DNA from: Gloeomargaritales cyanobacterium VI4D9
Lineage (GTDB): Bacteria > Cyanobacteriota > Cyanobacteriia > Gloeomargaritales > Gloeomargaritaceae
Assembly: GCA_927797885.1 (NCBI GenBank)
Contig: OV696605.1
Location: forward strand, 905,157-969,156
Direction of reading: 5' to 3'
DNA length: 64,000 nt
Positions within the stretch are counted from its first letter, which is position 1, and the number at the start of each line of letters is the position of its first letter. The notes under the pieces were generated by a model, which had not been told where the DNA came from, made no database searches, and saw only the letters and a list, made by a program, of their open reading frames with translations. The position numbers and the translations under genes were made by a program. Below are positions 1 through 64,000 of this stretch, in pieces.

Positions 1-1768
1 AGACTTGCTGAAGCGCAGTACGGATAAGTTCCTTTTCTTCCCGCGGCTTGGGATCAAGATACCCACTGCGCTCGTTGGTCCAGTTCTTTTCTTGAGCGGT
101 TTGCAGTTTCCAACCTTCTTCCGTGTTGCGAATGAACTTGGCGCTCTCCAGTCGCTTCACGGCGGCTTGCACTTCCTTGAGGGGGGTAGCCTTACCGACT
201 TCATCCACTAGCATGGCAGCGATATTCGCCTCGGTGCGAGGCAGGTCACGAATGAATTCCAGGAGGCAAATCACCTTAGCGACCTTCAACGCCCAGCCCT
301 GATCGTCGGGATCGGTCTTGAATCGCTCCGAGATTTGGTAAATGTCCGTGCGTTTCTCGTTGGAAAGATTGCCCTCCACCAACTCGAACACCTTGTCGAG
401 GGTCACCAGTGCTCCAATCGGCTTGTTGGCAAAAGCGGTGCGCTCCGACACCAGCATCTCGTAAGCCTGTTTGATGATCGTGCGATTGCTACCGCCGTAA
501 TGCCGGGGGGCGCCGGGTTGCAGCCGGATACCCGACATGATGCCGATGCACAGGTCAATGTAGTGGGGAGGATAGGGATAGAACTGCACGAAATCCGCCT
601 CGGTAATCTCCGTGCGGCGGGTGGTGCGTTCCAAACGCAGAGCGGCGTTTAGTTGTCCTTCGTTTTTCTTGAACAAATCCCGCAAGCGTGCTTCAGCTTC
701 GGGCTGCTTCGCCAGGACACGCTTGGTGGCGACTTCCCGAATGTCAGACGGAGCCAGATCAACCCGGTAACGGAACCGGTCTTGGAGTTTGGCTAACTCT
801 ACCCTTTTGGAGTCAATGGCGGCGACTACTTCATCCAGCTTTTCCTGGGATGTGACCACAATCCAGCATGGGGCAGTAATCTTTCTCGCTTTGAGCAAGT
901 TTTTGCCAACCTTGCCAAATTCCTCAATGGTCGCCCGCAGGTCCTCAATTTTGTCACCACTCCGAGCCACGTGCTGACCCACTTCGTCAATGATGAACAC
1001 CAGTGCCTTGCCCTGGCGCCTGCGTCCCCAAAGCTCAAAGCAACGCTCGACTATCTTCCGAACACTCAATGTCGTATCTTGATGGCGTAAATTATGACGC
1101 CAGAATTCCGGGGTCGGGTAGGCATTCGGTTCCATCCGATGCAAAATGGTACTGGCATAGGAAATTTTGTGGGAACCAGAGCGGCTAATTTTCCAATCTT
1201 TCCCGAGATACTCACGGCAAATACGCTCAAATTCTTCTAGCTTGCCCTCTCCCTCTAATGTGATTTCCAGTTCAGCGATGTCAAAGTCTTCGGCATAATC
1301 CAGTTCACGCAAAAGGGCTGTATAGATTAATTCGGCAGTTCTTTGCGTTACTTTTCGGGTATCGGTCTCCTTGGCGATCTCAAACAGTATCACTCCCGTA
1401 GGCACTCGTTGGATGTAGTTTTTCAAAAGCGGTTCAAGACGAGGGTCAGCGACTTGAGCCACAAACAAATCAGTAAATTTCTTGCCAAGGATGGTGCGGT
1501 TCTCCAAGGCGTAACCGAGGTTTTTGGCGAATGAGCTTTTGCCAGAACCAAAGAAGCCGGACACCCAAACGCCAATACTTTCGTGGGGATCGGCGGGTGC
1601 CTCGGCGATGGCTTTGAGTAAATCGTGGTACTGCTCACGAATCCTGTCTGTAGCGACGTATTCCGAGATTTCGGCATAAACAGAATGCTCATCCGCTTGA
1701 TCGACTTGGATGACCTCCTCGATCTTGCGGCTCAGGTCACGGGTCAGCAGGTCACGAATGGTATTCAT
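1..1768 (-). CDS. brxC: BrxC, BREX system P-loop ATPase (partial, runs off left edge)
   Basis: BrxC is the large P-loop ATPase of BREX phage-defence systems. I translated the minus strand from the ATG at 1768 and the frame stays open to base 1 (589 codons), so the C-terminal half lies outside the window. The start MNTIRDLLTRDLSRKIEEVI is typical of BrxC. A Walker A motif GFFGSGKSS lies near residue 75 and a Walker B-like stretch VFIIDEVGQ near residue 240. The start is preceded by an AAGGACA ribosome site. It lies about 50 bp downstream of brxB and in the same direction, in the standard BREX order A-B-C. Family assignment is from recognised motifs plus gene order; a PglY-type ATPase is the closest alternative. 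Confidence 0.9.
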   Translation of the reverse strand, partial: MNTIRDLLTRDLSRKIEEVIQVDQADEHSVYAEISEYVATDRIREQYHDLLKAIAEAPADPHESIGVWVSGFFGSGKSSFAKNLGYALENRTILGKKFTDLFVAQVADPRLEPLLKNYIQRVPTGVILFEIAKETDTRKVTQRTAELIYTALLRELDYAEDFDIAELEITLEGEGKLEEFERICREYLGKDWKISRSGSHKISYASTILHRMEPNAYPTPEFWRHNLRHQDTTLSVRKIVERCFELWGRRRQGKALVFIIDEVGQHVARSGDKIEDLRATIEEFGKVGKNLLKARKITAPCWIVVTSQEKLDEVVAAIDSKRVELAKLQDRFRYRVDLAPSDIREVATKRVLAKQPEAEARLRDLFKKNEGQLNAALRLERTTRRTEITEADFVQFYPYPPHYIDLCIGIMSGIRLQPGAPRHYGGSNRTIIKQAYEMLVSERTAFANKPIGALVTLDKVFELVEGNLSNEKRTDIYQISERFKTDPDDQGWALKVAKVICLLEFIRDLPRTEANIAAMLVDEVGKATPLKEVQAAVKRLESAKFIRNTEEGWKLQTAQEKNWTNERSGYLDPKPREEKELIRTALQQV

Positions 1769-1820
1769 GGGGATGTCCTTGTTTAATAAATATTAAACTC
1801 ATTTGATTATTGGAGTCATT

Positions 1821-2420
1821 TCAGCCGTAGATTTTGACCCGGTAATTGCCTAGAGCGTCCCGGTCTTTCAGATCCATGAAGCGTAGCCCTGTCGTGCCTT
1901 CGATGGAGCCGGGATAGCACAGGATGGTGGGTACCTTTGTCTTGCCGTGCAATTTGTCGAGCAACATGGACACCTGAAAAATGCCCGGTGACATCGCTGC
2001 CACCCGAGTTAAAAAGACCACCGAGTTTTCCGGGTTGATCCCTGCGAGCCGGTCAGCCAGAAAGTCCCAGAGCGGTACCCAGACCCTGTTGGACAGATAG
2101 GTCGTCACCTGTTGCTGAGCTTCCAGGTATCCTCGCTCTTTTTCTAGGGCGACCACAGCCTCAAAGCCCTCATCCTCATCCTGTTGGCTAACCTTTGCCA
2201 ATGCCCCCCAGAGCAACTCTGACATCGGGAGCATATGAACCATCTTACCGACCGCTTCCAAGCGAGTAGCGAGCAATTTGGTCTCCTGGCGAAGTTCCCA
2301 CTCATCAGTAGGGTTGTAGCGCAGGATGGCGAAGGGCAAATCGTGATACACGCTGATGCGTGGGGGGTCTGTCTTCAGATCGCTTTCCAGGAGAGCGATA
2401 CTATCTTTGAGCGAGGACAT
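1821..2420 (-). CDS. brxB: BrxB (DUF1788), BREX system
   Basis: This 199-residue protein matches the DUF1788/BrxB family, a conserved small BREX component of unclear biochemical role. It begins MSSLKDSIALLESDL and contains the family's conserved YHDLPFAI and LPTILCYPG-like stretches. I chose the ATG at 2420 because a GAGGAG ribosome site sits about 7 bases upstream; a TTG five codons further up is less likely. The start overlaps the brxA stop by 20 bases, indicating translational coupling. The position between brxA and brxC supports the call. Confidence 0.9.
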   Translation of the reverse strand: MSSLKDSIALLESDLKTDPPRISVYHDLPFAILRYNPTDEWELRQETKLLATRLEAVGKMVHMLPMSELLWGALAKVSQQDEDEGFEAVVALEKERGYLEAQQQVTTYLSNRVWVPLWDFLADRLAGINPENSVVFLTRVAAMSPGIFQVSMLLDKLHGKTKVPTILCYPGSIEGTTGLRFMDLKDRDALGNYRVKIYG

Positions 2421-3240
2421 TGGCGTACTCCTCAAGGGTGTTGGCAGGAAAGGTCAACCGGGTAACACTTCCGGCGGCATGATATTCAAGCAGTCCGTGC
2501 TGGTGGGCTTCAAACAGGAATCGCTCAACCCCTTCCCTCGCAAGAAAAAATAACTTCCAGTCTGGCAATTCTAACAGTTTGGCTCCCGATGGTTGGTGCT
2601 GCTTGAGGTAGAAAACGATGTAGGCAAAGGCTTCTGTGGGCAGAAATGGCGGGGCAATCTTTTTATGCACCGTCCCCTGCAGGATGCCGAAATCCCGTAG
2701 CGTTGCCAGAATGCTGCGGGCAACTCGCAAAAGCGTCGTTTCCGACCAGTTTTTTGTAAGCTTGCCATGCACAAGTTTTTCGAGAGAACTCTGAAACTTC
2801 TGCACGTCAATGTCCACCAGCCCCCGTTCCTGCATGGGTACCACAATCTCAGTCACAGCATCATGGAGCAAGGCATCCGCACAGGTTGCGTGGAAGTAAA
2901 GGATGCGTTCCAAGGCGACGGCAGGAAACTTTCTCTGCACGAGTGACACCAAAGCCTTCGTGACACACTCCTCGGCGAGATACCGCTGGCGGAAGATGGC
3001 TAAGATGTCCTCAACTCGGGAACGGGAAGCCTTGCCAAACAAGTTGTCCCGTCGCATACGTTCAATATTCTCAGCAACGGAGGCATTGGTATCCCAGTGG
3101 AGCAGAAACGTTTTTGTATCTCCAAGTAGCGCTCCTGCCTTGATAATCTTGGACGAGTATGCAAGGGCAGACCAATGCCGCTTTTCGGTGGTCGCTTGCT
3201 TGCCTTGCCCCTTACTCACTGTCGGTGACATCATCAGCAT
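2401..3240 (-). CDS. brxA: BrxA (DUF1819), BREX system
   Basis: The 279-residue product matches DUF1819/BrxA, a helical NusB-like BREX protein. Visible family features are the N-terminal YSSKIIKAGALL segment and the C-terminal EYANVL ending. It is the first gene of the minus-strand brxABC operon and overlaps brxB by 20 bases. The ATG at 3240 is followed by two more in-frame ATGs within four codons, so the exact start is uncertain by a few residues. The upstream 300 bases hold a mobile-element relic and psbT on the other strand, so the operon promoter must lie in that gap. Confidence 0.9.
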   Translation of the reverse strand: MLMMSPTVSKGQGKQATTEKRHWSALAYSSKIIKAGALLGDTKTFLLHWDTNASVAENIERMRRDNLFGKASRSRVEDILAIFRQRYLAEECVTKALVSLVQRKFPAVALERILYFHATCADALLHDAVTEIVVPMQERGLVDIDVQKFQSSLEKLVHGKLTKNWSETTLLRVARSILATLRDFGILQGTVHKKIAPPFLPTEAFAYIVFYLKQHQPSGAKLLELPDWKLFFLAREGVERFLFEAHQHGLLEYHAAGSVTRLTFPANTLEEYANVLAQR

Positions 3241-3281
3241 TGCACTCTCGCTTGTCCGTTGGCACCCCTCATATTAACAAT

Positions 3282-3366
3282 GTGGATATCCCATATTGAC
3301 AAACAGAAATTCCCCAGCACCAAGGACGGGGGGCAACCCGTGTTCTCAATTCAGTTAGGATTGCTA
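3282..3366. mobile_element. MITE family A, decayed copy
   Basis: The right end GTTAGGATTGCTA and a middle resembling ACAAACA...CCAGCACC match the complete copies at 9560 and 59999. The left end is degraded, so its boundary is approximate. It lies between brxA and psbT. Confidence 0.6.
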
Positions 3367-3556
3367 TATTTTTAGAAAAACCATACACTTTCGGTACTTT
3401 GGGGATGGGGACTGTATCCCTGGGCTCTGCGATTCCCATAACTTGCAGAGCATCTGCCGAATTAATGCGCCGTTCTTTTTGCACCTTGTGGGGCAGTTCT
3501 GATGAGATTGGCTCCCCCTGGGCTTAGAATGAAAGCAAATACTGAGCGAGGGTTCT

Positions 3557-3655
3557 ATGGAAGCACTCACCTATACGGTTTTATTGGTCGGAGCGTTGGG
3601 GGTAATTTTTTTCGCCATCTTTTTCCGGGAACCCCCCCGCATTGACAGAAAATAG
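3557..3655 (+). CDS. psbT: Photosystem II protein T (PsbT)
   Basis: This is a 32-residue single-membrane-helix subunit of photosystem II, located at the dimer interface. The translation begins [20 protein letters not shown] and ends [11 protein letters not shown]. The start MEAL.Y and the FFREPPR end are the family signature. The stop codon ends at 3655 and the stop of the opposite-strand manC begins at 3656, so the two genes converge with no spacer. The gene is too short for ordinary ORF cut-offs. Promoter and ribosome site are in the 70 bases upstream (GAGCGAGGG lies near the start). Confidence 0.95.
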
Positions 3656-4681
3656 TCATAACTTATCCCCGTAGCCCCGTTCCTGGAGTTGCGCCAATAA
3701 TTTTTTGATTTCCTGGGTGCGGTCGGCGGCGGCCACTAGGGTAATTTTGCCATCCCGGACCACGATGACCTGGCTCAAGCCCAAGGTCGCCACCAGTTCG
3801 TCCGGGTCGGTGCTGTAGATATGCACCCCATCGCTTTCCCAGTCCACCCACTGGGCAGGTAGGGGGTTGTGTGCCAGCCGCTCCAAACTCCGCCAGTCCC
3901 CCAAATCATCCCATGCGAAAGTCACGGGCAGTACCAAGGCCCGCTGGGTGTGTTCCATCACCGCATAGTCAAGGCTGATTTTCGGGAGTTGGGCATAGGC
4001 CGCCACCCCGGATTGAGCCAGGCTCGTGGTAATGGCTGGGGCGTATTGGTTCAGTTCTTGCCACATCACCCCCGCCGGGAACAGAAACATCCCACTGTTC
4101 CAGCTATAGCCCCCGCTGGCTAACAACTGCACCGCCTGGGCTAAATCCGGTTTTTCCGTGAACCGCACCACCCGGTATGCCCCGCCGCTGACCGCCTCCC
4201 CCTGCTGGATGTAGCCATAACCCGTAGCCGGATGGGTGGGGGTAATCCCCAAAGTGACAATTCCCTGCATCTGCGCCGCCACCGCTACCGCCTGGGCTAA
4301 GGTTTGCTGAAATTGTCCTGTATCAGGAATCCAGTGATCCGCCGGGAAAATGCCTACAATTACCTCATCTCCGTACTGCTGCAGTAATTTCTGCGTCACC
4401 CAGGCCACCGCCACCGCCGTATCCCGGGGCTGGGGTTCCCCCAAGATGCGCTCCGGGGGCAGATGGGGACAATGCTCCCGCACCAAGGGCACCAAATCCA
4501 TCCGGGTCACTACCCAGACATCCTCCGCCCAATCCGGCAAGCGGGCGACCGTATTTTGTAATAAACTTTTGCCGCTCCCATCCAGGGATAGGAACTGCTT
4601 GGGTTTCGCTAAACGGCTCAAAGGCCAGAACCGCTCCCCTCTGCCCCCCGCCAAAATTACCGGTATGAATGTTGCGTCCAT
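3656..4681 (-). CDS. manC: Mannose-1-phosphate guanylyltransferase
   Basis: This 341-residue enzyme makes GDP-mannose from mannose-1-phosphate and GTP for surface polysaccharides. The N-terminal nucleotidyltransferase signature VILAGGRGERFWPLSR and the PKQFLSL substrate loop are present, followed by FPADHW and FTEKPD. The length corresponds to a single-domain enzyme without the C-terminal phosphomannose isomerase domain found in longer ManC proteins. It is the last gene of a minus-strand run (rnc, hemC, glmU, rsmI, unknown, manC), although the genes need not form one operon. Confidence 0.93.
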   Translation of the reverse strand: MDATFIPVILAGGRGERFWPLSRLAKPKQFLSLDGSGKSLLQNTVARLPDWAEDVWVVTRMDLVPLVREHCPHLPPERILGEPQPRDTAVAVAWVTQKLLQQYGDEVIVGIFPADHWIPDTGQFQQTLAQAVAVAAQMQGIVTLGITPTHPATGYGYIQQGEAVSGGAYRVVRFTEKPDLAQAVQLLASGGYSWNSGMFLFPAGVMWQELNQYAPAITTSLAQSGVAAYAQLPKISLDYAVMEHTQRALVLPVTFAWDDLGDWRSLERLAHNPLPAQWVDWESDGVHIYSTDPDELVATLGLSQVIVVRDGKITLVAAADRTQEIKKLLAQLQERGYGDKL

Positions 4682-4711
4682 CCCGCTCCCCCGATTCGCC
4701 TTTAGCCTAAC

Positions 4712-5470
4712 TCAAATCAGACGAAACCGTTTCAGCACATCCGTCAGTTCCGCATCCAGTTGTTGGGCTAACTCCTGTTCATCCTGGGGCATCAACCGCA
4801 ATTCATCGCTGATGCTAAAGGGAAAAATCGCCTCCTGCGCCTGCGGGGCGGGCAATTCCACCAATTTAATTTGATAGGGCTTTTTGGAAACCAGGGCGTA
4901 GCCTACTTCCAAACACACATTCGGGCTGGGAAACCCCTTGCCCTGGACGCTGGTGATCAAGGTGGTGTCGGCAATCACCATCAGGGCTTGGCGGATCAAC
5001 CGGCGCACATCCGTATCCAGGCGTACCGTGCCATCCGGGAGGCGGTGGGGGCGGGCGATGCGGAGCTTTTGCCCCAGGCGGTAGGTGCTGGCGATCTGCC
5101 CAACGGTCTGCTCAAGCGCCCGGTCAATCTGGGTACTGGCTTGGGGGTATTCGGTTTGGTAGCTGAAAAAAATCACCGGCGGGGAGGCGGGGGGAACTTC
5201 CGCCCGCACCAGATAGACTTCCCGGCTGACCAAATCCATGTTCGCCAACTCATAGGTGCCACTGCCTTCCAGGTAAAGTTCCACCTTTTCCCCGGCTAAA
5301 AAACTGCGAAACCAGGCCGACTGCTGGACAATTTGTGCATCATCTACAAAAAAACCCCGAAAAGCCGCCTTGAGCAAACTCTTTTTACTCAAACGCAAGG
5401 TGGGCGGCAAGGTTTCCACATCCGCCGGGAGCAGGGGGCGATCCAGGTGCCAGGCTTTAATGATTAACAT
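4712..5470 (-). CDS. Unknown protein with TIR-like/nucleotide-binding C-terminal fold
   Basis: I do not recognise the family securely. I take the start as the ATG at 5470 (MLIIKAWHLDRPLLP). An open frame extends 101 codons further upstream, but that part is an antisense shadow of rsmI rich in Pro and Arg. Residues about 125-230 contain VIFFSYQTE, then VIADTTLI and PSPNVCLEVGYAL. This layout (strand, Asp-rich turn, N-V-x-x-E-x-G-Y-A) resembles TIR-like and nucleoside deoxyribosyltransferase-like nucleotide-binding domains. The N-terminal 120 residues show no known motif. It lies between rsmI and manC on the same strand. The fold is an inference from motif spacing. Confidence 0.6.
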   Translation of the reverse strand: MLIIKAWHLDRPLLPADVETLPPTLRLSKKSLLKAAFRGFFVDDAQIVQQSAWFRSFLAGEKVELYLEGSGTYELANMDLVSREVYLVRAEVPPASPPVIFFSYQTEYPQASTQIDRALEQTVGQIASTYRLGQKLRIARPHRLPDGTVRLDTDVRRLIRQALMVIADTTLITSVQGKGFPSPNVCLEVGYALVSKKPYQIKLVELPAPQAQEAIFPFSISDELRLMPQDEQELAQQLDAELTDVLKRFRLI

Positions 5471-5520
5471 AGGAAGCGATGGCGGGGGTGTCCCATAGAT
5501 AGCAGGAACGGGCGCAACCG

Positions 5521-6372
5521 TCAACTCCCTGGGGCTTGGGCGGCGAGGGCAAGTTGGTACAGGGTACGGCGGGGCAAGCCGGTGGTTCGTGCTAATTCTT
5601 GGGCAATTTCCCGACATCCTAGCCCACTGGCCAACAGGCGTTGGATTTCTGGGAGTACCGCTTCGACAGCCAACCCGGGCTGGGGGGTGGCTCCTGCGAC
5701 CAGGACGGTAATTTCTCCTTTGGGGGGCTGGGCGTGAAAATGGCTGTGCGCCTGCCCTAGGGTACCCCGCCAAAATTCCTCATGGAGTTTGGTCAATTCC
5801 CGCGCCACCACACAGGGGCGTGCCTGCCCCAAGACCTGCCCCATATCCCCCAAGCTGGCCGCCAACCGGTGGGGAGCCTCATAAAAAATTAAAGTAGCCG
5901 GGGTGGTTGCAACACTGCGTAATACCTGCTGGCGGGCCGGACTTTTGGGGGGCAAAAAACCCAAAAATAAAAACCGATCCGTCGCCAAACCCCCTGCACA
6001 CAGAGCCGTCAAAGCCGCATTCGCCCCCGGAATCGGGGTCACGGGAATCTGCACCGCCAAACAAGCCTGCACCAAGGCCGTCCCCGGGTCGCTGATCCCC
6101 GGCATCCCCGCATCACAGACCAGGGCAATCTGTTCCCCCCGGTGCAAACGGGTCAACAATTCCCCCTGCCGCTGCCGTTGGTTGTGCTGGTGGTAGCTGA
6201 TTTGGGGCGTGGTAATGCCAAAGTATTGCAACAATTTCCCCGTGTGCCGGGTATCTTCGGCGGCGATCACATCCACTTCCCGCAGTACCCGCACCGCCCG
6301 GAAGGTCATATCCTCCAAATTGCCAATCGGGGTGGCGACCAGATACAACCGCCCCTTAGGGACTGGGTTCAT
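5521..6372 (-). CDS. rsmI: 16S rRNA 2'-O-ribose C1402 methyltransferase RsmI
   Basis: RsmI methylates the 2'-O of C1402 in 16S rRNA using SAM. The 283-residue protein has the tetrapyrrole-methylase-like fold, seen as [54 protein letters not shown] and FYEAPHR. The C-terminal helical segment after VAGA is normal for the family. It overlaps the 3' end of glmU by 17 bases, so the two are probably co-transcribed. Confidence 0.95.
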
Positions 6373-7735
6373 GTTCCTGATGGCGCAGATAGGGAGGTCG
6401 CCAATGGGGTTTCACCACCTGCCGGGCCCGGGCGATCACCAGGGCATCATTGGGCACGTCCTCGGTAACGACGGAACCAGCGGCTACCGTCACCCCTGTC
6501 CCCAACGTCACCGGTGCTACCAAAACACTATTCGCCCCCAACTTACTGCCCTCCCCAATCACGGTGGGGTGTTTGTCCCGTCCATCAAAATTGGCGGTAA
6601 TCGTGCCCGCCCCCACGTTCACCTGTGCCCCCAGTTGGGCATCCCCCAAATAACTCAAATGTGCCACCCGGGAGTCACTCCCCACCTGGGTTTTTTTAAT
6701 TTCCACAAAATTCCCCACCCGGCAGTGCGCCTCCACTTCCGTCTGCTCCCGGATATGGGCAAAAGGACCCACCTGGCAATTAGATTGCACTGTGCTATTG
6801 GTAATCACAGAATACATAATCCGTACATCATTCCCAATCCGGCTATTTTCCAGCCAACAGCCAGGACCAATATGACTGCCCGTTCCTACCACCGTCCGTC
6901 CCCGCAGGTGCGTCTGGGGTTCCAAAATCACATCTGGAGCCAATTCCACCTCATCGTCCAGGGTGATGCTGAGCGGGTCAATCATCGTCACCCCCCGGCG
7001 CATCCATTCATCCCGCCACCGTTGGTACAGCAGTTGGGTCGCCGTGGCTAATTGCTTGCGGTCATTGATCCCCAAAATTTCCGCCACATCCAGAATGTCC
7101 ACCGCCCGTGCCGGTTTCAGCCATTGCACCGTATCGGTTAGGTAATATTCCTGCTGTTGATTGGCAGTGGTGAGTCGGGGCAGCACCTCCCGCAATTGGA
7201 GCCAGCGGAAGCAATAAATCCCCGCATTCACCCGTTGGTTTTGCCGTTGCGCCGGGGTGCAGTCCCGGTCCTCGATAATCGCACTCACCTGGAATTGCCC
7301 ATCACAGATCACCCGTCCATAGCCCGTCGGGTCGGGCAAAACGGCGGTCAACAGGGTCACCCCGTACTGCCCCTGCTCATGGGTGGCGACCAACTGCGCC
7401 AAGGTATGGGGGCGCAACAGCGGTACATCCCCATTCAGCACCAACAAATCCCCGGTAAAGTCCTGCAAATAGGGAACGAGTTGCTGTACCGCATGACCTG
7501 TGCCCAACAGGGGGGATTGCTCCACAAATTCCACCCCGGAGAGGTGCGCCAACGCCTGCTTTACCTGCGCCGCCCCGTGCCCCACCACCACCAGCAAGCG
7601 TTCCACCGCCAAACCCTGCACACTGCGGATCACCCGCTCCACCATTGGTTTCCCCGCCAAAGGATGCAGTACCTTCGGCAAATCCGACTTCATCCGGGTG
7701 CCCTTACCCGCCGCCAAAACCGCTACCGCAACCAT
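6356..7735 (-). CDS. glmU: Bifunctional GlmU (UDP-GlcNAc synthesis)
   Basis: GlmU acetylates glucosamine-1-phosphate and then uridylylates it to UDP-N-acetylglucosamine, the precursor of peptidoglycan. The 459-residue length is normal. The N-terminal uridyltransferase domain shows [20 protein letters not shown] and [10 protein letters not shown]. The C-terminal left-handed beta-helix shows hexapeptide repeats around [12 protein letters not shown], with the catalytic-region ANSVLVAPV. It precedes rsmI with a short overlap. Confidence 0.97.
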
Positions 7736-7799
7736 GATGTTTGCTGTTCAACCCCTGATGACTGTAACGGTTTCCTGGGGTGCCCGGCAAGGGGGTTTG

Positions 7800-8753
7800 T
7801 CAACCCCGCCCCACTTCGGCAAAAATTGCCTGCAAAATCGCCCCTGCCCCTTTGGCTCGTAGCTCCTGCGCCAAGGCTTTTCCCAAATCAACCGCCTGCG
7901 CCGCCTGCGTCACCACCCCCGTTTGGCACCCCGCCACCCGCTGTTGCCCATCCACACTCAACACCGCCCCGGTCAGGGTCAATGCCTGCCCCTGGAACTG
8001 GGAATGCACCCCAATCGGCACCTGACACCCCCCTTCCAACTCCCGCAAAAACGCCCGTTCCGCCTGACAACGTAATGCGGTTTCCGGGTGGTTCAATCCC
8101 TGCAACAACCCCAATACCTGCTCATCCCCCGCCCGGCATTGTACCCCCAACGCCCCCTGCCCCACCGCATACAGGGAAACTTCCGGTTCCAGCACCTCAC
8201 TCACCCGGTCGCCCCAGCCCAGCCGCCGCAGACCCGCCACCGCCAGGATCAACCCGTCGTATTCCCCCGCATCCAACTTGCGTAACCGGGTATTCAGATT
8301 CCCCCGGATGTCCTTAAACGCCAAATCGGGAAAATGATGCCGCAATTGTGCCAAACGCCGTAATGAAGATGTACCAATCACCGTCCCAGGAGGTAATTCA
8401 GCCAAAGGCGTGCCCTGCCAACGGGGGTGCAGTACCAGGGCATCCCGGGGTTCCTCCCGCTCCGTAATCGCCCCCAACGTCAAACCCTCCGGCATTTGGG
8501 TGGGCAAATCCTTGAGGGAATGCACCGCCACATCCACCTCCTGGCGCAGTAACGCCTGTTCCAATTCCTTAGTAAACAAGCCCTTATCGCCGATTTTCGC
8601 CAGCGCCACATCCAGGATTTTGTCCCCCTGGGTGGTCATGGTTACCACCGGAAATTCCTGGTCGGGGTAATGCTTTTGTAATTCTCCCTGCACCCAATGG
8701 GTTTGGACGAGGGCGAGTTGACTTTGGCGGGAACCAATGCGGGTGATACTCAT
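7800..8753 (-). CDS. hemC: Hydroxymethylbilane synthase (porphobilinogen deaminase)
   Basis: HemC polymerises four porphobilinogens into hydroxymethylbilane, feeding haem and chlorophyll synthesis. The protein begins [15 protein letters not shown] and carries the [14 protein letters not shown] and [12 protein letters not shown] blocks. The dipyrromethane-cofactor cysteine is in GGCQVPIG near residue 240. I prefer the ATG at 8753 over a TTG five codons upstream. The length of 317 residues is usual. Confidence 0.96.
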
Positions 8754-8812
8754 GGGGCAAGCGGGCAACCAAGGTTTGGGCTGACTCTATAGTGTACTGG
8801 TAAATGGGGGCG

Positions 8813-9511
8813 TTACCCCATATCCCCCACCAACACCCCCCACGCCTGTTGCGCCGCCGCCTGCTGTGCCGCCTTGATGGATTCCCCCTGCCCCACCCCC
8901 AGCAACCGTTTTTGCACATACACCCGTGCCGTAAATCGTTCCGGCGTGCCCGAGAGGGATTCGGTTTGGTAGGTTGGCAGGACTTTGTAATGCTCTTGTG
9001 TCCATTCTTGCAGGGCATTTTTGTAATTCAACCGGGCGGGGTCTTGCAAAACCCGTTGGGCGGACTTGTGCCAGTGGGGATAAAAACAGGGTTGTAATAC
9101 TTTTGTACTGCCCACACTTAGGTAAATCGCCCCCACCACCGCTTCCAAAATATCCGCCAGCCAGATGCCCTGGGGACTGAGACGGGTAGATGCCAGGACA
9201 AAATCCGCCAAACCATAGTCCTCACTGATCTGCCGTAGCAACCGGTTACTCACCAGGACAGAGCGCAGGGCGGTGTAGTCTCCCACCGAGGTTTGGGGGT
9301 AGTGGCGCCAGAGGTAATCCGCCGCTAACAATCGCAGTACGCCATCCCCGACAAATTCCAAGGGTTCGTAATTAGATTGGGGGTCAAAACTGCTGTGGGT
9401 CAGGGCTTGATCCAGCAAGTTCCAATTGATGTTGACCGGCTCGATGCCCAACCGTTGCAGGAGTTTTTGCAGTTCATGGTACCGGCGAGAACCAGGGGGA
9501 ATGCCAGTCAT
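8813..9511 (-). CDS. rnc: Ribonuclease III
   Basis: RNase III cleaves double-stranded RNA in rRNA and mRNA processing. The catalytic signature is YEPLEFVGDGVLRLL, with the second acidic cluster at DILEAVVGAIY. A double-stranded-RNA-binding domain follows (YKNALQEWTQ through AAQQAAAQQAW). The ATG at 9511 gives 232 residues; the frame extends to a TTG at 9541, which is less likely. The upstream region holds a family A MITE within 50 bases of the start, which may affect its promoter. Confidence 0.95.
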   Translation of the reverse strand: MTGIPPGSRRYHELQKLLQRLGIEPVNINWNLLDQALTHSSFDPQSNYEPLEFVGDGVLRLLAADYLWRHYPQTSVGDYTALRSVLVSNRLLRQISEDYGLADFVLASTRLSPQGIWLADILEAVVGAIYLSVGSTKVLQPCFYPHWHKSAQRVLQDPARLNYKNALQEWTQEHYKVLPTYQTESLSGTPERFTARVYVQKRLLGVGQGESIKAAQQAAAQQAWGVLVGDMG

Positions 9512-9559
9512 AGAATGTTTACAATCACCAAACCCAGACAACTTTCAATAGGACACATG

Positions 9560-9674
9560 TAGCAATCCTACTTAATTTACAAACAAAAATTTTCCAGAAC
9601 CATACACCGCAGGTGCTTCTTTCACGGGGGCGGTGCCCCTGCGACCCCTATTCTATTCTCATTTAGACTTGCTA
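9560..9674. mobile_element. MITE family A, complete copy
   Basis: A 115-bp element with terminal inverted repeats TAGCAATCCTA at the left and TAGACTTGCTA at the right. It contains an internal GGGGGCGGTGCCCCTGCGACCCC hairpin-prone core. It is nearly identical to the copy at 59999-60114. The right side is followed by TA, while the left flank reads TG, so the TA target duplication has decayed on one side. The ends match those of the IS630-family element at 54012-55257. Confidence 0.85.
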
Positions 9675-10298
9675 TAACATCCCAAATTTCCAGGACTTTA
9701 TGCTTGTTATATACTTTCATCAAAGTAATCATTATCTATCCTTTTAACTGGATATAGAGACACCGTTGAAACCCCCACATCATTCTCTATCATTAAATTA
9801 GTTAATTGCTCACCATCAATCAGGACAATCTTGCTACCAATTTGAGATACATAACTTCTCGCCTCATCTGTAAATCGGGAAGTTGTGATAAATATCCCTT
9901 TGTTAGCTTTTTGCCCTTGTAGTGCCCCTACAAATTGCATGATGTCAGGTCTGCCTACAGGTGTGTCATCCCACCGCTTTGCCTGAATGTAAATAACATC
10001 AAGACCAAGTTTATCCTCTTTGATAATGCCGTCAATTCCGCCATCGCCGCTTTTGCCAATCGCTCTGCCAGCGTCAGAACGAGAACCGCCGTATCCCATT
10101 TTGACCAAGAGTTCAACGACTACACGCTCAAAAAATGCCGGTGAGATTGCCTTGAGTTTAACAAGTAATTCATCGGCTAACTCATCACGCAGATTTTTGT
10201 AGGCAAATTCTAAAGCCTCAGATGGAGTGGTAGTGGAAACATCTGATATTAATTTGATTTCTTCTTCGCCATTTTTTGTTATTGTTCCTTTCGGCTTC

Positions 10299-10440
10299 GT
10301 GACATACTCCCGACGCTCATGCTGACGCATAGGGCGCGGGCTTCCCTCCCTCGCGGTTGGGTATTCCTGCCCCACGCCACTTATCTAGGTCATAGACCCC
10401 CGACAGACCGACTTGACAGGCTGTTTCCGTTCCCCAGAGT
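10299..10440 (-). ncRNA. Predicted omega RNA (reRNA) of TnpB
   Basis: In this family the guide RNA overlaps the tnpB 3' end and the transposon right end, and the guide is the sequence just outside the element. By that rule the guide begins at 10298 (minus strand) and reads GAAGCCGAAAGGAACAATAA, which is the mrr linker. The 5' limit is a guess; no structure was computed. Confidence 0.45.
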
Positions 10441-11585
10441 CCCTGGGCTACTACGTTCTCTAGTCCACGATGCAAAACCATCTCTGCTGCCGCATGGTCA
10501 CGATGAGTCCGATAACCACACTCAGGGCAATGATGTTCTCTGGCTTCCAGCCCTTTGCTGACAGTAGCAAGGCAGGATGGGCAGGTTTGGCTGGTGCCGT
10601 TAGGGTTGACCTTTTCAAAGTACACCCCACGTTTCCAACACACCCATTCCGTCAGAGACAGGAATTGTCCAAAAGCAGCATCAACACAATCTTTTCGCAG
10701 CATTCCCCGCGTCAGCCCCGTGACGTTGAGGTCTTCTGCAAAGATAGTTTGCGCTTGGTCGCAAAGTTTATGAGCCGTTTTCAGATGAAAATCTTTACGA
10801 CGGTTTGTAATGCGGTGGTGCATTCTGGCCACTTTCGTTTGCGCCTTCTCCCAGTTTCGAGACCCTTTATGTTTTCGTGCCGCCCTGCGTTGCAGCAATT
10901 TCAGCTTGCGTTGCATCGACTTGAAAAACTTGGGGCGCTCTTGGAAGCTGCCATCCGAAACGGTCAAGAATCGCTCCAATCCAAGGTCAATCCCAATTGC
11001 CCGACCACAAACAGGAGCATCGGGAACCGATACATCCGATTCGATGGTGACGATAACGTACCATTGCGTCCCTCTTGCCTTGGACAGTACCCTCACCTGC
11101 TTCACCTTGAATCCGTCAGGGATGGGGCGATGCAGGTTGATAGGCACTTCTCCTATCTTCGGCAGCTTGATAGCAAAGCCGTTGACCGGGTTGTCCTTGA
11201 ACTGGGGAAACACAAAGGATTTGAGTTGACCAACCTTTTTGAAGCGCGGGAATCCGTGTCCACGCCTCTGAAACGCTTCCCAGGTATCATGCAGCCTGCG
11301 AATCGTAGTTTGCAAAACCTGAGAATGCACCTTGCCCAAATGTGGAAATTGTTTCTTAGCTTTGGGCAAGTTGTTTTGCTGACGGTGATAAGACGGAAAC
11401 GGCTCATCGGCAGGGATAATGTATTCCTTCTCCAAGGAGCATCTATCTACCGGACACTTACGCGAAGCAATCCAGTCTTTGAGTTCGCGCAAAGCGTAGT
11501 TATACACGCCTCTGCACGTCTCAAGCCACTCCAGCATTTCAGTTCGCTGCATGGCATCTGGATAGATTCGGTAGGTGTAGTTCAT
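10317..11585 (-). CDS. tnpB: TnpB RNA-guided nuclease
   Basis: TnpB proteins of IS605-type elements are RNA-guided DNA nucleases related to Cas12. The start MNYTYRIYPDAMQ is the usual N-terminus; I use the ATG at 11585. The RuvC core is visible as IGIDLGLE (Asp), FAEDLNV (Glu) and HRDHAAAEM (Asp). It is interrupted by a zinc finger CPSC...CPEC before the last acidic residue. All key residues are present, so the protein may be active. The length of 422 residues is normal. Its 3' end abuts the element's right end. Confidence 0.93.
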   Translation of the reverse strand: MNYTYRIYPDAMQRTEMLEWLETCRGVYNYALRELKDWIASRKCPVDRCSLEKEYIIPADEPFPSYHRQQNNLPKAKKQFPHLGKVHSQVLQTTIRRLHDTWEAFQRRGHGFPRFKKVGQLKSFVFPQFKDNPVNGFAIKLPKIGEVPINLHRPIPDGFKVKQVRVLSKARGTQWYVIVTIESDVSVPDAPVCGRAIGIDLGLERFLTVSDGSFQERPKFFKSMQRKLKLLQRRAARKHKGSRNWEKAQTKVARMHHRITNRRKDFHLKTAHKLCDQAQTIFAEDLNVTGLTRGMLRKDCVDAAFGQFLSLTEWVCWKRGVYFEKVNPNGTSQTCPSCLATVSKGLEAREHHCPECGYRTHRDHAAAEMVLHRGLENVVAQGLWGTETACQVGLSGVYDLDKWRGAGIPNREGGKPAPYASA

Positions 11586-12143
11586 TGTCAGCATAGCTAC
11601 ATTTTACGACAGGTTATAGCCGCTGGCAAATGCTTGTCTCATCCCCATCGAGGGGAACAAAAACACAAGGAGGTCGTTTAAAATGTACAATTTGACTGCC
11701 GGCCATTTGGCTGTTATTTCCAGACTAGAGAGTTTAGGTTTAAATTCAAGAAATTCAGGGTATCTCTCAAGCGTTTTAACATCTATAAACTGGGGTTGTT
11801 CAGCGAGCAGTTCACGTCCCCGCTCGGTAATTCGATAGTATCCTCTACGGGTAGGTTCTAGCAGTCCAGCTTTTTTCATATACGTTGCCGCCCAGCCCAC
11901 TCGGTTCACAAAGGTAAACTGGGTTCCACTGGGAAGCATTTCTTTGAGGTCTTCTTCCGTCAGATTTAATTCTTGTGCTAAAGCCTCAACTGCTTTATTT
12001 GTGGATATTTCACCATCAGCAACTCCGGCATACCGAAGCAAAGGCAACATCAGACTTTGGTAATCAGGTAGTGCCATTGAGAACTATACCCCTCATCTTT
12101 ACTATTATTTTTACACTATTTTTTGGGGTGTCGAGCATCAATA

Positions 12144-12343
12144 AGTAGCTCTATTTATTGATTTTTGTACTTACACGGCAGGTTTAGTAGCCCTATTCTC
12201 TCGTTAGTGATTATCAATAACCTAGGGGGCATTCTCAATAGCTGTGACTTGATAGAGGTACTCTAATATCTATGAACATCTATAAAACCTAGTAATCCTA
12301 GTACAAAATTTTATTCCCATCTTTTGAATAAATAGAGGTGCCC
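12144..12343. mobile_element. Two decayed family B MITEs side by side
   Basis: Bases 12144-12262 resemble the copy at 29560-29680 (shared TATTGATTTTTGTACTTACA and ATTATCAATAAC). Bases 12262-12343 resemble, in reverse, the start of the copy at 53450, ending AATAGAGGTGCCC. Both are degraded. Confidence 0.65.
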
Positions 12344-12721
12344 TATAATAGAATTGACTTGGACAAATGCTATGAAATACTTAGACCAATGAGTTGTTAA
12401 TTCCTGGCACCACATCCCAACATGAAGATCAAGGTGGTGCTATCTTTGTAATGATCAAAAAATGGCAACAAGGACGGCGGGTAGGTGGCTTTACTTCTCC
12501 AGGGAGAAGCGTCACGGGGTAGGGTTAGACATTGCTATCCATGAGATAGGGCTTTGCGAGAATTTACCACCTAGAAGTTAGAGAGCTTACCGTCTGCAAT
12601 GGCATCCACTCCGTTAGGAAGGCATGGTGCTGATTGTGGTAATATTGTAATGACAAACAATTACTTGGATGGCACTGCCTGATTCGCAATAGCCTAATTT
12701 TGCGGGGAAGTCATCACCTGA
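12344..12721. other. Non-coding stretch upstream of the mrr remnant and downstream of dprA
   Basis: I see no gene or RNA gene here. At about 12435-12457 the sequence GTGGTGCTATCTTTGTAATG closely matches an end of the IS1 element at 55287-56066, so it may be a scar of a lost IS1 copy. The rest is unassigned. Confidence 0.4.
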
Positions 12722-13801
12722 TCAACGCTGATAACGGAGTCCCGGTAATTGGGTAATGTGACCGCTCAGTTCCAATTCCAAGAGGGCGTTGGCTACCTGA
12801 TCTGTCGGTTGACCGGACTGGGCGACAATTGCATCAAAAGTGATCGGTTCCGAGGAAATCAGGGCGAAAATCCCCGCCAACTCCGGGGGCACCTCGGGTA
12901 ACGTTGTAGCTAAAGGGGGAGTCGCTCCCAGGAGTTCCAGCAAATGTTCCACCCCCAAGAGCATCTGCGCCCCTTGATTGATCAAATGTAAACATCCCAG
13001 GGCGGCGGGATTGTCCAGGGAACCGGGCAGGACATACACATCCCGATCGTACTGACAAGCTAATTCCGCCGTGATCAACGCCCCGGAGTGCAGGGGGGCT
13101 TCCGTAATCACAATCGCCCGACACAAACCCGCAATAATCCGATTCCGCCGGGGGAAATGGGTGCGGTCTGGTCCAGTTCCAGCCGGATATTCGCTGAGCA
13201 AGACCCCCTGAATGCTAATATCCTGGTGCAATTGCCGATTCCCCGTCGGGTACACCTGATCCACCCCCGTACCCAACACCGCCCAGGTGCGTCCCCCAGC
13301 CTGCAAACAAGTGCGATGGGCAGTGGTGTCAATCCCTGCCGCCAAGCCGGAAACCACCCCCCAGCCCTGGCTCACTAACCCTTGCACCAGTTTTTCCGTC
13401 CATTTACGCCCATAGGCTGAAGGCTCCCGGGTGCCCACCACCCCAATCATCGGCATTGCCCCGCTACATTCGGCGGGTTGGGGATGCCCCGCATAGTACA
13501 AAATCGGCGGTGGGTCGGGAATTTCCCGCAATAATTGGGGATAATCCGCATCCGCCGGTGTCCAGAAATGGGGATTTTTAGCAATATATTGTTCATACAA
13601 AGTCTGTGGGTCAAGCTGGGGACGGGTCGCCAAAATCGTGGTCACTAATTGCAACCCCAGCCCCGGCACTGCCAGCAATTCCTCCCCCTCAGCCGCCCAA
13701 GCTCGCTCCAGACTGCCAAATTTTTGCCACAACCGTTGCAGGAGTACCGCCCCAAGCCCCGGAATTTCCCTCCAGGCGAACCAGTAGGCGGCTTCCGCCA
13801 T
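12722..13801 (-). CDS. dprA: DNA processing protein DprA
   Basis: DprA loads RecA onto incoming single-stranded DNA during natural transformation. The Rossmann-like core shows VGTREPSAYG, GLAAGIDTTAHR and VLGTGVDQVYP. The phosphate-loop region FPRRNRIIAGL and SGALITAELA follow. An N-terminal helix-hairpin-helix (IPGLGAVLLQRL) and a C-terminal winged-helix-like end are present. The length of 359 residues is normal. Its ATG overlaps the stop of the upstream peroxiredoxin (TAATG), so the two are translationally coupled. Confidence 0.95.
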   Translation of the reverse strand: MAEAAYWFAWREIPGLGAVLLQRLWQKFGSLERAWAAEGEELLAVPGLGLQLVTTILATRPQLDPQTLYEQYIAKNPHFWTPADADYPQLLREIPDPPPILYYAGHPQPAECSGAMPMIGVVGTREPSAYGRKWTEKLVQGLVSQGWGVVSGLAAGIDTTAHRTCLQAGGRTWAVLGTGVDQVYPTGNRQLHQDISIQGVLLSEYPAGTGPDRTHFPRRNRIIAGLCRAIVITEAPLHSGALITAELACQYDRDVYVLPGSLDNPAALGCLHLINQGAQMLLGVEHLLELLGATPPLATTLPEVPPELAGIFALISSEPITFDAIVAQSGQPTDQVANALLELELSGHITQLPGLRYQR

Positions 13802-14340
13802 TAACCCACCACGCCCAATTCGTCCAATTGCCGCAGGACTTCCTGGCTGTGGGTGCTGGGATTGACCTTGACAAACCGTGCCCGGATGATGCCCTCCGGG
13901 TCAATGATGAAGGTGTGCCGCAGGGAAATAAACCCCAACCAGGAACCATAGGCGCGACTCACCGCCCCATCCGTATCCGCCAGCAGGGGAAATTTCAAGC
14001 CCTCGCTGTCGCAAAACTGTTCATGGGAATCCACCGAATCCGCACTCACCCCGATAATCTGCACCCCCCGCGCCTGGTACTGGGGCAAATCCTGCTGAAA
14101 CCGGCGGGCTTCCAGGGTACAGCCGGACGTAAAATCCTTGGGATAAAAGTACAGCACCACCCATTGCCCCCGCAGGTCGGTCAGGGAAATTTGCCGATTG
14201 TCCAGAGTGGGCAAGGTAAATGTCGGTGCGGGTTGACCCAGGGCTGGTAAGGTGCCCCCCAATGCCCACGCCGGTTGTCCCCAGGCGAAGTAGCCCCCCA
14301 AAGACACCGCCAAGCCCCCCAATAAAGTCCGCCGTTGCAT
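13801..14340 (-). CDS. Peroxiredoxin (PrxQ/BCP type) with Tat-like signal
   Basis: This thiol peroxidase is predicted to be exported to the lumen or periplasm. I take the ATG at 14340; it gives a leader MQRRTLLGGLAVSLGG with a twin arginine and a hydrophobic run, ending near AWA. Upstream codons in the open frame are not convincing. The mature domain has PAPTFTLPTLDNRQISL, and the peroxidatic Cys lies in FTSGCTLEA. A second Cys five residues after it, usual in many PrxQ proteins, is not present, but QFCDSEG later holds another Cys. The stop overlaps the dprA start. Confidence 0.88.
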   Translation of the reverse strand: MQRRTLLGGLAVSLGGYFAWGQPAWALGGTLPALGQPAPTFTLPTLDNRQISLTDLRGQWVVLYFYPKDFTSGCTLEARRFQQDLPQYQARGVQIIGVSADSVDSHEQFCDSEGLKFPLLADTDGAVSRAYGSWLGFISLRHTFIIDPEGIIRARFVKVNPSTHSQEVLRQLDELGVVG

Positions 14341-14399
14341 GGGTGTTACCTTAAAAACAAACGGTTTTATTGTAGCCGATTCCCTGTTGGGGGTTGCAG

Positions 14400-15935
14400 A
14401 TGAGGGACAGCCAAGCATTAATTGACCCAGAAGCCCTGCTGGTGACAGCGGCACACATGGGTTTGATTGAACAGGAATTGTTTGCCCAGGGATTCCCCGT
14501 TGCCGCGCTGATGGAAAAGGTGGCGGGGAAAATTAGCCAACGGCTGAGGGAATTGCTCCCCCCAGGGCAAAAAATTGGCTTATTGGTGGGACCCGGGCAC
14601 AATGGCGCTGATACCTTGGTAGTTGCTCGGGAACTGTGGCAAAAGGGTTATTTTTTAATAATTTATCACCCCTTTCGCTCTGCCAAAGAATTGACCCTCG
14701 CCCATAAAAACTATGCCCATTATCTGGGGATTCCTGAAGTGGAAAATGTACAAGAATTAAATACTTGTGATCTGTTGATTGATGGGCTATTTGGATTTGG
14801 TTTGGCACGGGAATTAACCCCCGAATTAGTGGATTTAATCAATACGGTGAATGGGTGGCAAAAACCGGTGATCAGCATTGATCTGCCTTCGGGACTGCAT
14901 ACGGATACGGGGCAACCCCAACCCGTTGCTATTCGTGCCCAGCGCACCCTGTGTTTGGGGCTATGGAAACTGGGATTACTGCAAGATGTTAGCCAAGAAT
15001 ATGTGGGGATTTTAGAGCGGATTGATTTTGACATTCCTGCCCCGGCGATTGGCAAAATTCTCGGCACTGCGCCCGCTCTCACCCGCTTGACCCCCAGGGC
15101 GATGCTCCAAGCCCTACCCATGCCCCGCCCCGCCGTGATCCATAAATACCAATGCGGTCATCTGCTGTTGGTCTGTGGTTCCCGTTCCTATCCGGGGGCG
15201 GCGATCCTGGCGGCTTTGGGGGCACGCGCCAGTGGGGTGGGAATGCTAACCATCGCTGTGCCAGAATCCATTAAAAATGTCATTACATTACAAGTACCGG
15301 AAGCCATCCTGATCCCCTGTCCAGAAACGGCTGAGGGAGCCATCGCTGACCTGCCTGGGGAATTAACCGCCTACGATTTCATTGCCATCGGACCAGGCTT
15401 AACCCGTTCTGCCCAGCCTGTGGTTCAAACTGTATTTTCCACCCGTTTGCCCATACTTTGTGATGCGGATGCCCTAAATATCCTTGCCCCCTGGTCGGGA
15501 AAACGCCCTGGCTTTACCCTGCTCACCCCTCACGCTGGCGAATTTCACCGTTTGTTCCCCCAATTCAATCTCAACAACCGTTTAGAGGCGGCACAACAGG
15601 CGGCTCAGGCATCCCAGGCGGTGATCCTGCTCAAGGGTGCCCGTACCATCATTACCACGCCGGAGGGACGTACGGGGATCAATCCCAATAGCACACCTGG
15701 TCTGGCACGGGGGGGGAGTGGGGATGTGTTGACCGGCTTGCTCGGTGGGTTGTTGGCGCAGGGGGTGAAGCAAGGGCGGGATTTAGTCGCCCTCACCCAG
15801 GCGGGGGTGTGGTGGCACGCCCAAACCGGGTTGTGGTTGGCGCAACGGGAGAGCGAATTGAGCGTGCATCCCCAACCGGTCGCCCAGCACTTGGGACAGG
15901 TTTTGGGGGAGATATGTGAGAAATTTAGGGATTGA
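14400..15935 (+). CDS. nnr: Bifunctional NAD(P)HX epimerase/dehydratase
   Basis: The enzyme repairs hydrated NADH and NADPH. The N-terminal half is the epimerase (YjeF_N), with GLLVGPGHNGADTLVVARE. The C-terminal half is the ADP-dependent dehydratase, with YQCGHLLLVCGS, GPGL and LARGGSGDVLTGLLGG. The fused length of about 511 residues is normal. The frame opens at a TTG at 14394; I prefer the ATG two codons later. It is divergent from the peroxiredoxin, with about 60 bases between them for both promoters. Confidence 0.95.
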   Translation: MRDSQALIDPEALLVTAAHMGLIEQELFAQGFPVAALMEKVAGKISQRLRELLPPGQKIGLLVGPGHNGADTLVVARELWQKGYFLIIYHPFRSAKELTLAHKNYAHYLGIPEVENVQELNTCDLLIDGLFGFGLARELTPELVDLINTVNGWQKPVISIDLPSGLHTDTGQPQPVAIRAQRTLCLGLWKLGLLQDVSQEYVGILERIDFDIPAPAIGKILGTAPALTRLTPRAMLQALPMPRPAVIHKYQCGHLLLVCGSRSYPGAAILAALGARASGVGMLTIAVPESIKNVITLQVPEAILIPCPETAEGAIADLPGELTAYDFIAIGPGLTRSAQPVVQTVFSTRLPILCDADALNILAPWSGKRPGFTLLTPHAGEFHRLFPQFNLNNRLEAAQQAAQASQAVILLKGARTIITTPEGRTGINPNSTPGLARGGSGDVLTGLLGGLLAQGVKQGRDLVALTQAGVWWHAQTGLWLAQRESELSVHPQPVAQHLGQVLGEICEKFRD

Positions 15936-15947
15936 ATGATGCCCCTT

Positions 15948-16943
15948 CTAATCAGTTTTCAACCAACTGAACATCGCCCGCAAATCCCGCCCCACTTCCT
16001 CAATTGGGTGTTCCGCCTCCCGCCGTCGCATGGCTGTAAAGCCCGGTTTTCCGGCTTGGTTTTCCAGGACAAACTCCCGGGCGAATTGACCGGTTTGGAT
16101 TTCCGTGAGAATTTTCCGCATTTCCGCACGCACCCGCTCATCAATCACCCGTGGACCCCGGGTGTAGTCCCCGTATTCCGCCGTGTTGGAGATGCTATCC
16201 CGCATCCGCGCCAAGCCCCCCTCCACGATCAAATCCACGATCAATTTCACCTCATGCAGGCATTCAAAATAAGCCAATTCCGGTTGATAACCCGCCTGCA
16301 CCAGGGTTTCAAACCCCGCCTTGATCAGGGCAGTCAACCCGCCGCACAGCACCGCCTGTTCCCCAAACAAATCCGTCTCGGTTTCCTCCCGAAACGTGGT
16401 TTCCAAAATCCCCGCCCGGGTGCCGCCAATGCCCTTGGCATAGCTCATTGCCCGTTCCCTCGCCTGCCCCGACGCATTTTGATACACCGCAAACAGACAG
16501 GGCACCCCCTGCCCCTGCACATACGTCCGCCGCACCAGATGCCCCGGTCCCTTGGGTGCCACCATGATCACATCCACCTCCGGGGGCGGCACAATCTGGG
16601 CAAAGTGAATGTTAAACCCGTGGGCAAAGGCGAGAATTTTCCCCGGACGCAGATGGGGCTGAATTTCCTGGAGATAAACCGTTTTTTGTACCTCATCGGG
16701 AAGCAGGATCATGAGCAATTCCGCCTGCGCCGCTGCTTCCGCCACAGGTAACACGGGCAGACCCTCCGCCTGTGCCTTCGCCGCCGATTTACTGCCGGGG
16801 TAAAGTCCCACCATGACCTGCAAACCGCTGTCCCGCAGATTCAACGCATGGGCGTGCCCCTGGGACCCGTAGCCAATAATGGCAATGGGCTTGGACTGCA
16901 AAAGGCTTAAATCCGCATCCGTGTCGTAATACATCCGAGCCAT
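15948..16943 (-). CDS. ilvC: Ketol-acid reductoisomerase
   Basis: IlvC performs the isomerisation-reduction step of branched-chain amino acid synthesis. The start [15 protein letters not shown] is characteristic, and the ATG at 16943 is preferred over one six codons upstream. The NADPH-binding motif is [18 protein letters not shown]. The acidic Mg-binding residues are in [14 protein letters not shown] and [14 protein letters not shown]. The length of 331 residues fits the class I short form. It converges with nnr, 12 bases apart. Confidence 0.97.
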
Positions 16944-17145
16944 GCGCCACCTCTGGAGCAAAAGTATTTATGGGTAATCAATCATACCAAGAATCGGGTT
17001 CCTGGGGATCATTTACTTGGTAATGTGGGTCTGGTTGAGCATCAGGGATGGGGTAGTGCCCCGGCGACCTATGTTTAGAGATGTCCCATATGCTAAATTA
17101 GTTTTTATGCAGTTTACGAGAGCTAAGTTGATGTTTATGCAGTTC

Positions 17146-17364
17146 ATGCGGGCTAAATCATTATTTAATTTTGTAGCTGAGTCAATCAAAAAGCTTTCTC
17201 CTGAAGAAAAGCGAGAAATTCAATTGCTGTTGCATGATTATATCCGTGAAGATAATCGTGAAGAAATACTGAAAAACTTCCAGTCAGCCAAAGTGGAACA
17301 GGAGAGAGGAGAACTTGTTTTTTCCGCCGATATTGCCGAACTGAAAAATTTGCTTGAACAATAA
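17146..17364 (+). CDS. Antitoxin of a RelE-type toxin-antitoxin pair
   Basis: A 72-residue protein from the ATG at 17146. The frame is open further upstream to 17017, but that part is an imperfect threefold repeat of about 30 bases (GCTAAxTT..TTTATGCAGTT) and is unlike the family. The part from KKLSPEEKREIQLLLHDYI onward resembles antitoxins found beside RelE/YafQ toxins in cyanobacteria. It ends 2 bases before the toxin start. The true start is uncertain because of the repeats. Confidence 0.65.
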   Translation: MRAKSLFNFVAESIKKLSPEEKREIQLLLHDYIREDNREEILKNFQSAKVEQERGELVFSADIAELKNLLEQ

Positions 17365-17366
17365 GG

Positions 17367-17828
17367 ATGGAAGTTAGTTTCAGTTCTTCATTTAAGATTG
17401 CTTTTAAGAAACGCATAAAACCAAATCATAAGCTAGAGGCAAAATTTTGGAAGAAGTTAGAACAATTTATACAAAACCCGTATGAACCAAGCCTTAAAAC
17501 CCATAAACTGTCTGGAAAACTCGAAGGTTTATGGAGTTTTAGAGTTGATTACAGTGTGAGAATTGTATTCTATAGCTAGGTAGGTTAAGGTTGTCGCCTT
17601 AAGATTCATGGCTGCGCCACGCAAGCTATGGGAAACCAATGTGGGGCTACGCCCAGCGACCCATATCATGTCAACCTTTGTATGCTTAGCTATACAACCC
17701 AAAATCTTCATGATCTTATAGATTCAGCCATCTGCTCTATATGCCAACCTTTGCCTGCTTAGCTATACTTTACAGAAGACGGAAAAGCTGTACTTGTGGA
17801 TATTGGTAACCATGATGAAGTTTACTAA
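17367..17828 (+). pseudogene. RelE/YafQ-family toxin, interrupted by a small element
   Basis: The toxin would be an mRNA-cleaving ribonuclease. The first 69 residues are intact, starting MEVSFSSSFKIAF and with KHKL-like THKLSGKLEGLWSFRVDYSVRI. After VFY the frame runs into a 193-bp insertion and stops. Beyond the insertion the frame resumes as FTEDGKAVLVDIGNHDEVY, the normal C-terminus. Removing the insertion and one TA restores a perfect frame. The present 70-residue product lacks the last strand and is probably inactive. Confidence 0.8.
17573..17765. mobile_element. MITE family C, inserted in the toxin gene
   Basis: Terminal inverted repeats TAGCTAGGTAGG at the left and CCTGCTTAGCTA at the right are flanked by TA on both sides, matching a TA target duplication. 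An internal copy of the right end (TATGCTTAGCTATAC at 17681-17695) suggests two nested or fused elements. A short dispersed repeat, GGCTGCGCCACGCAAGCTAT, lies at 17610-17629. Confidence 0.75.
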
Positions 17829-17894
17829 GTTGAGGATTATAAAAAATCACTACACTTCTTTGGTACCAGTAGCAAGTTATCTCGCTAGTAGGCA

Positions 17895-17963
17895 CATATT
17901 CTGGAGAACCAAGGGCGGGGGTGCCCCCCTGCGACCGCCAATTTACAATTTATAGAGGTGCCC
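17895..17963. mobile_element. Chimeric MITE relic before cca
   Basis: GGGCGGGGGTGCCCCCCTGCGACC is the core of the MITEs, followed by TATAGAGGTGCCC, a family B end. It sits 16 bases upstream of the cca start and so forms part of that gene's leader. The left boundary is unclear. Confidence 0.5.
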
Positions 17964-17979
17964 AAAAGATCAAGATTGT

Positions 17980-19257
17980 ATGCACTTCCTTTGGCAGTAT
18001 TTATACCCCCAACAACGGGAATTTTTGCTCCATATCGCCCAAATCCTAGTTGACTTTGGCTGGCAGGGGTATCTCGTCGGCGGCGGCGTTCGGGATTTGT
18101 ACCGCGCTTACACCCAAAACCAAATCATTACCCTCACGGACATAGATTTGGTACTCGACCAAGCCCCACCCCACGCCCTGACGCAACTCATTTCCCCTAT
18201 CCAAACCCTGCGCCCCGGCGCAATCGTGCAACCCCACCCCAAATTTCTCACCTGTGACCTGCGCTGGTCGGATTTAGCCCTGGATATTGCCCTCGCCCGC
18301 CAGGAAACCTACCCCCACCCCACCGCCAACCCCATCGTCACCCCGGCAACCATTCACCAGGACCTATATCGCCGGGACTTCACCATCAATGCAATGGCAC
18401 TGGCGTTACCCCCAGCAGACACACTACTCGACCCCCTGGGTGGACAAAAAGATTTACAACAGCAGTACTTGCGGGTTCTCCACCCCCACAGTTTTCGGGA
18501 TGACCCCACCCGTTTATGGCGAGGTGTGCGCTACGGGGTGCGCTACGGGTTGAGCTTTGCCCCGGAAACCGTTGCCCAATGGTGGGAAACCCTGACCAGT
18601 GGCGTGTATGAATTTTGGCGGCAACAACCGGGACAAGCCCCTGCCTTACAAACCCGGTTACGGGCGGAATTGCACTACCTGTGGCAGACCCCCGGCTGGG
18701 TACGGACGGGACGTTGGTTAGAAGAATTGGGAGCTTGGGCGTGTATCCATCCTGAACTGCACTGGAGCAGGGAATTGGAACGCACCTTGCGCTATGCCAG
18801 CTATGGGAACGCTCCCCCCACCTGTCTTACAGAATTATTGCTCAGTCATCTGCCACCAGCGGCTCGGGAACGGGTTGCCCATGCCTTGGATGTACCCTTG
18901 GGTTCCCAAAAACGCCTCCGGCAATTAGAGGATTTAGAATCCCAGCTCCCCCTGCTTTTGCATTTATCCGTCAGTCAAATCTGTCAAGAATTAGACCCCT
19001 ACGAGCGAGAATTTTTGTATGGTGCAATGGTGCGACAACGGGGTAAACCCCAAAGAATTTTATGGCGTTATCTCCACCACTGGTCCCAGCAAACCGCCCC
19101 TTTGAACGGTGAAGATTTACAGCAGATGGGCTACCGACCGGGACCCGAATTTCGCCGGATTTTATCCCAGGTGCGTTCGGCATTTTTAGATCGGGAAATT
19201 ACCAACCGCACGGAAGCAATGACCTATGTCACCCAGCATTTTCCTAGGTTGTATTGA
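17980..19257 (+). CDS. cca: CCA tRNA nucleotidyltransferase / poly(A) polymerase family
   Basis: The enzyme adds or repairs the 3' CCA of tRNAs. The class II nucleotidyltransferase head shows YLVGGGVRDL and then DIDLVL with the catalytic aspartates. The motif RRDFTINAMALAL and DDPTRLWRGVRYG follow. The C-terminal two-thirds is the helical neck/body region. At 425 residues it is typical for cyanobacterial members. Some cyanobacterial relatives are A-adding or poly(A) enzymes only, so CCA specificity is inferred. Confidence 0.9.
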   Translation: MHFLWQYLYPQQREFLLHIAQILVDFGWQGYLVGGGVRDLYRAYTQNQIITLTDIDLVLDQAPPHALTQLISPIQTLRPGAIVQPHPKFLTCDLRWSDLALDIALARQETYPHPTANPIVTPATIHQDLYRRDFTINAMALALPPADTLLDPLGGQKDLQQQYLRVLHPHSFRDDPTRLWRGVRYGVRYGLSFAPETVAQWWETLTSGVYEFWRQQPGQAPALQTRLRAELHYLWQTPGWVRTGRWLEELGAWACIHPELHWSRELERTLRYASYGNAPPTCLTELLLSHLPPAARERVAHALDVPLGSQKRLRQLEDLESQLPLLLHLSVSQICQELDPYEREFLYGAMVRQRGKPQRILWRYLHHWSQQTAPLNGEDLQQMGYRPGPEFRRILSQVRSAFLDREITNRTEAMTYVTQHFPRLY

Positions 19258-19258
19258 T

Positions 19259-19390
19259 CTTTTATTTAATCCCATTGAGATGACGTGGTCGGTGTTGAAG
19301 CATTTGATCCGGCGGTCTTCCAGAGCCGGGAAGTATGGGATGGAGCCGGTAGTAGAGACCTCGTTATTACTTATTAATCCATCCTGCTTC
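19259..19390 (+). pseudogene. C-terminal relic of an IS630-family transposase
   Basis: Just after cca the frame reads LFNPIEMTWSVLKHLIRR, the typical end of an IS630/Tc1-like DDE transposase with its NPIE motif. There is no upstream part. A closely similar relic is at 57738-57852. Confidence 0.65.
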
Positions 19391-19467
19391 CAAAGTTGGT
19401 TTGCCAAGGGTTGCTACTGTACCCCTTAATTCCTTAAGGAGCTGTAGGATCAACAGAACCTAGAAAA

Positions 19468-20379
19468 TTACCCCTGGCGCAGGGGGGAATCACTCCGGTA
19501 GGGCACCCGCCCGCTGGGCACTACCTGGGAAGCGGGTTGGAGATGCACCTCCTGGTCATCGAAGAAAATTTGCGCCCCAAACGCCTGCAACACCGCATCC
19601 TTGGGCAGCCCCCCCAGAAAAAAAGCCGCATCCACCCGCACCCCCCACGCCCGCAGGGTTTTGATCACCCGTTCGTGGGCAGGACTGCTCCGTGCCGTTA
19701 CCAGGGCAATTCGTATCGGCGACTGCTCCGGCGGTACCTGCTGTTGGATCGTACTGAGGGTGTGTAGCAATTTCGCAAACGGTCCAGCGGGTAAGGGTTG
19801 GTTCGCCCGTTCCCGTTCATGGCTACAAAAGGCCGCCAAACCCTGCTGTTTATACACCCATTCCGCCTCATCGGCAAACAAAACCGCATCCCCATCAAAG
19901 GCGATCCGCACCTGTTGCGTCTGGGAAGCCAACCCTGGTGGGGGCGGGTACAGCAATGCCGCCGCAATCCCCGCATCAATCGCCGCCTGCACCTCCGACT
20001 CCTCGCGAGAAAGCAGTAAATCCAAATGAAAGGCTTGAAAATAGGGCACGATGGACTCCCCCCCGGTCAACGCCGCCCGGGTAATATCCAGCCCATAGTG
20101 CTGAATCGTATGGAAAATCCGCAGTCCCGTGTCAGGACTATTGCGGGACATAATAATTACTTCCACCAGCCGTTTGTCTGTCAATTCGTTCAACCGCAGG
20201 AGTGCCTGCACCAGGGGAAACGCCGTTCCAGGCGGCAGAATTTCCTCCTCATGCTCCCGCTGATAAGCGCTGTAGGCCGCCAAGCCCTCGGTCTGGAAAA
20301 TTTCATCCTCCCGGCTCAAATCAAACAGGGCGCGCGAAGAAATGCCAATCACCAACAAACCCGCCAAAGAAAAGGACAT
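19468..20379 (-). CDS. 5'-nucleotidase (cytosolic NT5C1-like)
   Basis: The 303-residue protein matches the 5'-nucleotidase family of PF06189, which dephosphorylates nucleoside monophosphates. Visible blocks are SSRALFDLSREDEIF near the N-terminus, EVIIMSRNSPDTGLRIF, the nucleophile-region FDGDAVLFADEAE and the C-terminal FFLGGLPKDAVLQAF followed by FFDDQ. There is no signal peptide. It is divergent from cobU, with an 80-base gap. Confidence 0.9.
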   Translation of the reverse strand: MSFSLAGLLVIGISSRALFDLSREDEIFQTEGLAAYSAYQREHEEEILPPGTAFPLVQALLRLNELTDKRLVEVIIMSRNSPDTGLRIFHTIQHYGLDITRAALTGGESIVPYFQAFHLDLLLSREESEVQAAIDAGIAAALLYPPPPGLASQTQQVRIAFDGDAVLFADEAEWVYKQQGLAAFCSHERERANQPLPAGPFAKLLHTLSTIQQQVPPEQSPIRIALVTARSSPAHERVIKTLRAWGVRVDAAFFLGGLPKDAVLQAFGAQIFFDDQEVHLQPASQVVPSGRVPYRSDSPLRQG

Positions 20380-20459
20380 GGGCGACCCCTAACGTTTAGA
20401 TTTATTGTGGCGGATTGCCCCAGTCAGGTAAACCCTGGGCTTGCTCCCCTAACAAGGCG

Positions 20460-21047
20460 ATGACAATTGATGCCACTACCTGCCTGATCACCCTGGTTAC
20501 CGGTCCTAGTCGTTCCGGCAAAAGCCGCTGGGCGGAACACCTGGCGCATCACTCCCAATTACCCGTCATTTACGTCGCCACCAGTAACCCCGCCCCCGAC
20601 GACCCGGAATGGCAAAACCGGATTCGCCAACACCAACAGCGAAGACCTGCCCACTGGCGTACCCTGGAACCGCCTCTGGATTTGGTCGCCCTTTGCCACA
20701 ATCCGCCGCCCGATGCCTGTTTATTAGTAGATTCCCTGGGAACTTGGACGGCAGAATTTTTAGCATTGAACCCCTCCGAATGGCTCACCCTCCAAACCCA
20801 ATTGCTCACTGCCTTAAAAACCATTTCTACCCCGATCATTTTGGTCGCTGAAGAAGTGGGTTGGGGGGTGGTGCCCGCCTATCCCTCCGGGCGATTGTTT
20901 CGGGATCGTTTGGGGGAATTGGTGCAGGCAATTGGTGCCATCGCTGACCAGGTTTACTTAGTAACCGGGGGGTGGGCAATCAACCTCACCGAATTAGGGC
21001 AACCCGTGCCTAGGGGGGCGTTTCTGGATTCTGCACCCCCCGCATGA
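20460..21047 (+). CDS. cobU: Adenosylcobinamide kinase / guanylyltransferase CobU
   Basis: CobU phosphorylates adenosylcobinamide and activates it with GMP in cobalamin assembly. It has the P-loop LVTGPSRSGKSRWAE, the VYVATS-like VIYVATSNP, and VAEEVGWGVVPAYPSGRLFRD with conserved Glu and Arg residues. I take the ATG at 20460 (MTIDATTCLITL). The 3' end overlaps the convergent kaiC 3' end by 38 bases. Confidence 0.93.
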   Translation: MTIDATTCLITLVTGPSRSGKSRWAEHLAHHSQLPVIYVATSNPAPDDPEWQNRIRQHQQRRPAHWRTLEPPLDLVALCHNPPPDACLLVDSLGTWTAEFLALNPSEWLTLQTQLLTALKTISTPIILVAEEVGWGVVPAYPSGRLFRDRLGELVQAIGAIADQVYLVTGGWAINLTELGQPVPRGAFLDSAPPA

Positions 21048-22551
21048 TCCGGGAAAGTTCCGTTTTTTCATCCACCATCACCCGGGTGGGCGAACCACTG
21101 ATAATCCGTTCCAAATTGCGGAAGGAATCCTGAATATCTGGACCTTTGTTGGTAATCACATATTCCCGGATGCCTTTATCATGCCAAGAACCCCGCATTT
21201 TGAACACATTGATCGCCCGGGAAATTTCCCCCCGAATCTCCACGTATTGCAAGAGCAAAATCGTATCTGTGATCGTGGAAATATGGGACTCCGTAATCGA
21301 ATGGGAACCCAAAAACTGATCCAACGTATTCGTAAAAAATCCGGTAATTTCCTGCTGTTTGGCAAACCCCGTCACCCCAATCACAAACTGCCGAAACGCA
21401 TTATTGCTCACCCCCCGTGCCAACGCCGATAGGGAATCAATGGCAAAACAGGAAGGACGAAAACTGGAAATTTCCGAGCGCACAATCTGCATATGATCTT
21501 CTAAGCCGGTGGATTCCGGGTAGGCGCAGATAATTTTCAACAAGCCCTGGCGTTCAAACCGCTCAAAATCCACCCCCCAGGAAGAAGCATTGCGGGACAA
21601 CTGCGCCCGGGATTCCTCATAGGCAAACAACAGTGCCCGTTCCCCCCGTTGACAGGCATTTTCCAAAAACCGGCTCACCAACAGGGTTTTGCCCGTCCCC
21701 GTCGCCCCCGTCGCCAAAATAATCGAATCCTTGAAAAAGCCCCCGCCACACATCTCGTCCAGGGTGGGAATCCCGGAAGACACCCGCACATTCGAAGAAC
21801 GCTGGGTCAACTGCATCGCCCCCAAGGGGAAGATATTGATGCCATCTTGGCTAATCGTAAACGGATATTCCCCCTTCATGTGGGTCGTACCCCGCAATTT
21901 GAGGATTTCAATCGTGCGATGGCGGCGTTCCATCTCTAAAACATTGCGTAAAATTACCACATTATCCGAGACAAATTCTTCCACATCAAACCGGGCAATT
22001 GGACCATATTCATCAATCCGTTCCGTGGTCATCACCGTCGTGACTTGCAACTTTTTCAACCGGGCGACCATGATAAATAATTCATTGCGGATCATGGACA
22101 CCCCATTATTGCCGCTATACTGCTGAAAAATCGCCGTTACCGAATCAATAGACACCCGTTTGGCTTTGAATTTTTCCACCGCATATTCGATCCGGGCAAT
22201 CAGGGCGGATAAATCAAATTCCCCAATAATTTGCTGTCCCTCTGGCTCCGGGGAAGCATCCAGGATAAATAATTTTCCCTGGTCAATCAGAGCTTGTAAA
22301 TTCCAACCAAAACTGAGGGCATTTTTGATAATATCCTCCGGGGACTCTTCAAAGGTGACGAAAATCCCCGGTTCATCAAAATGGATAATGCCATTGTATA
22401 AAAACTGCATGGCAAAAATCGTTTTTCCCGTCCCGGAGGTGCCGCTGACAATGGTGCAACGCCCCGCTGGCAAGCCCCCGTGACTCACCTCATCAAACCC
22501 TTCAATTAACGTGCGAATTTTTTGCACACCCGTGACGCTTGCGGCGGACAT
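21010..22551 (-). CDS. kaiC: Circadian clock ATPase/kinase KaiC
   Basis: KaiC is the hexameric core of the cyanobacterial clock. The CI half has Walker A SGTSGTGKT and the CII half ATGATGTGKT. The phosphorylation site is intact in SHISTITDTILLLQYVE, where the adjacent Ser and Thr correspond to S431 and T432 of Synechococcus. The C-terminal A-loop/tail SPTRVMVDEKTELSRIMRGV, where KaiA binds, is present. The ATG at 22551 gives 513 residues, close to the usual 519. It is the last gene of truB-kaiA-kaiB-kaiC, 12 bases after kaiB. Confidence 0.98.
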   Translation of the reverse strand: MSAASVTGVQKIRTLIEGFDEVSHGGLPAGRCTIVSGTSGTGKTIFAMQFLYNGIIHFDEPGIFVTFEESPEDIIKNALSFGWNLQALIDQGKLFILDASPEPEGQQIIGEFDLSALIARIEYAVEKFKAKRVSIDSVTAIFQQYSGNNGVSMIRNELFIMVARLKKLQVTTVMTTERIDEYGPIARFDVEEFVSDNVVILRNVLEMERRHRTIEILKLRGTTHMKGEYPFTISQDGINIFPLGAMQLTQRSSNVRVSSGIPTLDEMCGGGFFKDSIILATGATGTGKTLLVSRFLENACQRGERALLFAYEESRAQLSRNASSWGVDFERFERQGLLKIICAYPESTGLEDHMQIVRSEISSFRPSCFAIDSLSALARGVSNNAFRQFVIGVTGFAKQQEITGFFTNTLDQFLGSHSITESHISTITDTILLLQYVEIRGEISRAINVFKMRGSWHDKGIREYVITNKGPDIQDSFRNLERIISGSPTRVMVDEKTELSRIMRGVQNPETPP

Positions 22552-22563
22552 AATCAACCTAAA

Positions 22564-22881
22564 CTAACCTAAGGATTCATCTTCCACCAATTCATCATAC
22601 AGGAGGTCAAGACCAATCAATACCTTTTCCCGGTCTGATAAATCCCCGATGATCCGCCGCACCGGTGGGGGCAAAATCCGGGACAGGGTGGGGGTGGCTA
22701 AAATTTTATCCTCCTCCGCCAGCCGGGGGTTGGCTAAAATGTCAATCACTTTCAAGGTATAGACCCCCTTAAATTCCGTAGCCAAAATGTCCCGCAGGGT
22801 GGCTAAAGCCCGCACGGAATTGGGGGTATTGCCCGCCACATACAGTTTAAGAATATAGACTTTTTTGGTGGTGCGATTCAT
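22564..22881 (-). CDS. kaiB: Circadian clock protein KaiB
   Basis: KaiB binds the KaiC CI ring at night and sequesters KaiA through a fold switch. The 105-residue protein has [19 protein letters not shown], the [21 protein letters not shown] core and the acidic C-terminal tail LVEDES. Its ATG overlaps the kaiA stop by four bases (ATGA), so the two are coupled. Confidence 0.98.
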
Positions 22882-23279
22882 GGTGTTTCCCTCGTCACTT
22901 CGACCATAGCACGGCGATAGCGTTCACACAAATGGGCAATCACATCAATTAACGTCAGCCGGTAGTCTAATACCACTTCTTCACTGCGTCCTTCTAGTTT
23001 CAATTGTTTGACGATTTCATCCATAAAGTGCATGTGCATCCCCAATACCTCGGAAATCGGCAAATTGAGCATATAGGCGATGTAGGTGAACTGGGCAATC
23101 CGTTCGTGGACATCCGGGGCATCCCGAAAATAGAGCAAAATGATTTGATAATACAAGGTTCGTAACTGGTGTAACCACTCCTGCCGCTGTTCCAAGGTCA
23201 GGTTTCCCCAGAACTGTTGCGGGTCCCGTTCCAGGGAAGTGGTAGGCAGAATACAGGTGCTAACCGCAGAAAAATCCAT
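22878..23279 (-). CDS. kaiA: KaiA, short form (C-terminal domain only)
   Basis: KaiA stimulates KaiC autophosphorylation. At 133 residues this protein holds only the C-terminal four-helix KaiC-binding and dimerisation domain ([18 protein letters not shown], then [16 protein letters not shown] and [17 protein letters not shown]). The N-terminal pseudo-receiver domain of the roughly 284-residue Synechococcus form is absent. Short KaiA proteins are known from filamentous cyanobacteria such as Anabaena. There is no room for a missing domain, since truB ends 3 bases upstream of the start. It is the first kai gene. Confidence 0.95.
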
Positions 23280-23282
23280 AGA

Positions 23283-24179
23283 TCAAAGGTAGCATTCTCG
23301 GCGGGGATCAACCAAAACGATATGCGGCTTCAGTTCCGTTTCCCCGATTTGTTGCCCGATTCCCAAAAAACGTCCTTGCTGATCATACACCCGCCACCAG
23401 GGCGATGGGGGGGCTGACCACGCCTGCTTTTGTCCCTGACACCACGCCTGCGCCTGGGGGAGGGGTAATGTGGCTTTGGGTAAATGTTCGAGCAGGTGAT
23501 CCGGGGCTTGGATCGGACAAGTTTTTGCCCGGATTTTGTCCTGTAATTGTTCTAAGGTAATACTGTTTTCTATAACCATGCCCCCGCTCTGCAACCGGGT
23601 TAAAGCGCTGAGGGTAGCAGGGATACTTAATTTTTGTCCCACATCCCGTGCCAGGGAACGGATATAGGTGCCTGCGCCACAGTGTACTAATAAGGTTAAT
23701 TCGGGAAAGTCCCCCGGTCGCCAGTCCTCAACGGTGATCTCAAAAATCTCGATTGACCGTTCTGGCAGGTGGACGGGTTCCCCCCGGCGGGCGAGGTCGT
23801 AGGCTCGTTGTCCTTGGATATGGATGGCACTAAAGGCGGGCGGGGTTTGGTGAATCGAGCCGATAAATTCCGGGAGGACGCTCTGGACTTGGTTTAACGT
23901 CAAATCTTCGGCAGTTTTTTGGACTAATATACCTCCCCCTAGGTCATCCGTAGTGGTTTGCAGACCAAAGCGAAGGGTGGCTCGGTAGCGTTTAGTTTTG
24001 GGGAAAAAATCCAGCAGACGGGTCGCCCGTCCGATGGCAATGGGCAGAACCCCGGTAGCCAAAGGGTCAAGAGTGCCCCCATGCCCCACCCGTTTGAGTC
24101 GCAGGCATCGCCGCACCTGTGCCACACAGTCATGGGAGGTCATGCCCAGGGGTTTATTCAGGTTCAAAAAACCATCCAT
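23283..24179 (-). CDS. truB: tRNA pseudouridine-55 synthase TruB
   Basis: TruB makes pseudouridine at position 55 of tRNAs. The protein begins MDGFLNLNKPLGMTSHDCV, with GHGGTLDPLATGVLP holding the catalytic Asp, then RYRATLRFGLQTTTDD and CGAGTYIRSLARD. The ATG at 24179 is preferred over a start nine codons upstream. It ends 3 bases before kaiA, so a promoter upstream of truB may also drive the kai genes. Confidence 0.96.
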   Translation of the reverse strand: MDGFLNLNKPLGMTSHDCVAQVRRCLRLKRVGHGGTLDPLATGVLPIAIGRATRLLDFFPKTKRYRATLRFGLQTTTDDLGGGILVQKTAEDLTLNQVQSVLPEFIGSIHQTPPAFSAIHIQGQRAYDLARRGEPVHLPERSIEIFEITVEDWRPGDFPELTLLVHCGAGTYIRSLARDVGQKLSIPATLSALTRLQSGGMVIENSITLEQLQDKIRAKTCPIQAPDHLLEHLPKATLPLPQAQAWCQGQKQAWSAPPSPWWRVYDQQGRFLGIGQQIGETELKPHIVLVDPRRECYL

Positions 24180-24210
24180 TATCGGTTCATCAGCCGTTTT
24201 TATCATTTTA

Positions 24211-24316
24211 GAACACCTCTATATTTAGGACACCTCTAAAAATAGGTCGCAGGGGGCACCCCCCGCCCTTGGTTCTGGAAAATTTTTGTTTCTAAATTAA
24301 GTGGGACGGCTATAGC
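24211..24316. mobile_element. Decayed MITEs (family B ends fused to family A core)
   Basis: Two family B-like ends (AACACCTCTA and GACACCTCTA) are followed by GGTCGCAGGGGGCACC, GGTTCTGGAAAATTTTTGTTT and a degraded family A end (GACGGCTATAGC). It lies upstream of truB and may contribute to its leader. The remaining bases up to 24535 hold no gene that I can see. Confidence 0.55.
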
Positions 24317-24535
24317 AATTCAAAGTTAGCGGTCGTAGCACCCTTGATCCTGGGTAATATGGGTATGCCAAGGATGAGATTTATAGTTGCCTCACATCAA
24401 TAGAAATGCCCTTTATGGAATGCCAGTAATTACGATCCTGTGACCTAATTTTTAACGGAAACTTCCCCCAATGGTTCACCGTCTCTAGGGGGGATCATCT
24501 AAATTAGCCATAGACCCAACAGAGGAAATTTCCCC

Positions 24536-25270
24536 ATGACTCAGGTGCGGTTAATCATCGGCATGGCACTGCTGGCGGTGGGTGGGGCGGCAATTGCCCA
24601 GGCACAAGTTCGGCAAGCCAACCCAGAACATATCCAAAAGCTAAAACAAGGGGAATGTTTGAAATGCGATCTTGCCCAAACCGACTGGCAGGGGGCGAAT
24701 TTACCGGGAATTAAAGCCACGGGTAGCGTTCTGCAACAGGCGAATTTTACCGGGGCAAATCTCCAGGGGGCGGATTTGAGTAAATGCAATTTGATCTTGA
24801 GCAATTTCACCCAGGCGAATCTCACCGGGGCGATTTTGAATGAATCCTTTTTGGTCACGGCTAGACTGATTAAAGCCGAATTACCAGGGGCGACGCTCAT
24901 CAAAACCGACCTGCGGGATGCGGATTTAACAGGGGTAAATTTCCACAAGGCAAATCTCAGCGGCGCTCTCTTGATTAAAGCCCAACTTTACCAGGCAAAT
25001 TTATCCGAGAGTAATTTGCAGTTTACGGCGATGTCTTTGACCAATTTGAATGAAGCCAATTTGAGTGGGGCGAACCTCCAGGGCGCAAATTTGCGGGGGG
25101 CAAATCTGACTGGGGCGAATTTAACCCGGGCGAATTTGGGGGGGGCAAATCTCACCGGGGCAAATCTGAGTGGGGCGAATTTGTACGGGGCGCAGATGCA
25201 GGGGGCACTGCTCACCAGCGTCACTTGGCGGGGGACGTTGATGCCCGATGGTTCCGTGCGGGGGCGGTGA
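24536..25270 (+). CDS. Exported pentapeptide-repeat protein
   Basis: The 244-residue protein starts with a hydrophobic leader (MTQVRLIIGMALLAVGGAAI, cut near AQA) and so is probably secreted to the lumen or periplasm. A short segment CLKCDLAQTDW follows with two cysteines. Nearly all the rest is A(D/N)LxX pentapeptide repeats (ANFTGANLQGADLSKCNLI and on to GANLYGAQMQ), which fold as a right-handed quadrilateral beta-helix. The function is unknown. A GAGGAAA ribosome site precedes the ATG. Confidence 0.9.
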   Translation: MTQVRLIIGMALLAVGGAAIAQAQVRQANPEHIQKLKQGECLKCDLAQTDWQGANLPGIKATGSVLQQANFTGANLQGADLSKCNLILSNFTQANLTGAILNESFLVTARLIKAELPGATLIKTDLRDADLTGVNFHKANLSGALLIKAQLYQANLSESNLQFTAMSLTNLNEANLSGANLQGANLRGANLTGANLTRANLGGANLTGANLSGANLYGAQMQGALLTSVTWRGTLMPDGSVRGR

Positions 25271-25330
25271 ATCCCAAGGAAACCCAAGGGTTCGGAATGG
25301 AACAATCTTTACTTGCATTGTGAGTATTAA

Positions 25331-25462
25331 GGGCACCTCTATTGATTGCCGCCACTGGAAGATTATTTCACTCAAATGCCGATATTAATGGCTACGCCAC
25401 GCAGGCTATCGAGAACCATAGACGGGGGCTACGCCCCTGCGACCGATTTCTTAGAAGTACCC
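25331..25462. mobile_element. MITE family B copy
   Basis: Begins GGGCACCTCTA and ends AGAAGTACCC (degraded). Its middle matches the copy at 43306-43415 (CTGGAAGATTATTTC, GGGGGCTACGCC). The short dispersed repeat GGCTACGCCACGCAGGCTAT lies within it at 25390-25409 and is absent from the other copy. Confidence 0.75.
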
Positions 25463-25570
25463 ATTCAAGAGTTAAGGGTTCCAGCGCCCCGCCCTAGTTC
25501 TGAGTAATCATCTAGGATTGCTCGGGAAGGTTAGAATTTGCATTAGTGTTAATCCTATCAAACCAGCGGC

Positions 25571-28500
25571 ATGGAACGGGTATTACTGGTCAGTGCTGAT
25601 GCCCAATTGGTGGAGGAATTGGGGCAGTATTTGACGCAATTAGGTGTCGAGTGGGACTGCCTGACCCCTGACCAGGTGATGCCCCACACCTGTCCCTTGG
25701 CGCTAATGGTCTGGGTGGATTTGGGGGAAACGGGAGAAATCCAACGGCAACAGCGGGTGGCGCAGGTTTGGCAGGGCTTGCCCCACTGTGTGCTTGGTCC
25801 CCGGGATAGTGCTCTAGCCATTGCCACCCTCCATAGGGGCGCCTATGCCTATCTGCCCCGCCAGGATATGACTTTAGAACGGGTGCAAGGGGCACTCCGA
25901 GGGGTAGAACCGCCTTGTGCCGATGCCCCCCAGACACAGCTCAGCCAATTGCAACACCTGGGGCAAACCGCCTATGCCGAACCCGACGGGATGATCCAAG
26001 CCTATCTGGATACCGGTTGCCAGATTTTGGGTCTGCCCATTGGGCTTTGGACGGAGGGGGAAACCGTGCGCTTGGTGGGCGGGGACTGTTCCGTGCGGAC
26101 GGGGAGCATCCTGGCGGGGGTGAATGCCTTTAGCCAAAAAGGGCTGTATTTGGGGATTTCTTTACCCGTGCGGGTGCCCCAGAAAGGGGTGGGGTATCTC
26201 CGGTTTGCCGCTCTTGCCCCCCCGGCACCCCTGTCCCCCCTGCAGAAACACCTGGCGCAGTTGTTGGCGCAATTTTTGGAACGGGGGCTGACCCAACTAT
26301 CCTTGGAACAACAGCAGAAGACGACGGCAATTGCCCTAGCCGCCAGTGAAGCCCGCAACCGCCGGTTGATCCAAAACCTGCAGGTGGGGGTGTTGGTTTT
26401 GGGTCGCCAGTTGGAAGTGCGGTTGATCAACCCGATGGCACTGCGACTGCTGGGGCTGACGGGACGGCAATTGCTCAGCTCTGACCGCTTGAGTTTGGAT
26501 TGGAATGCCATTCAGGAGGACGGTACGTTTTATACCCTCGATACCCATCCGATTACCCAAGCATTGCTCACGGGCAAACCGGTGCATCAGGTGGTGATGG
26601 GCTTGTACCGGGCGGATACCCAGGAGCGGGTGTGGTTGATGATCTCCGTAGCGGTGGAACTGGATGCCCAGGGGCAGGTGGAGGAATTGGTCTGTACCTT
26701 GAGTGATATTACCGCCAGTAAACAAATGGCAGAAGCCAGCCGTTTGAATGAGGAACGCTATGTGCTGGCGATGAATGGAGCCAATGACGGGCTGTGGGAC
26801 TGGGATTTGGAGTCGAATACCATTTATGTCTCCCCCCGCTGGCACGCCATTTTGGGACTGCCCCCGGAAGCCGCTGTCTGGGACCCGGAACAATGGTTTG
26901 AGCGCATTCACCCGGAGGACTACGCACGGGTGCGGCAGGATGTGGCGGCTCATTTCCAAGGGGAACAGGAGTATTTTGAAAGCGAGTACCGTATGCGCCA
27001 TGAATCCGGGGACTACCGGTGGATGCTCAGCCGGGGGTTGGCGATCCGAGATAGCGATGGGCAGGTGTACCGCATGGCGGGTTCCCAGAGTGATATTACC
27101 GAGCGGAAGCAGGCGGCGATGGCTTTGCAACAACAACTGCAACGCTCCCTTTTGCTCAAACAAATCACCGAGGAAATTCGCCGCAGTTTGGATGCCCAAA
27201 AGATTTTCCAGACCACCGTGCAACAGGTCGGTCCGGCGTTTGAAGCGAGTCGCTGTCTGTTGTTGGTCTATGAGCCGGAACCGGAACCTTACCTGGTATG
27301 CGCGGCGGAATATGTGGCTCCAGGGGTTGCCCCCAGTCAGACCTATAGGGTGCCGGTGCTGGGTAATCCCCATGCCCAACAGGTACTCGCCAGGGATACG
27401 GCGGTGGCTACGGCGGATGTTACCCAGAACCCCCTGCTGGCACCGATGCAGTCCCTGTGCCAAACCTTGCAGATTCGCTCCCTGCTGGCGGTACGCACCT
27501 CCTACAAGGGAGAGGCGAATGGGGTGATCGGGTTACACCAGTGCGACCGGTATCGGGACTGGACGACGGCGGAAATTACCCTGTTGGAGGACGTGGCGAA
27601 CCAGGTGGGAATTGCCCTGGCGCAAGCTCGTCTCTTGGAGCAGGAACGGGAACAGCGGGCGCAGTTGGCAGCGCAAAACCGCATTTTGGAGGAAACCCGG
27701 CGGGCGGCGGAGGCGGCGAGCCGTGCCAAATCGGAATTTTTAGCCAATATCAGCCACGAAATCCGTACCCCGATGAATGGGGTGTTGGGGATGACCGAAC
27801 TGCTGTTGGATACGCCGCTGACTCGGGAGCAACGGGATTACCTGACCACCATCCAAAGCAGTGCCAAAATTCTCCTGCACCAAATCAATGAACTGCTCGA
27901 CCTGGGGAAATTGGAAGCCGGGAAAATGCAACTGGTCTGTGAGGATTTCAACCTGCGCCATTGCCTGGAAGCGGTGCTGGATTTGCAGGCGCCCCTGGCT
28001 TTGGAAAAGGGGCTGTATTTAACCCTGCTTTTGCCCCCAGAAATCCCTGTGCATCTGCGGGGCGATAGCACCCGCCTGCGGCAGATTTTGGTGAATTTGG
28101 TGGGGAATGGCATCAAGTTCACCGAACGGGGGAGTATTACGATTCAAGTTGACCCGGTGCAGGTGGAGGAAACCCAGGCGACCTTGCATTTCAGCGTCAC
28201 GGATACGGGCATTGGCATCCCCAACGATAAACGGGACAGTCTTTTTGAGCGGTTTGTGCAGGTGGATGCCTCCCCGGCGCGGCGGCAAGGGGGCACGGGC
28301 TTGGGGTTGACCATTTGCAAACAGTTGGTGCAGTTGATGGGCGGCAGAATTGGGGTGGATAGCATTGTGGGGGAAGGTTCCTGTTTTTGGTTCGATTTGA
28401 CCCTGCCCCGGCAAATCCCGCCCCCACCGCCCCCGCAATACCCCTGGCGCGGCAATCACCTGTTGGTAGTGGATGGGCATAGCCCCAGTCGCCGCAGTCT

Positions 28501-29578
28501 GTTTTACCAGGGTGCGAGTTTGGGGTTGCAGGTGACGCTCTGTGAGGATGTTGCCCATGCCCTTGAACATTTGCGTACCCAAACCTACCAGGGGGTGCTG
28601 GTATCCCAGGTGGATTGGGCGGCGGAACTGGCAAAAACCGCTGACCGTCCCCTGCCGCTGGTGCTGTTGACCACCTCCACCCAAAGTCCCACCCTGTTTC
28701 CCCCCTTAGACCGCCTGGTGGGGGGTTTTTTGCCCAAACCCGTCAGCCAGGAACGCCTGGTGAATCTCTTACAAGAACTCTGGCAGGCGCCCACCCCAGC
28801 GCCCCCTCCCCCACCCAGTGCCCCCAATGCCCTGCCCCTGCGGATTCTGCTGGCGGAGGACAACGTGGTGAACCAAAAAGTCGCCCTCGGGCAGTTGCGC
28901 CAGTTGGGCTACCAGGCGGAGGTGGCAAACAACGGCGTTGAAGTACTAAAATTCTTGGAACATCATACTTATGATATTATTCTCATGGACTGTCAGATGC
29001 CGGATTTGGACGGGTATGAGACTTCCCGACGCATACGGCAGTTAGCCATTCCCCAGCCGGTGATCATTGCCCTGACCGCCCATGTGATGAAAGATGACCG
29101 GGACAAATGTTTAGCCGCCGGGATGGATGATTATTTAAGTAAGCCGATTGCCCGGGAGCATCTGGGGGCAGCCCTCCAGCAATGGGGGGCGCAGGTCATG
29201 GCAGTCAAACAGGAGGATCAGCAAATGGCAAATGTCAACGGGGTGATTAATAAAGATTATTTACGGGCAACCTTTGGGGACGACCCGGAATTTATCCAGG
29301 AATTGCTGGGGTTGTATCTCAGCGATGCCCAGGCGCGGGTGGCGGCGTTGCAACAGGCAAGTCAGCCGGTGCAGTGGGAACGCCTGCGCCAGGAAGCCCA
29401 TCAACTCAAGGGTGCTAGTGCCAACGTGGGAGCCGACGGCATGCGAAGCCTTGCCCAGCAGTTGGAGGAACTCGCCAGCCATGAGCAGCACCCGGAACAA
29501 GTAGCGGGCTTGATCCAGTCCATCACCACCACCTTGGCTCAGGTTGCCCAGGAATTACAGGGCATCTCTACTTATTGA
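25571..29578 (+). CDS. Hybrid sensor histidine kinase (PAS-PAS-GAF-HK-REC-REC-Hpt)
   Basis: A 1335-residue cytoplasmic phosphorelay protein. In order: a degenerate receiver-like N-terminus (1-110); a GAF-like region; PAS with [14 protein letters not shown] (about 280-390); PAS/PAC with [10 protein letters not shown] and DYRWML (about 395-515); GAF (about 535-700); HisKA with [18 protein letters not shown] (phospho-His); HATPase with [15 protein letters not shown] and GGTGLGL; a pseudo-receiver lacking the Asp; a true receiver LLAEDN...[11 protein letters not shown]...SKP; and an Hpt domain with [13 protein letters not shown]. The last codons and stop come from an adjacent family B MITE. No membrane segment is visible. 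Confidence 0.92.
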
Positions 29579-29680
29579 TTTTTGTACTTACACGGTAGGC
29601 TCGGAAGCTCTATTCTTGCGTCGGCAATTATCAATAACGCAGGGGTCATCCTCAATAGCCATGAATTAATAGAGGTGCCC
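29560..29680. mobile_element. MITE family B copy spanning two gene ends
   Basis: Begins GGGCATCTCTACTTATTGA and ends TTAATAGAGGTGCCC, a near-perfect inverted repeat of 121 bp. The left end encodes the last residues (GISTY) and stop of the histidine kinase. The right end encodes the last residues (GHLY) and stop of the convergent crcB. Confidence 0.88.
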
Positions 29681-30055
29681 TGACGACCAATTGGCAAAAA
29701 AAATACCCAATTCCAGCCCCAAGCAACCTCCCAAAGCACTGCCAATGAAGTAACTTAGAGCGGAAGTATAGCGTTTTTGTTGCCATAGTTTTGACGTATC
29801 TAGGGCATAGGTCGAAAACGTTGTATAGGAAGCAATAAAACCCACCGTTGCTAATCCATTTAACCAGGGGATATTTTCATCAAGAGTGCTACAAAATCCC
29901 ATGAAAATAGAACCGGATAGATTCACAAACAAGGTGCCGAAGGGAAAATCCGTTCCCATGTTTTCCGCAAAAAAAATAATCAGGTAGTGGCGACAGAGGG
30001 CACCGGGAATAGCACCCAGGGCGATCCACAGGGGTAACAACCAAGGGTTGTCCAT
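29666..30055 (-). CDS. crcB: CrcB/Fluc fluoride channel, subunit 1
   Basis: A four-helix membrane protein exporting fluoride. It shows GAIPGALCRHYLI, FPFGTLFVNLSGSIFMGF and TVGFIASYTTFSTYALDT, with the conserved N of FVNLSG and the TTFST motif. Paired short crcB genes usually form a heteromeric or dual-topology channel. Its last four codons lie in a family B MITE. It starts 4 bases after the stop of the second crcB. Confidence 0.92.
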   Translation of the reverse strand: MDNPWLLPLWIALGAIPGALCRHYLIIFFAENMGTDFPFGTLFVNLSGSIFMGFCSTLDENIPWLNGLATVGFIASYTTFSTYALDTSKLWQQKRYTSALSYFIGSALGGCLGLELGIFFANWSSGHLY

Positions 30056-30059
30056 AGCA

Positions 30060-30503
30060 TTATGGTTCGGGATGGTCTATCGTGCTACCCATAAACCGAC
30101 CCGCCAACCTACTGCCCAATTCTAGGCACAGCCACCCCAAAATCCCACTGCCCGCCCAATACAAAAAAAACAACCCCCACCGCTGTGCTGCCCCCAGACG
30201 TTCACTATCCAGTTCATAGCTGGAAAAGGTGGTGTAGGCACCCATAAACCCTGTTAACAGGAGTAACCGTATCTCTGGATGCACCTGCAATTGGGGCGCA
30301 AGACATAGGGTTGCCGCCAAGCCCATCGCCCCACAACCGGTTAGATTCACCACCAATGTTCCCAGGGGGAGGGTCGTTACGACAATATGGCTCACCCCCA
30401 TTTCCAAGTAGTAGCGACTTACGGCTCCCGCCACCGCCCCCAACGCAATCGCCAACACTGGTCTTAGAGCAGTCGGAACCATAGACACCCCCACAGTAGT
30501 CAT
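30060..30503 (-). CDS. crcB: CrcB/Fluc fluoride channel, subunit 2
   Basis: This 147-residue paralogue of the neighbouring gene shows ALGAVAGAVSRYYLEM, LPLGTLVVNLTGCGAMG and LLTGFMGAYTTFSSYELDS. It is the upstream gene of the pair and is followed 4 bases later by the second copy. I looked for a fluoride riboswitch upstream but could not recognise one. Confidence 0.92.
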   Translation of the reverse strand: MTTVGVSMVPTALRPVLAIALGAVAGAVSRYYLEMGVSHIVVTTLPLGTLVVNLTGCGAMGLAATLCLAPQLQVHPEIRLLLLTGFMGAYTTFSSYELDSERLGAAQRWGLFFLYWAGSGILGWLCLELGSRLAGRFMGSTIDHPEP

Positions 30504-30537
30504 GACTATTCTAGGCTAGGCGGGCATAAGTGTCCCA

Positions 30538-30645
30538 TCCCCTTTAACTTGGATGAGATTAGCATCGGTCAAATCCACTCCCATCCGACCCACTGCCGTG
30601 AGATTCCCACCCTGTAAATTCACATCTTTGGCTCTCTTAGATTTG
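30538..30645 (-). pseudogene. Pentapeptide-repeat gene relic
   Basis: On the minus strand the sequence reads NLQGGNLTAVGRMGVDLTD followed by ANLIQ, a pentapeptide pattern. There is no start and the frame soon loses the pattern. It ends near the IS4 relic, so the gene was probably cut by that insertion. Confidence 0.45.
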
Positions 30646-31024
30646 CGGTTGGAATTGTATAGAAGATACGCAGAAGTGTTGAATGTTAACGAAAGGGTGG
30701 AAAAGGGAGACTAAAAATGGTATTTTGGATTGGTAGAAACCACGAGTAACAGTATTTTTATGAGACGACAAATTCAGGGACTTATCAAGCCCTTGCTGAA
30801 CCTTCTTCCCAAAAACGACTATCCAGTCTTAGATACCCGCCTGTTTGTCCTCATCTGGATACCCTTCATTTTAGATGCAAGAGTCGCCACCATGCGGGGC
30901 TTATTCTTCCTCTTGAATCATTTCAACGTTTTCTAAGGCGTGTAAACATCGTAGCACCGAGCCGTTTCAAGTGATCCTAAGAGAACTGCAAAAACGGCTT
31001 AAACATCATCCAGGTGAAAGATGG

Positions 31025-31045
31025 CCACGCCACGCAAGCTATAAG
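31025..31045 (+). repeat. Short dispersed repeat, 21 bp, in-frame insertion 1
   Basis: CCACGCCACGCAAGCTATAAG interrupts the alignment between GERW and PLFPLDST of the transposase relic. The core CACGCAAGCTA recurs at 31253, and GCGCCACGCAAGCTAT at 17610-17629. Confidence 0.65.
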
Positions 31046-31243
31046 CCCTTATTCCCATTAGATTCTACCATTATCACCCTGACCAGCAAATTATTCTGGC
31101 ACTACAAGCAGGTAAAATTGACGCTTGGCCTGGATATAAATGAGGGCAATATCGGTGACGAATCAATTATATTTGGAAAGACTAATGACCATAAAATTGG
31201 GCATCTTGTGATTGGGACGATACCTGAGAATGCCGTTGGTATC

Positions 31244-31264
31244 AATGCCTTCGGCACGCAAGCT
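31244..31264 (+). repeat. Short dispersed repeat, 21 bp, in-frame insertion 2
   Basis: A 21-base insertion sharing GGCACGCAAGCTA with the first copy sits between PENAVGI and KDRGF, where intact homologues have no extra residues. The frame is kept. Confidence 0.65.
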
Positions 31265-31805
31265 AAGGATAGGGGTTTTGCCTCTTGGCAATTGATGGAC
31301 GAAATGTGTAAACGAAATACATTGTTTATTGTGCGGATTAAAAATAATATGAAGTTGCAACCTGACAATCCGGATATTCGGGTAATTCAATTTTTTAATG
31401 AGGAGGAGAACACAGAATATAGGCTGGCGACTAACGTGACTTCGATGACGGATGAAGAGATTTGTTCAGCCTATCGTTTGCGCTGGCGAATTGAGTTGCT
31501 TTGGAAGGCACTAAAGATGCACTTGAAATTGGATAGAATCATTACCAAGAATGAGAATGGTGTGCGGCTACAGATTTATGCCGTATTGATTGGTTATCTA
31601 ATTTTAAGATTGCTGGAGATAGGCCAAAATAAGACCTATGAATTGATTGACAAGTTGCGATATTTACAAATAGAAATAGGCAGGCACTGTACCTTTATGG
31701 AACTTGTGGGTGTAGAGCCCCTGGTAGGGTAACCCTGACCTGTTAAGTTTTATTGCGGACATTCAACACTACTGGGCTTTGATTTTATTGACTTATGGGC
31801 GGTGG

Positions 31806-32913
31806 CACAAGTGTTGAATCCTGCAATAAAACTTTACATATTTAGGCGTGGGACGACCCGATTGAGCCAATGGACAAAATTCCACTCCTGCCGTATTAAG
31901 ATTTGTATATATCGGAACTTATCTGCCAATTTACTTCCGTACATCCGTGGAACTTTTAACAGTTGCAATATCAAGTAAACTATTAAAATTACATAAATTT
32001 GAATGGTAATTCCATTCAAATTTTTACTCATCATTTTATCGAGCTTTAAGTTCATCTTTAGAAATTTCCATAGTACCTCTATCGCCCAGCGTTGTCTATA
32101 GGCTTCCCCTATCTCTTCATTACTCATTACATCCTCAGGAATATTGGTAGCTAAATAATAGTCTACTTTCTGTTGAACATTGCCAAAACAAACTACTCTC
32201 GCCTTACCTCGTTCTGTGGTGATATGATAGTTTTCATCCCATTTCCAATTCGACTTAATACGGATAATAAAAAGGGCATCATTTTCGATAAATTGTTCAA
32301 ATACTTTGTGACTGCAAAACCCTCTATCCCCGACTGCGACTCCATTTTCCGGTAGCATTTTCACAATATCTTCACCAAAATTAATCTCATGTGCCTGTCC
32401 AGGACTAACAATTAAATGACCAGTAGATTTCGTATCTTGATTCAAAGTGGTTATTAACTTTACTTGGCGATAGCCTTGGAGCCAAAATAACTTACTCATC
32501 AGCGGTATTACGGTAGCATCAAAAGGACATAAAACCAACCTCTTTTCAGGATGAGCTTCCTCAATATAATGCAATAATTTATGATAAAGATGCATAAAAA
32601 TTTGTGGGTCTCTTGTCTTGTTCGCCTTAGAAAACGTGGATAAGTCAACCTTAATGCCCGCATGATTTAATTGGTAAAATAAGTCCCGTAAACTGTTGAT
32701 TCCTTTGTCTAAAATGCCAGCAAACCAGATTGAACAAAATAAGCGAGAATTTAGAACTGGATAATCATTAGTTGGCAGGTCTTTGAGTAAAAATTTGACA
32801 ATCCCGGGAAAAGAATTGAATTTCATAGTTGTTTCATGTTTTGGTTTATATGAATTAGAATACCATATTTTGACCCCTCTTTTTCTGCCTTTACCTACCT
32901 TTCAACACTTCTG
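31806..32913 (-). mobile_element. IS4-family element, copy 1 (intact, with target duplication)
   Basis: 1108 bp, with ends CACAAGTGTTGAA and TTCAACACTTCTG as imperfect 13-bp inverted repeats. It is flanked by the 9-bp direct repeat GGGCGGTGG (31797-31805 and 32914-32922), which shows a recent simple insertion. The transposase is identical in sequence to those of copies 2 and 3. Confidence 0.95.
31834..32826 (-). CDS. IS4-family transposase, copy 1
   Basis: A 330-residue DDE transposase. The catalytic acids are in [19 protein letters not shown] and the YREK box [15 protein letters not shown] (Y-2-R-3-E-6-K), the hallmark of IS4. It has no frameshift and is probably active. Two further identical proteins are encoded at 35103-36095 and 46936-47928. 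Confidence 0.95.
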   Translation of the reverse strand: MKFNSFPGIVKFLLKDLPTNDYPVLNSRLFCSIWFAGILDKGINSLRDLFYQLNHAGIKVDLSTFSKANKTRDPQIFMHLYHKLLHYIEEAHPEKRLVLCPFDATVIPLMSKLFWLQGYRQVKLITTLNQDTKSTGHLIVSPGQAHEINFGEDIVKMLPENGVAVGDRGFCSHKVFEQFIENDALFIIRIKSNWKWDENYHITTERGKARVVCFGNVQQKVDYYLATNIPEDVMSNEEIGEAYRQRWAIEVLWKFLKMNLKLDKMMSKNLNGITIQIYVILIVYLILQLLKVPRMYGSKLADKFRYIQILIRQEWNFVHWLNRVVPRLNM

Positions 32914-33124
32914 GGGCGGTGGATTTTAATTGGCATCCTGGCAAACCTTTCAACCACGACTGGCAAAACTACCGCACCCGCAAAGACCGTAGCCTTAAAA
33001 CAGTCAGCGATGCCGGTTATACTTATCTTCAACCGGGCAAATACACCGCCTGCGTCAAAGTAGTAGATACCTTCTACCTTCGGTTGCGACACCTCGATTA
33101 CTCTGGAGATAGAGGTGTAACCCA

Positions 33125-33435
33125 ATGTCTATCCTGCTCGACTATCAGAACCGAGAAGTGCGTTTGACCGAAGAACGGTTAGCGCATATTCTCGACCACC
33201 CTGAGATGGTCAGCATGGAGGCTCAAATCATTGGAACCCTGAAACAGCCAAAATTGGTACGTCAATCTCGCAGTGATGAGAGCGTGATACTGCTTTATCG
33301 GTTCTATACCCAAACGGCAATTGGGGATAAATGCTTTGTATAGTGGTGAAGTATCTCTCCGATGATGCCTTTATTGTCACTGCCTATTTCACCGATAAAC
33401 TTAAAAAAGGAGAAACCCTATGGCAGAGCGAGTAA
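33125..33435 (+). pseudogene. DUF4258-like toxin-type protein, frameshifted
   Basis: The first 70 codons read MSILLDYQNREVRLTEERL and on to RFYTQTAIGDK. The frame then ends, but the continuation CIVVKYLSDDAFIVTAYFTD lies in the next frame and ends KKGETLWQSE. A one-base deletion near 33335 explains this. The full form resembles small proteins paired with DUF2283 genes in cyanobacteria. Its end overlaps the DUF2283 start, as in a toxin-antitoxin pair. The family name is tentative. Confidence 0.6.
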
Positions 33436-33644
33436 ACGTTTGGTTTGATCCGGAAGCTGACTTTCTAGAGGTTATTTTCTCGGATGCTCCCGGTTACATG
33501 CGGGAAACAGAAAATGATACCGTTATGGAACGGGTAGATTTGGAGGGCAACCTTCTCGGCTTCTCTATTCTGGCGGTTAGTCAACTGGCTAAGTCAAAAC
33601 CATTGATTGCCGAGTTGTTATCAGGAAAAGGAAGTGCGGCTTAG
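33420..33644 (+). CDS. DUF2283 protein
   Basis: This 74-residue protein (MAERVNVWFDPEADFLEVIF, then EGNLLGFSILAVSQL) matches DUF2283. That family is often the antitoxin-like partner of DUF4258 proteins. It overlaps the 3' end of the broken upstream gene by 16 bases. An AAAGGAGAAA ribosome site lies just upstream. Confidence 0.8.
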   Translation: MAERVNVWFDPEADFLEVIFSDAPGYMRETENDTVMERVDLEGNLLGFSILAVSQLAKSKPLIAELLSGKGSAA

Positions 33645-33677
33645 AAGATCAGTATCACTTGAATAAGGGGGTCATTC

Positions 33678-34286
33678 GTGGCTACGTCAACTGAATTAAA
33701 AACAGATAAAAAGGTTTGGACTGATGAAGAATTCATGGCACTGCCGACAGACGGGCATCGCTATGAAATTGTGAATGGAGAATTGGTTGATATGGGAAGC
33801 TCAGGGGCATTGCATGGTTATGTGTGTAGCACAATCATGATTCTGCTTGGTACTTATATCCGTACTCACAAGCTTGGAGCCATGTTTGATTCCAGCACTG
33901 CCTTCAAACTGAAGAGTGGCAATCGGCGATCGCCCGATATTTCCTTCTTTGCCAAAGAACGCCTGCAAGGCATGACCGAACTGCCTACGGGATTTCTGGA
34001 TGGTGCGCCGGATCTGGCAGCTGAAGTGCTGTCTCCTGGCAACACCGTAGAGGAAATTCACGACAAGCTGGTGGAATACTTTGAGAATGGCACCCGGCTG
34101 GCCTGGATGATTCACCCTAGCGAACACTATGTCTTAGTTTATCGCTCTGCCCAAGAACCCGGTCGTGCTCTGCACGGTTCGGAGAACCATCGCCTGCTCA
34201 AATCCACTGATTCTCTGGATGGGGAAGAGGTGATTCCCGGATTTACGTTACCCGTCGCCGAACTGTTTCAAAAGCTCTCATTCTAG
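33678..34286 (+). CDS. Uma2-family endonuclease (DUF820)
   Basis: A 202-residue member of the Uma2 family, abundant in cyanobacteria and predicted to have a PD-(D/E)xK nuclease fold. It shows WTDEEFMALPTDGHRYEIVN, SGNRRSPDISFFAKERL with the catalytic Asp, and DLAAEVLSPGN with the Glu-x-x. Its biological role is unknown. A HIP1 octamer lies in the gene at 33926-33933. It is followed 8 bases later by a second Uma2 gene. Confidence 0.9.
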   Translation: MATSTELKTDKKVWTDEEFMALPTDGHRYEIVNGELVDMGSSGALHGYVCSTIMILLGTYIRTHKLGAMFDSSTAFKLKSGNRRSPDISFFAKERLQGMTELPTGFLDGAPDLAAEVLSPGNTVEEIHDKLVEYFENGTRLAWMIHPSEHYVLVYRSAQEPGRALHGSENHRLLKSTDSLDGEEVIPGFTLPVAELFQKLSF

Positions 34287-34294
34287 GTTGGCTT

Positions 34295-34927
34295 ATGTAT
34301 GCTGTTATCTCCCGTGAAAAAATTCAGCTTCCCCCCGGTAGCGTCATGCGAATGCCCGGAACCTGGCAAGACTACTGCACCCTACGCGATAGTCGCGGCG
34401 ATGGCTCCCTCCCCCGCATCAAGTATCGCAATGGAGAAATTTTGCTGATGAGTCCCCTACCCCGCCACGGGCGTGAAGCCCATCTCCTGGCCAGAATTGT
34501 GGAAATCCTCCTCGATAGCGAAAATCGCAATTACGAAGCCTTTACCCCCATCACCATGGATATTCCCGAAGTAGGGGGCATTGAACCCGACTACTGCTTC
34601 TACATCGACAACTGGCAGGCAGCCGTCGGCAAAGACCGCATCAATTGGCAGAGCGATCCGCCCCCGGATTTGGTGATTGAAATTGATGTGACCACCTATA
34701 CGGTTGCTGAAGATTATGCTCCCTACGGTGTCTCTGAAGTCTGGCTGCTCAAAAAAAGTGACTTAAAGATGTATGCCCTGCAAGGGGAAACCTATGAACT
34801 GCAAACCCGCAGTCGCTATTTTCCAGGGGTGGATCTGCCTGAACTCATTGCTCAAGTGTTCGCTACCGCCGCTGAGCAAGGCACAGGCGTTGCGCTCCGC
34901 AACTTGCGCCAACAATGGATGAGCTAA
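34295..34927 (+). CDS. Uma2-family endonuclease (DUF820), second copy
   Basis: This 210-residue Uma2 protein is only distantly like its neighbour. Visible motifs are YRNGE-type IKYRNGEILLMSPLPRHG, the Asp in IEPDYCFYIDN and LVIEIDVTTYT. It starts 8 bases after the first Uma2 gene, so the two may be co-expressed. Its function is unknown. Confidence 0.88.
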   Translation: MYAVISREKIQLPPGSVMRMPGTWQDYCTLRDSRGDGSLPRIKYRNGEILLMSPLPRHGREAHLLARIVEILLDSENRNYEAFTPITMDIPEVGGIEPDYCFYIDNWQAAVGKDRINWQSDPPPDLVIEIDVTTYTVAEDYAPYGVSEVWLLKKSDLKMYALQGETYELQTRSRYFPGVDLPELIAQVFATAAEQGTGVALRNLRQQWMS

Positions 34928-34971
34928 CCTCTGGGATACCTTGATCACTGCCAATGCAGAGCTATAGAACC

Positions 34972-35064
34972 ATGTCTCGCAAAGATCAATTTCACGAAGC
35001 TGTTAAACATTCCCTTGAAAAGGAGATGGGCATCTCCGAACTGTTTCAAAGGCTCTCATTTTAA
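34972..35064 (+). pseudogene. Chimeric fragment: XisH N-terminus joined to a Uma2 C-terminus
   Basis: A 30-residue frame begins MSRKDQFHEAVKHSLEKE, the N-terminus of XisH (an fdxN-element excision controlling factor). It then continues ISELFQRLSF, nearly identical to the VAELFQKLSF end of the Uma2 protein at 34286. A deletion or recombination therefore joined two genes. It is unlikely to be functional. Confidence 0.6.
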
Positions 35065-35074
35065 TCTTTCAGAC

Positions 35075-36182
35075 CACAAGTGTTGAATCCTGCAATAAAA
35101 CTTTACATATTTAGGCGTGGGACGACCCGATTGAGCCAATGGACAAAATTCCACTCCTGCCGTATTAAGATTTGTATATATCGGAACTTATCTGCCAATT
35201 TACTTCCGTACATCCGTGGAACTTTTAACAGTTGCAATATCAAGTAAACTATTAAAATTACATAAATTTGAATGGTAATTCCATTCAAATTTTTACTCAT
35301 CATTTTATCGAGCTTTAAGTTCATCTTTAGAAATTTCCATAGTACCTCTATCGCCCAGCGTTGTCTATAGGCTTCCCCTATCTCTTCATTACTCATTACA
35401 TCCTCAGGAATATTGGTAGCTAAATAATAGTCTACTTTCTGTTGAACATTGCCAAAACAAACTACTCTCGCCTTACCTCGTTCTGTGGTGATATGATAGT
35501 TTTCATCCCATTTCCAATTCGACTTAATACGGATAATAAAAAGGGCATCATTTTCGATAAATTGTTCAAATACTTTGTGACTGCAAAACCCTCTATCCCC
35601 GACTGCGACTCCATTTTCCGGTAGCATTTTCACAATATCTTCACCAAAATTAATCTCATGTGCCTGTCCAGGACTAACAATTAAATGACCAGTAGATTTC
35701 GTATCTTGATTCAAAGTGGTTATTAACTTTACTTGGCGATAGCCTTGGAGCCAAAATAACTTACTCATCAGCGGTATTACGGTAGCATCAAAAGGACATA
35801 AAACCAACCTCTTTTCAGGATGAGCTTCCTCAATATAATGCAATAATTTATGATAAAGATGCATAAAAATTTGTGGGTCTCTTGTCTTGTTCGCCTTAGA
35901 AAACGTGGATAAGTCAACCTTAATGCCCGCATGATTTAATTGGTAAAATAAGTCCCGTAAACTGTTGATTCCTTTGTCTAAAATGCCAGCAAACCAGATT
36001 GAACAAAATAAGCGAGAATTTAGAACTGGATAATCATTAGTTGGCAGGTCTTTGAGTAAAAATTTGACAATCCCGGGAAAAGAATTGAATTTCATAGTTG
36101 TTTCATGTTTTGGTTTATATGAATTAGAATACCATATTTTGACCCCTCTTTTTCTGCCTTTACCTACCTTTCAACACTTCTG
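35075..36182 (-). mobile_element. IS4-family element, copy 2 (no target duplication)
   Basis: The same 1108-bp length and ends as copy 1. The flanks (CTTTCAGAC and AATACTGGG) do not match, so this copy is not the product of one simple insertion. It cuts through an attC site on its right side. Confidence 0.93.
35103..36095 (-). CDS. IS4-family transposase, copy 2
   Basis: Identical 330-residue protein to copy 1, with all catalytic residues and the YREK box. Confidence 0.95.
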   Translation of the reverse strand: MKFNSFPGIVKFLLKDLPTNDYPVLNSRLFCSIWFAGILDKGINSLRDLFYQLNHAGIKVDLSTFSKANKTRDPQIFMHLYHKLLHYIEEAHPEKRLVLCPFDATVIPLMSKLFWLQGYRQVKLITTLNQDTKSTGHLIVSPGQAHEINFGEDIVKMLPENGVAVGDRGFCSHKVFEQFIENDALFIIRIKSNWKWDENYHITTERGKARVVCFGNVQQKVDYYLATNIPEDVMSNEEIGEAYRQRWAIEVLWKFLKMNLKLDKMMSKNLNGITIQIYVILIVYLILQLLKVPRMYGSKLADKFRYIQILIRQEWNFVHWLNRVVPRLNM

Positions 36183-36214
36183 AATACTGGGTCAGGTGTA
36201 GCGACTTGTTATGT
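36183..36214 (-). other. attC half site, cut by IS4 copy 2
   Basis: GGTCAGGTGTAGCGACTT followed by GTTATGT at 36208-36214 matches the right half of the attC sites at 42150 and 42329. The other half was lost at the IS boundary. Confidence 0.75.
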
Positions 36215-36229
36215 TGTGTAAATTTTTCA

Positions 36230-36310
36230 CTAATCGCCCTCACTACCCACCAACTCCAGCGCCCCTTCACCAACAACCTTGACTAGGAATGACTCTGGCG
36301 CTGGCAACAT
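36230..36310 (-). CDS. Mini-cassette A: possible 26-residue peptide or structured RNA
   Basis: The spacer between the attC half site and the next attC is only about 92 bases. On the minus strand it offers MLPAPESFLVKVVGEGALEL followed by VGSEGD and a stop. The ATG lies inside the attC core. The same spacer contains CCAGCGCC and GGCGCTGG as a perfect inverted pair. Two homologous units lie at 42236-42507. Whether the peptide or the hairpin is the conserved feature is open. Confidence 0.4.
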   Translation of the reverse strand: MLPAPESFLVKVVGEGALELVGSEGD

Positions 36311-36392
36311 AACGGTTGAGATGAGCCGCCGCAGGTCACTTTTGATGCCCACAAATAGCCTCTTGGCGGTCGGCTCCAACGACTTGTTATGC
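36307..36392 (-). other. attC recombination site
   Basis: An 86-bp site bounded by ACATAAC (36307-36313) and GTTATGC (36386-36392). It is closely similar to the site at 44686-44771 (shared GATGAGCCGCCGCAG and GGTCGGCTCCA). It lies 7 bases beyond the stop of the DUF5615 gene, as expected for the end of a cassette. Confidence 0.85.
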
Positions 36393-36399
36393 CGCCGTG

Positions 36400-36741
36400 C
36401 TAATCCACTCTGATCTCTACTAATTTTTCACCAGAACGTAGTAGCTCCAGTGCTTCTGGGAAAACTGAACTCAAAATCTCACGCAATCGAGCATTTGATG
36501 TATTTCCGCAAGTCAACCAAATAATTTGTGGAGGTGCTCCCAATCGATCTACCAAATCCACAAAATCACTGTCTTTCGTCATAAAGATTACTCCTTGAGC
36601 CTTTGCAGCCTCAAAGATTTCAGGGTCTTCTGCATCTCGTAGACCAAGATCCCGTAACGCCAACGCTGTAATCCCAAAGGTATTTGTGATCCAGATTGCT
36701 ATCGCCGGAGACAGATGTGCATCGATCCAGATGGTTGTCAT
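36400..36741 (-). CDS. DUF5615 PIN-like toxin-type protein
   Basis: A 113-residue protein with IWIDAHLSPAIAIWI, AKAQGVIFMTKDSDF and a C-terminal VEIRV, the pattern of DUF5615 (Mut7-C/PIN-like) proteins with conserved aspartates. It overlaps DUF433 by 4 bases. The DUF433-DUF5615 pair is common in cyanobacteria and behaves like a toxin-antitoxin module by context. An attC follows directly. Confidence 0.88.
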   Translation of the reverse strand: MTTIWIDAHLSPAIAIWITNTFGITALALRDLGLRDAEDPEIFEAAKAQGVIFMTKDSDFVDLVDRLGAPPQIIWLTCGNTSNARLREILSSVFPEALELLRSGEKLVEIRVD

Positions 36742-36962
36742 GCCACCAAAATAGGATGGTTCAATTTACGTGCTGCATATGTTAGAGAGGCTCGGATATC
36801 GTCCATTTCTAAATCTGGCAAGTCTTCTAAAATCTCTTCAGCACTTAAACCTGCTGCGAACAAATCTAAAACATCAGAGACTCGAATTCTCATCCCACGA
36901 ATACAGGGACGACCACCACATTGTCTGGGATTGACTGTAATTCGTTCAAGTAGCTTTGACAT
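36738..36962 (-). CDS. DUF433 antitoxin-like protein
   Basis: A small winged-helix-like protein: LERITVNPRQCGGRPCIRGM followed by RVSDVLDLFAAGLSAEEIL and a C-terminal AARKLNHPI. It is the usual partner of DUF5615. I use the ATG at 36962; a frame extension of nine codons has no support. It starts 28 bases downstream of nurA on the same strand. Confidence 0.88.
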   Translation of the reverse strand: MSKLLERITVNPRQCGGRPCIRGMRIRVSDVLDLFAAGLSAEEILEDLPDLEMDDIRASLTYAARKLNHPILVA

Positions 36963-36989
36963 TTGAAGAAACCTCCATAAAATCAGCAT

Positions 36990-38051
36990 CTATCGAAAAG
37001 TCCGTTCATCCATTTCCTCAAAAAACAACTCTTCGCTTTGAGTTGCCATTCGCAATGCTATGCGGTCTTGTAAAATTCTTGAATTAAAGTTTCTACGAAC
37101 CTCTTCATCCACACGATTAAGCAAAAATGGTATTTCGTGCCCAGCGTGATTCATCTGACAGTCAGCGGTCATGATGCGAAGCATATTTTCTAGATGGTCT
37201 TCGTGTACTTCAAAACCAAATACTTTGTTTCTAGGCTTGAAAATACCTCTTAGAATGCGAGTTGCATCGCCGTTCAGAAAGGAAGATAATGTTCCTCTAG
37301 AACTCTCGCCCTGATTTCTGTTAGGAGCATTGCTATTTGACAAGTGATCGTAAAGCGTTTGTACAATAAAGAGTTCTCCTGTTCTTAAAGCACGGGCAAA
37401 GGTTGAAAATACCACATTTGCCTTGATATTTTTCATAACTCCGATGCATTGCTTACCACTAGAAAATAGGCTTTCATAAAGATCTACACCTTCCTGTGTA
37501 GCTACAAGCCACTCATATACCAGCGTTCCATCAAAAAATATGTAAGGTTCCTCAAGTTCTAAACCGTGCCTAACTTCAAAGTATCTGAGATAAGCTGTTG
37601 AGGAAATACCGAAGAGAGCTTGTTCCTGCCTAGCGATAAAGTCATTAGTATCTTGAGAGTCATCCAGATAAGCTCTACCAGACCAATAGTGTAGGGAATT
37701 CTGCAAAGGTCGGCGATGGGAGATGCTGCCAATTCCTACACACAAGGCTTGTCCAGATGAATACATTTGTAGGGGAAGCGCAAGGGTTCCGTCTACAGAA
37801 GCAACTTGTCCCTGTTCTAACTCTGGAGCATTACTGAATAAACCAAATTCAACCTGTCGTAGCCTTGGTTTACCTCCTGGGAGTGACCTTGACGATTCCA
37901 TTGCTTCTCTCGCTTCACGAGTAATTTGCCTAGCCTGCTCACTATCCAACATTTCGACAACATCATCAGCAATGCCACCAAAGGTTGTGGCAAATTCATC
38001 GCGACTAATTCGTCTAGAGCGTTTAACTAACTCACGGAACATACTAGACAT
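36990..38051 (-). CDS. NurA-domain nuclease
   Basis: NurA is a 5'-3' nuclease that works with the HerA helicase. The ATG at 38051 is chosen because AAGGGGGAA lies about 8 bases upstream, and it overlaps the methyltransferase stop by 8 bases. The 353-residue protein has QVASVDGTLALP (motif I Asp), YIFFDGTLVYEWL (second Asp), IGVMKN, and the C-terminal GHEIPFLLNRVDEEVRR, which parallels the usual GYPxPL-Ad box. It lies directly downstream of a DNA methyltransferase and HerA in one integron cassette. Confidence 0.82.
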   Translation of the reverse strand: MSSMFRELVKRSRRISRDEFATTFGGIADDVVEMLDSEQARQITREAREAMESSRSLPGGKPRLRQVEFGLFSNAPELEQGQVASVDGTLALPLQMYSSGQALCVGIGSISHRRPLQNSLHYWSGRAYLDDSQDTNDFIARQEQALFGISSTAYLRYFEVRHGLELEEPYIFFDGTLVYEWLVATQEGVDLYESLFSSGKQCIGVMKNIKANVVFSTFARALRTGELFIVQTLYDHLSNSNAPNRNQGESSRGTLSSFLNGDATRILRGIFKPRNKVFGFEVHEDHLENMLRIMTADCQMNHAGHEIPFLLNRVDEEVRRNFNSRILQDRIALRMATQSEELFFEEMDERTFR

Positions 38052-39360
38052 TATCATTTCCCCCTTTTTTAAATACATTAAGAACGCAGGTATCTGATCG
38101 CATTCTACGATCACGCTTTGCCATGTTGTTTTTTGTTGCACTGCCAGGCTCCTGCTGGCGACCTCGAGAGACATAAGCGGTATCTATCCAATTTAGACCA
38201 CAAGCGATCGCCATTGAATAAACATCTGACGGAATATCATGATTGGGATCTTCAAGTCTAAACCCACTCCATTTAGGTAAAAAAATGCATAGCCTTCCCT
38301 TAGGGTTTAAGGATTCAGCCAATGCAGTTATTATTTCTTTCATCACACGAAGATAGCTATCGTAGCTATCAGTACATGCTAACTGGTCAGTAAATAAGTG
38401 ACTGGACTGTCCATAGTATGGCGGATCAATGAAAATCCAATCAGCTTTAATCGGTAAAGGCTCTCTTGCATCGTGTTTTTTAATAAAGTGCCGACGGGGA
38501 TGTAAATCAAATAACTCAATTTTTAATTGAAAGTTAGAATCTTTCTGCCATAGGTCTCGGTCTTCATAAACCCGCTTCAGCATTCCACTACCAGCCATTG
38601 GATCAACTGCAATGCCTGATTGAGGAGCAAAGTAGTATAGTGCATTTGCATAAACCTCCCCAGGAATTGATCCTGGAAAATCTTCTTCTTGTCTCCATTT
38701 TGGATGGCTGAAAGCCCACCAATCCGAGGGTTTAATAATATCAAGGTTGGCTTTGATGCTTCCATTCTTTTGGCACCAGTTCCGATGAACTTGGGTATGT
38801 GTTGCCTCAGGATTAGTTTCAAGAAATTTGATAGCTTCAATTAAATACTCCTTAGCTCCAGTTCTTTGGCGTTGGGCATATTGAAAAAGTAGAGGGGAAG
38901 CTTTACGCAAAATAGTTGTTTCTACGCCTGCCTCTTCAACATTGATAATAGCTTGACCTTGAGCAACAAAACCCTTTGCCCTTGTTAGACCAACACCAAC
39001 TTGATTACAGACTTGACTAAGTTTTAACTGATTTGAATCATCTTCTCTCCGAGCCTCGATTATCTGAGAAACTCTAGCCCATAACTTCGCGCGATAAAAT
39101 GCTCCTCCTGGCTCTCTTTTACAAGCAAGTTCAGCACATTGTGCAAGTTGTTTTGGATCTAAAATTTCAGTAAAAATGAGTTCAGCAGTCTCATAAAAGG
39201 AATTATTATCTACTACATTCTGAAACTGGTTTAGAAGATCCTCCGCTCCATTTTTCTGGTGCTGCAAAGATCCATTCCCAGAAATCTCGAGCTGTGAAGA
39301 AGTATGACTATTAGTTAACAATTCCGCTACTTTGTTTTGAGTTTTAGAAATCAATTTCAT
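38044..39360 (-). CDS. DNA methyltransferase (DPPY type) with unusual N-terminal half
   Basis: A 438-residue protein. The C-terminal half (about 225-430) is an N6-adenine or N4-cytosine methyltransferase: GIAVDPMAGSGMLKRVYE is the SAM-binding motif and FIDPPYYGQSS the catalytic motif. The N-terminal 200 residues are helical and have no family I can name; LSQVCNQVGVGLTRAKGFV might be a DNA-binding helix-turn-helix. It overlaps both herA (17 bases) and nurA (8 bases), so the three are made together. A HIP1 octamer lies at 38204-38211. Confidence 0.85.
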   Translation of the reverse strand: MKLISKTQNKVAELLTNSHTSSQLEISGNGSLQHQKNGAEDLLNQFQNVVDNNSFYETAELIFTEILDPKQLAQCAELACKREPGGAFYRAKLWARVSQIIEARREDDSNQLKLSQVCNQVGVGLTRAKGFVAQGQAIINVEEAGVETTILRKASPLLFQYAQRQRTGAKEYLIEAIKFLETNPEATHTQVHRNWCQKNGSIKANLDIIKPSDWWAFSHPKWRQEEDFPGSIPGEVYANALYYFAPQSGIAVDPMAGSGMLKRVYEDRDLWQKDSNFQLKIELFDLHPRRHFIKKHDAREPLPIKADWIFIDPPYYGQSSHLFTDQLACTDSYDSYLRVMKEIITALAESLNPKGRLCIFLPKWSGFRLEDPNHDIPSDVYSMAIACGLNWIDTAYVSRGRQQEPGSATKNNMAKRDRRMRSDTCVLNVFKKGGNDNV

Positions 39361-41032
39361 CTCCTACGGCTACTAAATCTGCTGGCTGACGGTTAATTCT
39401 AGCACCTGTGTTGTCAGTTCTCATCAGTTCAAACGGTGATGGAGCCCTCTGCGCTAAAACTGTAGCCTTTGACTCATATATCGAAACCAGAGCTTGCCCA
39501 GTACCTAAACTCATTGCCTGTGGAGAAAATTCTTTACCCATCGTTTGAGTTGCAGCATCTGCCTCAGCCTTACTGTTCTGTCGCATGACAAATTTTGTGT
39601 TCAAGTTGTTCATAACACGCTGAGGAATCTGTGAGGTATTTTGCAAACTCAAAATGATTGAGTGGTCAACCGATCTTCCCTCTCTCATGACCCGCTCAAA
39701 TGCGCGTTCTAATGCAGAACTGTGTCGAGAGTCATTGTCAAAAATCCGGTGGGCTTCATCTACCATTTGAACAATTCCCACTGAGTTTTCTCTGGGAAGT
39801 TTACGATATTGCTGACAGATCCGCAGGAAATAGGAAAGAATCAAAGCATAGGATTGTTCATCCATCTGTGAATAATCAATTACAATTAATCTTCCAGATT
39901 GAACAAATTCCTCAAGGCTAAACGCCGTAACCGTTTGCCTACGATTGCCATCCAGACTGGAGCCTCTTAAACGATTAGCTGGTTGTTGCCTAATATTTTG
40001 TCCTATTACATCCAACCAGGGCATACCGCGACGACGAGATTCTATTTTTCTTAAAACAGCTTGTCCTGTTGATTCATGAATCTGTTCAAGTGGAGGTAAG
40101 TCTCGACTAATCCGCCGTTGAACTTCTTGTATAATGTTATTCAATGAGTACGTTCTTCCATTCTCCTGTCGTTGTCTAAGAGCATAGGTAGCCGTTGCAA
40201 ACGCTTCAAACTGGAGTGGTGGGTCATTGGCAGTAAAAAATAAAGTTGCAAGCATTTCTGGAGAAAAGTCTGAGGCATGAAATCCAACGACTGTCCTTAC
40301 ATTGCTCGGATCACACAATCCGTGAAATTCAACTCTTATTACATTAGTAACCCCACGAGGACTTAATCCATATTGGGCAAATTGCTGCCAAATTTCATGT
40401 GGTACGCCTGGATCTGTATTCGCACGATCAACAAAGCCGTAATCTGGTTTGGCATCATGTAGAAGAACACATTTTCCAAATTTTAGAGCTTGTTCTACAA
40501 GGTTTGCCGAGACATTAGATTTGCCTGATCCTGTCCCCCCGGAAACCATGATGTGATAATTGAATTTAAGAGCATCAATGCATAAAGGAACACCTGCTGC
40601 ATTAAGAAGTTCACCCACAACATTAGAACTACCATCTTGGCGATCCAATCTTTGAGGGATGCCAATAACTCGGCTGGTGTCTTCAATATTTAGTCTGCTT
40701 ACAACCGCTCCAGGCAAGGGACGAAGGCGAGGAGTCAGTAACTGGCGACCATTGTATTGACCAAGAATGCCTATTTCAAAAACTTGAACAGATTCTACAG
40801 ATTGAACATCTGGATGCTCCTGCATCAGCCTCAGTCCGTGTAAAATCGTTGGATCCAGCCTGTTACTATTGACAATTGAAATGTTGCGGTTTGGCTCAAG
40901 GATTTGACCAATCCATGCCATTTCGCCCTGATCAATCCGAACATAATCAAACAGTGCAAACCCTTCCTCTATGCTTGCCATTGCTTGAACATGGGACAGA
41001 TCCCCACCAGTTCCATCATGTAGAATGATCAT
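39344..41032 (-). CDS. herA: HerA-type DNA translocase/helicase
   Basis: A 562-residue hexameric ATPase of the HerA-FtsK superfamily. The N-terminal HAS-barrel region is followed by Walker A VSGGTGSGKSNV near residue 180. Walker B is IVQMVDEAHRIF, and SIILSLQNTSQIP is the sensor region. The ATG at 41032 has AGAGGT 8 bases upstream; the TTG nine codons before is not favoured. It leads the herA-methyltransferase-nurA operon, which begins about 210 bases after attC 41245-41331. Confidence 0.9.
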   Translation of the reverse strand: MIILHDGTGGDLSHVQAMASIEEGFALFDYVRIDQGEMAWIGQILEPNRNISIVNSNRLDPTILHGLRLMQEHPDVQSVESVQVFEIGILGQYNGRQLLTPRLRPLPGAVVSRLNIEDTSRVIGIPQRLDRQDGSSNVVGELLNAAGVPLCIDALKFNYHIMVSGGTGSGKSNVSANLVEQALKFGKCVLLHDAKPDYGFVDRANTDPGVPHEIWQQFAQYGLSPRGVTNVIRVEFHGLCDPSNVRTVVGFHASDFSPEMLATLFFTANDPPLQFEAFATATYALRQRQENGRTYSLNNIIQEVQRRISRDLPPLEQIHESTGQAVLRKIESRRRGMPWLDVIGQNIRQQPANRLRGSSLDGNRRQTVTAFSLEEFVQSGRLIVIDYSQMDEQSYALILSYFLRICQQYRKLPRENSVGIVQMVDEAHRIFDNDSRHSSALERAFERVMREGRSVDHSIILSLQNTSQIPQRVMNNLNTKFVMRQNSKAEADAATQTMGKEFSPQAMSLGTGQALVSIYESKATVLAQRAPSPFELMRTDNTGARINRQPADLVAVGDEIDF

Positions 41033-41244
41033 TGAGCTTACCTCTTGCGTAATCAACAATCTTAATATCCAGTTTATCCATAAGTCATTGGAATTGTCAT
41101 TGCTTGCCTGTCTGATCGCCCATCTAGATACAAAATATTTTCTTACGAGCTCTAGTTATTGGGCTTTATGGAATGCTAAGGACATTGAGCCTTAGAGACT
41201 GACAGATAGACTGGAAGCTTCCGCCTTACCGATAACTGAAGGCG

Positions 41245-41331
41245 GCATAACGTTCACGCTCACCGGACGCAGATAACTTTTGCAACTCAACCAAGTATAT
41301 TGAACGTTCCGGTGCAGCGTGATTGTTATGC
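41245..41331 (-). other. attC recombination site
   Basis: 87 bp, bounded by GCATAAC (41245-41251) and GTTATGC (41325-41331). It lies 14 bases beyond the stop of the PIN gene and ends that cassette. Confidence 0.85.
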
Positions 41332-41345
41332 AGCGTCTACAACTC

Positions 41346-41762
41346 TTACTCTAAGGGCATCGCCAAAAACTCTTCTGGTAACAGTGCAGGGATTACAGAA
41401 GCCAAAAAATCAGGTGTATTTCGAGTCACAATCACTTCTACACCTGCGGCATTCGCTGCTTCGCTAGTCACAGCATCTTCAAAATCTGCCATAGGACTTT
41501 GCAGCGTAGCCCTAATAACCTCATCAGTCACATTGACGACCTGGAGATGATGTAATAACCTTGATAAAAGCTCGCGTGCTACTTCACCACCAACCTGGCG
41601 GCGCAAAATGTAAAAGATGTTGGTCACAGCATGACCGGACACATATCCCTGCACTTGTGCTTGTGTCACCGTGTTTAAAGCCTGTGCGGAAGCAACAACA
41701 AACAGTTTTCGTTGAGCTAGAACATCAAGCAAAACATCACTATCAAATAATACCCGCCTCAA
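41346..41762 (-). CDS. PIN-domain toxin
   Basis: PIN proteins are Mg-dependent ribonucleases of toxin-antitoxin modules. The best start is the TTG at 41762, overlapping the antitoxin stop, giving LRRVLFDSDVLLDVLAQRKL with the first catalytic Asp. Later acids are in MADFEDAVTSEAA and VTRNTPDF. The 138-residue length is right; the frame extends about 29 codons further, but inside the antitoxin. The partner overlaps directly upstream. Confidence 0.85.
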   Translation of the reverse strand: MRRVLFDSDVLLDVLAQRKLFVVASAQALNTVTQAQVQGYVSGHAVTNIFYILRRQVGGEVARELLSRLLHHLQVVNVTDEVIRATLQSPMADFEDAVTSEAANAAGVEVIVTRNTPDFLASVIPALLPEEFLAMPLE

Positions 41763-42001
41763 CTGTACTTCTCCTCCAGATAATCCACGTAGGACTCTAT
41801 AGGCTCTTCTGTACTTAACTGAATGACTCCAATTAGGCTTTGAGTCCAAGGATTAAGCTCTGCAAAAGAATTCACGGTTGTTGTTGGAGGACTAGGTACC
41901 AGCGTTTCCTGTTGAATTGAACTCAACAACGACTGAACCAAACGCCAGCGATCGCCAAGGGGCAACTGCAATGCCTGATTTTGTAGCTCCTGTAACGTCA
42001 T
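41759..42001 (-). CDS. Antitoxin of the PIN pair
   Basis: An 80-residue protein, MTLQELQNQALQLPLGDRWR through EEPIESYVDYLEEKYS. Antitoxins of this look, with an N-terminal LQLPxxDRWxLVQSLL helix, are common before PIN genes in cyanobacteria. A HIP1 octamer lies within it at 41948-41955. The stop overlaps the toxin start. Confidence 0.78.
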   Translation of the reverse strand: MTLQELQNQALQLPLGDRWRLVQSLLSSIQQETLVPSPPTTTVNSFAELNPWTQSLIGVIQLSTEEPIESYVDYLEEKYS

Positions 42002-42149
42002 CATATCTCTCCCAGCAACTCTTTTATCTATTTTAGATTGCTGTTGTCTCTATCAACTTGAAAAACGCTTCTAGTCAAGGATCTTGCGCCACCTAATTTT
42101 GAACGCTGACAGACAAGCTTTCGGTTACGCCTCAACCAAAAACTGAGCG

Positions 42150-42235
42150 GCATAACGGCTTAGCTCACCTGCTACCAGTAGCTTAGGGAACTGCTCAAAG
42201 CGTAGCATCAGGTCAGGTGCAGCGACTTGTTATGT
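42150..42235 (-). other. attC recombination site
   Basis: 86 bp, bounded by GCATAAC (42150-42156) and GTTATGT (42229-42235). The inner part GCTCACCTGCTACCAGTAGC is nearly the same as in the next site at 42329. Confidence 0.85.
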
Positions 42236-42332
42236 TATGTAAATTTTTGTACTGATCGCTTCTGCTACCCACCGACCCCAGCGCCCCTTTACCAACAACT
42301 TTGACTAGGAATGACTCTGGCGCTGGCAACAT
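42213..42332 (-). CDS. Mini-cassette B: possible 39-residue peptide or structured RNA
   Basis: The reading frame begins MLPAPESFLVKVVGKGALGS and ends NITSRCT inside the next attC. The inverted pair CCAGCGCC/GGCGCTGG is conserved. The unit (spacer plus attC) is 179 bp. See mini-cassettes A and C. Confidence 0.4.
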   Translation of the reverse strand: MLPAPESFLVKVVGKGALGSVGSRSDQYKNLHNITSRCT

Positions 42333-42414
42333 AACGGCTAAGCTCACCCGCCACCAGGGGCTTGGAAAACTGCTCAAAGTGTAGCATCAGGTCAGGTGCA
42401 GCGACTTGTTATGT
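42329..42414 (-). other. attC recombination site
   Basis: 86 bp, bounded by ACATAAC (42329-42335) and GTTATGT (42408-42414). It is nearly identical to the site at 42150-42235. Confidence 0.85.
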
Positions 42415-42511
42415 TGTGTAAATTTTTGGACGAATCGTCTCCACTACCCAATGAATCCAGCGCCCCTTCACCAACAACCTTGACTAAGCACGACTCTGGC
42501 GCTGGCAACAT
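42392..42511 (-). CDS. Mini-cassette C: possible 39-residue peptide or structured RNA
   Basis: MLPAPESCLVKVVGEGALDS begins the frame, which ends NITSRCT in the following attC. Compared with unit B, two of the changes in the first 19 codons are silent and two change the residue. The hairpin arms are unchanged. Confidence 0.4.
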   Translation of the reverse strand: MLPAPESCLVKVVGEGALDSLGSGDDSSKNLHNITSRCT

Positions 42512-42593
42512 AACGGTGAAGTTGTGCGGCGGCAGATAACCTCGAACTCTCGCCGATAACCTTTGTACCGTCCGCACCAACGCAGTGTTGGGC
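42508..42593 (-). other. attC recombination site
   Basis: 86 bp, bounded by ACATAAC (42508-42514) and GTTGGGC (42587-42593), the latter a perfect GTTRRRY core. It lies 12 bases beyond the stop of the mazF gene. Confidence 0.83.
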
Positions 42594-42605
42594 TGCTGGC
42601 ACGTA

Positions 42606-42935
42606 TCACAATCCCAGCCAAATTTGCAAAGACTGCTCTAGCCGTTCTGCATCTACATCAGCTAACTTGCCAATCACCTTTATCACCAAACTCTCATGTA
42701 CTGTGTACACACCTCGCTTAACTGCTGTAGCTACGTTTAGTCCTGTTGCCGACCATTCAGAAAGCGCAAATTCTCCTTCAAGCAACGATCCCACTTTGCT
42801 TGTCAAGGGCGTGATCAGAATATCTTGAGAAGGATGTGGTGCGCCTATCACAACCGCAGGTCTTACTTTGGAACTCGACAAGTCCGAGAATGGATAGCGA
42901 ACTAGGATAATGTCATGTTTGGAGTAGCTGGGCAT
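42606..42935 (-). CDS. MazF/PemK-family toxin
   Basis: A sequence-specific mRNA endonuclease of the MazF/PemK fold. It shows KHDIILVRYPFSDLSSSKVR followed by PAVVIG, then DILITPLTS, the conserved blocks. The start at 42935 is preceded by GAGGA at the right distance; three further in-frame ATGs lie upstream. It overlaps its antitoxin gene by 23 bases. Confidence 0.9.
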   Translation of the reverse strand: MPSYSKHDIILVRYPFSDLSSSKVRPAVVIGAPHPSQDILITPLTSKVGSLLEGEFALSEWSATGLNVATAVKRGVYTVHESLVIKVIGKLADVDAERLEQSLQIWLGL

Positions 42936-43116
42936 ACACATCATCCTCAGTATTATCCCATACGGCATCTAATGATATTTGACTCGCTTCTAGCCAAAAC
43001 CCAGCTTCATCATCAGGAAGCAGCGTCACTAACACCCTTGTTCCTTCAGGAAGCTCCGTTGACTCCAAAAGTTCAATCTTTCCTTGACGAATCGTAGCCC
43101 AAAGCGTTTTCAGCAT
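42913..43116 (-). CDS. Antitoxin of the MazF pair
   Basis: A 67-residue protein with an N-terminal swapped-hairpin-like segment (LKTLWATIRQGKIELLESTE followed by LPEGTRVLVTLLPDD) and an acidic C-terminal tail. It is the usual partner of MazF-type toxins in cyanobacteria. It overlaps the toxin gene. Confidence 0.8.
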   Translation of the reverse strand: MLKTLWATIRQGKIELLESTELPEGTRVLVTLLPDDEAGFWLEASQISLDAVWDNTEDDVYAQLLQT

Positions 43117-43305
43117 ATTCCCTCATGAAACCATACTTCTATTTTACATTTCTGTTATTGAGTCTGGTGATTCTTATCAATGCGGCGTCGGTATACTATG
43201 CATGGTTAACTTCTAACTTGGTACTGTCTTTCCAGACATTCGCTTTGAAGCTTCGGATTCATAACATTTGAGAATTAAATCACTAAGAATATCCAAGTCA
43301 TTAAT

Positions 43306-43415
43306 GGGCACCTCTATTTATTGTCACTACTGGAAGATTATTTCGCTGAGATACCCATGTTATTGAGAACCACAGACGGGGGCTACGCGCCTGCGACCTA
43401 TTTTTAGAGATGCCC
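43306..43415. mobile_element. MITE family B copy in the 3' end of a restriction-type gene
   Basis: Begins GGGCACCTCTATTTATTG and ends TAGAGATGCCC, 110 bp. The neighbouring minus-strand gene reads into it and takes its last 18 or so residues and stop from the element. No attC is visible between this element and mazE, so the original cassette end was probably lost. Bases 43117-43305 hold nothing I recognise. Confidence 0.82.
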
Positions 43416-44597
43416 TAATTGATGAAATGATCACCCTTGCTGTTGCATCTCCAAAGGAAGCTGACATCTCTTGAACTTCAAAACCCAATGATAGTTTTTT
43501 CACTTCCTCAATAGGTAAACGAGTTACAAAGCTTTTCTTCTTGGGAGATAAATATAACCTTAGAAACCACCATGTTACCTTCCCAACATTTAAACCAAAA
43601 TATGAGACAACATCTTTATATTTAACTTCTAAGGTACAGTTTGTTGAACGCGCTATAATAGCCTTCACTTTCTCAAATGCTTCGAGTTCTTCAGCGGTTG
43701 TCTCTACCCTATCATCTTCCGGGCTTTGTTCTAGCTCATCTTGAATCTCTTCAACCTCTTCCATTAGCTGAGTAGGAGAAGAAATTTCATTAGATTGTCC
43801 CATCTCCTTACTGATAGATTGGGTCATCAAGTCAACGGGACTCCCCTGAATAGACTTTTTCACAATTGGGCGAAATTTTTCAACAATCTTGCTGGTAATC
43901 TTACTTTCTACCGCATACCTGGAACCAATATTACTAAGCTGAGAAATTAAGAAGCGAATAAATTCATCAGAGGGAGAACGCAGAAGGCTATCCATTAGCT
44001 GAGTCATTCCAGTAAGATAAACCATCTCTTCAGCATGCCGCTTTATCACAAGGGCATCGAAATTATCCCTATGGAAAAACTTTAGATTCTCAACTTGTTT
44101 CTGGTCGTAGTTAAGAACATTAAAAATAAAGAAAGGTTCATCGTCCATGATGTTCTCATGGCGTAAATCTGTGAAGAATAGATACTCAATGCCATTTGTA
44201 ACAATAGCGACCTTTGCTGAACGTAATCCGTTGAAATATCTTTTTAACTGACCATCATGTGCTTCTGGCTTTTTATCGCGGGCTTTCGCTTCGACAAGCA
44301 TGACGATCGCGTTGCTGATTGATATTGCATAGTCTACTTTCTCCATCTGCCCCGACTTCTTGATTGCAAAATCCGCAATATATTCAGGGATAACCTCTGT
44401 TGGATCGAAGACATCGTAGCCAAGGGTGCAAAAAATGGCACAATCAACCCCATTTTTGTCGCTTCTTCGCCTGAGACTGCCTCAGCCCTTTTTCGGACTT
44501 GCTCTGCAACCTTTGCGATGTCGTCTAAAATGCCATGTTGATCGCTCCAACAGCTAAAACCTAGACACAGTATACAGGCTTTCTGAAAAACACACAT
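43360..44597 (-). pseudogene. COG4748-like restriction endonuclease-type protein, frameshifted and 3'-truncated
   Basis: The 5' part reads DDIAKVAEQVRKRAEAVSGE followed by EATKMGLIVPFF, then the frame shifts. The next frame continues CTLGYDVFDPTEVIPEYIAD then FAIKKSGQMEKVDYAI. A run of six T at about 44441-44446 that should be seven explains it. VEAKARDKK is the likely PD-(D/E)xK nuclease motif. The 3' end runs into a family B MITE, giving a foreign tail KIGRRRVAPVCGSQ. The family resembles type I restriction HsdR N-terminal domains. The 5' start is uncertain. Confidence 0.7.
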
Positions 44598-44685
44598 TGT
44601 CTTGCCATGTATCTGATTGACTTATCCAAAACTTTTGATACTGACAAGTAACTTTCAAAGATGGTCTACACCAAGAGATGAAGCA

Positions 44686-44771
44686 GCCCAACGATTGAGA
44701 TGAGCCGCCGCAGATAACTTTTGATTCCCACAAATAACATCTCGCCGGTCGGCTCCATCGATTTGTTATGC
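44686..44771 (-). other. attC recombination site
   Basis: 86 bp, bounded by GCCCAAC (44686-44692, perfect RYYYAAC) and GTTATGC (44765-44771). It shares GATGAGCCGCCGCAG and CGGTCGGCTCCA with the site at 36307. It follows the helicase-nuclease gene by 66 bases. Confidence 0.86.
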
Positions 44772-44837
44772 TCTTCCTAATGCTTTTCCCTGTTACCAGT
44801 GGTTTCAATGCACGCAGTTTGAACAATCATAGCTTTT

Positions 44838-46848
44838 CTAAATCAATAATCTTTGCACATAAGTAATTAACTTTTCAGCTTCAGCGGTGGAGTTAGTAAA
44901 CCAGTCTGTAGACCAAATCCGATAAAGTTTCCATCCTAGCCGCTCTAAAACTTGTTGACGGAGGCGATCGCGCGCTGCTTTTGAAGAGTGGTAAGTAGCT
45001 CCGTCACACTCAATTCCAAGTAGGTAAGTGCCTGGTCGTTCAGGGTCAACGACTGCTAAATCAATGAAATATCCAGAAACGCCCACTTGGGGCACAACTT
45101 CATATCCTTGTTGGCGCAGCCGTTCGGCGACAAAAATCTCAAAATCACTATCTGGTTCTCTGCCAGTAACGACTGCTGTTTGTAACCGTTGAGTTTGGGC
45201 ATACTCTAAATACTCTTTAAGTATTTGCACACCACGGTTAGTGGTTGGGCTTGGGCGAATATCACTAGATTTCATCGAAGAAAAAACAACTACCCGTTCT
45301 TTTGCACGAGTGAATAAAACATTCAAGCGACGATGACCATTACGGGAGTTAATTGGACCAAACCTTTGCATAACAGGCATACCAGGACGTTCAGGCCCAT
45401 ATACGGTTGAGATGAAAATGACATCTCGTTCATCTCCCTGCACATTCTCTAGATTTTTGACGAAGAATGGTTCTAATGTGTTCTCTCGTGCCACACGGTA
45501 CTGTTCAAGCTCCGGGTGCAGGGCAAAAAGTCGATCCATTTCATCTAGCAATAACTCCTGTTGTTTTTGGTTAAGAGTAACAATTCCTAATGAGAGATGA
45601 GGATACTGCCTCATGAAATCTGCTGCTGCTTCTGCAACACGCATTGCCTCAGGAACATTAGCCCCAGAACGATAGGCTCCTGTTTCAATATATTGATACT
45701 CAACCGCAAATTGATTATTAGGTGAGGGGAAAATTGTGAGGCTATTGTCGTAAAAGTGTCGGTTAGAGAAGGCAATCAAGCTTTCGTGGCGTGAACGGTA
45801 ATGCCACTTCAAACGGCGGGCGGGATAAAATACTTTGAGCGACATATCCAGGATTGACTCGTCGTCTAGAATATCTGCCTCCTCTCCCGAATCCTCCTCA
45901 GCATCCTGGTCAAAACGAGCCTTAAAGAAATCAGTAGGTGGCAACTGTTTAGGGTCACCCACGACTACCAACTGCTTTGCCCTTGCAATTGAGCCTAAAG
46001 CTTCCTCAGGACGCATTTGGGAAGCTTCATCGATGATGACCATATCAAAGGTAACAGCACCAGGAGGAATAAATTGGGCAACACTAGCAGGTGACATCAT
46101 CCAGCATGGTTTTAACTGCTGAAGTGCAACACTCGCTCGTTGAAATAGATCACGCTGAGATATATGCCGCTTCTGCTTGTTAATTTCATTCTGAATCAAG
46201 GCTAGATTCGTCCACTCAGATCTACGCCCGCGACTGTTTCCTGGTTCGATAGAAGCTTGTGCGAGTTGCGCTACCAATTGCTTCTGATATAAGCTCAATA
46301 ACTGCTTATCCGCTCGTTGAAACTGCTCACGAGCCTGAGCCTGGTTAATACCAGAAAGCTGATTCAGTTCGGGATGCTGTTGATAGGCAAATCTTAGAAG
46401 TGATCGGTAAAAGATGACTTGGTATACATCCTCTAGATTTTCCAGTCCTAATTTGTCATGCTCAAATGCCTCAACGAGAGGTTGCATACCGTCATCAGTA
46501 ACTTGTTGATATGCTCGATGGTAGTTAATCCATGCGGGCAAATCATCACTAGCTGCCACTGCTTGATCGAGACGATCCGCAATTTGCTCAAGCCTAAGAT
46601 TAGTCACATACTGACTTCCAAACATAGCTTGAGCATCAGGTTTGCCTTGCTGAAAAAATGCTTGTCGATACTGCGCCTCTTTTTCGAGGCAGCTTGATAA
46701 GCTTCGTGAAGCAACCTGGATTACTTCTACTACACGGGCTGCATCTACAGTAAATAGTTTGTCTTGAATAGATTGAGGTAATTGAGATTGAATGACTGAT
46801 TTCGCAAAGTTGGTAGTTGCCTCTAACCGTTCAATATCTGTCCTTCCC
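44838..46848 (-). pseudogene. Superfamily 1 helicase with C-terminal Vsr-like nuclease, 5' end removed by IS4 copy 3
   Basis: About 670 codons remain. Helicase motifs II-VI are present: FDMVIIDEASQMRPEEAL, VVVGDPKQLPPTDF, WHYRSRHESLIAF and RRLNVLFTRAKERVVVFSS. The C-terminal 100 residues (EIFVAERLRQQGYEVVPQVG, then LLGIECDGATYHSS and RDRLRQQVLERLGW) form an MTES_1575/Vsr-like nuclease domain. The Walker A half and N-terminus are missing because the gene ends at the IS boundary. The frame now starts inside the IS with unrelated residues. Large helicases of this design (DUF4011 type) often sit in defence loci. Confidence 0.85.
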
Positions 46849-47956
46849 CAGAAGTGTTGAAAGGTAGGTAAAGGCAGAAAAAGAGGGGTCAAAATATGGT
46901 ATTCTAATTCATATAAACCAAAACATGAAACAACTATGAAATTCAATTCTTTTCCCGGGATTGTCAAATTTTTACTCAAAGACCTGCCAACTAATGATTA
47001 TCCAGTTCTAAATTCTCGCTTATTTTGTTCAATCTGGTTTGCTGGCATTTTAGACAAAGGAATCAACAGTTTACGGGACTTATTTTACCAATTAAATCAT
47101 GCGGGCATTAAGGTTGACTTATCCACGTTTTCTAAGGCGAACAAGACAAGAGACCCACAAATTTTTATGCATCTTTATCATAAATTATTGCATTATATTG
47201 AGGAAGCTCATCCTGAAAAGAGGTTGGTTTTATGTCCTTTTGATGCTACCGTAATACCGCTGATGAGTAAGTTATTTTGGCTCCAAGGCTATCGCCAAGT
47301 AAAGTTAATAACCACTTTGAATCAAGATACGAAATCTACTGGTCATTTAATTGTTAGTCCTGGACAGGCACATGAGATTAATTTTGGTGAAGATATTGTG
47401 AAAATGCTACCGGAAAATGGAGTCGCAGTCGGGGATAGAGGGTTTTGCAGTCACAAAGTATTTGAACAATTTATCGAAAATGATGCCCTTTTTATTATCC
47501 GTATTAAGTCGAATTGGAAATGGGATGAAAACTATCATATCACCACAGAACGAGGTAAGGCGAGAGTAGTTTGTTTTGGCAATGTTCAACAGAAAGTAGA
47601 CTATTATTTAGCTACCAATATTCCTGAGGATGTAATGAGTAATGAAGAGATAGGGGAAGCCTATAGACAACGCTGGGCGATAGAGGTACTATGGAAATTT
47701 CTAAAGATGAACTTAAAGCTCGATAAAATGATGAGTAAAAATTTGAATGGAATTACCATTCAAATTTATGTAATTTTAATAGTTTACTTGATATTGCAAC
47801 TGTTAAAAGTTCCACGGATGTACGGAAGTAAATTGGCAGATAAGTTCCGATATATACAAATCTTAATACGGCAGGAGTGGAATTTTGTCCATTGGCTCAA
47901 TCGGGTCGTCCCACGCCTAAATATGTAAAGTTTTATTGCAGGATTCAACACTTGTG
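46849..47956 (+). mobile_element. IS4-family element, copy 3 (no target duplication)
   Basis: 1108 bp with ends CAGAAGTGTTGAA and TTCAACACTTGTG. The flanks GTCCTTCCC and CTATTTACC differ. Both neighbouring genes are cut at the element, one losing its 5' end from each side, which points to a deletion next to or between IS copies. Confidence 0.93.
46936..47928 (+). CDS. IS4-family transposase, copy 3
   Basis: Identical 330-residue protein to copies 1 and 2, in the opposite orientation. Confidence 0.95.
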
Positions 47957-48317
47957 CTATTTACCCTATGCCCTCAAGCAGAAATATCCCCATGCTGACC
48001 GAGAATTGGCATGGCAATATGTTTTCCCAGCCCAGAAGCGTTCTATCAACCCCCAAACGGGTACGATTCATCGTCACCACATCTTAGAAGACTCCCTACA
48101 GAAAGCGATGAAACGAGCAATACAAAGGGCAGGAATATCTAAAAATGGGAGTTGCCATACCCTTCGTCACAGCTTCGCCACCCATCTGCTTGAGGATGGC
48201 TATGACATCCGAACGGTACAAGAATTATTAGGGCATAAGGATGTGAAAACCACGATGATCTATACCCATGTTCTCCAAAAAGGGGCGAGAGCCATTAAAA
48301 GCCCCTTAGATACCTAA
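47957..48317 (+). pseudogene. intI: Integron integrase IntI, C-terminal part
   Basis: About 119 residues of a tyrosine recombinase remain. The stretch [20 protein letters not shown] followed by [20 protein letters not shown] is the IntI-specific extra domain that separates integron integrases from other XerC-like enzymes. The catalytic [30 protein letters not shown] (His and Tyr) follow. The N-terminal two-thirds, including the first Arg, is missing at IS4 copy 3. It is oriented away from the attC array, as real intI genes are. It cannot be active alone. Confidence 0.88.
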
Positions 48318-48320
48318 AAA

Positions 48321-48354
48321 AATCCCCCACCCACAGGCAGGGGATTGGTTTTTT
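48321..48354. terminator. Bidirectional intrinsic terminator between intI remnant and psaB
   Basis: AATCCCC and GGGGATT form a stem around CACCCACAGGCA. A T-run follows on the plus strand (48349-48354) and an A-run precedes it (T-run for the minus strand), so it can end both convergent transcripts. Confidence 0.7.
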
Positions 48355-48368
48355 ACTAGGGATTTAAC

Positions 48369-50600
48369 CTAGCCAAAAATGGACGCCGTCGAAGCAATCA
48401 AGAAGGCAGCATAGGTGAAGATATACCCCACCGTAAAGTGCGCCAGACCCACCAACCGGGCTTGGACAATGGACAGTGCCACCGGCTTATCTTTCCAACG
48501 CACCAGGTTCGCCAAGGGCGTGCGCTCATGCGCCCAGACCAGCGTTTCGATCAACTCCTGCCAGTAGCCCCGCCAGGAAATCAGGAACATAAAGCCCGTG
48601 GCCCAGACCAGGTGCCCGAACAGGAACATCCAGGCCCACACCGACAGATTGTTCATCCCGTAGGGGTTGTAGCCGTTGATCAACTGGGAACTGTTCAGCC
48701 ACAGGTAGTCCCGCAACCAACCCATCAGGTAGGTCGAAGACTCGTTAAACTGCGCCACATTTCCCTGCCAAATCGCCAGGTGCTTCCAGTGCCAGTAGAA
48801 GGTCACCCAGCCAATGGTGTTCAACATCCAGAACATGGCCAGGTAGAAGGCATCCCAGGCGGAAATATCGCAGGTGCCACCCCGCCCTGGACCATCGCAG
48901 GGGAAGCTGTAGCCAAAGTCCTTTTTGTCCGGCATCAGCTTAGAACCCCGGGCATCCAACGCCCCCTTGACCAAAATCAGGGTGGTGGTGTGCAGACCCA
49001 ACGCAATCGCATGGTGCACCAGGAAATCCCCCGGTCCAATGGTCAAAAATAGGGAATTGGTACCAGAATTGATGGCTTCCAACCAACCCGGCAACCAGAC
49101 ATTGCCATAGTTCGGCCAAGCGGTGGCGGCAATGCTGTCGGGATTGGACAACAGCACATCAAACCCGTACAGGGCTTTCCCATGCGCCGCCTGAATCCAC
49201 TGGGCAAAGACCGGCTCGATCAGGATTTGCTTTTCCGGCTGCCCAAACGCCACCACCACATCGTTGTGGACGTACAAGCCCAGGGTGTGGAACCCCAGGA
49301 ACAGGGACACCCAACTCAGATGGGAGATGATCGCCTCCTTGTGCTCCAGCATCCGAGCCAGCACATTGTCCTTATTCGCTTCCGGGTCGTAGTCCCGCAC
49401 GAAGAAGATCGCCCCGTGGGCAAACGCCCCCACCATCAAAAACCCAGCAATGTACTGGTGATGGGTGTACAGCGCCGCCATCGTCGTCTGGTCCTGCGCC
49501 ATAAAGGCATAGGGGGGCAGACTGTACATGTGTTGCGCCACCAGGGAGGTAATCACCCCCAAGCAGGCCAGCGCTAACCCCAACTGGAAGTGCAGGGAGT
49601 TGTTGATCGTGTCGTACAACCCCTCGTGACCCCGCCCCAGGGCACCCCCAAACGGCGTACCTTCAGGCGGCCGGTGCGCTTTCAGGATTTCCCGGATGCT
49701 ATGGCCGATGCCAAAGTTGGTGCGGTACATGTGCCCAGCGATGATGAAAATCACCGCAATCGCCAGGTGGTGGTGCGCCATGTCCGTCAACCACAGGGAT
49801 TGGGTCTGGGGATGGAACCCACCCAAAAAGGTGAGAATCGCCGTCCCTGCCCCCTGCGCCGTCCCAAAGGTATGCTCCAGGCTATCGGGATTTTGGGCAT
49901 ACACCCCCCAGTTCCCCGAGAAGAAAGGCGCCAAACCCGCCGGGTGGGGCGGCATACTCAGGAAATTATCCCAGCCCACATGCACCCCCCGGGATTCGGG
50001 AATCGCCACGTGCACCAGGTGCCCCGTCCAGGCCAAAGACGACACCCCAAACAAGCCCGCCAGGTGGTGGTTCAACCGGGATTCCGCATTCTTGAACCAC
50101 GCCAGGGAAGGCCGGAACTTGGGTTGCAAATGCAGCCAGCCCGCAAACAGAGCCACCGCCGCTAACAACAGCAGGAAAATCGAACCCGCATACAGGTCAT
50201 CGTTCGTCCGCATCCCAATCGTGTACCACCACTGATACACCCCGGAATAGGCGATGTTCACCGGACCCGCCGCCCCCTGCGCCTGGGTAAAGGCATCCAC
50301 CGCCGCCTGCCCAAATTGGGGGTCCCAGATGGCGTGGGCAATGGGCCGCACATTCAACGGGTCCTTGATCCACTGTTCAAAATTCCCCTGCCAGGCCACG
50401 TGGAACAAATTCCCCGAGGTCCACAGGAAAATAATCGCCAAATGGCCGAAGTGGGAGGCAAAAATCCGTTGGTACAGATTTTCCTCGGTCATGCCATCGT
50501 GGCTTTCAAAGTCATTCGCCGTCGCCAAAGCGTACCAGATCCGCCGGGTGGTCGGGTCCTGCGCCAAGGCTTGGCTAAATTTAGGAAACTTCGTTGCCAT
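48369..50600 (-). CDS. psaB: Photosystem I P700 apoprotein A2 (PsaB)
   Basis: PsaB and PsaA form the reaction-centre heterodimer in the thylakoid membrane, binding P700 and FX. The 743-residue protein starts [20 protein letters not shown]. The 4Fe-4S FX ligand loop is [20 protein letters not shown]. Many HxxxH-type chlorophyll-binding stretches are visible. The length is normal. It starts 15 bases after psaA and is co-transcribed with it. Confidence 0.98.
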
Positions 50601-50615
50601 GTTCTCTCCTATTCC

Positions 50616-52931
50616 TTAGCCGGAAACGGCGATAATCCGTGCCAAGAAGAACGACCAGGTGGTGACAATCCCCCCTAAGAGGTAGTGGGCCACCCCCACC
50701 GCCCGTCCTTGGATAATACTCAACGCCCGCGGCTGAATCGCCGGCGCCACCTTGAGCTTATTGTGCGCCCAAACAATGGACTCGATCAGTTCTTGCCAGT
50801 AGCCCCGGCCACTGAACAAAAACATCAGGCTAAACGCCCAAATAAAGTGCGCCCCCAGGAACATAATCCCGTAGGCAGACAGCGCCGAGCCATAGGAACC
50901 AATCACCTGCGAAGCCTGCGCCCACAGGAAATCCCGCAGCCAGCCATTGATCGTGATCGCACTCTGGGCAAAATTCCCACTGGTAATGTGGTTGATCGTG
51001 CCATCCGCATCCACCGTCCCCCAAATGTCCGACTGCATCTTCCAAGAGAAGTGGAAAATCGCAATGGACAGGGAATTGTACATCCAGAACAGCCCCAGGA
51101 ACACGTGATCCCAACCGGACACCTGGCAGGTACCGCCCCGCCCCGGCCCATCGCAGGGGAACGCAAACCCCAGATTCGCCTTATCGGGAATCAACCGGGA
51201 ATTGCGGGCAAACAACACCCCTTTCAGCAGGATCAACACCGTCACATGGATGGTAAAGGCATGGATGTGGTGCACCATAAAATCCGCCGTGCCCAGCACC
51301 ATCGGCATCATCGCCACCTTACCGCCCACGATCAGGGGTTCCCCACCAAAAATCGGACTCACCCCGGCACTGGCATAGGGAGCCGTCGCCCCCGCCGCCG
51401 CCGCATGAATCCCCTGAATCCACTGGGCAAACACCGGCTGTAACTGGATCGCCGAATCCGAGAACATATCCTGCGGACGACCCAACGCCCGCATCGTATC
51501 GTTGTGGATGTACAGCCCGAAGCTATGGAAACCCAGGAACAAGCACACCCAGTTCAGGTGGGAAATAATCGCATCCCGGTGGCGAATCACCCGATCCAGC
51601 ACGTTATTGACATTCTGCGCCGGGTCGTAATCCCGCACCATGAAGATCGCCCCGTGCGCCCCAGCGCCCACCACCAAAAAGCCCCCAATCCACATGTGAT
51701 GGGTAAAGATGGACAACTGGGTGGGATAATCCGTCGCCAAGTACGGATAAGGCGGCATGGCGTACATATGCTGGGCAACGATAATCGTCAACGAACCCAA
51801 CAACGCCAGGTTAATCGCCAACTGGGCGTGCCAGGAGGTGGTCAGGATTTCGTACAACCCCTTGTGCCCCGTACCGCCAATCAGCAGCGGATCCCGGTGG
51901 GCTTCCAAAATCTCCTTCATGCTGTGACCGATGCCCCAGTTGGTGCGGTACATATGCCCCGCCACGATGAACAACACCGCCAACGCCAAATGGTGGTGCG
52001 CCGTATCCGTCAGCCACAAGCCCCCCGTCACCGGATTTAAGCCCCCCTTAAAGGTGAGGAAATCCGTGTACGCCCCCCAATTCAGCGTAAAGAAGGGAAT
52101 CACCCCCGACGGCACACCCCAGGGCACATGGGGGAAAATATCCGCCATCAAACTGGGGTTCAAAATCCACTCGTGGGGCAAGGGAATATCCGCCACCGTC
52201 GCAATCACTTTGCCGCCCACGGTCAACGGTGCCCCCGCATCAATCGCATCCAAACAGGCATTGATGGGCAGGGACACATGAATTTGTTGCCCCGCATAGC
52301 CCAAACATCCCAACCCCAGCAGACCCGCCAGGTGGTGATTGAGCATGGATTCCACATTCTGGAACCACTCCAACTTCGGCGCCGCCTTGTGGTAATGGAA
52401 CCAACCCGCAAACAGCATCAGCGCCGCCATCACCAGCGCCCCAATCGCCGTGCAGTACAGTTGGAACTCATTGGTAATCCCATTCGCCCGCCAGAGTTGG
52501 AAAAACCCAGAGGTAATCTGAATCCCCTGGAATCCACCCCCCACATCGGCGTTGAGAATTTCCTGACCCACAATCGGCCAGACCACCTGGGCACTCGGCT
52601 TCACATGCAAAGGATCCGCCAGCCAGGCCGAATAATTAGAAAATTTCGCCCCGTGGAAATACATCCCGCTCAGCCACACAAACACCACCGCCAGATGGCC
52701 GAAGTGGGCGCTGAAAATTTTCCGGGAAATATCCTCTAGGTCGCTGGTATGACTGTCAAAATCATGAGCGTTGGCGTGCAGATTCCAGATCCAGGTGGTG
52801 GTCTTCGGACCCTTGGACAAAGCCCGGGAAAAATGCCCCGGCTTTGCCCACCGCTCAAATGAAGTCGGTACAGGGTCGCGATCCACAGTCACCTTGACCT
52901 TCGCTTCCCGCTCCGGTGGACTGATGGTCAT
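50616..52931 (-). CDS. psaA: Photosystem I P700 apoprotein A1 (PsaA)
   Basis: PsaA is the partner of PsaB. The FX loop [20 protein letters not shown] is present. The start [20 protein letters not shown] is typical. At 771 residues it is about 15 longer than most. The extra residues seem to lie in the loop between [12 protein letters not shown] and ADIPLPHEW ([13 protein letters not shown]), and perhaps near [10 protein letters not shown]. It is first in the psaAB operon, with a promoter about 140 bases upstream. Confidence 0.98.
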
Positions 52932-53077
52932 TAGAACGCTCCTCTCCTAATACGGCAAGGAATAAATCCGGTGCCCCCAGGCGCAACTTCCCGCTACCAA
53001 ATCACGGAATCTTGCACCCTCCAGTCAGCATGGAGTCCCCCCCATGCCAACCCGGTAACACCGTCAACTTAGTCAGC

Positions 53078-53083
53078 ATTATA
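53078..53083 (-). promoter_or_regulatory. Predicted psaA -10 element
   Basis: On the minus strand GCCTATAATGCT gives a perfect TATAAT, about 147 bases before the psaA start. I see no good TTGACA at -35, which is usual for regulated psaAB promoters. Upstream on the same strand (53150-53240) is an AT-rich stretch with TTTATGTAAATTTTTGC that might hold light-response sites. Confidence 0.5.
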
Positions 53084-53449
53084 GGCTTCCTACAGCCTCT
53101 CGTTCCGGGCGTTAATAATAGTTAAACTCCCTGTCGTTCCCAACCGCTTTACCCCAGAGATAGTTAAATATGTTTGCAAAAATTTACATAAATTTATAAA
53201 TAGCACCGATTCTATTAAATTATGTTTCGTATTGTTGCGTTAAATTCCATCTTGGGGAGCTTGATTGGGGTTAGAGGTGGTTCCCCCCGTCCCTATTCAC
53301 CGGGCGTTTCCCCGGCAATTTAAAATTTAAATCTGAATCTAAATAAATTTAAATCAAATGATTTGGCGAAGGGTTTGTACCATCCCCGCCGTACATTCAC
53401 GATAGGGCATAGATAGGGCAATTTTATTTGGATCATAAGTTTGAATTAT

Positions 53450-53636
53450 GGGCACCTCTATTTATTCAAAACATGAGAACGAAACCCAGGAACAGCAGAT
53501 TATTACTCAGCATTTTTTGTACTAAGACTACCGGGTTTTATAGATTTCTGTAGGTATTACTGAAAAGGGTTGCAGGGGCACTGCCCCCGTCTTGGGTTCT
53601 AGGAAATTTCTGTTCGTAAATCAAATCGGATTGCTA
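53450..53636. mobile_element. MITE family B start fused to family A end
   Basis: Begins GGGCACCTCTATTTATTCA. The second half (GGGGCACTGCCCCCGTC, then CGGATTGCTA) is family A. It is either a nested insertion or a recombination product. Confidence 0.6.
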
Positions 53637-53640
53637 TACT

Positions 53641-53885
53641 TCTTTGGCCAGATCATCCTTGGCGAGATTATCCCGAAATAAGCAGAACGTTTTGGCATCA
53701 GGGATAGAGTCTTCGATACCCAATCCTAAGAATTCCATAAACGAGATACGGTCATTCACTTGAAACTCGAGTTAATCATCACTGATGGCATACATTTTTT
53801 GCAGAATCAGCAATTTAAACATCACAATCACGTTGGTGGGTTTACGACCTGCATTACTCTTTCGTTCCTTGCCATATATAGAACC
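53641..53885 (-). pseudogene. IS5-family transposase relic
   Basis: The minus strand reads GRKPTNVIVMFKLLILQKMY then AISDD, a stop codon, then LEFQVNDRISFMEFLGLGIE and DAKTFCLFRDNLAKDDL. This is the N-terminal region of an IS5-group transposase, with a TAA where relatives have a Gln codon. The rest of the gene is absent. Confidence 0.7.
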
Positions 53886-53927
53886 TGTTTGCAATTATAC
53901 TAGGAGAAAGAAATTACAGGTACAGCA

Positions 53928-54011
53928 ATGACATACACAACCGATTTAAGCGCATCACAATTTGAGATTTTAGACCAATATCTACCAAAGAGTAAGACAA
54001 AAAAGCATGTA
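53928..54011 (+). pseudogene. N-terminal fragment of an IS427/IS1031-type (IS5 family) transposase
   Basis: MTYTTDLSASQFEILDQYLP then KSKTKKH is the start of this transposase type, preceded by AGGAGAAAG. It is cut after 27 residues by the IS630 element. Confidence 0.65.
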
Positions 54012-54337
54012 TAGCAATCCTAGTTTGATTTAGAACGGTTAAGTGGGCTATACTAACTAATTAAAGCGTGAGAGGCACCACTGAGGAGGTAAGCATGCTG
54101 ACCTGTACAAAGCCAGAAATGGTTGCTCTTTTAGGGGAATTTATCCGCAGTACTTCTGATGTAAGGGAACTGAAACGCGCCTTGGCAGTAAGAATGGCCA
54201 TAGCAGGTAAACCTTATGGTGAAATTGCCGAATTATTAGAAGTCTATAAGTCGTTTATTACTCGCTGGAAACAAGAGTTTTATGAAAAAGGAATTGAGGG
54301 ACTTAAACTTGGTTATCATGGTAGAAAAAGCCACCTA

Positions 54338-54435
54338 TAGCAATCCTAAATGAGAATGAAACAAGGGGTCGCAGGGGCACCGCCCCCACATTTGGTTCTA
54401 AAAAATTTTTGTTTGAAAATCAAGTAGGATTGCTA
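54338..54435. mobile_element. MITE family A inside the IS630 transposase gene
   Basis: 98 bp, with ends TAGCAATCCTA and TAGGATTGCTA flanked by TA at 54336-54337 and 54436-54437. Removing the element and one TA rejoins HL-LEEER of the transposase. Confidence 0.9.
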
Positions 54436-54640
54436 TATTAGAAGAAGAACGACAGGAAATAATTGACTGGCTACAAACAAAGGATTACTGGAATTTAGAT
54501 GAACTAATAACTCATATTGACACGAATTATGATATAATTTATCGGTCTAAACAAAGTTATTATGACTTGTCTTCAGAAGCGGGAATTACCTGGAAGAGGT
54601 CTCAGAAAGTAAACCCCAAAACAGAGCTAGAAGTCGTAAA

Positions 54641-54647
54641 AAAAAAC
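54641..54647 (+). other. Predicted -1 ribosomal frameshift site A_AAA_AAC
   Basis: A run of nine A (54638-54646) followed by C is read GTA AAA AAA AAC in the orfA frame. Slipping back one base gives the orfB frame, which starts CAA GAA GAA. Confidence 0.65.
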
Positions 54648-55286
54648 AAGAAGAAATTCAAGAATTTATACGAGTCAATCAGTCTGAAATCCGGTCAGGA
54701 CGGTTGGTAGTTCCATTTTCAGATGAGTGTCATTTGTGTTGGGGCGATGTTTGTGGTTATGTGCGGGGGCGGTCAGATATTAGGATAGAAATTCCTATCG
54801 TAAATGAACGAAATAGACAAACTTATTTTGGAGCTTTAAACTATCAGACAAAAGAATTTATTCTCCGGGAATATGATGGTGCGAATGGAGCAAGTACTAT
54901 CGCCTTTATGAAGTACCTGAGAAGTAAGTTTCGTGGGAAAAGGATTGTGTTAATTTGGGATGGAGCTACCTATCACAAATCACGGGAGATAAAAGAATTT
55001 CTTGCCTCAGTAAACCAAGGCAAAACAGAAAATGAGTGGGAGTTGACTTGTATTTTACTTGCACCAAATTGTCCTGAGCAAAACCCTGTTGAAGATGTGT
55101 GGTTACATGGCAAGAATTTTTTGAGAAGTTTTTGGTACCGACTCCAATCTTTTTCCACTGTCAAATGGCTATTTAATTTTGCTTTAAGTCATCAGAAATT
55201 TGCTTTCCCTAAAATAGACCAATACTCACCTCGTTCTATTCTCATTTAGGATTGCTATAGTAGCTAAGAAACAACCCAAGATTTTC

Positions 55287-56066
55287 GGTAGTGCTATCTA
55301 AGTAATGCTTCATTATAGTGATGGATGAAATTAAAGATGATACCAATGTGATTTTCTAAGTTTTTGGAAAACGATAAAGTTTTCCGGGCAAGGCGCCCAA
55401 TTCGTTGCCTCAAGGTATTGTTAAACCGCTCAATATAAGAAGTTTTCCCACTACCTTTGGAAACTCTTTCGTGTTGTTTTAGAGGAATCACCTCCCGATA
55501 GGCTTGCCAAAAGTCTGTGTAAAACTTAGCCTGGTTACGCCAAACTCTAGGTAGCCGTCGCCACAGTTTTTTAGCTGTCTCAATGCTCCTATCTCCTATA
55601 CAAGCGGCAACGATAAGACGCGTCGTTTTTTCCAGAGCCAACCATAGCCATTGGGGATTCTGCTTGGAACCCACAAACGACCACACCTCATCGCATTCCA
55701 GCTCTAGCTCTCCATCTTTATTAGGTTCAACATCTAGACTTTCTGCTGTGTACGCCACCACATGTTTTATATATCTATACAACCAGGATTTTGAAATACC
55801 TGTGACCCGAGATATTGCCGCAATTGAAATTCGTTCTAACAACATTTTGTCAACCATCTCCCTCTGCTCCTTAGAAATATACTTCTTCTGGGCAGATGGA
55901 GTAAATTGCCGATGACAATCATGACATATATATCGTTTTTTGCCATTGTGAATATGCCCATAGCTAATCACATTTTTTGACTGTCAGTAACGACAAGTAA
56001 TTGAGTTCATAGCTTCCTCCAATCTCTCTTGATTCCCATTATAGCCATTACAAAGATAGCACTACC
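55287..56066 (-). mobile_element. IS1-family element
   Basis: 780 bp, with ends GGTAGTGCTATCT at both sides (inverted) and an 8-bp direct repeat AGATTTTC outside. It sits 30 bp from the IS630 right end. Confidence 0.9.
55294..56010 (-). pseudogene. IS1-family transposase with an early TGA
   Basis: The ATG at 56010 opens MNSITCRY, then TGA, then QSKNVISYGHIHNGKKRYIC. The TGA replaces the second Cys of the first CxxC of the zinc ribbon. The rest (238 codons in all) is intact as a single fused InsA-InsB frame with the DDE domain: LECDEVWSFVG, FYTDFWQAY and TSYIERFNNTLRQR. A GTG at 55971 might allow a shortened product. Without the zinc finger it is probably inactive. Confidence 0.8.
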
Positions 56067-56099
56067 AGATTTTCTTTGGTTGGTTCAACAGTAACCTAG

Positions 56100-56310
56100 G
56101 GCAGTGCCTCCGGCACGCTACGCTTAGAAGGGAACTGCCCCGCAAGGGGGAACGCTATGACTTGCGCCACCTACGGAAGGGTGAGAGATGCACCGTTGCT
56201 GTTGAGGGGCAACCCAATAAGTGCGCTCGCTGTTCGCGTAGTGAAACGGAGTTCTTACCAAGAACAAGAATCCCCTGCCTAAAGGCAGGGAGGCATGTCA
56301 ATATAGCCTG
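56100..56310 (+). mobile_element. IS200/IS605-type right-end relic
   Basis: AATCCCCTGCCTAAAGGCAG and the following GGAGGCATGTCAA, with stem CCCTGCC/GGCAGGG (56273-56290), look like the conserved 3' end of TnpB-type elements and their guide RNA. No tnpB coding sequence is left. Upstream of it is CGGCACGCTACGCTTAGAAG, another dispersed-repeat-like stretch. Confidence 0.45.
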
Positions 56311-56449
56311 ATTCTGGTTCTCAGTAGTCTTGTTATTCACACAAGTCGTCTGAGATTGCTATAGACCGAGCCTAGGGTATGAAGGGTTATTGGTACACTG
56401 TAGGTTACCTGAGCAAGGGATTTTAAGCAAACGCTGTTGTCAACGATTG

Positions 56450-57565
56450 ATGAAACGCTGGGTGTTGGGGATGGGGGTGTGGTTCCTGTTCGCCACAAAT
56501 GTGGGAGCGCAAGGTACGCTTGTCCCTCTGACGGCGGCACAGGTAGAACAATTGCAATGGCAGGATGATGATACGCTGGCAACATTAAATCAGGCGATCC
56601 AACGCTCTCTCAACTATTATCAACGGGTGCAGCCGGGGACTCGGTTTACCTACGGCGAGGAGCAGTACAGTCCCCAGGAAATGCAGGCTTCTCTGCGGCT
56701 CTTCCAGCGGGTAATGAGCTTACCACTAGCGCAACGACGGCGAGCATTGGCTCAGAAATTTACCGTTTTTGCCAGCCAGAATGAGCAGGGGGCGGCTTTT
56801 TTCACGGGTTATTACCAACCGGAAATTCCTGCCCGTCGTCAGCCGCAGGGGATGTGGAATACGCCCGTGCATGGTTATCCCGGCGTGACCCAGGCAAGCC
56901 GCACGGACATCCAACAGGGGGCATTGGCAGGGCAGGCTCCCGTTTTGGCGTACCTTGACCCGATTGAGCATTTCTTTTTGCAGGTGCAAGGTTCGGGGCT
57001 GTTGGTGTTTCCCGATGGGCGCAGGCAGTGGGTGGGTTTTGCGGGACATAATCACCAGCCCTATCGCTCGATTGGCAAATTGCTCGTCCAGGAAGGCGTT
57101 TTTACCCCGGAAACGGTTTCTATGCCTGCCATCAAAGCCTATCTGCGCCAAAATCCCCAGGAAATGCCACGGGTATTTGCCCACAACCCCCGCTATGTGT
57201 TTTTTGCCCCCAAAAGCCAAGCCCCGGGCGGTTCCCTCGGTCAACCCCTGACGGCGGGACGCTCCCTGGCGATGGATCAGCATTTAATTCCCAAGGGCGG
57301 ACTGGCGTTTGTAACCACGACTTATCCGGTTACCGCCCAATCCTGGCGACCCCTGACCCGGTTTATGCTGGTGCAGGACACGGGCAGTGCCATTGTCGGG
57401 CATGGGCGGGGGGATATTTTTTGGGGACGGGGGGCAACGGCGGAACTGCGGGCGGGTCTGATGAAACAACCGGGACAATTATGGTTACTGGTGGCGAAAA
57501 AATCGGCATTGGTGGGAATTAACGTAAGTCAAGCCGCCGTATCTCTACCAATAGTCTCTGATTAG
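56450..57565 (+). CDS. mltA: Membrane-bound lytic transglycosylase MltA
   Basis: MltA cleaves peptidoglycan glycan strands. I use the ATG at 56450 (MKRWVLGMGVWFLFATNVGAQ-like leader), which gives a signal peptide cut near GAQ. The domains are the MltA barrel with FTGYYQPEIPARR and VQGSGLLVFPDG, and the 3D domain with catalytic Asp in VQDTGSAIVGHGRGDIFWG. There is no lipobox Cys, so it may be periplasmic rather than a lipoprotein. The frame is open 20 codons further upstream without support. Confidence 0.92.
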   Translation: MKRWVLGMGVWFLFATNVGAQGTLVPLTAAQVEQLQWQDDDTLATLNQAIQRSLNYYQRVQPGTRFTYGEEQYSPQEMQASLRLFQRVMSLPLAQRRRALAQKFTVFASQNEQGAAFFTGYYQPEIPARRQPQGMWNTPVHGYPGVTQASRTDIQQGALAGQAPVLAYLDPIEHFFLQVQGSGLLVFPDGRRQWVGFAGHNHQPYRSIGKLLVQEGVFTPETVSMPAIKAYLRQNPQEMPRVFAHNPRYVFFAPKSQAPGGSLGQPLTAGRSLAMDQHLIPKGGLAFVTTTYPVTAQSWRPLTRFMLVQDTGSAIVGHGRGDIFWGRGATAELRAGLMKQPGQLWLLVAKKSALVGINVSQAAVSLPIVSD

Positions 57566-57737
57566 CTGGCTCCAATACAGTCTAAAGCCTTGATGATCCT
57601 AAAGGCTTACCACGATTGACCTACGGCAAGTGGGGTTCAACTGTATCCCATAACCACTCAAAAGACTGTAACTTGCTATCTAGCCGTACCTGCCTGTGTC
57701 TTCACCAGGGTTTAATCCGTTCACGTTAGTGAGCCGT

Positions 57738-57921
57738 AGGCCTTTTGAGATGAGGTGGCCGGTGTTGAAGCATTTGATCCGGCAGTTTTCCAGAGCCGGT
57801 AAGTATGGGGTGGCGCAGATAGTAGAAACCTCGTTATCACTTATTAATCCATAATTCCCTAGAGCCAAATGCGGGGGCGGTGCCCCTGTGACTCCTGTTC
57901 TATTTTCATTTAGGATTGCTA
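57738..57921 (+). mobile_element. IS630 C-terminal relic plus half of a family A MITE
   Basis: Bases 57738-57852 closely match 19270-19390 (shared GTGTTGAAGCATTTGATCCG). Bases 57853-57921 are the right half of a family A MITE, ending TTTAGGATTGCTA. No gene is seen in 57566-57737 or 57922-58091. Confidence 0.6.
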
Positions 57922-58091
57922 CAACAGCGAAATAACAAACGATTACCAACACTACCCGCCTGCTTGGTCATCGGTTCAGCATTTATGCGATTGCTTCACA
58001 GTAAAAAGGTTATTTGAGCTAGAGCTTCTCCTACTGAGATTTGGTTTTCATCCCCAACCCCTCTTCCAGAACTGAGGAGGGATTTACGCGC

Positions 58092-59615
58092 TTATTTTTG
58101 CGCCACCTGGATTTGGGGTTGCAAGAATGGGGTACTGGTCACCGCATTATTCGCTAATGTGAGCAGGGGATTCGCCAATAAACCCGCCACCGCCGTCACG
58201 ACCACACAGGCGATTAACGTTGCCCGTAATTCCGGCAAACCCGCCATATCCCAGGTCAGGGCGGGATAATTTTGCACCGCCAAAGACATCTCCTGGGGCT
58301 CTTTGACCACAATCATCCGCACCACCCGAATGTAATAGTAGATGGAAATTACGCTGGTCACTAACCCCACCAGAACCAAAGTGTAGGCTCCCGCTTGCCA
58401 ACCTGCCCAGAAAATGTACAACTTACCAAAGAAGCCTGACAGCGGCGGAATTCCCCCCAACGAGAGCAAACACAAGCTCAAACCGAGGGTAAGCAATGGG
58501 TCTTTTTGATACAGACCGGCATACTCATTAATTTCATCCGTCCCTGCCCGCAAGCTGAACAGAATCACGCAGGCAAACGCCCCCAAATTGGTGAACAAAT
58601 AAATAAACGCATAAAACAAAATGCTGGCGTAACCTTCCGGGGTACCAATCGCCAAGCCAATCATCAAAAAACCCGCCTGCCCAATGGAAGAATAAGCCAA
58701 CAGACGTTTCAAACTCGTTTGGGTCAACGCCACCACATTTCCCAAAACCATGCTGAGGATCGCCAAGGATTCAAAGACAAATTGCCATTGCTCCGTTGCC
58801 CCAGGAAACACCGTCACCAACAACCGAATCGCCAAGGCGAACCCCGCCGCCTTAGAACCCACCGACAAGAACGCCACCACCGGGGTCGGTGAACCCTCAT
58901 ACACATCCGGCGTCCACTGGTGAAACGGCACCGCCGACAACTTAAAGGCAATCCCCGCAATCACAAACACCAAAGCCATCAATACCCCTAGAGACTGGCT
59001 GATGTCCTGGCGCGCCAACTGCTGAGCAATCGCACTCAAGCGGGTTTCGCCCCCGGACAGACCATACAGCAACGACAGCCCATACAGGAAAATCGCCGAA
59101 CTCGTCGCCCCAATCAGCAAATACTTCAGAGCCGCCTCATTGGAGCGCACATCCCGCTTCATGTACCCCGCCAACAGATAGGATGCCAGCCCCAGGGTTT
59201 CCAAAGCGACAAACACCATCACCATCTCATCCGACCCCGCCAGGAACATCCCCCCCACCGTCGCCACCAGCAGGATGGTCATGTATTCCCCCAGGGCACT
59301 GCCCGCCTCATTCACGTAGCGAATCGCCATCAAAATACTAAGCGCCCCGGCCAGAGCCACCAACCCCCGGAACAAAATCCCCAGATGATCCGCTTGAAAA
59401 CTGCCCAAAAACCCCTCCGCAACCGGCATATTCCACTGGAAGCCCAGACTCACCACCGCCCCAATCAACCCGACCACCGCCAGATAAGGGGTCCAGCGAC
59501 TAGCCTGCCGCCCCGACAGCAAATCCGCTAGGAGCACTAGCAACAAAGTCCCGATCACCAGCAATTCCGGCACAATTGTTCCTGTATTCAAAGCCGCTAA
59601 CGACACCACATCCAT
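58092..59615 (-). CDS. ndhB: NAD(P)H-quinone oxidoreductase subunit NdhB
   Basis: NdhB is a membrane proton-pumping subunit of the NDH-1 complex in respiration and cyclic electron flow. The ATG at 59615 ([20 protein letters not shown]) follows GGAGGA 8 bases upstream, so I reject the 22-codon extension. About 14 hydrophobic helices are visible. Family motifs include [37 protein letters not shown] and [15 protein letters not shown]. The length of 507 residues is normal. Confidence 0.96.
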
Positions 59616-59685
59616 CGCTAAGTCCTCCGGGGGTTCTTTCTCTACTAGGTTAATCCAATTTGGCAACTGGGGCATCCCCAATTGG

Positions 59686-59958
59686 TCAAGGTCCTCGCAA
59701 AATGGCCGTCTCCATCTCCTGACGGCTCAGAGCATACTTGAAATTTCGCACCAGGTCCCGCCCAGCCGCCGCTCCCAAATACCGCACCTGCAATTCCTCA
59801 ATTTCCAGGGACAGTTCCGCCTGCCACGCCCCCCGCCGCAAAAACCAACGGTGCAATTCCTGAGCATCCTGTCGGGCACCCAAAGTACGCAACCAGTCTT
59901 CAATAGTTGCCAGGGAATGATTGTACAAAGGCGTGTCCGGGGGTGGCCAACGATTCAT
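59686..59958 (-). CDS. DUF3143 family protein
   Basis: A 90-residue cyanobacterial protein of unknown function: [44 protein letters not shown] and [19 protein letters not shown] use the ATG at 59958; an extension of eight codons has no support. It is 70 bases upstream of ndhB in the same direction, and a family A MITE lies just before it. Confidence 0.82.
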
Positions 59959-59998
59959 GGAGTAAATACCAAACTTACTCAAATATCCATAATAACTA

Positions 59999-60114
59999 TA
60001 GCAATCCTACTTAATTTTCAAACAAAAATTTTTCAGAACCATACACCGCAGGTGCTTCTTTTACGGGGGCGGTGCCCCTGCGACCCCCTATTCCATTCTC
60101 ATTTAGGATTGCTA
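59999..60114. mobile_element. MITE family A, complete copy
   Basis: 116 bp, with ends TAGCAATCCTA and TAGGATTGCTA and TA on both sides. It is nearly identical to the copy at 9560-9674, so both are recent. Confidence 0.92.
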
Positions 60115-60201
60115 TACGTGAATTTTTAGGAGCGGAAATATTTCTGTGTAGCATTAGTTTGCTCCCGTCAACGCCGCCCCGCCCAACCAGCCCAGAGGAA
60201 A

Positions 60202-60612
60202 TCATACCCTTTTACTGGCAAGGACTTTGATCTTAGTAATGAGCGTGTCCCTTAACCTGGCGTAGTCCGTAGCGGTGCCTGAGGTGGGTTTTGGGAAAAA
60301 GTCCAAAGCGCCCGCCTGCATCAAATTAAAGATATTGTCAATATCATGGGGATGCACCGCATTACTAATGACCAAAACCGGGCGGGGAAACTGCTTCATG
60401 ACCGCTTTGGTAAACTCTAAACCATCCATATTGGGCATTTGTAAATCGGTACAAATCACATCCGGGTCAGTTTTGGCAATCACTTCCAAGCCACGCACTC
60501 CATCGGTGGCGGTACCGACAACTTCCGCTTCCGTAGAAGAATTGATCAGCCTTTGTAAAATCTCCAACGCCACAATTGAATCTTCAATCAAAACCACACG
60601 AATCTTGCTCAT
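60202..60612 (-). CDS. CheB-like receiver-only response regulator
   Basis: A 136-residue single receiver domain. The sequence IRVVLIEDSIVALEILQRLI, VICTDLQMPNMDGLEF (phospho-Asp), VLVISNAV and GALDFFPKPTSG resembles the N-terminal domain of CheB methylesterases rather than CheY. No methylesterase domain follows and none is recognisable downstream. It overlaps cheA by 4 bases and is the last gene of the operon. Confidence 0.88.
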   Translation of the reverse strand: MSKIRVVLIEDSIVALEILQRLINSSTEAEVVGTATDGVRGLEVIAKTDPDVICTDLQMPNMDGLEFTKAVMKQFPRPVLVISNAVHPHDIDNIFNLMQAGALDFFPKPTSGTATDYARLRDTLITKIKVLASKRV

Positions 60613-62846
60613 GAAATCAACCTCCTTAGAGTGTCTAATAGCAAGTTTTGATCAAAATCTCCCTTTGTCAAATAGGCATTAGCTCCCGCTTTTAGTCCCC
60701 GCTCCCGGTCGGTTGCCTTAGCTAGAGTTGTTACCAAAACAATAGGAATATCTAGTTGAGAGGCTCGAATTTGCTCTGTCATTGCAATTCCCGAAAGATT
60801 GGGCATTTCCACATCAGATATAATCGCCGAAAACCTATCTTGTTGCAACTTTTGCAAACCTTCGGCACCATCCACAGCTGTCGTGACCTCATAGCCCGCT
60901 TTCTCCAGGATACGTCTTAACTGGGTGCGAATCGGCAGAGAATCTTCCACTAACAGAACTTTGACAACCTTCTTTGCGGTTGGTAATACCGGCTTTACAT
61001 TAACGTTGACCCGTTCCGTCATTAACTTCGGCAGGTTTAATACATGACAGATGCGCCCATCCCCCAAAATGGTGACTCCCAAAAGCTGGGGCACAGGCAA
61101 AAGCTGGGGTTTGAGCGGCACCTCTAAATAGTCAATAATGTCGGTCACCATTAAACCCTGCAACCGATCATTGATCCGCAAAACCATACAGGTACATCTT
61201 TCGGTCAACTCAGGGTGAGGTGGTGGTAAGAGGTCTGCCAAAAACCTGACCGGCACCATCTGACCTTCCCAAAGGATAGTAGGCTGACCCTGCCAGAAAA
61301 ATATATCGGAGCGATTGATCAATAAAGAAATAACCAGATAATCGCTTGGTAAGGCATAGGTATCATCGCCATTTTTGACAACTAAAATCGGGACAAGGCT
61401 TCGATTGGTGCGGAGCGTAAAACGGAAGGTGCAACCAAGCCCTAAATGGGAGGTAACTTTCAGTTCTCCCTGCATTTTTTCGATAGTGTCTTTGACCACA
61501 TCTAAGCCTACACCCCTACCGGAAATTTCGCTGATTTCTGTTTCCGTTTTTGTGGAAAAGCCATGATAAAAAATGAGTTGTTTAATTTCCTCTTCTCTCA
61601 TCATACTCAATTCCGCCGGGGTAACCAGTCCTTTTTGCACGGCACTGGCACCAATCTTTTCTAAATTGAGACCCCTCCCATCATCGGTCACTTCAATGGT
61701 GATTTGATTGCCCTGAACCATTCCCTTTAGCTGTAATTGTCCCTGGGGGATTTTCCCGGCTTCTATCCGCTCCCCTGGGGTTTCCAAACCATGATCAACG
61801 GCATTGCGGAGGAGATGACTAAGGGGTGTTTTGATCGCTTCTAGGATGCTCCGGTCAACCAAATAATCACCCCCAAGGATGGTAAAATCCACCTCTTTAC
61901 CTTGGGACTTGGCAATATCTCGAACAATGCGGGGGAAGAGGTTAAAAACCGTGGAAAGGGGTAAAAGTTGTAGGTTTCTGACATCCGTTGCCAATTGCTC
62001 ACTAATTGTTTGCAAACGGGAAGTATCGTTTTCTAAATTACGGTGGAGATGGGCAAGTAATTCCCCGACTTGAACAGGAAAAGTATCGTTCAGGGGGCTG
62101 AGGTTGCGATTGACCTGTTCCCAAAGAATCGTGACTTCATTGACCAATTCTAATTGTTTGCTCAATCGTTGTTGGGTCATGGTCAATTCCCCAACATATT
62201 GTAATAATTCGTCTAACTTGGCGGCAGGAATGCGGATGCTATCTGACTGGAGTTCCGGCTCAAGGGTAGAAACCTTTGGTGCCGGTGGGGACGCTGGGGG
62301 CGTTGTTTCTTGAATCAGCGCCAGTAGGTCGTCTAAATGCTCCCCAGAAGTCTCAACCGTTGGTTTTTCAGTTAGGGCGAAAAGGGCTTCCAGATCATCT
62401 TCAAACGGGGCATGACTTTGGGAATCAAAACTGGCTGGCAGTGGCGACGGTGGCAGGGATTGGTCTTGCAAAACCGCCATCATTTCCGCAACCAAATGAA
62501 AAACGCTGACGTGCGATGGTATCCCGGTAACTGCTTCTTGGGCAATCTGCTTGATCCCATCCAATGCGGTAAAAAGCGTCTTAAAAATAGGGTCAGAAAA
62601 AGCGATACTGCCTTTATTTACTGCGCTTAAAATTTCCTCTAAATGGTGGGTCAGCGTTTCCGCCTCTTTCACCCCCAACATCCGAGAATCCCCCTTCAGA
62701 GAATGGGCAGTGCGTAGGAGTGCTTCTAATTTGCCCTTGTCTTGGGGATGGTTTTCTAAAAATAATAACCCCGCTTCTAATTTGGCGAGATGTTCCGCAC
62801 TGGCAACCTGATAAAGGGAGCGGAGTTCTTCATCTTCTATCATCAT
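60609..62846 (-). CDS. cheA: CheA-type histidine kinase with C-terminal receiver
   Basis: A 745-residue hybrid chemotaxis kinase. The Hpt domain (1-110) has LLRTAHSLKGDSRMLG with the phospho-His. An acidic linker (about 130-210) is followed by the dimerisation and ATPase domains, with LSHLLRNAVDHGLETPGER, EVTDDGRGLN and GRGVGLDVVKDTIEK. A CheW-like domain follows, and the receiver LLVEDSLPIRTQLRRIL...SDVEMPNLSG...LTKGDF ends the protein. In cyanobacteria such proteins usually steer type IV pilus motility and phototaxis. It is coupled to the receiver gene downstream. Confidence 0.95.
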   Translation of the reverse strand: MMIEDEELRSLYQVASAEHLAKLEAGLLFLENHPQDKGKLEALLRTAHSLKGDSRMLGVKEAETLTHHLEEILSAVNKGSIAFSDPIFKTLFTALDGIKQIAQEAVTGIPSHVSVFHLVAEMMAVLQDQSLPPSPLPASFDSQSHAPFEDDLEALFALTEKPTVETSGEHLDDLLALIQETTPPASPPAPKVSTLEPELQSDSIRIPAAKLDELLQYVGELTMTQQRLSKQLELVNEVTILWEQVNRNLSPLNDTFPVQVGELLAHLHRNLENDTSRLQTISEQLATDVRNLQLLPLSTVFNLFPRIVRDIAKSQGKEVDFTILGGDYLVDRSILEAIKTPLSHLLRNAVDHGLETPGERIEAGKIPQGQLQLKGMVQGNQITIEVTDDGRGLNLEKIGASAVQKGLVTPAELSMMREEEIKQLIFYHGFSTKTETEISEISGRGVGLDVVKDTIEKMQGELKVTSHLGLGCTFRFTLRTNRSLVPILVVKNGDDTYALPSDYLVISLLINRSDIFFWQGQPTILWEGQMVPVRFLADLLPPPHPELTERCTCMVLRINDRLQGLMVTDIIDYLEVPLKPQLLPVPQLLGVTILGDGRICHVLNLPKLMTERVNVNVKPVLPTAKKVVKVLLVEDSLPIRTQLRRILEKAGYEVTTAVDGAEGLQKLQQDRFSAIISDVEMPNLSGIAMTEQIRASQLDIPIVLVTTLAKATDRERGLKAGANAYLTKGDFDQNLLLDTLRRLIS

Positions 62847-62949
62847 CAGGACACCTCGATGAACTCACAATGTGGGTCATTGCTTCTCCCCTATTTCCGC
62901 CTATGGGTGAATAGTTCCTGACAGGTTTTCATAGATAGAATTATCCATC

Positions 62950-64000
62950 TTAAATTTGCTCTTTTAACAATGCCGCCGAATTAGAAAGCCTTTGAATTGC
63001 CGCTTTGATCTGACTGATACTACTGGTGGTTTCCTGCGCCCCTAGATTAATCGCATTCATCGCCGATACCCCCTGTTGTACGCCGACCGCCTGTTTTTTA
63101 CAACTGAGGGCAATCTGTTGGGCATTTGCAGAAATCGTCTGAATCGCATGGGCAATATCTTGAAATGCTTCAGCGGTAGAATGGGTCAAACGAATGCTCT
63201 CAGAACCAGTTTTGGTACCTTCATCCGTCACCATCACCGCATGGTTGATCGAAGATTGAATATCCCGAATCAGCGCATTGATTTTCTCCGCTGACTTTTT
63301 ACTTTGGTCTGCCAGTTTACGCACCTCTTGAGCAACTACAGAAAACCCTTTCCCCTGTTCCCCCGCGCGCGCCGCTTCTACGGTGGCATTGAGGGCGAGA
63401 ATGTTGGTCTGATTGGCAATATCCGCCACCAATTCAGATACGGTAGAAATCTGCGCCGTTTGTTCCGTCAACTGCATAATTTTCTCCGCAATAGCCAACA
63501 CATTTTCCTTGAGGATAGTAATGCCTTTTACCGCACTTTGAACCGTATCATTTCCTGCCATAGATAACTCTAAGGCTTTCTGTGCCCCGGCGGCGGTGGC
63601 TAAGGCTTGTTCCGCAGACTGGAGTGAAGAGGTACCCAATTCCTCCATCGTCATCGTAGTTTGCTTGACCGAATCCGCCTGCTGAGAAATCACCTTTTCC
63701 TGTTCCGTAATCGAAGCCGCAATCTCTGCCGTAGAATTTGCTACCTCCGTAACGGATTTACTAATAGAATTACTAATGCTCGCCGCCACCCGCAAACAAA
63801 TTCCTAGGGATAGGAGAATCGCCCCTATGGGAGAAATGGTGATAATTAATAACTCCAGCAATCGAAAATTAGCTGTCTGCTGTACCAATCCGGCAACCGT
63901 CTGTTCCTGAAATGCTTGAAACTCATCCATGTAGGTATCCAAAAACCGCTCATTCTCTTTGTATTCTCTGCCAAAATAAATTTCATAGGCATCTTTTGCT
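62950..64000 (-). CDS. Methyl-accepting chemotaxis protein (partial, runs off right edge)
   Basis: The frame is open to the window edge, so the N-terminus is missing. A membrane segment [20 protein letters not shown] lies after a short, probably periplasmic, helical part. The signalling domain has paired coiled coils, with the tip [20 protein letters not shown] and [20 protein letters not shown]. No HAMP domain is obvious between the membrane segment and the coil. It is upstream of cheA and in the same direction, so it is the likely receptor for that kinase. Confidence 0.92.

What the first reader, a model, noticed from the sequence alone, without database searches (positions are those of the whole stretch)
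9707..12077. mrr restriction gene silenced by a TnpB element whose predicted guide is mrr itself
The element sits in the Mrr linker. The sequence following the right end, which serves as the guide in TnpB omega RNAs, is the mrr linker, so TnpB would cut any restored mrr allele beside a suitable motif. This would keep a restriction gene switched off.
Basis: partly seen in the sequence, partly recalled or inferred. Interest (0 to 1): 0.55.

Follow-up and report, generated by a model that had tools for sequence, protein, structure and literature searches.

The report
Stranded TnpB element inside mrr gene
A bacterial restriction gene (mrr) is split by a small jumping-gene relic that still encodes an apparently intact RNA-guided nuclease whose predicted guide matches the unsplit version of that same gene; this is how such elements normally hold on to their site, so it is a well-delimited new example rather than a new kind of system.

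Summary
A same-genus genome carries the intact, empty mrr and defines the insert exactly: 1,441 bp, window 10299-11739, no target duplication, left flank TTTAA, right end ...GTCAC, then the mrr linker as predicted guide. TnpB is full length with aligned RuvC residues; the right-end RNA fold is supported by covariation. TTTAA with a guide starting straight after a CAC-ending scaffold is an experimentally shown TnpB arrangement.

A guide matching the interrupted site is the default for every TnpB element, not evidence of selection to silence restriction; none of nine relatives examined sits in a recognised restriction gene. Two new facts matter: the canonical left end is replaced by 82 bp of unknown origin, and the genome has no intact TnpA, so the element looks stranded and mrr is unlikely to be restored by excision. 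A patch of raised divergence against the insertion hints, weakly, at arrival by homologous recombination (homing).

Best reading: a transposition-defective IS200/IS605-type TnpB that can persist or spread only by homing into empty mrr alleles; mrr loss is a by-product. New member of a known kind; expression and cleavage untested.

The parts
11740..12077 (-). 5' part of mrr (Mrr_N, about 113 codons); its ORF runs on to 11604 inside the insert
   Evidence: Pfam PF14338; BLAST to empty allele L008
11740..11744 (-). TTTAA, target-adjacent motif at the left junction, present in the empty allele
   Evidence: NTTAA at the left of 9 of 9 relatives
10299..11739 (-). the whole foreign insert, 1,441 bp
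   Evidence: exact junctions by comparison with G003 empty mrr
11658..11739 (-). 82 bp of unknown origin in place of the canonical left end
   Evidence: homology to relatives starts at insert position 83 or later; one 27-base match judged chance in 388 class genomes, none in plasmids
10317..11594 (-). tnpB, 425 aa, RuvC D/E/D and zinc-finger cysteines present
   Evidence: alignment to ISDra2 TnpB 8bf8
10344..10361 (-). omega-RNA hairpin 1 (2 of 7 pairs broken in this copy)
   Evidence: alignment A1 and pair counts
10309..10340 (-). omega-RNA / right-end hairpin 2 (1 of 9 pairs broken in this copy)
10299..10303 (-). GTCAC, right end of the element and 3' end of the RNA scaffold
10283..10298 (-). 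predicted 16-nt guide GAAGCCGAAAGGAACA = start of the mrr C-terminal part
   Evidence: directly after GTCAC; G003 target differs at position 6
9707..10298 (-). 3' part of mrr (Mrr_cat); its frame has possible starts GTG 10375 and ATG 10330 inside the element
   Evidence: Pfam PF04471, ORF list

Best explanation
A TnpB-only element of the IS200/IS605 kind sits in the mrr linker between the motif TTTAA and the sequence that now serves as its guide. Shown: exact junctions, the motif, the canonical right end, an open tnpB with catalytic residues, a right-end RNA fold with covariation, mrr split in two. Inferred: transcription through the right end yields an omega RNA whose guide is mrr sequence; the complex ignores the occupied allele (guide preceded by GTCAC, not TTTAA) and cuts empty mrr alleles, whose repair from an occupied copy reinstates the element. 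Since the left end and the genome's TnpA are both defective, this homing route is the only evident one left; it would work between chromosome copies (the host is probably a cyanobacterium, many of which are polyploid: recalled) or on incoming DNA. Loss of mrr is a by-product of the insertion, not a demonstrated purpose.
For: Empty allele and junctions, continuous linker in homologues. Right end and NTTAA in 9 of 9 relatives. Residues aligned with ISDra2 TnpB. RNA hairpins: 91.7% of 253 cells paired, 10 of 16 pairs changed on both sides, 0 of 500 shuffles as high on either measure. TTTAA/NTTAA as cognate motif and guide starting directly after UUCAC shown for Sulfolobus TnpB7 (PMC11043419, passages); cutting of, and homing into, the transposon-less allele proposed for ISDra2 (PMC8612924, passages); IS spread through TnpB cutting shown in plasmids (PMC11870625, passages). 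tnpB dN/dS 0.07-0.13 against six relatives, like pairs among them (0.06-0.14). No motif+guide site in the own genome. No intact TnpA. Divergence patch against the insertion: dS 0.74 over the last 40 codons of the N part versus 0.10 and 0.13 in the rest of mrr.
Against: No expression or cleavage data. Hairpin 1 has 2 of 7 pairs broken in this copy, and the single-strand fold of the region is no better than shuffles (z 0.20); one covariation measure (further pair types) is reached by 100 of 500 shuffles. The left 82 bp are unexplained although the junction falls exactly at TTTAA. The only empty allele known mismatches the guide at position 6. The divergence patch only just tops many 40-codon windows (0.393; next hemC 0.387; uncorrected Fisher p 4.8e-4) and its polarity cannot be assigned.
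Confidence: 0.58

Rival explanations
1. Dead fossil: after insertion the element lost its left end and its omega RNA is decaying; TnpB is no longer made or active, and mrr is simply a pseudogene.
For: Left end lost; 3 of 16 RNA pairs broken in this copy; the other TnpB matches in the genome are partial or contain stops (frames of 169, 212 and 297 aa) and a solo right-end relic exists; polarised changes on the window branch in the mrr C part are 6 in nonsynonymous against 3 in synonymous codons.
Against: tnpB is open over 425 codons with low dN/dS and intact catalytic residues, though this mostly reflects history before the insertion.
Confidence: 0.3
2. Selected silencing device: the element is kept because it holds the type IV restriction gene off, e.g. 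to tolerate an incoming DNA methylation pattern.
For: The guide matches mrr; Mrr-type enzymes attack modified DNA (recalled); the joined halves would still be one open frame.
Against: A self-site guide is universal for TnpB; none of 9 relatives with both ends located sits in a recognisable restriction gene; methyltransferases were not examined.
Confidence: 0.07
3. Split but working Mrr: the catalytic half is translated from starts inside the element (GTG 10375 or ATG 10330) and the halves act separately.
For: The Mrr_cat frame runs into the element with possible starts that overlap the tnpB end; GGAGGG precedes the ATG.
Against: Spacing from GGAGG to ATG is long (14 nt); no ribosome data; the two domains are joined in the intact homologues read.
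Confidence: 0.05

Closest known systems
ISDra2 TnpB and donor-joint homing (PMC8612924)
   Same: TnpB with RuvC acidic residues, right-end RNA, guide taken from the flank, target = empty site next to the left-hand motif
   Different: ISDra2 has TnpA and both ends; here the left end is replaced and no intact TnpA is in the genome; motif TTTAA, not TTGAT
Sulfolobus islandicus IS605-type TnpB7 (PMC11043419)
   Same: motif TTTAA (NTTAA equally good), guide begins immediately after a CAC-ending scaffold
   Different: archaeal; sequence relationship not tested here
TnpB gene drive of insertion sequences in plasmids (PMC11870625, preprint)
   Same: TnpB cuts copies without the IS and so spreads the IS allele
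   Different: plasmids and a complete IS there; a chromosomal gene, a defective element and no experiment here
Homing endonuclease genes / group I intron homing (recalled)
   Same: copying into the empty allele by cut and repair, possible co-conversion of flanks
   Different: RNA-guided; interrupts the gene without splicing (no Rfam match)

Membership tests
IS200/IS605-family TnpB nuclease | OrfB_IS605 and TNB (zinc-finger/RuvC) domains | tested here: met
   Pfam and NCBIfam matches
IS200/IS605-family TnpB nuclease | RuvC catalytic Asp/Glu/Asp | tested here: met
   GIDLG, AEDLN and HRDHAA align with ISDra2 TnpB 8bf8; which residues are catalytic is recalled, D191 also in a PMC8612924 legend
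IS200/IS605-family TnpB nuclease | right-end RNA scaffold overlapping the tnpB 3' end, with conserved hairpins | tested here: met
   16-row alignment with covariation; 13 of 16 pairs kept in the window copy
IS200/IS605-family TnpB nuclease | RNA-guided DNA cleavage next to a motif | not testable with these tools
   TTTAA is present in the empty allele; no assay
Mobile IS200/IS605 element | insertion 3' of the family motif, canonical right end, no target duplication | tested here: met
Mobile IS200/IS605 element | left end with subterminal hairpin | tested here: not met
   82 bp unlike the left ends of the six closest relatives; fold no better than shuffles
Mobile IS200/IS605 element | TnpA (Y1 transposase) in the element or intact in the genome | tested here: not met
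   none in the element; two broken loci in the genome
TldR (nuclease-dead TnpB repressors) | loss of RuvC catalytic residues (feature recalled) | tested here: not met
   residues present
IStron (TnpB element with group I intron) | self-splicing group I intron in the element (feature recalled) | tested here: not met
   no Rfam match at gathering threshold in 9500-12400
Mrr type IV restriction enzyme | Mrr_N and Mrr_cat in one protein | tested here: not met
   both domains present but on separate ORFs; intact in G003

The most novel reading that the evidence does not exclude
A TnpB that has lost transposition altogether persists as a pure RNA-guided homing gene at one chromosomal locus: it entered this genome by recombination from a diverged mrr allele that already carried it, leaving a co-conversion tract, and it now removes functional mrr alleles from sister chromosome copies or incoming DNA, a natural gene drive against a restriction gene.
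Probability: 0.15. Interest if true: 0.65.

Novelty: new member of a known kind. Interest (0 to 1): 0.37.

Why it matters
TnpB homing has been argued from ISDra2 and shown in plasmid set-ups. Here a natural chromosomal locus offers an exact empty allele, an occupied allele with no evident transposition route left, a defined motif and a one-mismatch target in a sister genome, so whether TnpB alone can maintain or spread an allele could be tested directly. It also shows one way in which a restriction barrier can be lost and stay lost.

Tried and rejected
1) Source of the left 82 bp: in 388 genomes of the class one weak match (27 bases, 93%) besides the window itself; it lies in what I read as an FtsW/RodA-type gene and is taken as chance; none in plasmids; no convincing match in the other loci held. 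It is not mrr: homologous linkers are continuous. Unresolved.

2) Group I intron or other known RNA in the insert: no Rfam match.

3) Donor on a phage or plasmid: DNA matches are 60-80% identical and give no donor.

4) TnpB preferentially in restriction genes: flanks of the 9 relatives with both ends located were joined; one junction (L055) lies in a long frame, upstream of its first ATG, one in a 68-aa frame, seven in no spanning frame; none is recognisably a restriction gene by reading; Pfam was not run on them.

5) Co-conversion tract: 22 of 100 sites at 11761-11861 against 376 of 7,211 overall, but two other, intergenic windows are as divergent (12147-12247, 25; 8755-8854, 22) and hemC has a 40-codon window at 0.387 against 0.393. 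Kept as a hint only.

6) Structure prediction was not used: alignment to solved TnpB sufficed.

7) Literature: TnpB with Mrr and restriction endonuclease gave one unrelated paper (listing only); further searches are (listings only). Passages were read in PMC11043419, PMC8612924 and PMC11870625. No claim of absence goes beyond these searches.

Full report
What is there. On the minus strand, mrr begins at 12077, runs as Mrr_N to 11740, is interrupted, and resumes at 10298 as Mrr_cat to 9707. Between lies a TnpB ORF, 10317-11594. The host is a 3.16-Mb single-contig genome, probably a cyanobacterium (inferred from named relatives such as Pseudanabaena mucicola).

Empty site. Of 7 genus genomes, only the window's own and G003 have an mrr match; G003's is intact, 311 codons, 96% identical over the C part. 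BLAST places bases 2089/2090 of L008 against window 10298/11740. The insert is therefore 10299-11739, 1,441 bp, with no target duplication. Joining the halves gives one open frame of the same length as in G003, and close homologues share the EFLEFK-KLKGT-type linker. Synteny with G003 covers window 3488-12259 within the 40 kb compared.

Ends. The right end is ...GGGAGTATGTCAC| and matches relatives. Among nine relatives with both ends located, 9 of 9 have NTTAA on the left, begin with C and end in GGAGGATGTCAC. The window has TTTAA on the left but begins ACCTAAAC. Homology to the six closest relatives (86-92% protein identity) begins only at insert positions 83-104; their left regions carry a GTCCCGCGC...GCGTCGGGA-type hairpin that the window lacks. 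So a canonical motif and right junction are combined with a foreign 82-bp left part. How this arose is unexplained.

Nuclease and RNA. TnpB aligns with ISDra2 TnpB, including the three RuvC acidic residues and the zinc-finger cysteines. Pairwise dN/dS of tnpB against six relatives is 0.07-0.13, like pairs among them. In 16 aligned right ends two hairpins pair in 91.7% of 253 cells; 10 of 16 pairs change on both sides, 34 cells, covariation score 0.413, each with 0 of 500 shuffles as high; further pair types 18, reached by 100 of 500. The window keeps 13 of 16 pairs; two of the broken ones are in hairpin 1. Single-sequence folding alone is uninformative (z 0.20).

Guide and target. The sequence after GTCAC is the mrr linker. 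In Sulfolobus TnpB7 the cognate motif is TTTAA, NTTAA works equally well, and the guide starts directly after UUCAC; a mismatch at the 5th position was tolerated next to TTTAA (PMC11043419, passages). With TTTAA + 17 nt of guide and up to 3 mismatches, 7 genus genomes gave two places: the G003 mrr (1 mismatch) and the window's own right junction (3 mismatches, GTCAC in place of the motif); the backwards control gave one place, in G003, so 3-mismatch hits are near chance level. The occupied genome is thus not self-targeted, and empty mrr is the predicted target.

Mobility. Y1 transposase (PF01797) is found at two places in the own genome, both broken across frames. The other TnpB matches in the genome are partial. 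A solo right-end relic of the same kind lies at 1223243-1223288. With left end and TnpA gone, excision looks unlikely.

Hint of homing. Against G003, the last 40 codons of the Mrr_N part have dS 0.74, versus 0.10 in the preceding 72 codons (7-fold) and 0.13 in the C part; in five comparisons with or among homologues the same stretch is 1.0-2.0 times the preceding codons. Three further differences fall in the first 19 nt of the guide side, then none for 35 nt. Raised synonymous divergence is not explained by loss of function; a replaced tract around the insertion would explain it. But the patch only just tops the list of coding windows (0.393 against 0.387 in hemC; uncorrected p 4.8e-4), and two intergenic windows are as divergent. 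I treat it as weak support.

mrr decay. Changes polarised by three homologues: window branch, C part 6 in nonsynonymous and 3 in synonymous codons; G003 branch 3 and 9. N part: 9 and 5 against 8 and 7; 9 differences unresolved. Numbers are small; they fit loss of constraint in the window.

Mechanism. Shown: insertion, motif, right end, open tnpB, conserved RNA fold, split mrr. Inferred: RNA made from tnpB/mrr transcription, cutting of empty alleles, repair from the occupied copy. Selection for silencing is not shown: the guide-site identity is automatic, and no relative examined is in a recognisable restriction gene.

Verdict. Observation confirmed, interpretation partly supported; a new, cleanly delimited and apparently stranded member of a known kind.

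Noticed in passing
window 9556-9672: A 117-bp stretch between rnc and mrr, absent from G003 (BLAST joins 9555 to 9673), is one copy of a palindromic interspersed repeat with TATAGCAA-like ends: 41 matches in the own genome, 53 in G003, 44 in G004, 29 in G005, none in the other 3 genus genomes (about 40 candidates scored per genome, so lower bounds). Related pieces lie near 54336, 57921 and 60116. Looks like a MITE/REP family.
   Followed up: partly
L002 1501-1546 (G000:C1:1223243-1223288): Solo right-end/omega-RNA tail of the same TnpB family without a tnpB gene, upstream of what looks like a sigma-factor gene.
   Followed up: partly
window 11658-11739: On the + strand the foreign 82 bp carry AAGGAGG, 9 nt, ATG (11683) and a short open frame that runs out antisense into mrr; source unknown.
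   Followed up: partly
window 10330-10361: The two substitutions that break omega-RNA hairpin 1 create GGGAGGG upstream of an ATG in frame with Mrr_cat; spacing is long, so probably coincidence.
   Followed up: no
window 12259 onward versus L093/L094: Synteny with G003 ends just upstream of mrr: a dprA-like gene (12722-13801 -, name from reading) follows in the window but not in the 40-kb G003 stretch compared.
   Followed up: no
L061, L064: Two more distant relatives (60-61% identity) also lack the left-end hairpin but keep TTTAAC at the left, so left-end shortening recurs in this TnpB group.
   Followed up: no

Follow-up and report, generated by a model that had tools for sequence, protein, structure and literature searches.

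A repeated unit made of a short spacer and its own attC site, bearing no gene, recurs in the 64,000-nucleotide stretch analyzed here (hereafter the window; G000:C1:905157-969156 on the 3.16-Mb chromosome of Gloeomargaritales cyanobacterium VI4D9). On balance, we read these units as gene-less integron cassettes that would be multiplied and moved whole by integron integrase, and that carry a selected hairpin starting directly after the attC core. ORF-less cassettes, some with promoters, are already documented in Treponema and Vibrio (PMC6557892, PMC11014356), and surveys have recorded integrons in Cyanobacteria (PMC2426708, PMC8618304, PMC8352920); what is unusual here is a hairpin that covaries and lies at the start of the cassette. 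Like the gene-less cassettes of Treponema and Vibrio, the cyanobacterial units have an attC, lack a gene, and sit among gene cassettes in an array on the chromosome. In contrast, those tested act as promoters, whereas the cyanobacterial family is set apart by its hairpin, and is multicopy and present in several families. Our literature search, with most subscription papers outside its reach, turned up no account of this family. Gene-less cassettes have been studied mostly in Vibrio and Treponema, with promoter function as the question; a conserved, covarying, multicopy, noncoding family in several cyanobacterial families offers a test of whether selection on a cassette can extend to sequence beyond its attC, and of whether some cassettes persist through mobility alone.

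The integron array and its mini-cassettes

Cassettes, their genes, and attC sites in the array all read on the minus strand (Table 1). Six attC sites were located with a covariance model that includes R and L helices, one unpaired (extrahelical) base, and 23 two-sided pair changes; its L helix was 96.6% paired, with two-sided changes in six of eight pairs. The window sites are canonical and identify the units that carry them as integron cassettes. From the integrase side, the array runs from an integron integrase (intI) remnant, which stands in the expected divergent position, through an insertion sequence (IS), a helicase-like frame, and the first recognized attC to a restriction-enzyme-like and a MazF/PemK gene with their attC. 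Mini-cassettes 1 and 2 follow, then the PIN toxin cassette, a cassette encoding a HerA ATPase, a DNA methylase, an unknown protein, and DUF433 and DUF5615 proteins, a further attC, mini-cassette 3, and a second IS. A psaB-like sequence adjoins the array.

Table 1. Features of the array, in window coordinates
Feature	Position	Strand	Remarks
Mini-cassette 1	42335..42513	-	complete, gene-less, 179 bp (TTATG...CCG)
Mini-cassette 2	42156..42334	-	complete, gene-less, 179 bp; directly downstream of mini-cassette 1
Mini-cassette 3	36183..36312	-	truncated ~20 nt into its attC by IS (boundary 36182)
attC of mini-cassette 1	42329..42414	-	R2 match 85.0 bits; last 6 nt part of next cassette
attC of mini-cassette 2	42150..42235	-	R2 match 87.4 bits
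attC of MazF/PemK cassette	42508..42593	-	upstream of mini-cassette 1; R2 match 72.6 bits
attC upstream of mini-cassette 3	36307..36392	-	covariance model
attC of PIN toxin-antitoxin-like cassette	41245..41331	-	covariance model
attC, first recognized from intI side	44686..44771	-	covariance model
Hairpin arm, mini-cassette 1	42457..42464	-	GGCGCTGG on - strand
Hairpin arm, mini-cassette 1	42498..42505	-	CCAGCGCC on - strand; 0 nt from extended core TTATGTTG
Hairpin arm, mini-cassette 2	42278..42285	-	
Hairpin arm, mini-cassette 2	42319..42326	-	
Hairpin arm, mini-cassette 3	36256..36263	-	
Hairpin arm, mini-cassette 3	36297..36304	-	
intI remnant	47955..48317	+	TIGR02249 profile positions 195-314; N-terminal part lost at IS boundary
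IS copy cutting intI	46846..47956	+	330-aa transposase; ends approximate
IS copy cutting mini-cassette 3	35075..36182	-	identical to intI-cutting copy; boundary 36182
DUF433/DUF5615 pair	36400-36989		toxin-antitoxin-like
PIN_3 + small partner	41346-42004		toxin-antitoxin-like
MazF/PemK + small partner	42606-43116		toxin-antitoxin-like

Each unit is built from a spacer of about 97 nt and its own attC, and its repetition is far beyond chance. Stops in homologues and the lack of codon selection (see below) mark these cassettes as ORF-less. The preliminary description had reported three near-identical 179-bp units. Two are complete at that length, while the third, ending at 36312, is cut within its attC; near-identity is too strong a term for neighbors 85% alike over 179 nt (mini-cassettes 1 and 2) and for three spacers 83 to 88% alike. 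Nor is the unit confined to these three loci, as this genome holds 10 type-A copies and other genomes hold many. The perfect CCAGCGCC/GGCGCTGG pair was borne out at all three, as was a frame beginning MLPAPES(F/C)LVKVVG with its ATG inside the core TTATG. Across 19 codons, however, three differed silently and three nonsilently, and not two of each as first counted.

Separately, one cassette encodes, at window positions 36990-41059, a HerA-like ATPase, a protein resembling a DNA methylase, and a 394-aa product that matches no Pfam family; it could be a defense system. Neighboring cassettes are filled by toxin-antitoxin-like pairs, as in other chromosomal integrons.

A covarying hairpin beside the attC core

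The hairpin comprises 8 bp, CCAGCGCC/GGCGCTGG or compensated versions of it, and begins right after the attC core; the core's own pairing is extended too (GTTATGTTG/CAACATAAC). With 28 distinct spacers aligned, pairing held in 96.4% of stem cells, compared with 35 to 47% when the partner was slid by one to three columns, a control that preserves the relatedness of the sequences. None of 500 shuffles reached the observed stem pairing or covariation score, although the sequences are related and shuffle counts are therefore not probabilities. Three stem pairs had changed on both sides. Among the compensations were changes from C-G to U-A at pair 5, from G-C to C-G and A-U at pair 6, and from C-G to U-A and A-U at pair 8. 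Further compensated arm forms were CCAGTGCC/GGCACTGG, CCAGCCCC/GGGGCTGG, CCAGCCCT/AGGGCTGG, and CCAGCGCA/TGCGCTGG, and at L013:13170 the stem CCAGCGC/GCGCTGG was kept around a wholly different loop. RNAalifold, applied to the same alignment, returned the hairpin stem together with an outer TTATGTTG/CAACATAA stem.

Loop lengths across units were 33, 35, 36, 42, 68, and about 75 nt. Type-A units also kept a fairly conserved loop and GGCGATCGGTG..AAAAATTTACA stretch, whereas loops differed completely between subtypes. The varying loop and covarying arms make it unlikely that the hairpin is an inverted repeat of fixed spacing bound by a protein. These patterns support the hairpin as a selected part of the spacer, probably acting in folded form, as DNA or RNA, next to the recombination core. 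The homologue comparison proposed in the preliminary description, of codon selection against compensatory change, thus yielded compensatory stem changes and no codon selection; its alternative of junk conserving neither stem nor frame is excluded by the stem kept through those changes.

Spread and insertion of the unit, and loss of the integrase

Homologues occurred in three members of the same genus (G003, G004, and G005) and in the families f5 (G011, G071, and G101), f26 (G102 and G476), and f32 (G262); several named metagenome assemblies also yielded them. Relatives of the unit, other spacer subtypes included, extended to at least three more families of cyanobacteria. All homologues retained TTATGTTGCCAGC...GCTGG...CAACATAAC or a close variant; the loop of subtype B is a different one, with GGGATCCC. 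The subtype C spacer, at 142 nt, was nearly identical in genomes of families f1 and f26 (L111:10694-10835, L115:9385-9526, and L013:12133-12274), which points to recent horizontal transfer between families. Copies stand after differing attC types and before differing genes. Searches of plasmid and viral collections for the unit gave no match, and a match to G235 in the phylum search was rejected as a 41-nt chance palindrome.

Across the phylum sample, 42 of 386 genomes had an intI match (E ≤ 1e-30). intI or its remains were present in all five sampled genomes with true mini-cassettes (G000, G003, G004, G011, and G262, the last with an intact integrase), a co-occurrence that is supportive but, because three of the five share one genus, not independent proof.

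One mini-cassette stands alone within tnsB of a type V-K CRISPR-associated transposon (L015:11555-11735; genome 156555-156735), where the upstream sequence is tnsB coding and includes no attC. Exact removal of 181 nt restored GGTTAG^TTAAAC and a single open tnsB frame, with the insertion at G^TT. The joined flanks encode a protein whose alignment with ShCAST TnsB (type V-K, Scytonema hofmannii), its closest solved relative, runs through the junction without a gap (E = 1.8e-186). The alignment indicates that a complete unit inserted at a non-attC site, and the moved unit has the G^TT boundaries of a cassette. Because of this boundary and published attG sites (PMC12901181), we infer that an integron integrase made the insertion. 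Single cassette insertion at a nonclassical attG site has been described (Loot et al. 2024, doi 10.1038/s41564-023-01548-y, as presented in PMC12901181); the tnsB copy resembles that account in lying at G^TT in a site without attC features, and differs in being deduced from sequence alone. Mini-cassettes can, on this example, disrupt other mobile elements. Another lone copy, at L014:1149, was dropped as a second gene interruption, its flanks being different genes.

A profile search of this host found no active or intact intI, and the locus is not a complete integron. The IS that cut intI is ~1.1 kb long and occurs in many copies that are 99.5 to 100% identical, including a third in the window (31805-32916) and others in L013, L017, L018, and L019; the burst that broke intI was therefore recent. 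With the integrase broken, mini-cassette copies in this host would probably be immobile unless an integrase arrives from outside. Two halves of one attC, at window position 36182 and at L013:9638, lie 930 kb apart, each beside an identical IS copy and both with CCAGTATT. Recombination between IS copies probably split what had been one array into the two arrays now at 941-949 kb and 9.6-18 kb. Both now lack a complete intI, like a CALIN (an attC cluster lacking an integrase; PMC8618304), but here an integrase remnant still adjoins the main array and the IS shows the route of loss.

Possible roles of the mini-cassettes and their hairpin

Under the explanation we favor, integron integrase would multiply and move mini-cassettes as complete units, each being in effect a nonautonomous selfish cassette. 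The hairpin would act in the folded single-stranded cassette DNA, stopping the GC-rich spacer from mispairing with attC. Action at the DNA level is our first choice over an RNA role, although weakly held. When attC core pairing was computed for a circular single strand with DNA energies, natural spacers outperformed shuffled ones (mean rank 0.28, where 0.5 denotes no effect). Mean core pairing was 0.80 with intact arms, 0.76 or 0.71 with one arm scrambled, and 0.79 with a scrambled complementary pair. The benefit was small and about equal on both strands, and its significance is overstated as the sequences are related. More tentatively, the family could be an integron counterpart of MITEs, namely nonautonomous mini-cassettes spreading in cyanobacteria via host integrases, with the hairpin as a selected accessory recombination element or a cassette-borne RNA.

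The main rival, possible but rather doubtful, is that the hairpin acts as a structured RNA of the cassette strand: the spacer would encode a small RNA of the sRNA-Xcc1 kind, or the array transcript would form a stable 5' or intergenic hairpin. The compensatory changes are consistent with this, as is the conservation of the type-A loop and adjoining stretch. Among one-sided stem changes on the cassette strand, U-G arose in about 10 independent events and A-C in about 4 (hand count; p ~0.09), an excess that leans toward RNA over the bottom DNA strand used in recombination. A precedent exists in sRNA-Xcc1 of Xanthomonas campestris, an integron-encoded trans-acting small RNA (as cited in PMC8876359). 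Like the unit, sRNA-Xcc1 is noncoding cassette content spreading with an integron; the cyanobacterial unit differs in being known from its sequence and in having no relative among known RNA families, as an Rfam search of the array returned nothing at E ≤ 1. Single spacers also folded no better than their shuffles (z-scores near 0), the loops of different subtypes share nothing, and a simple pattern scan of 41900-42800 detected neither a sigma-70-like promoter nor a terminator, although in silico methods are reported to be unable to predict the promoters of gene-less cassettes (PMC11014356). Of the roles first suggested, a small RNA, a peptide, or a transcription or recombination signal, stops and the lack of codon selection remove the peptide. 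What is left is a structural signal in RNA or in DNA (recombination), with the stem conserved through compensatory changes; DNA and RNA action are not firmly separated.

By analogy with gene-less Vibrio cassettes (PMC11014356), the unit might instead drive transcription of the next cassette. By eye, attC loops of this type contain TGCTAYACT, which resembles an extended -10 element, but this attC type is also found where the spacer is absent, in other cassettes and genomes (L027, L028, and L031), and so is not specific to the unit. As the same simple scan found no promoter-like pair and the compensatory stem changes would be left unexplained, a promoter role seems improbable. We also consider it quite improbable that the units are passive leftovers, duplicated junk without a selected feature. 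Copies are decaying in some genomes, with broken stem pairs in several G102 copies, and others have been cut by IS elements. However, the stem covaries across subtypes with 96% of cells paired, so pairing was selected at least while the units were active.

Translation of a micropeptide (MLPAPES(F/C)LVKVVG...) from the core ATG, the least credible reading by far, was rejected, as homologues from several genomes and subtypes carry stops at codon 8 or nearby (units of G102, G005, L057, and L058, and most of subtypes B and C). All 13 units of one type-A subset keep the frame open over 26 codons or more, yet their changes numbered 11 silent and 33 replacement; dealt to random sites, these changes would give 13.8 and 29.2, so there is no silent excess. 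Third codon positions varied least (9 of 26 sites, against 11 and 17 at the other two). The ATG itself lies in TTATGT; this is R' of the unit's own attC and has to pair with R'' ACATAAC, so the position of the ATG calls for no coding explanation.
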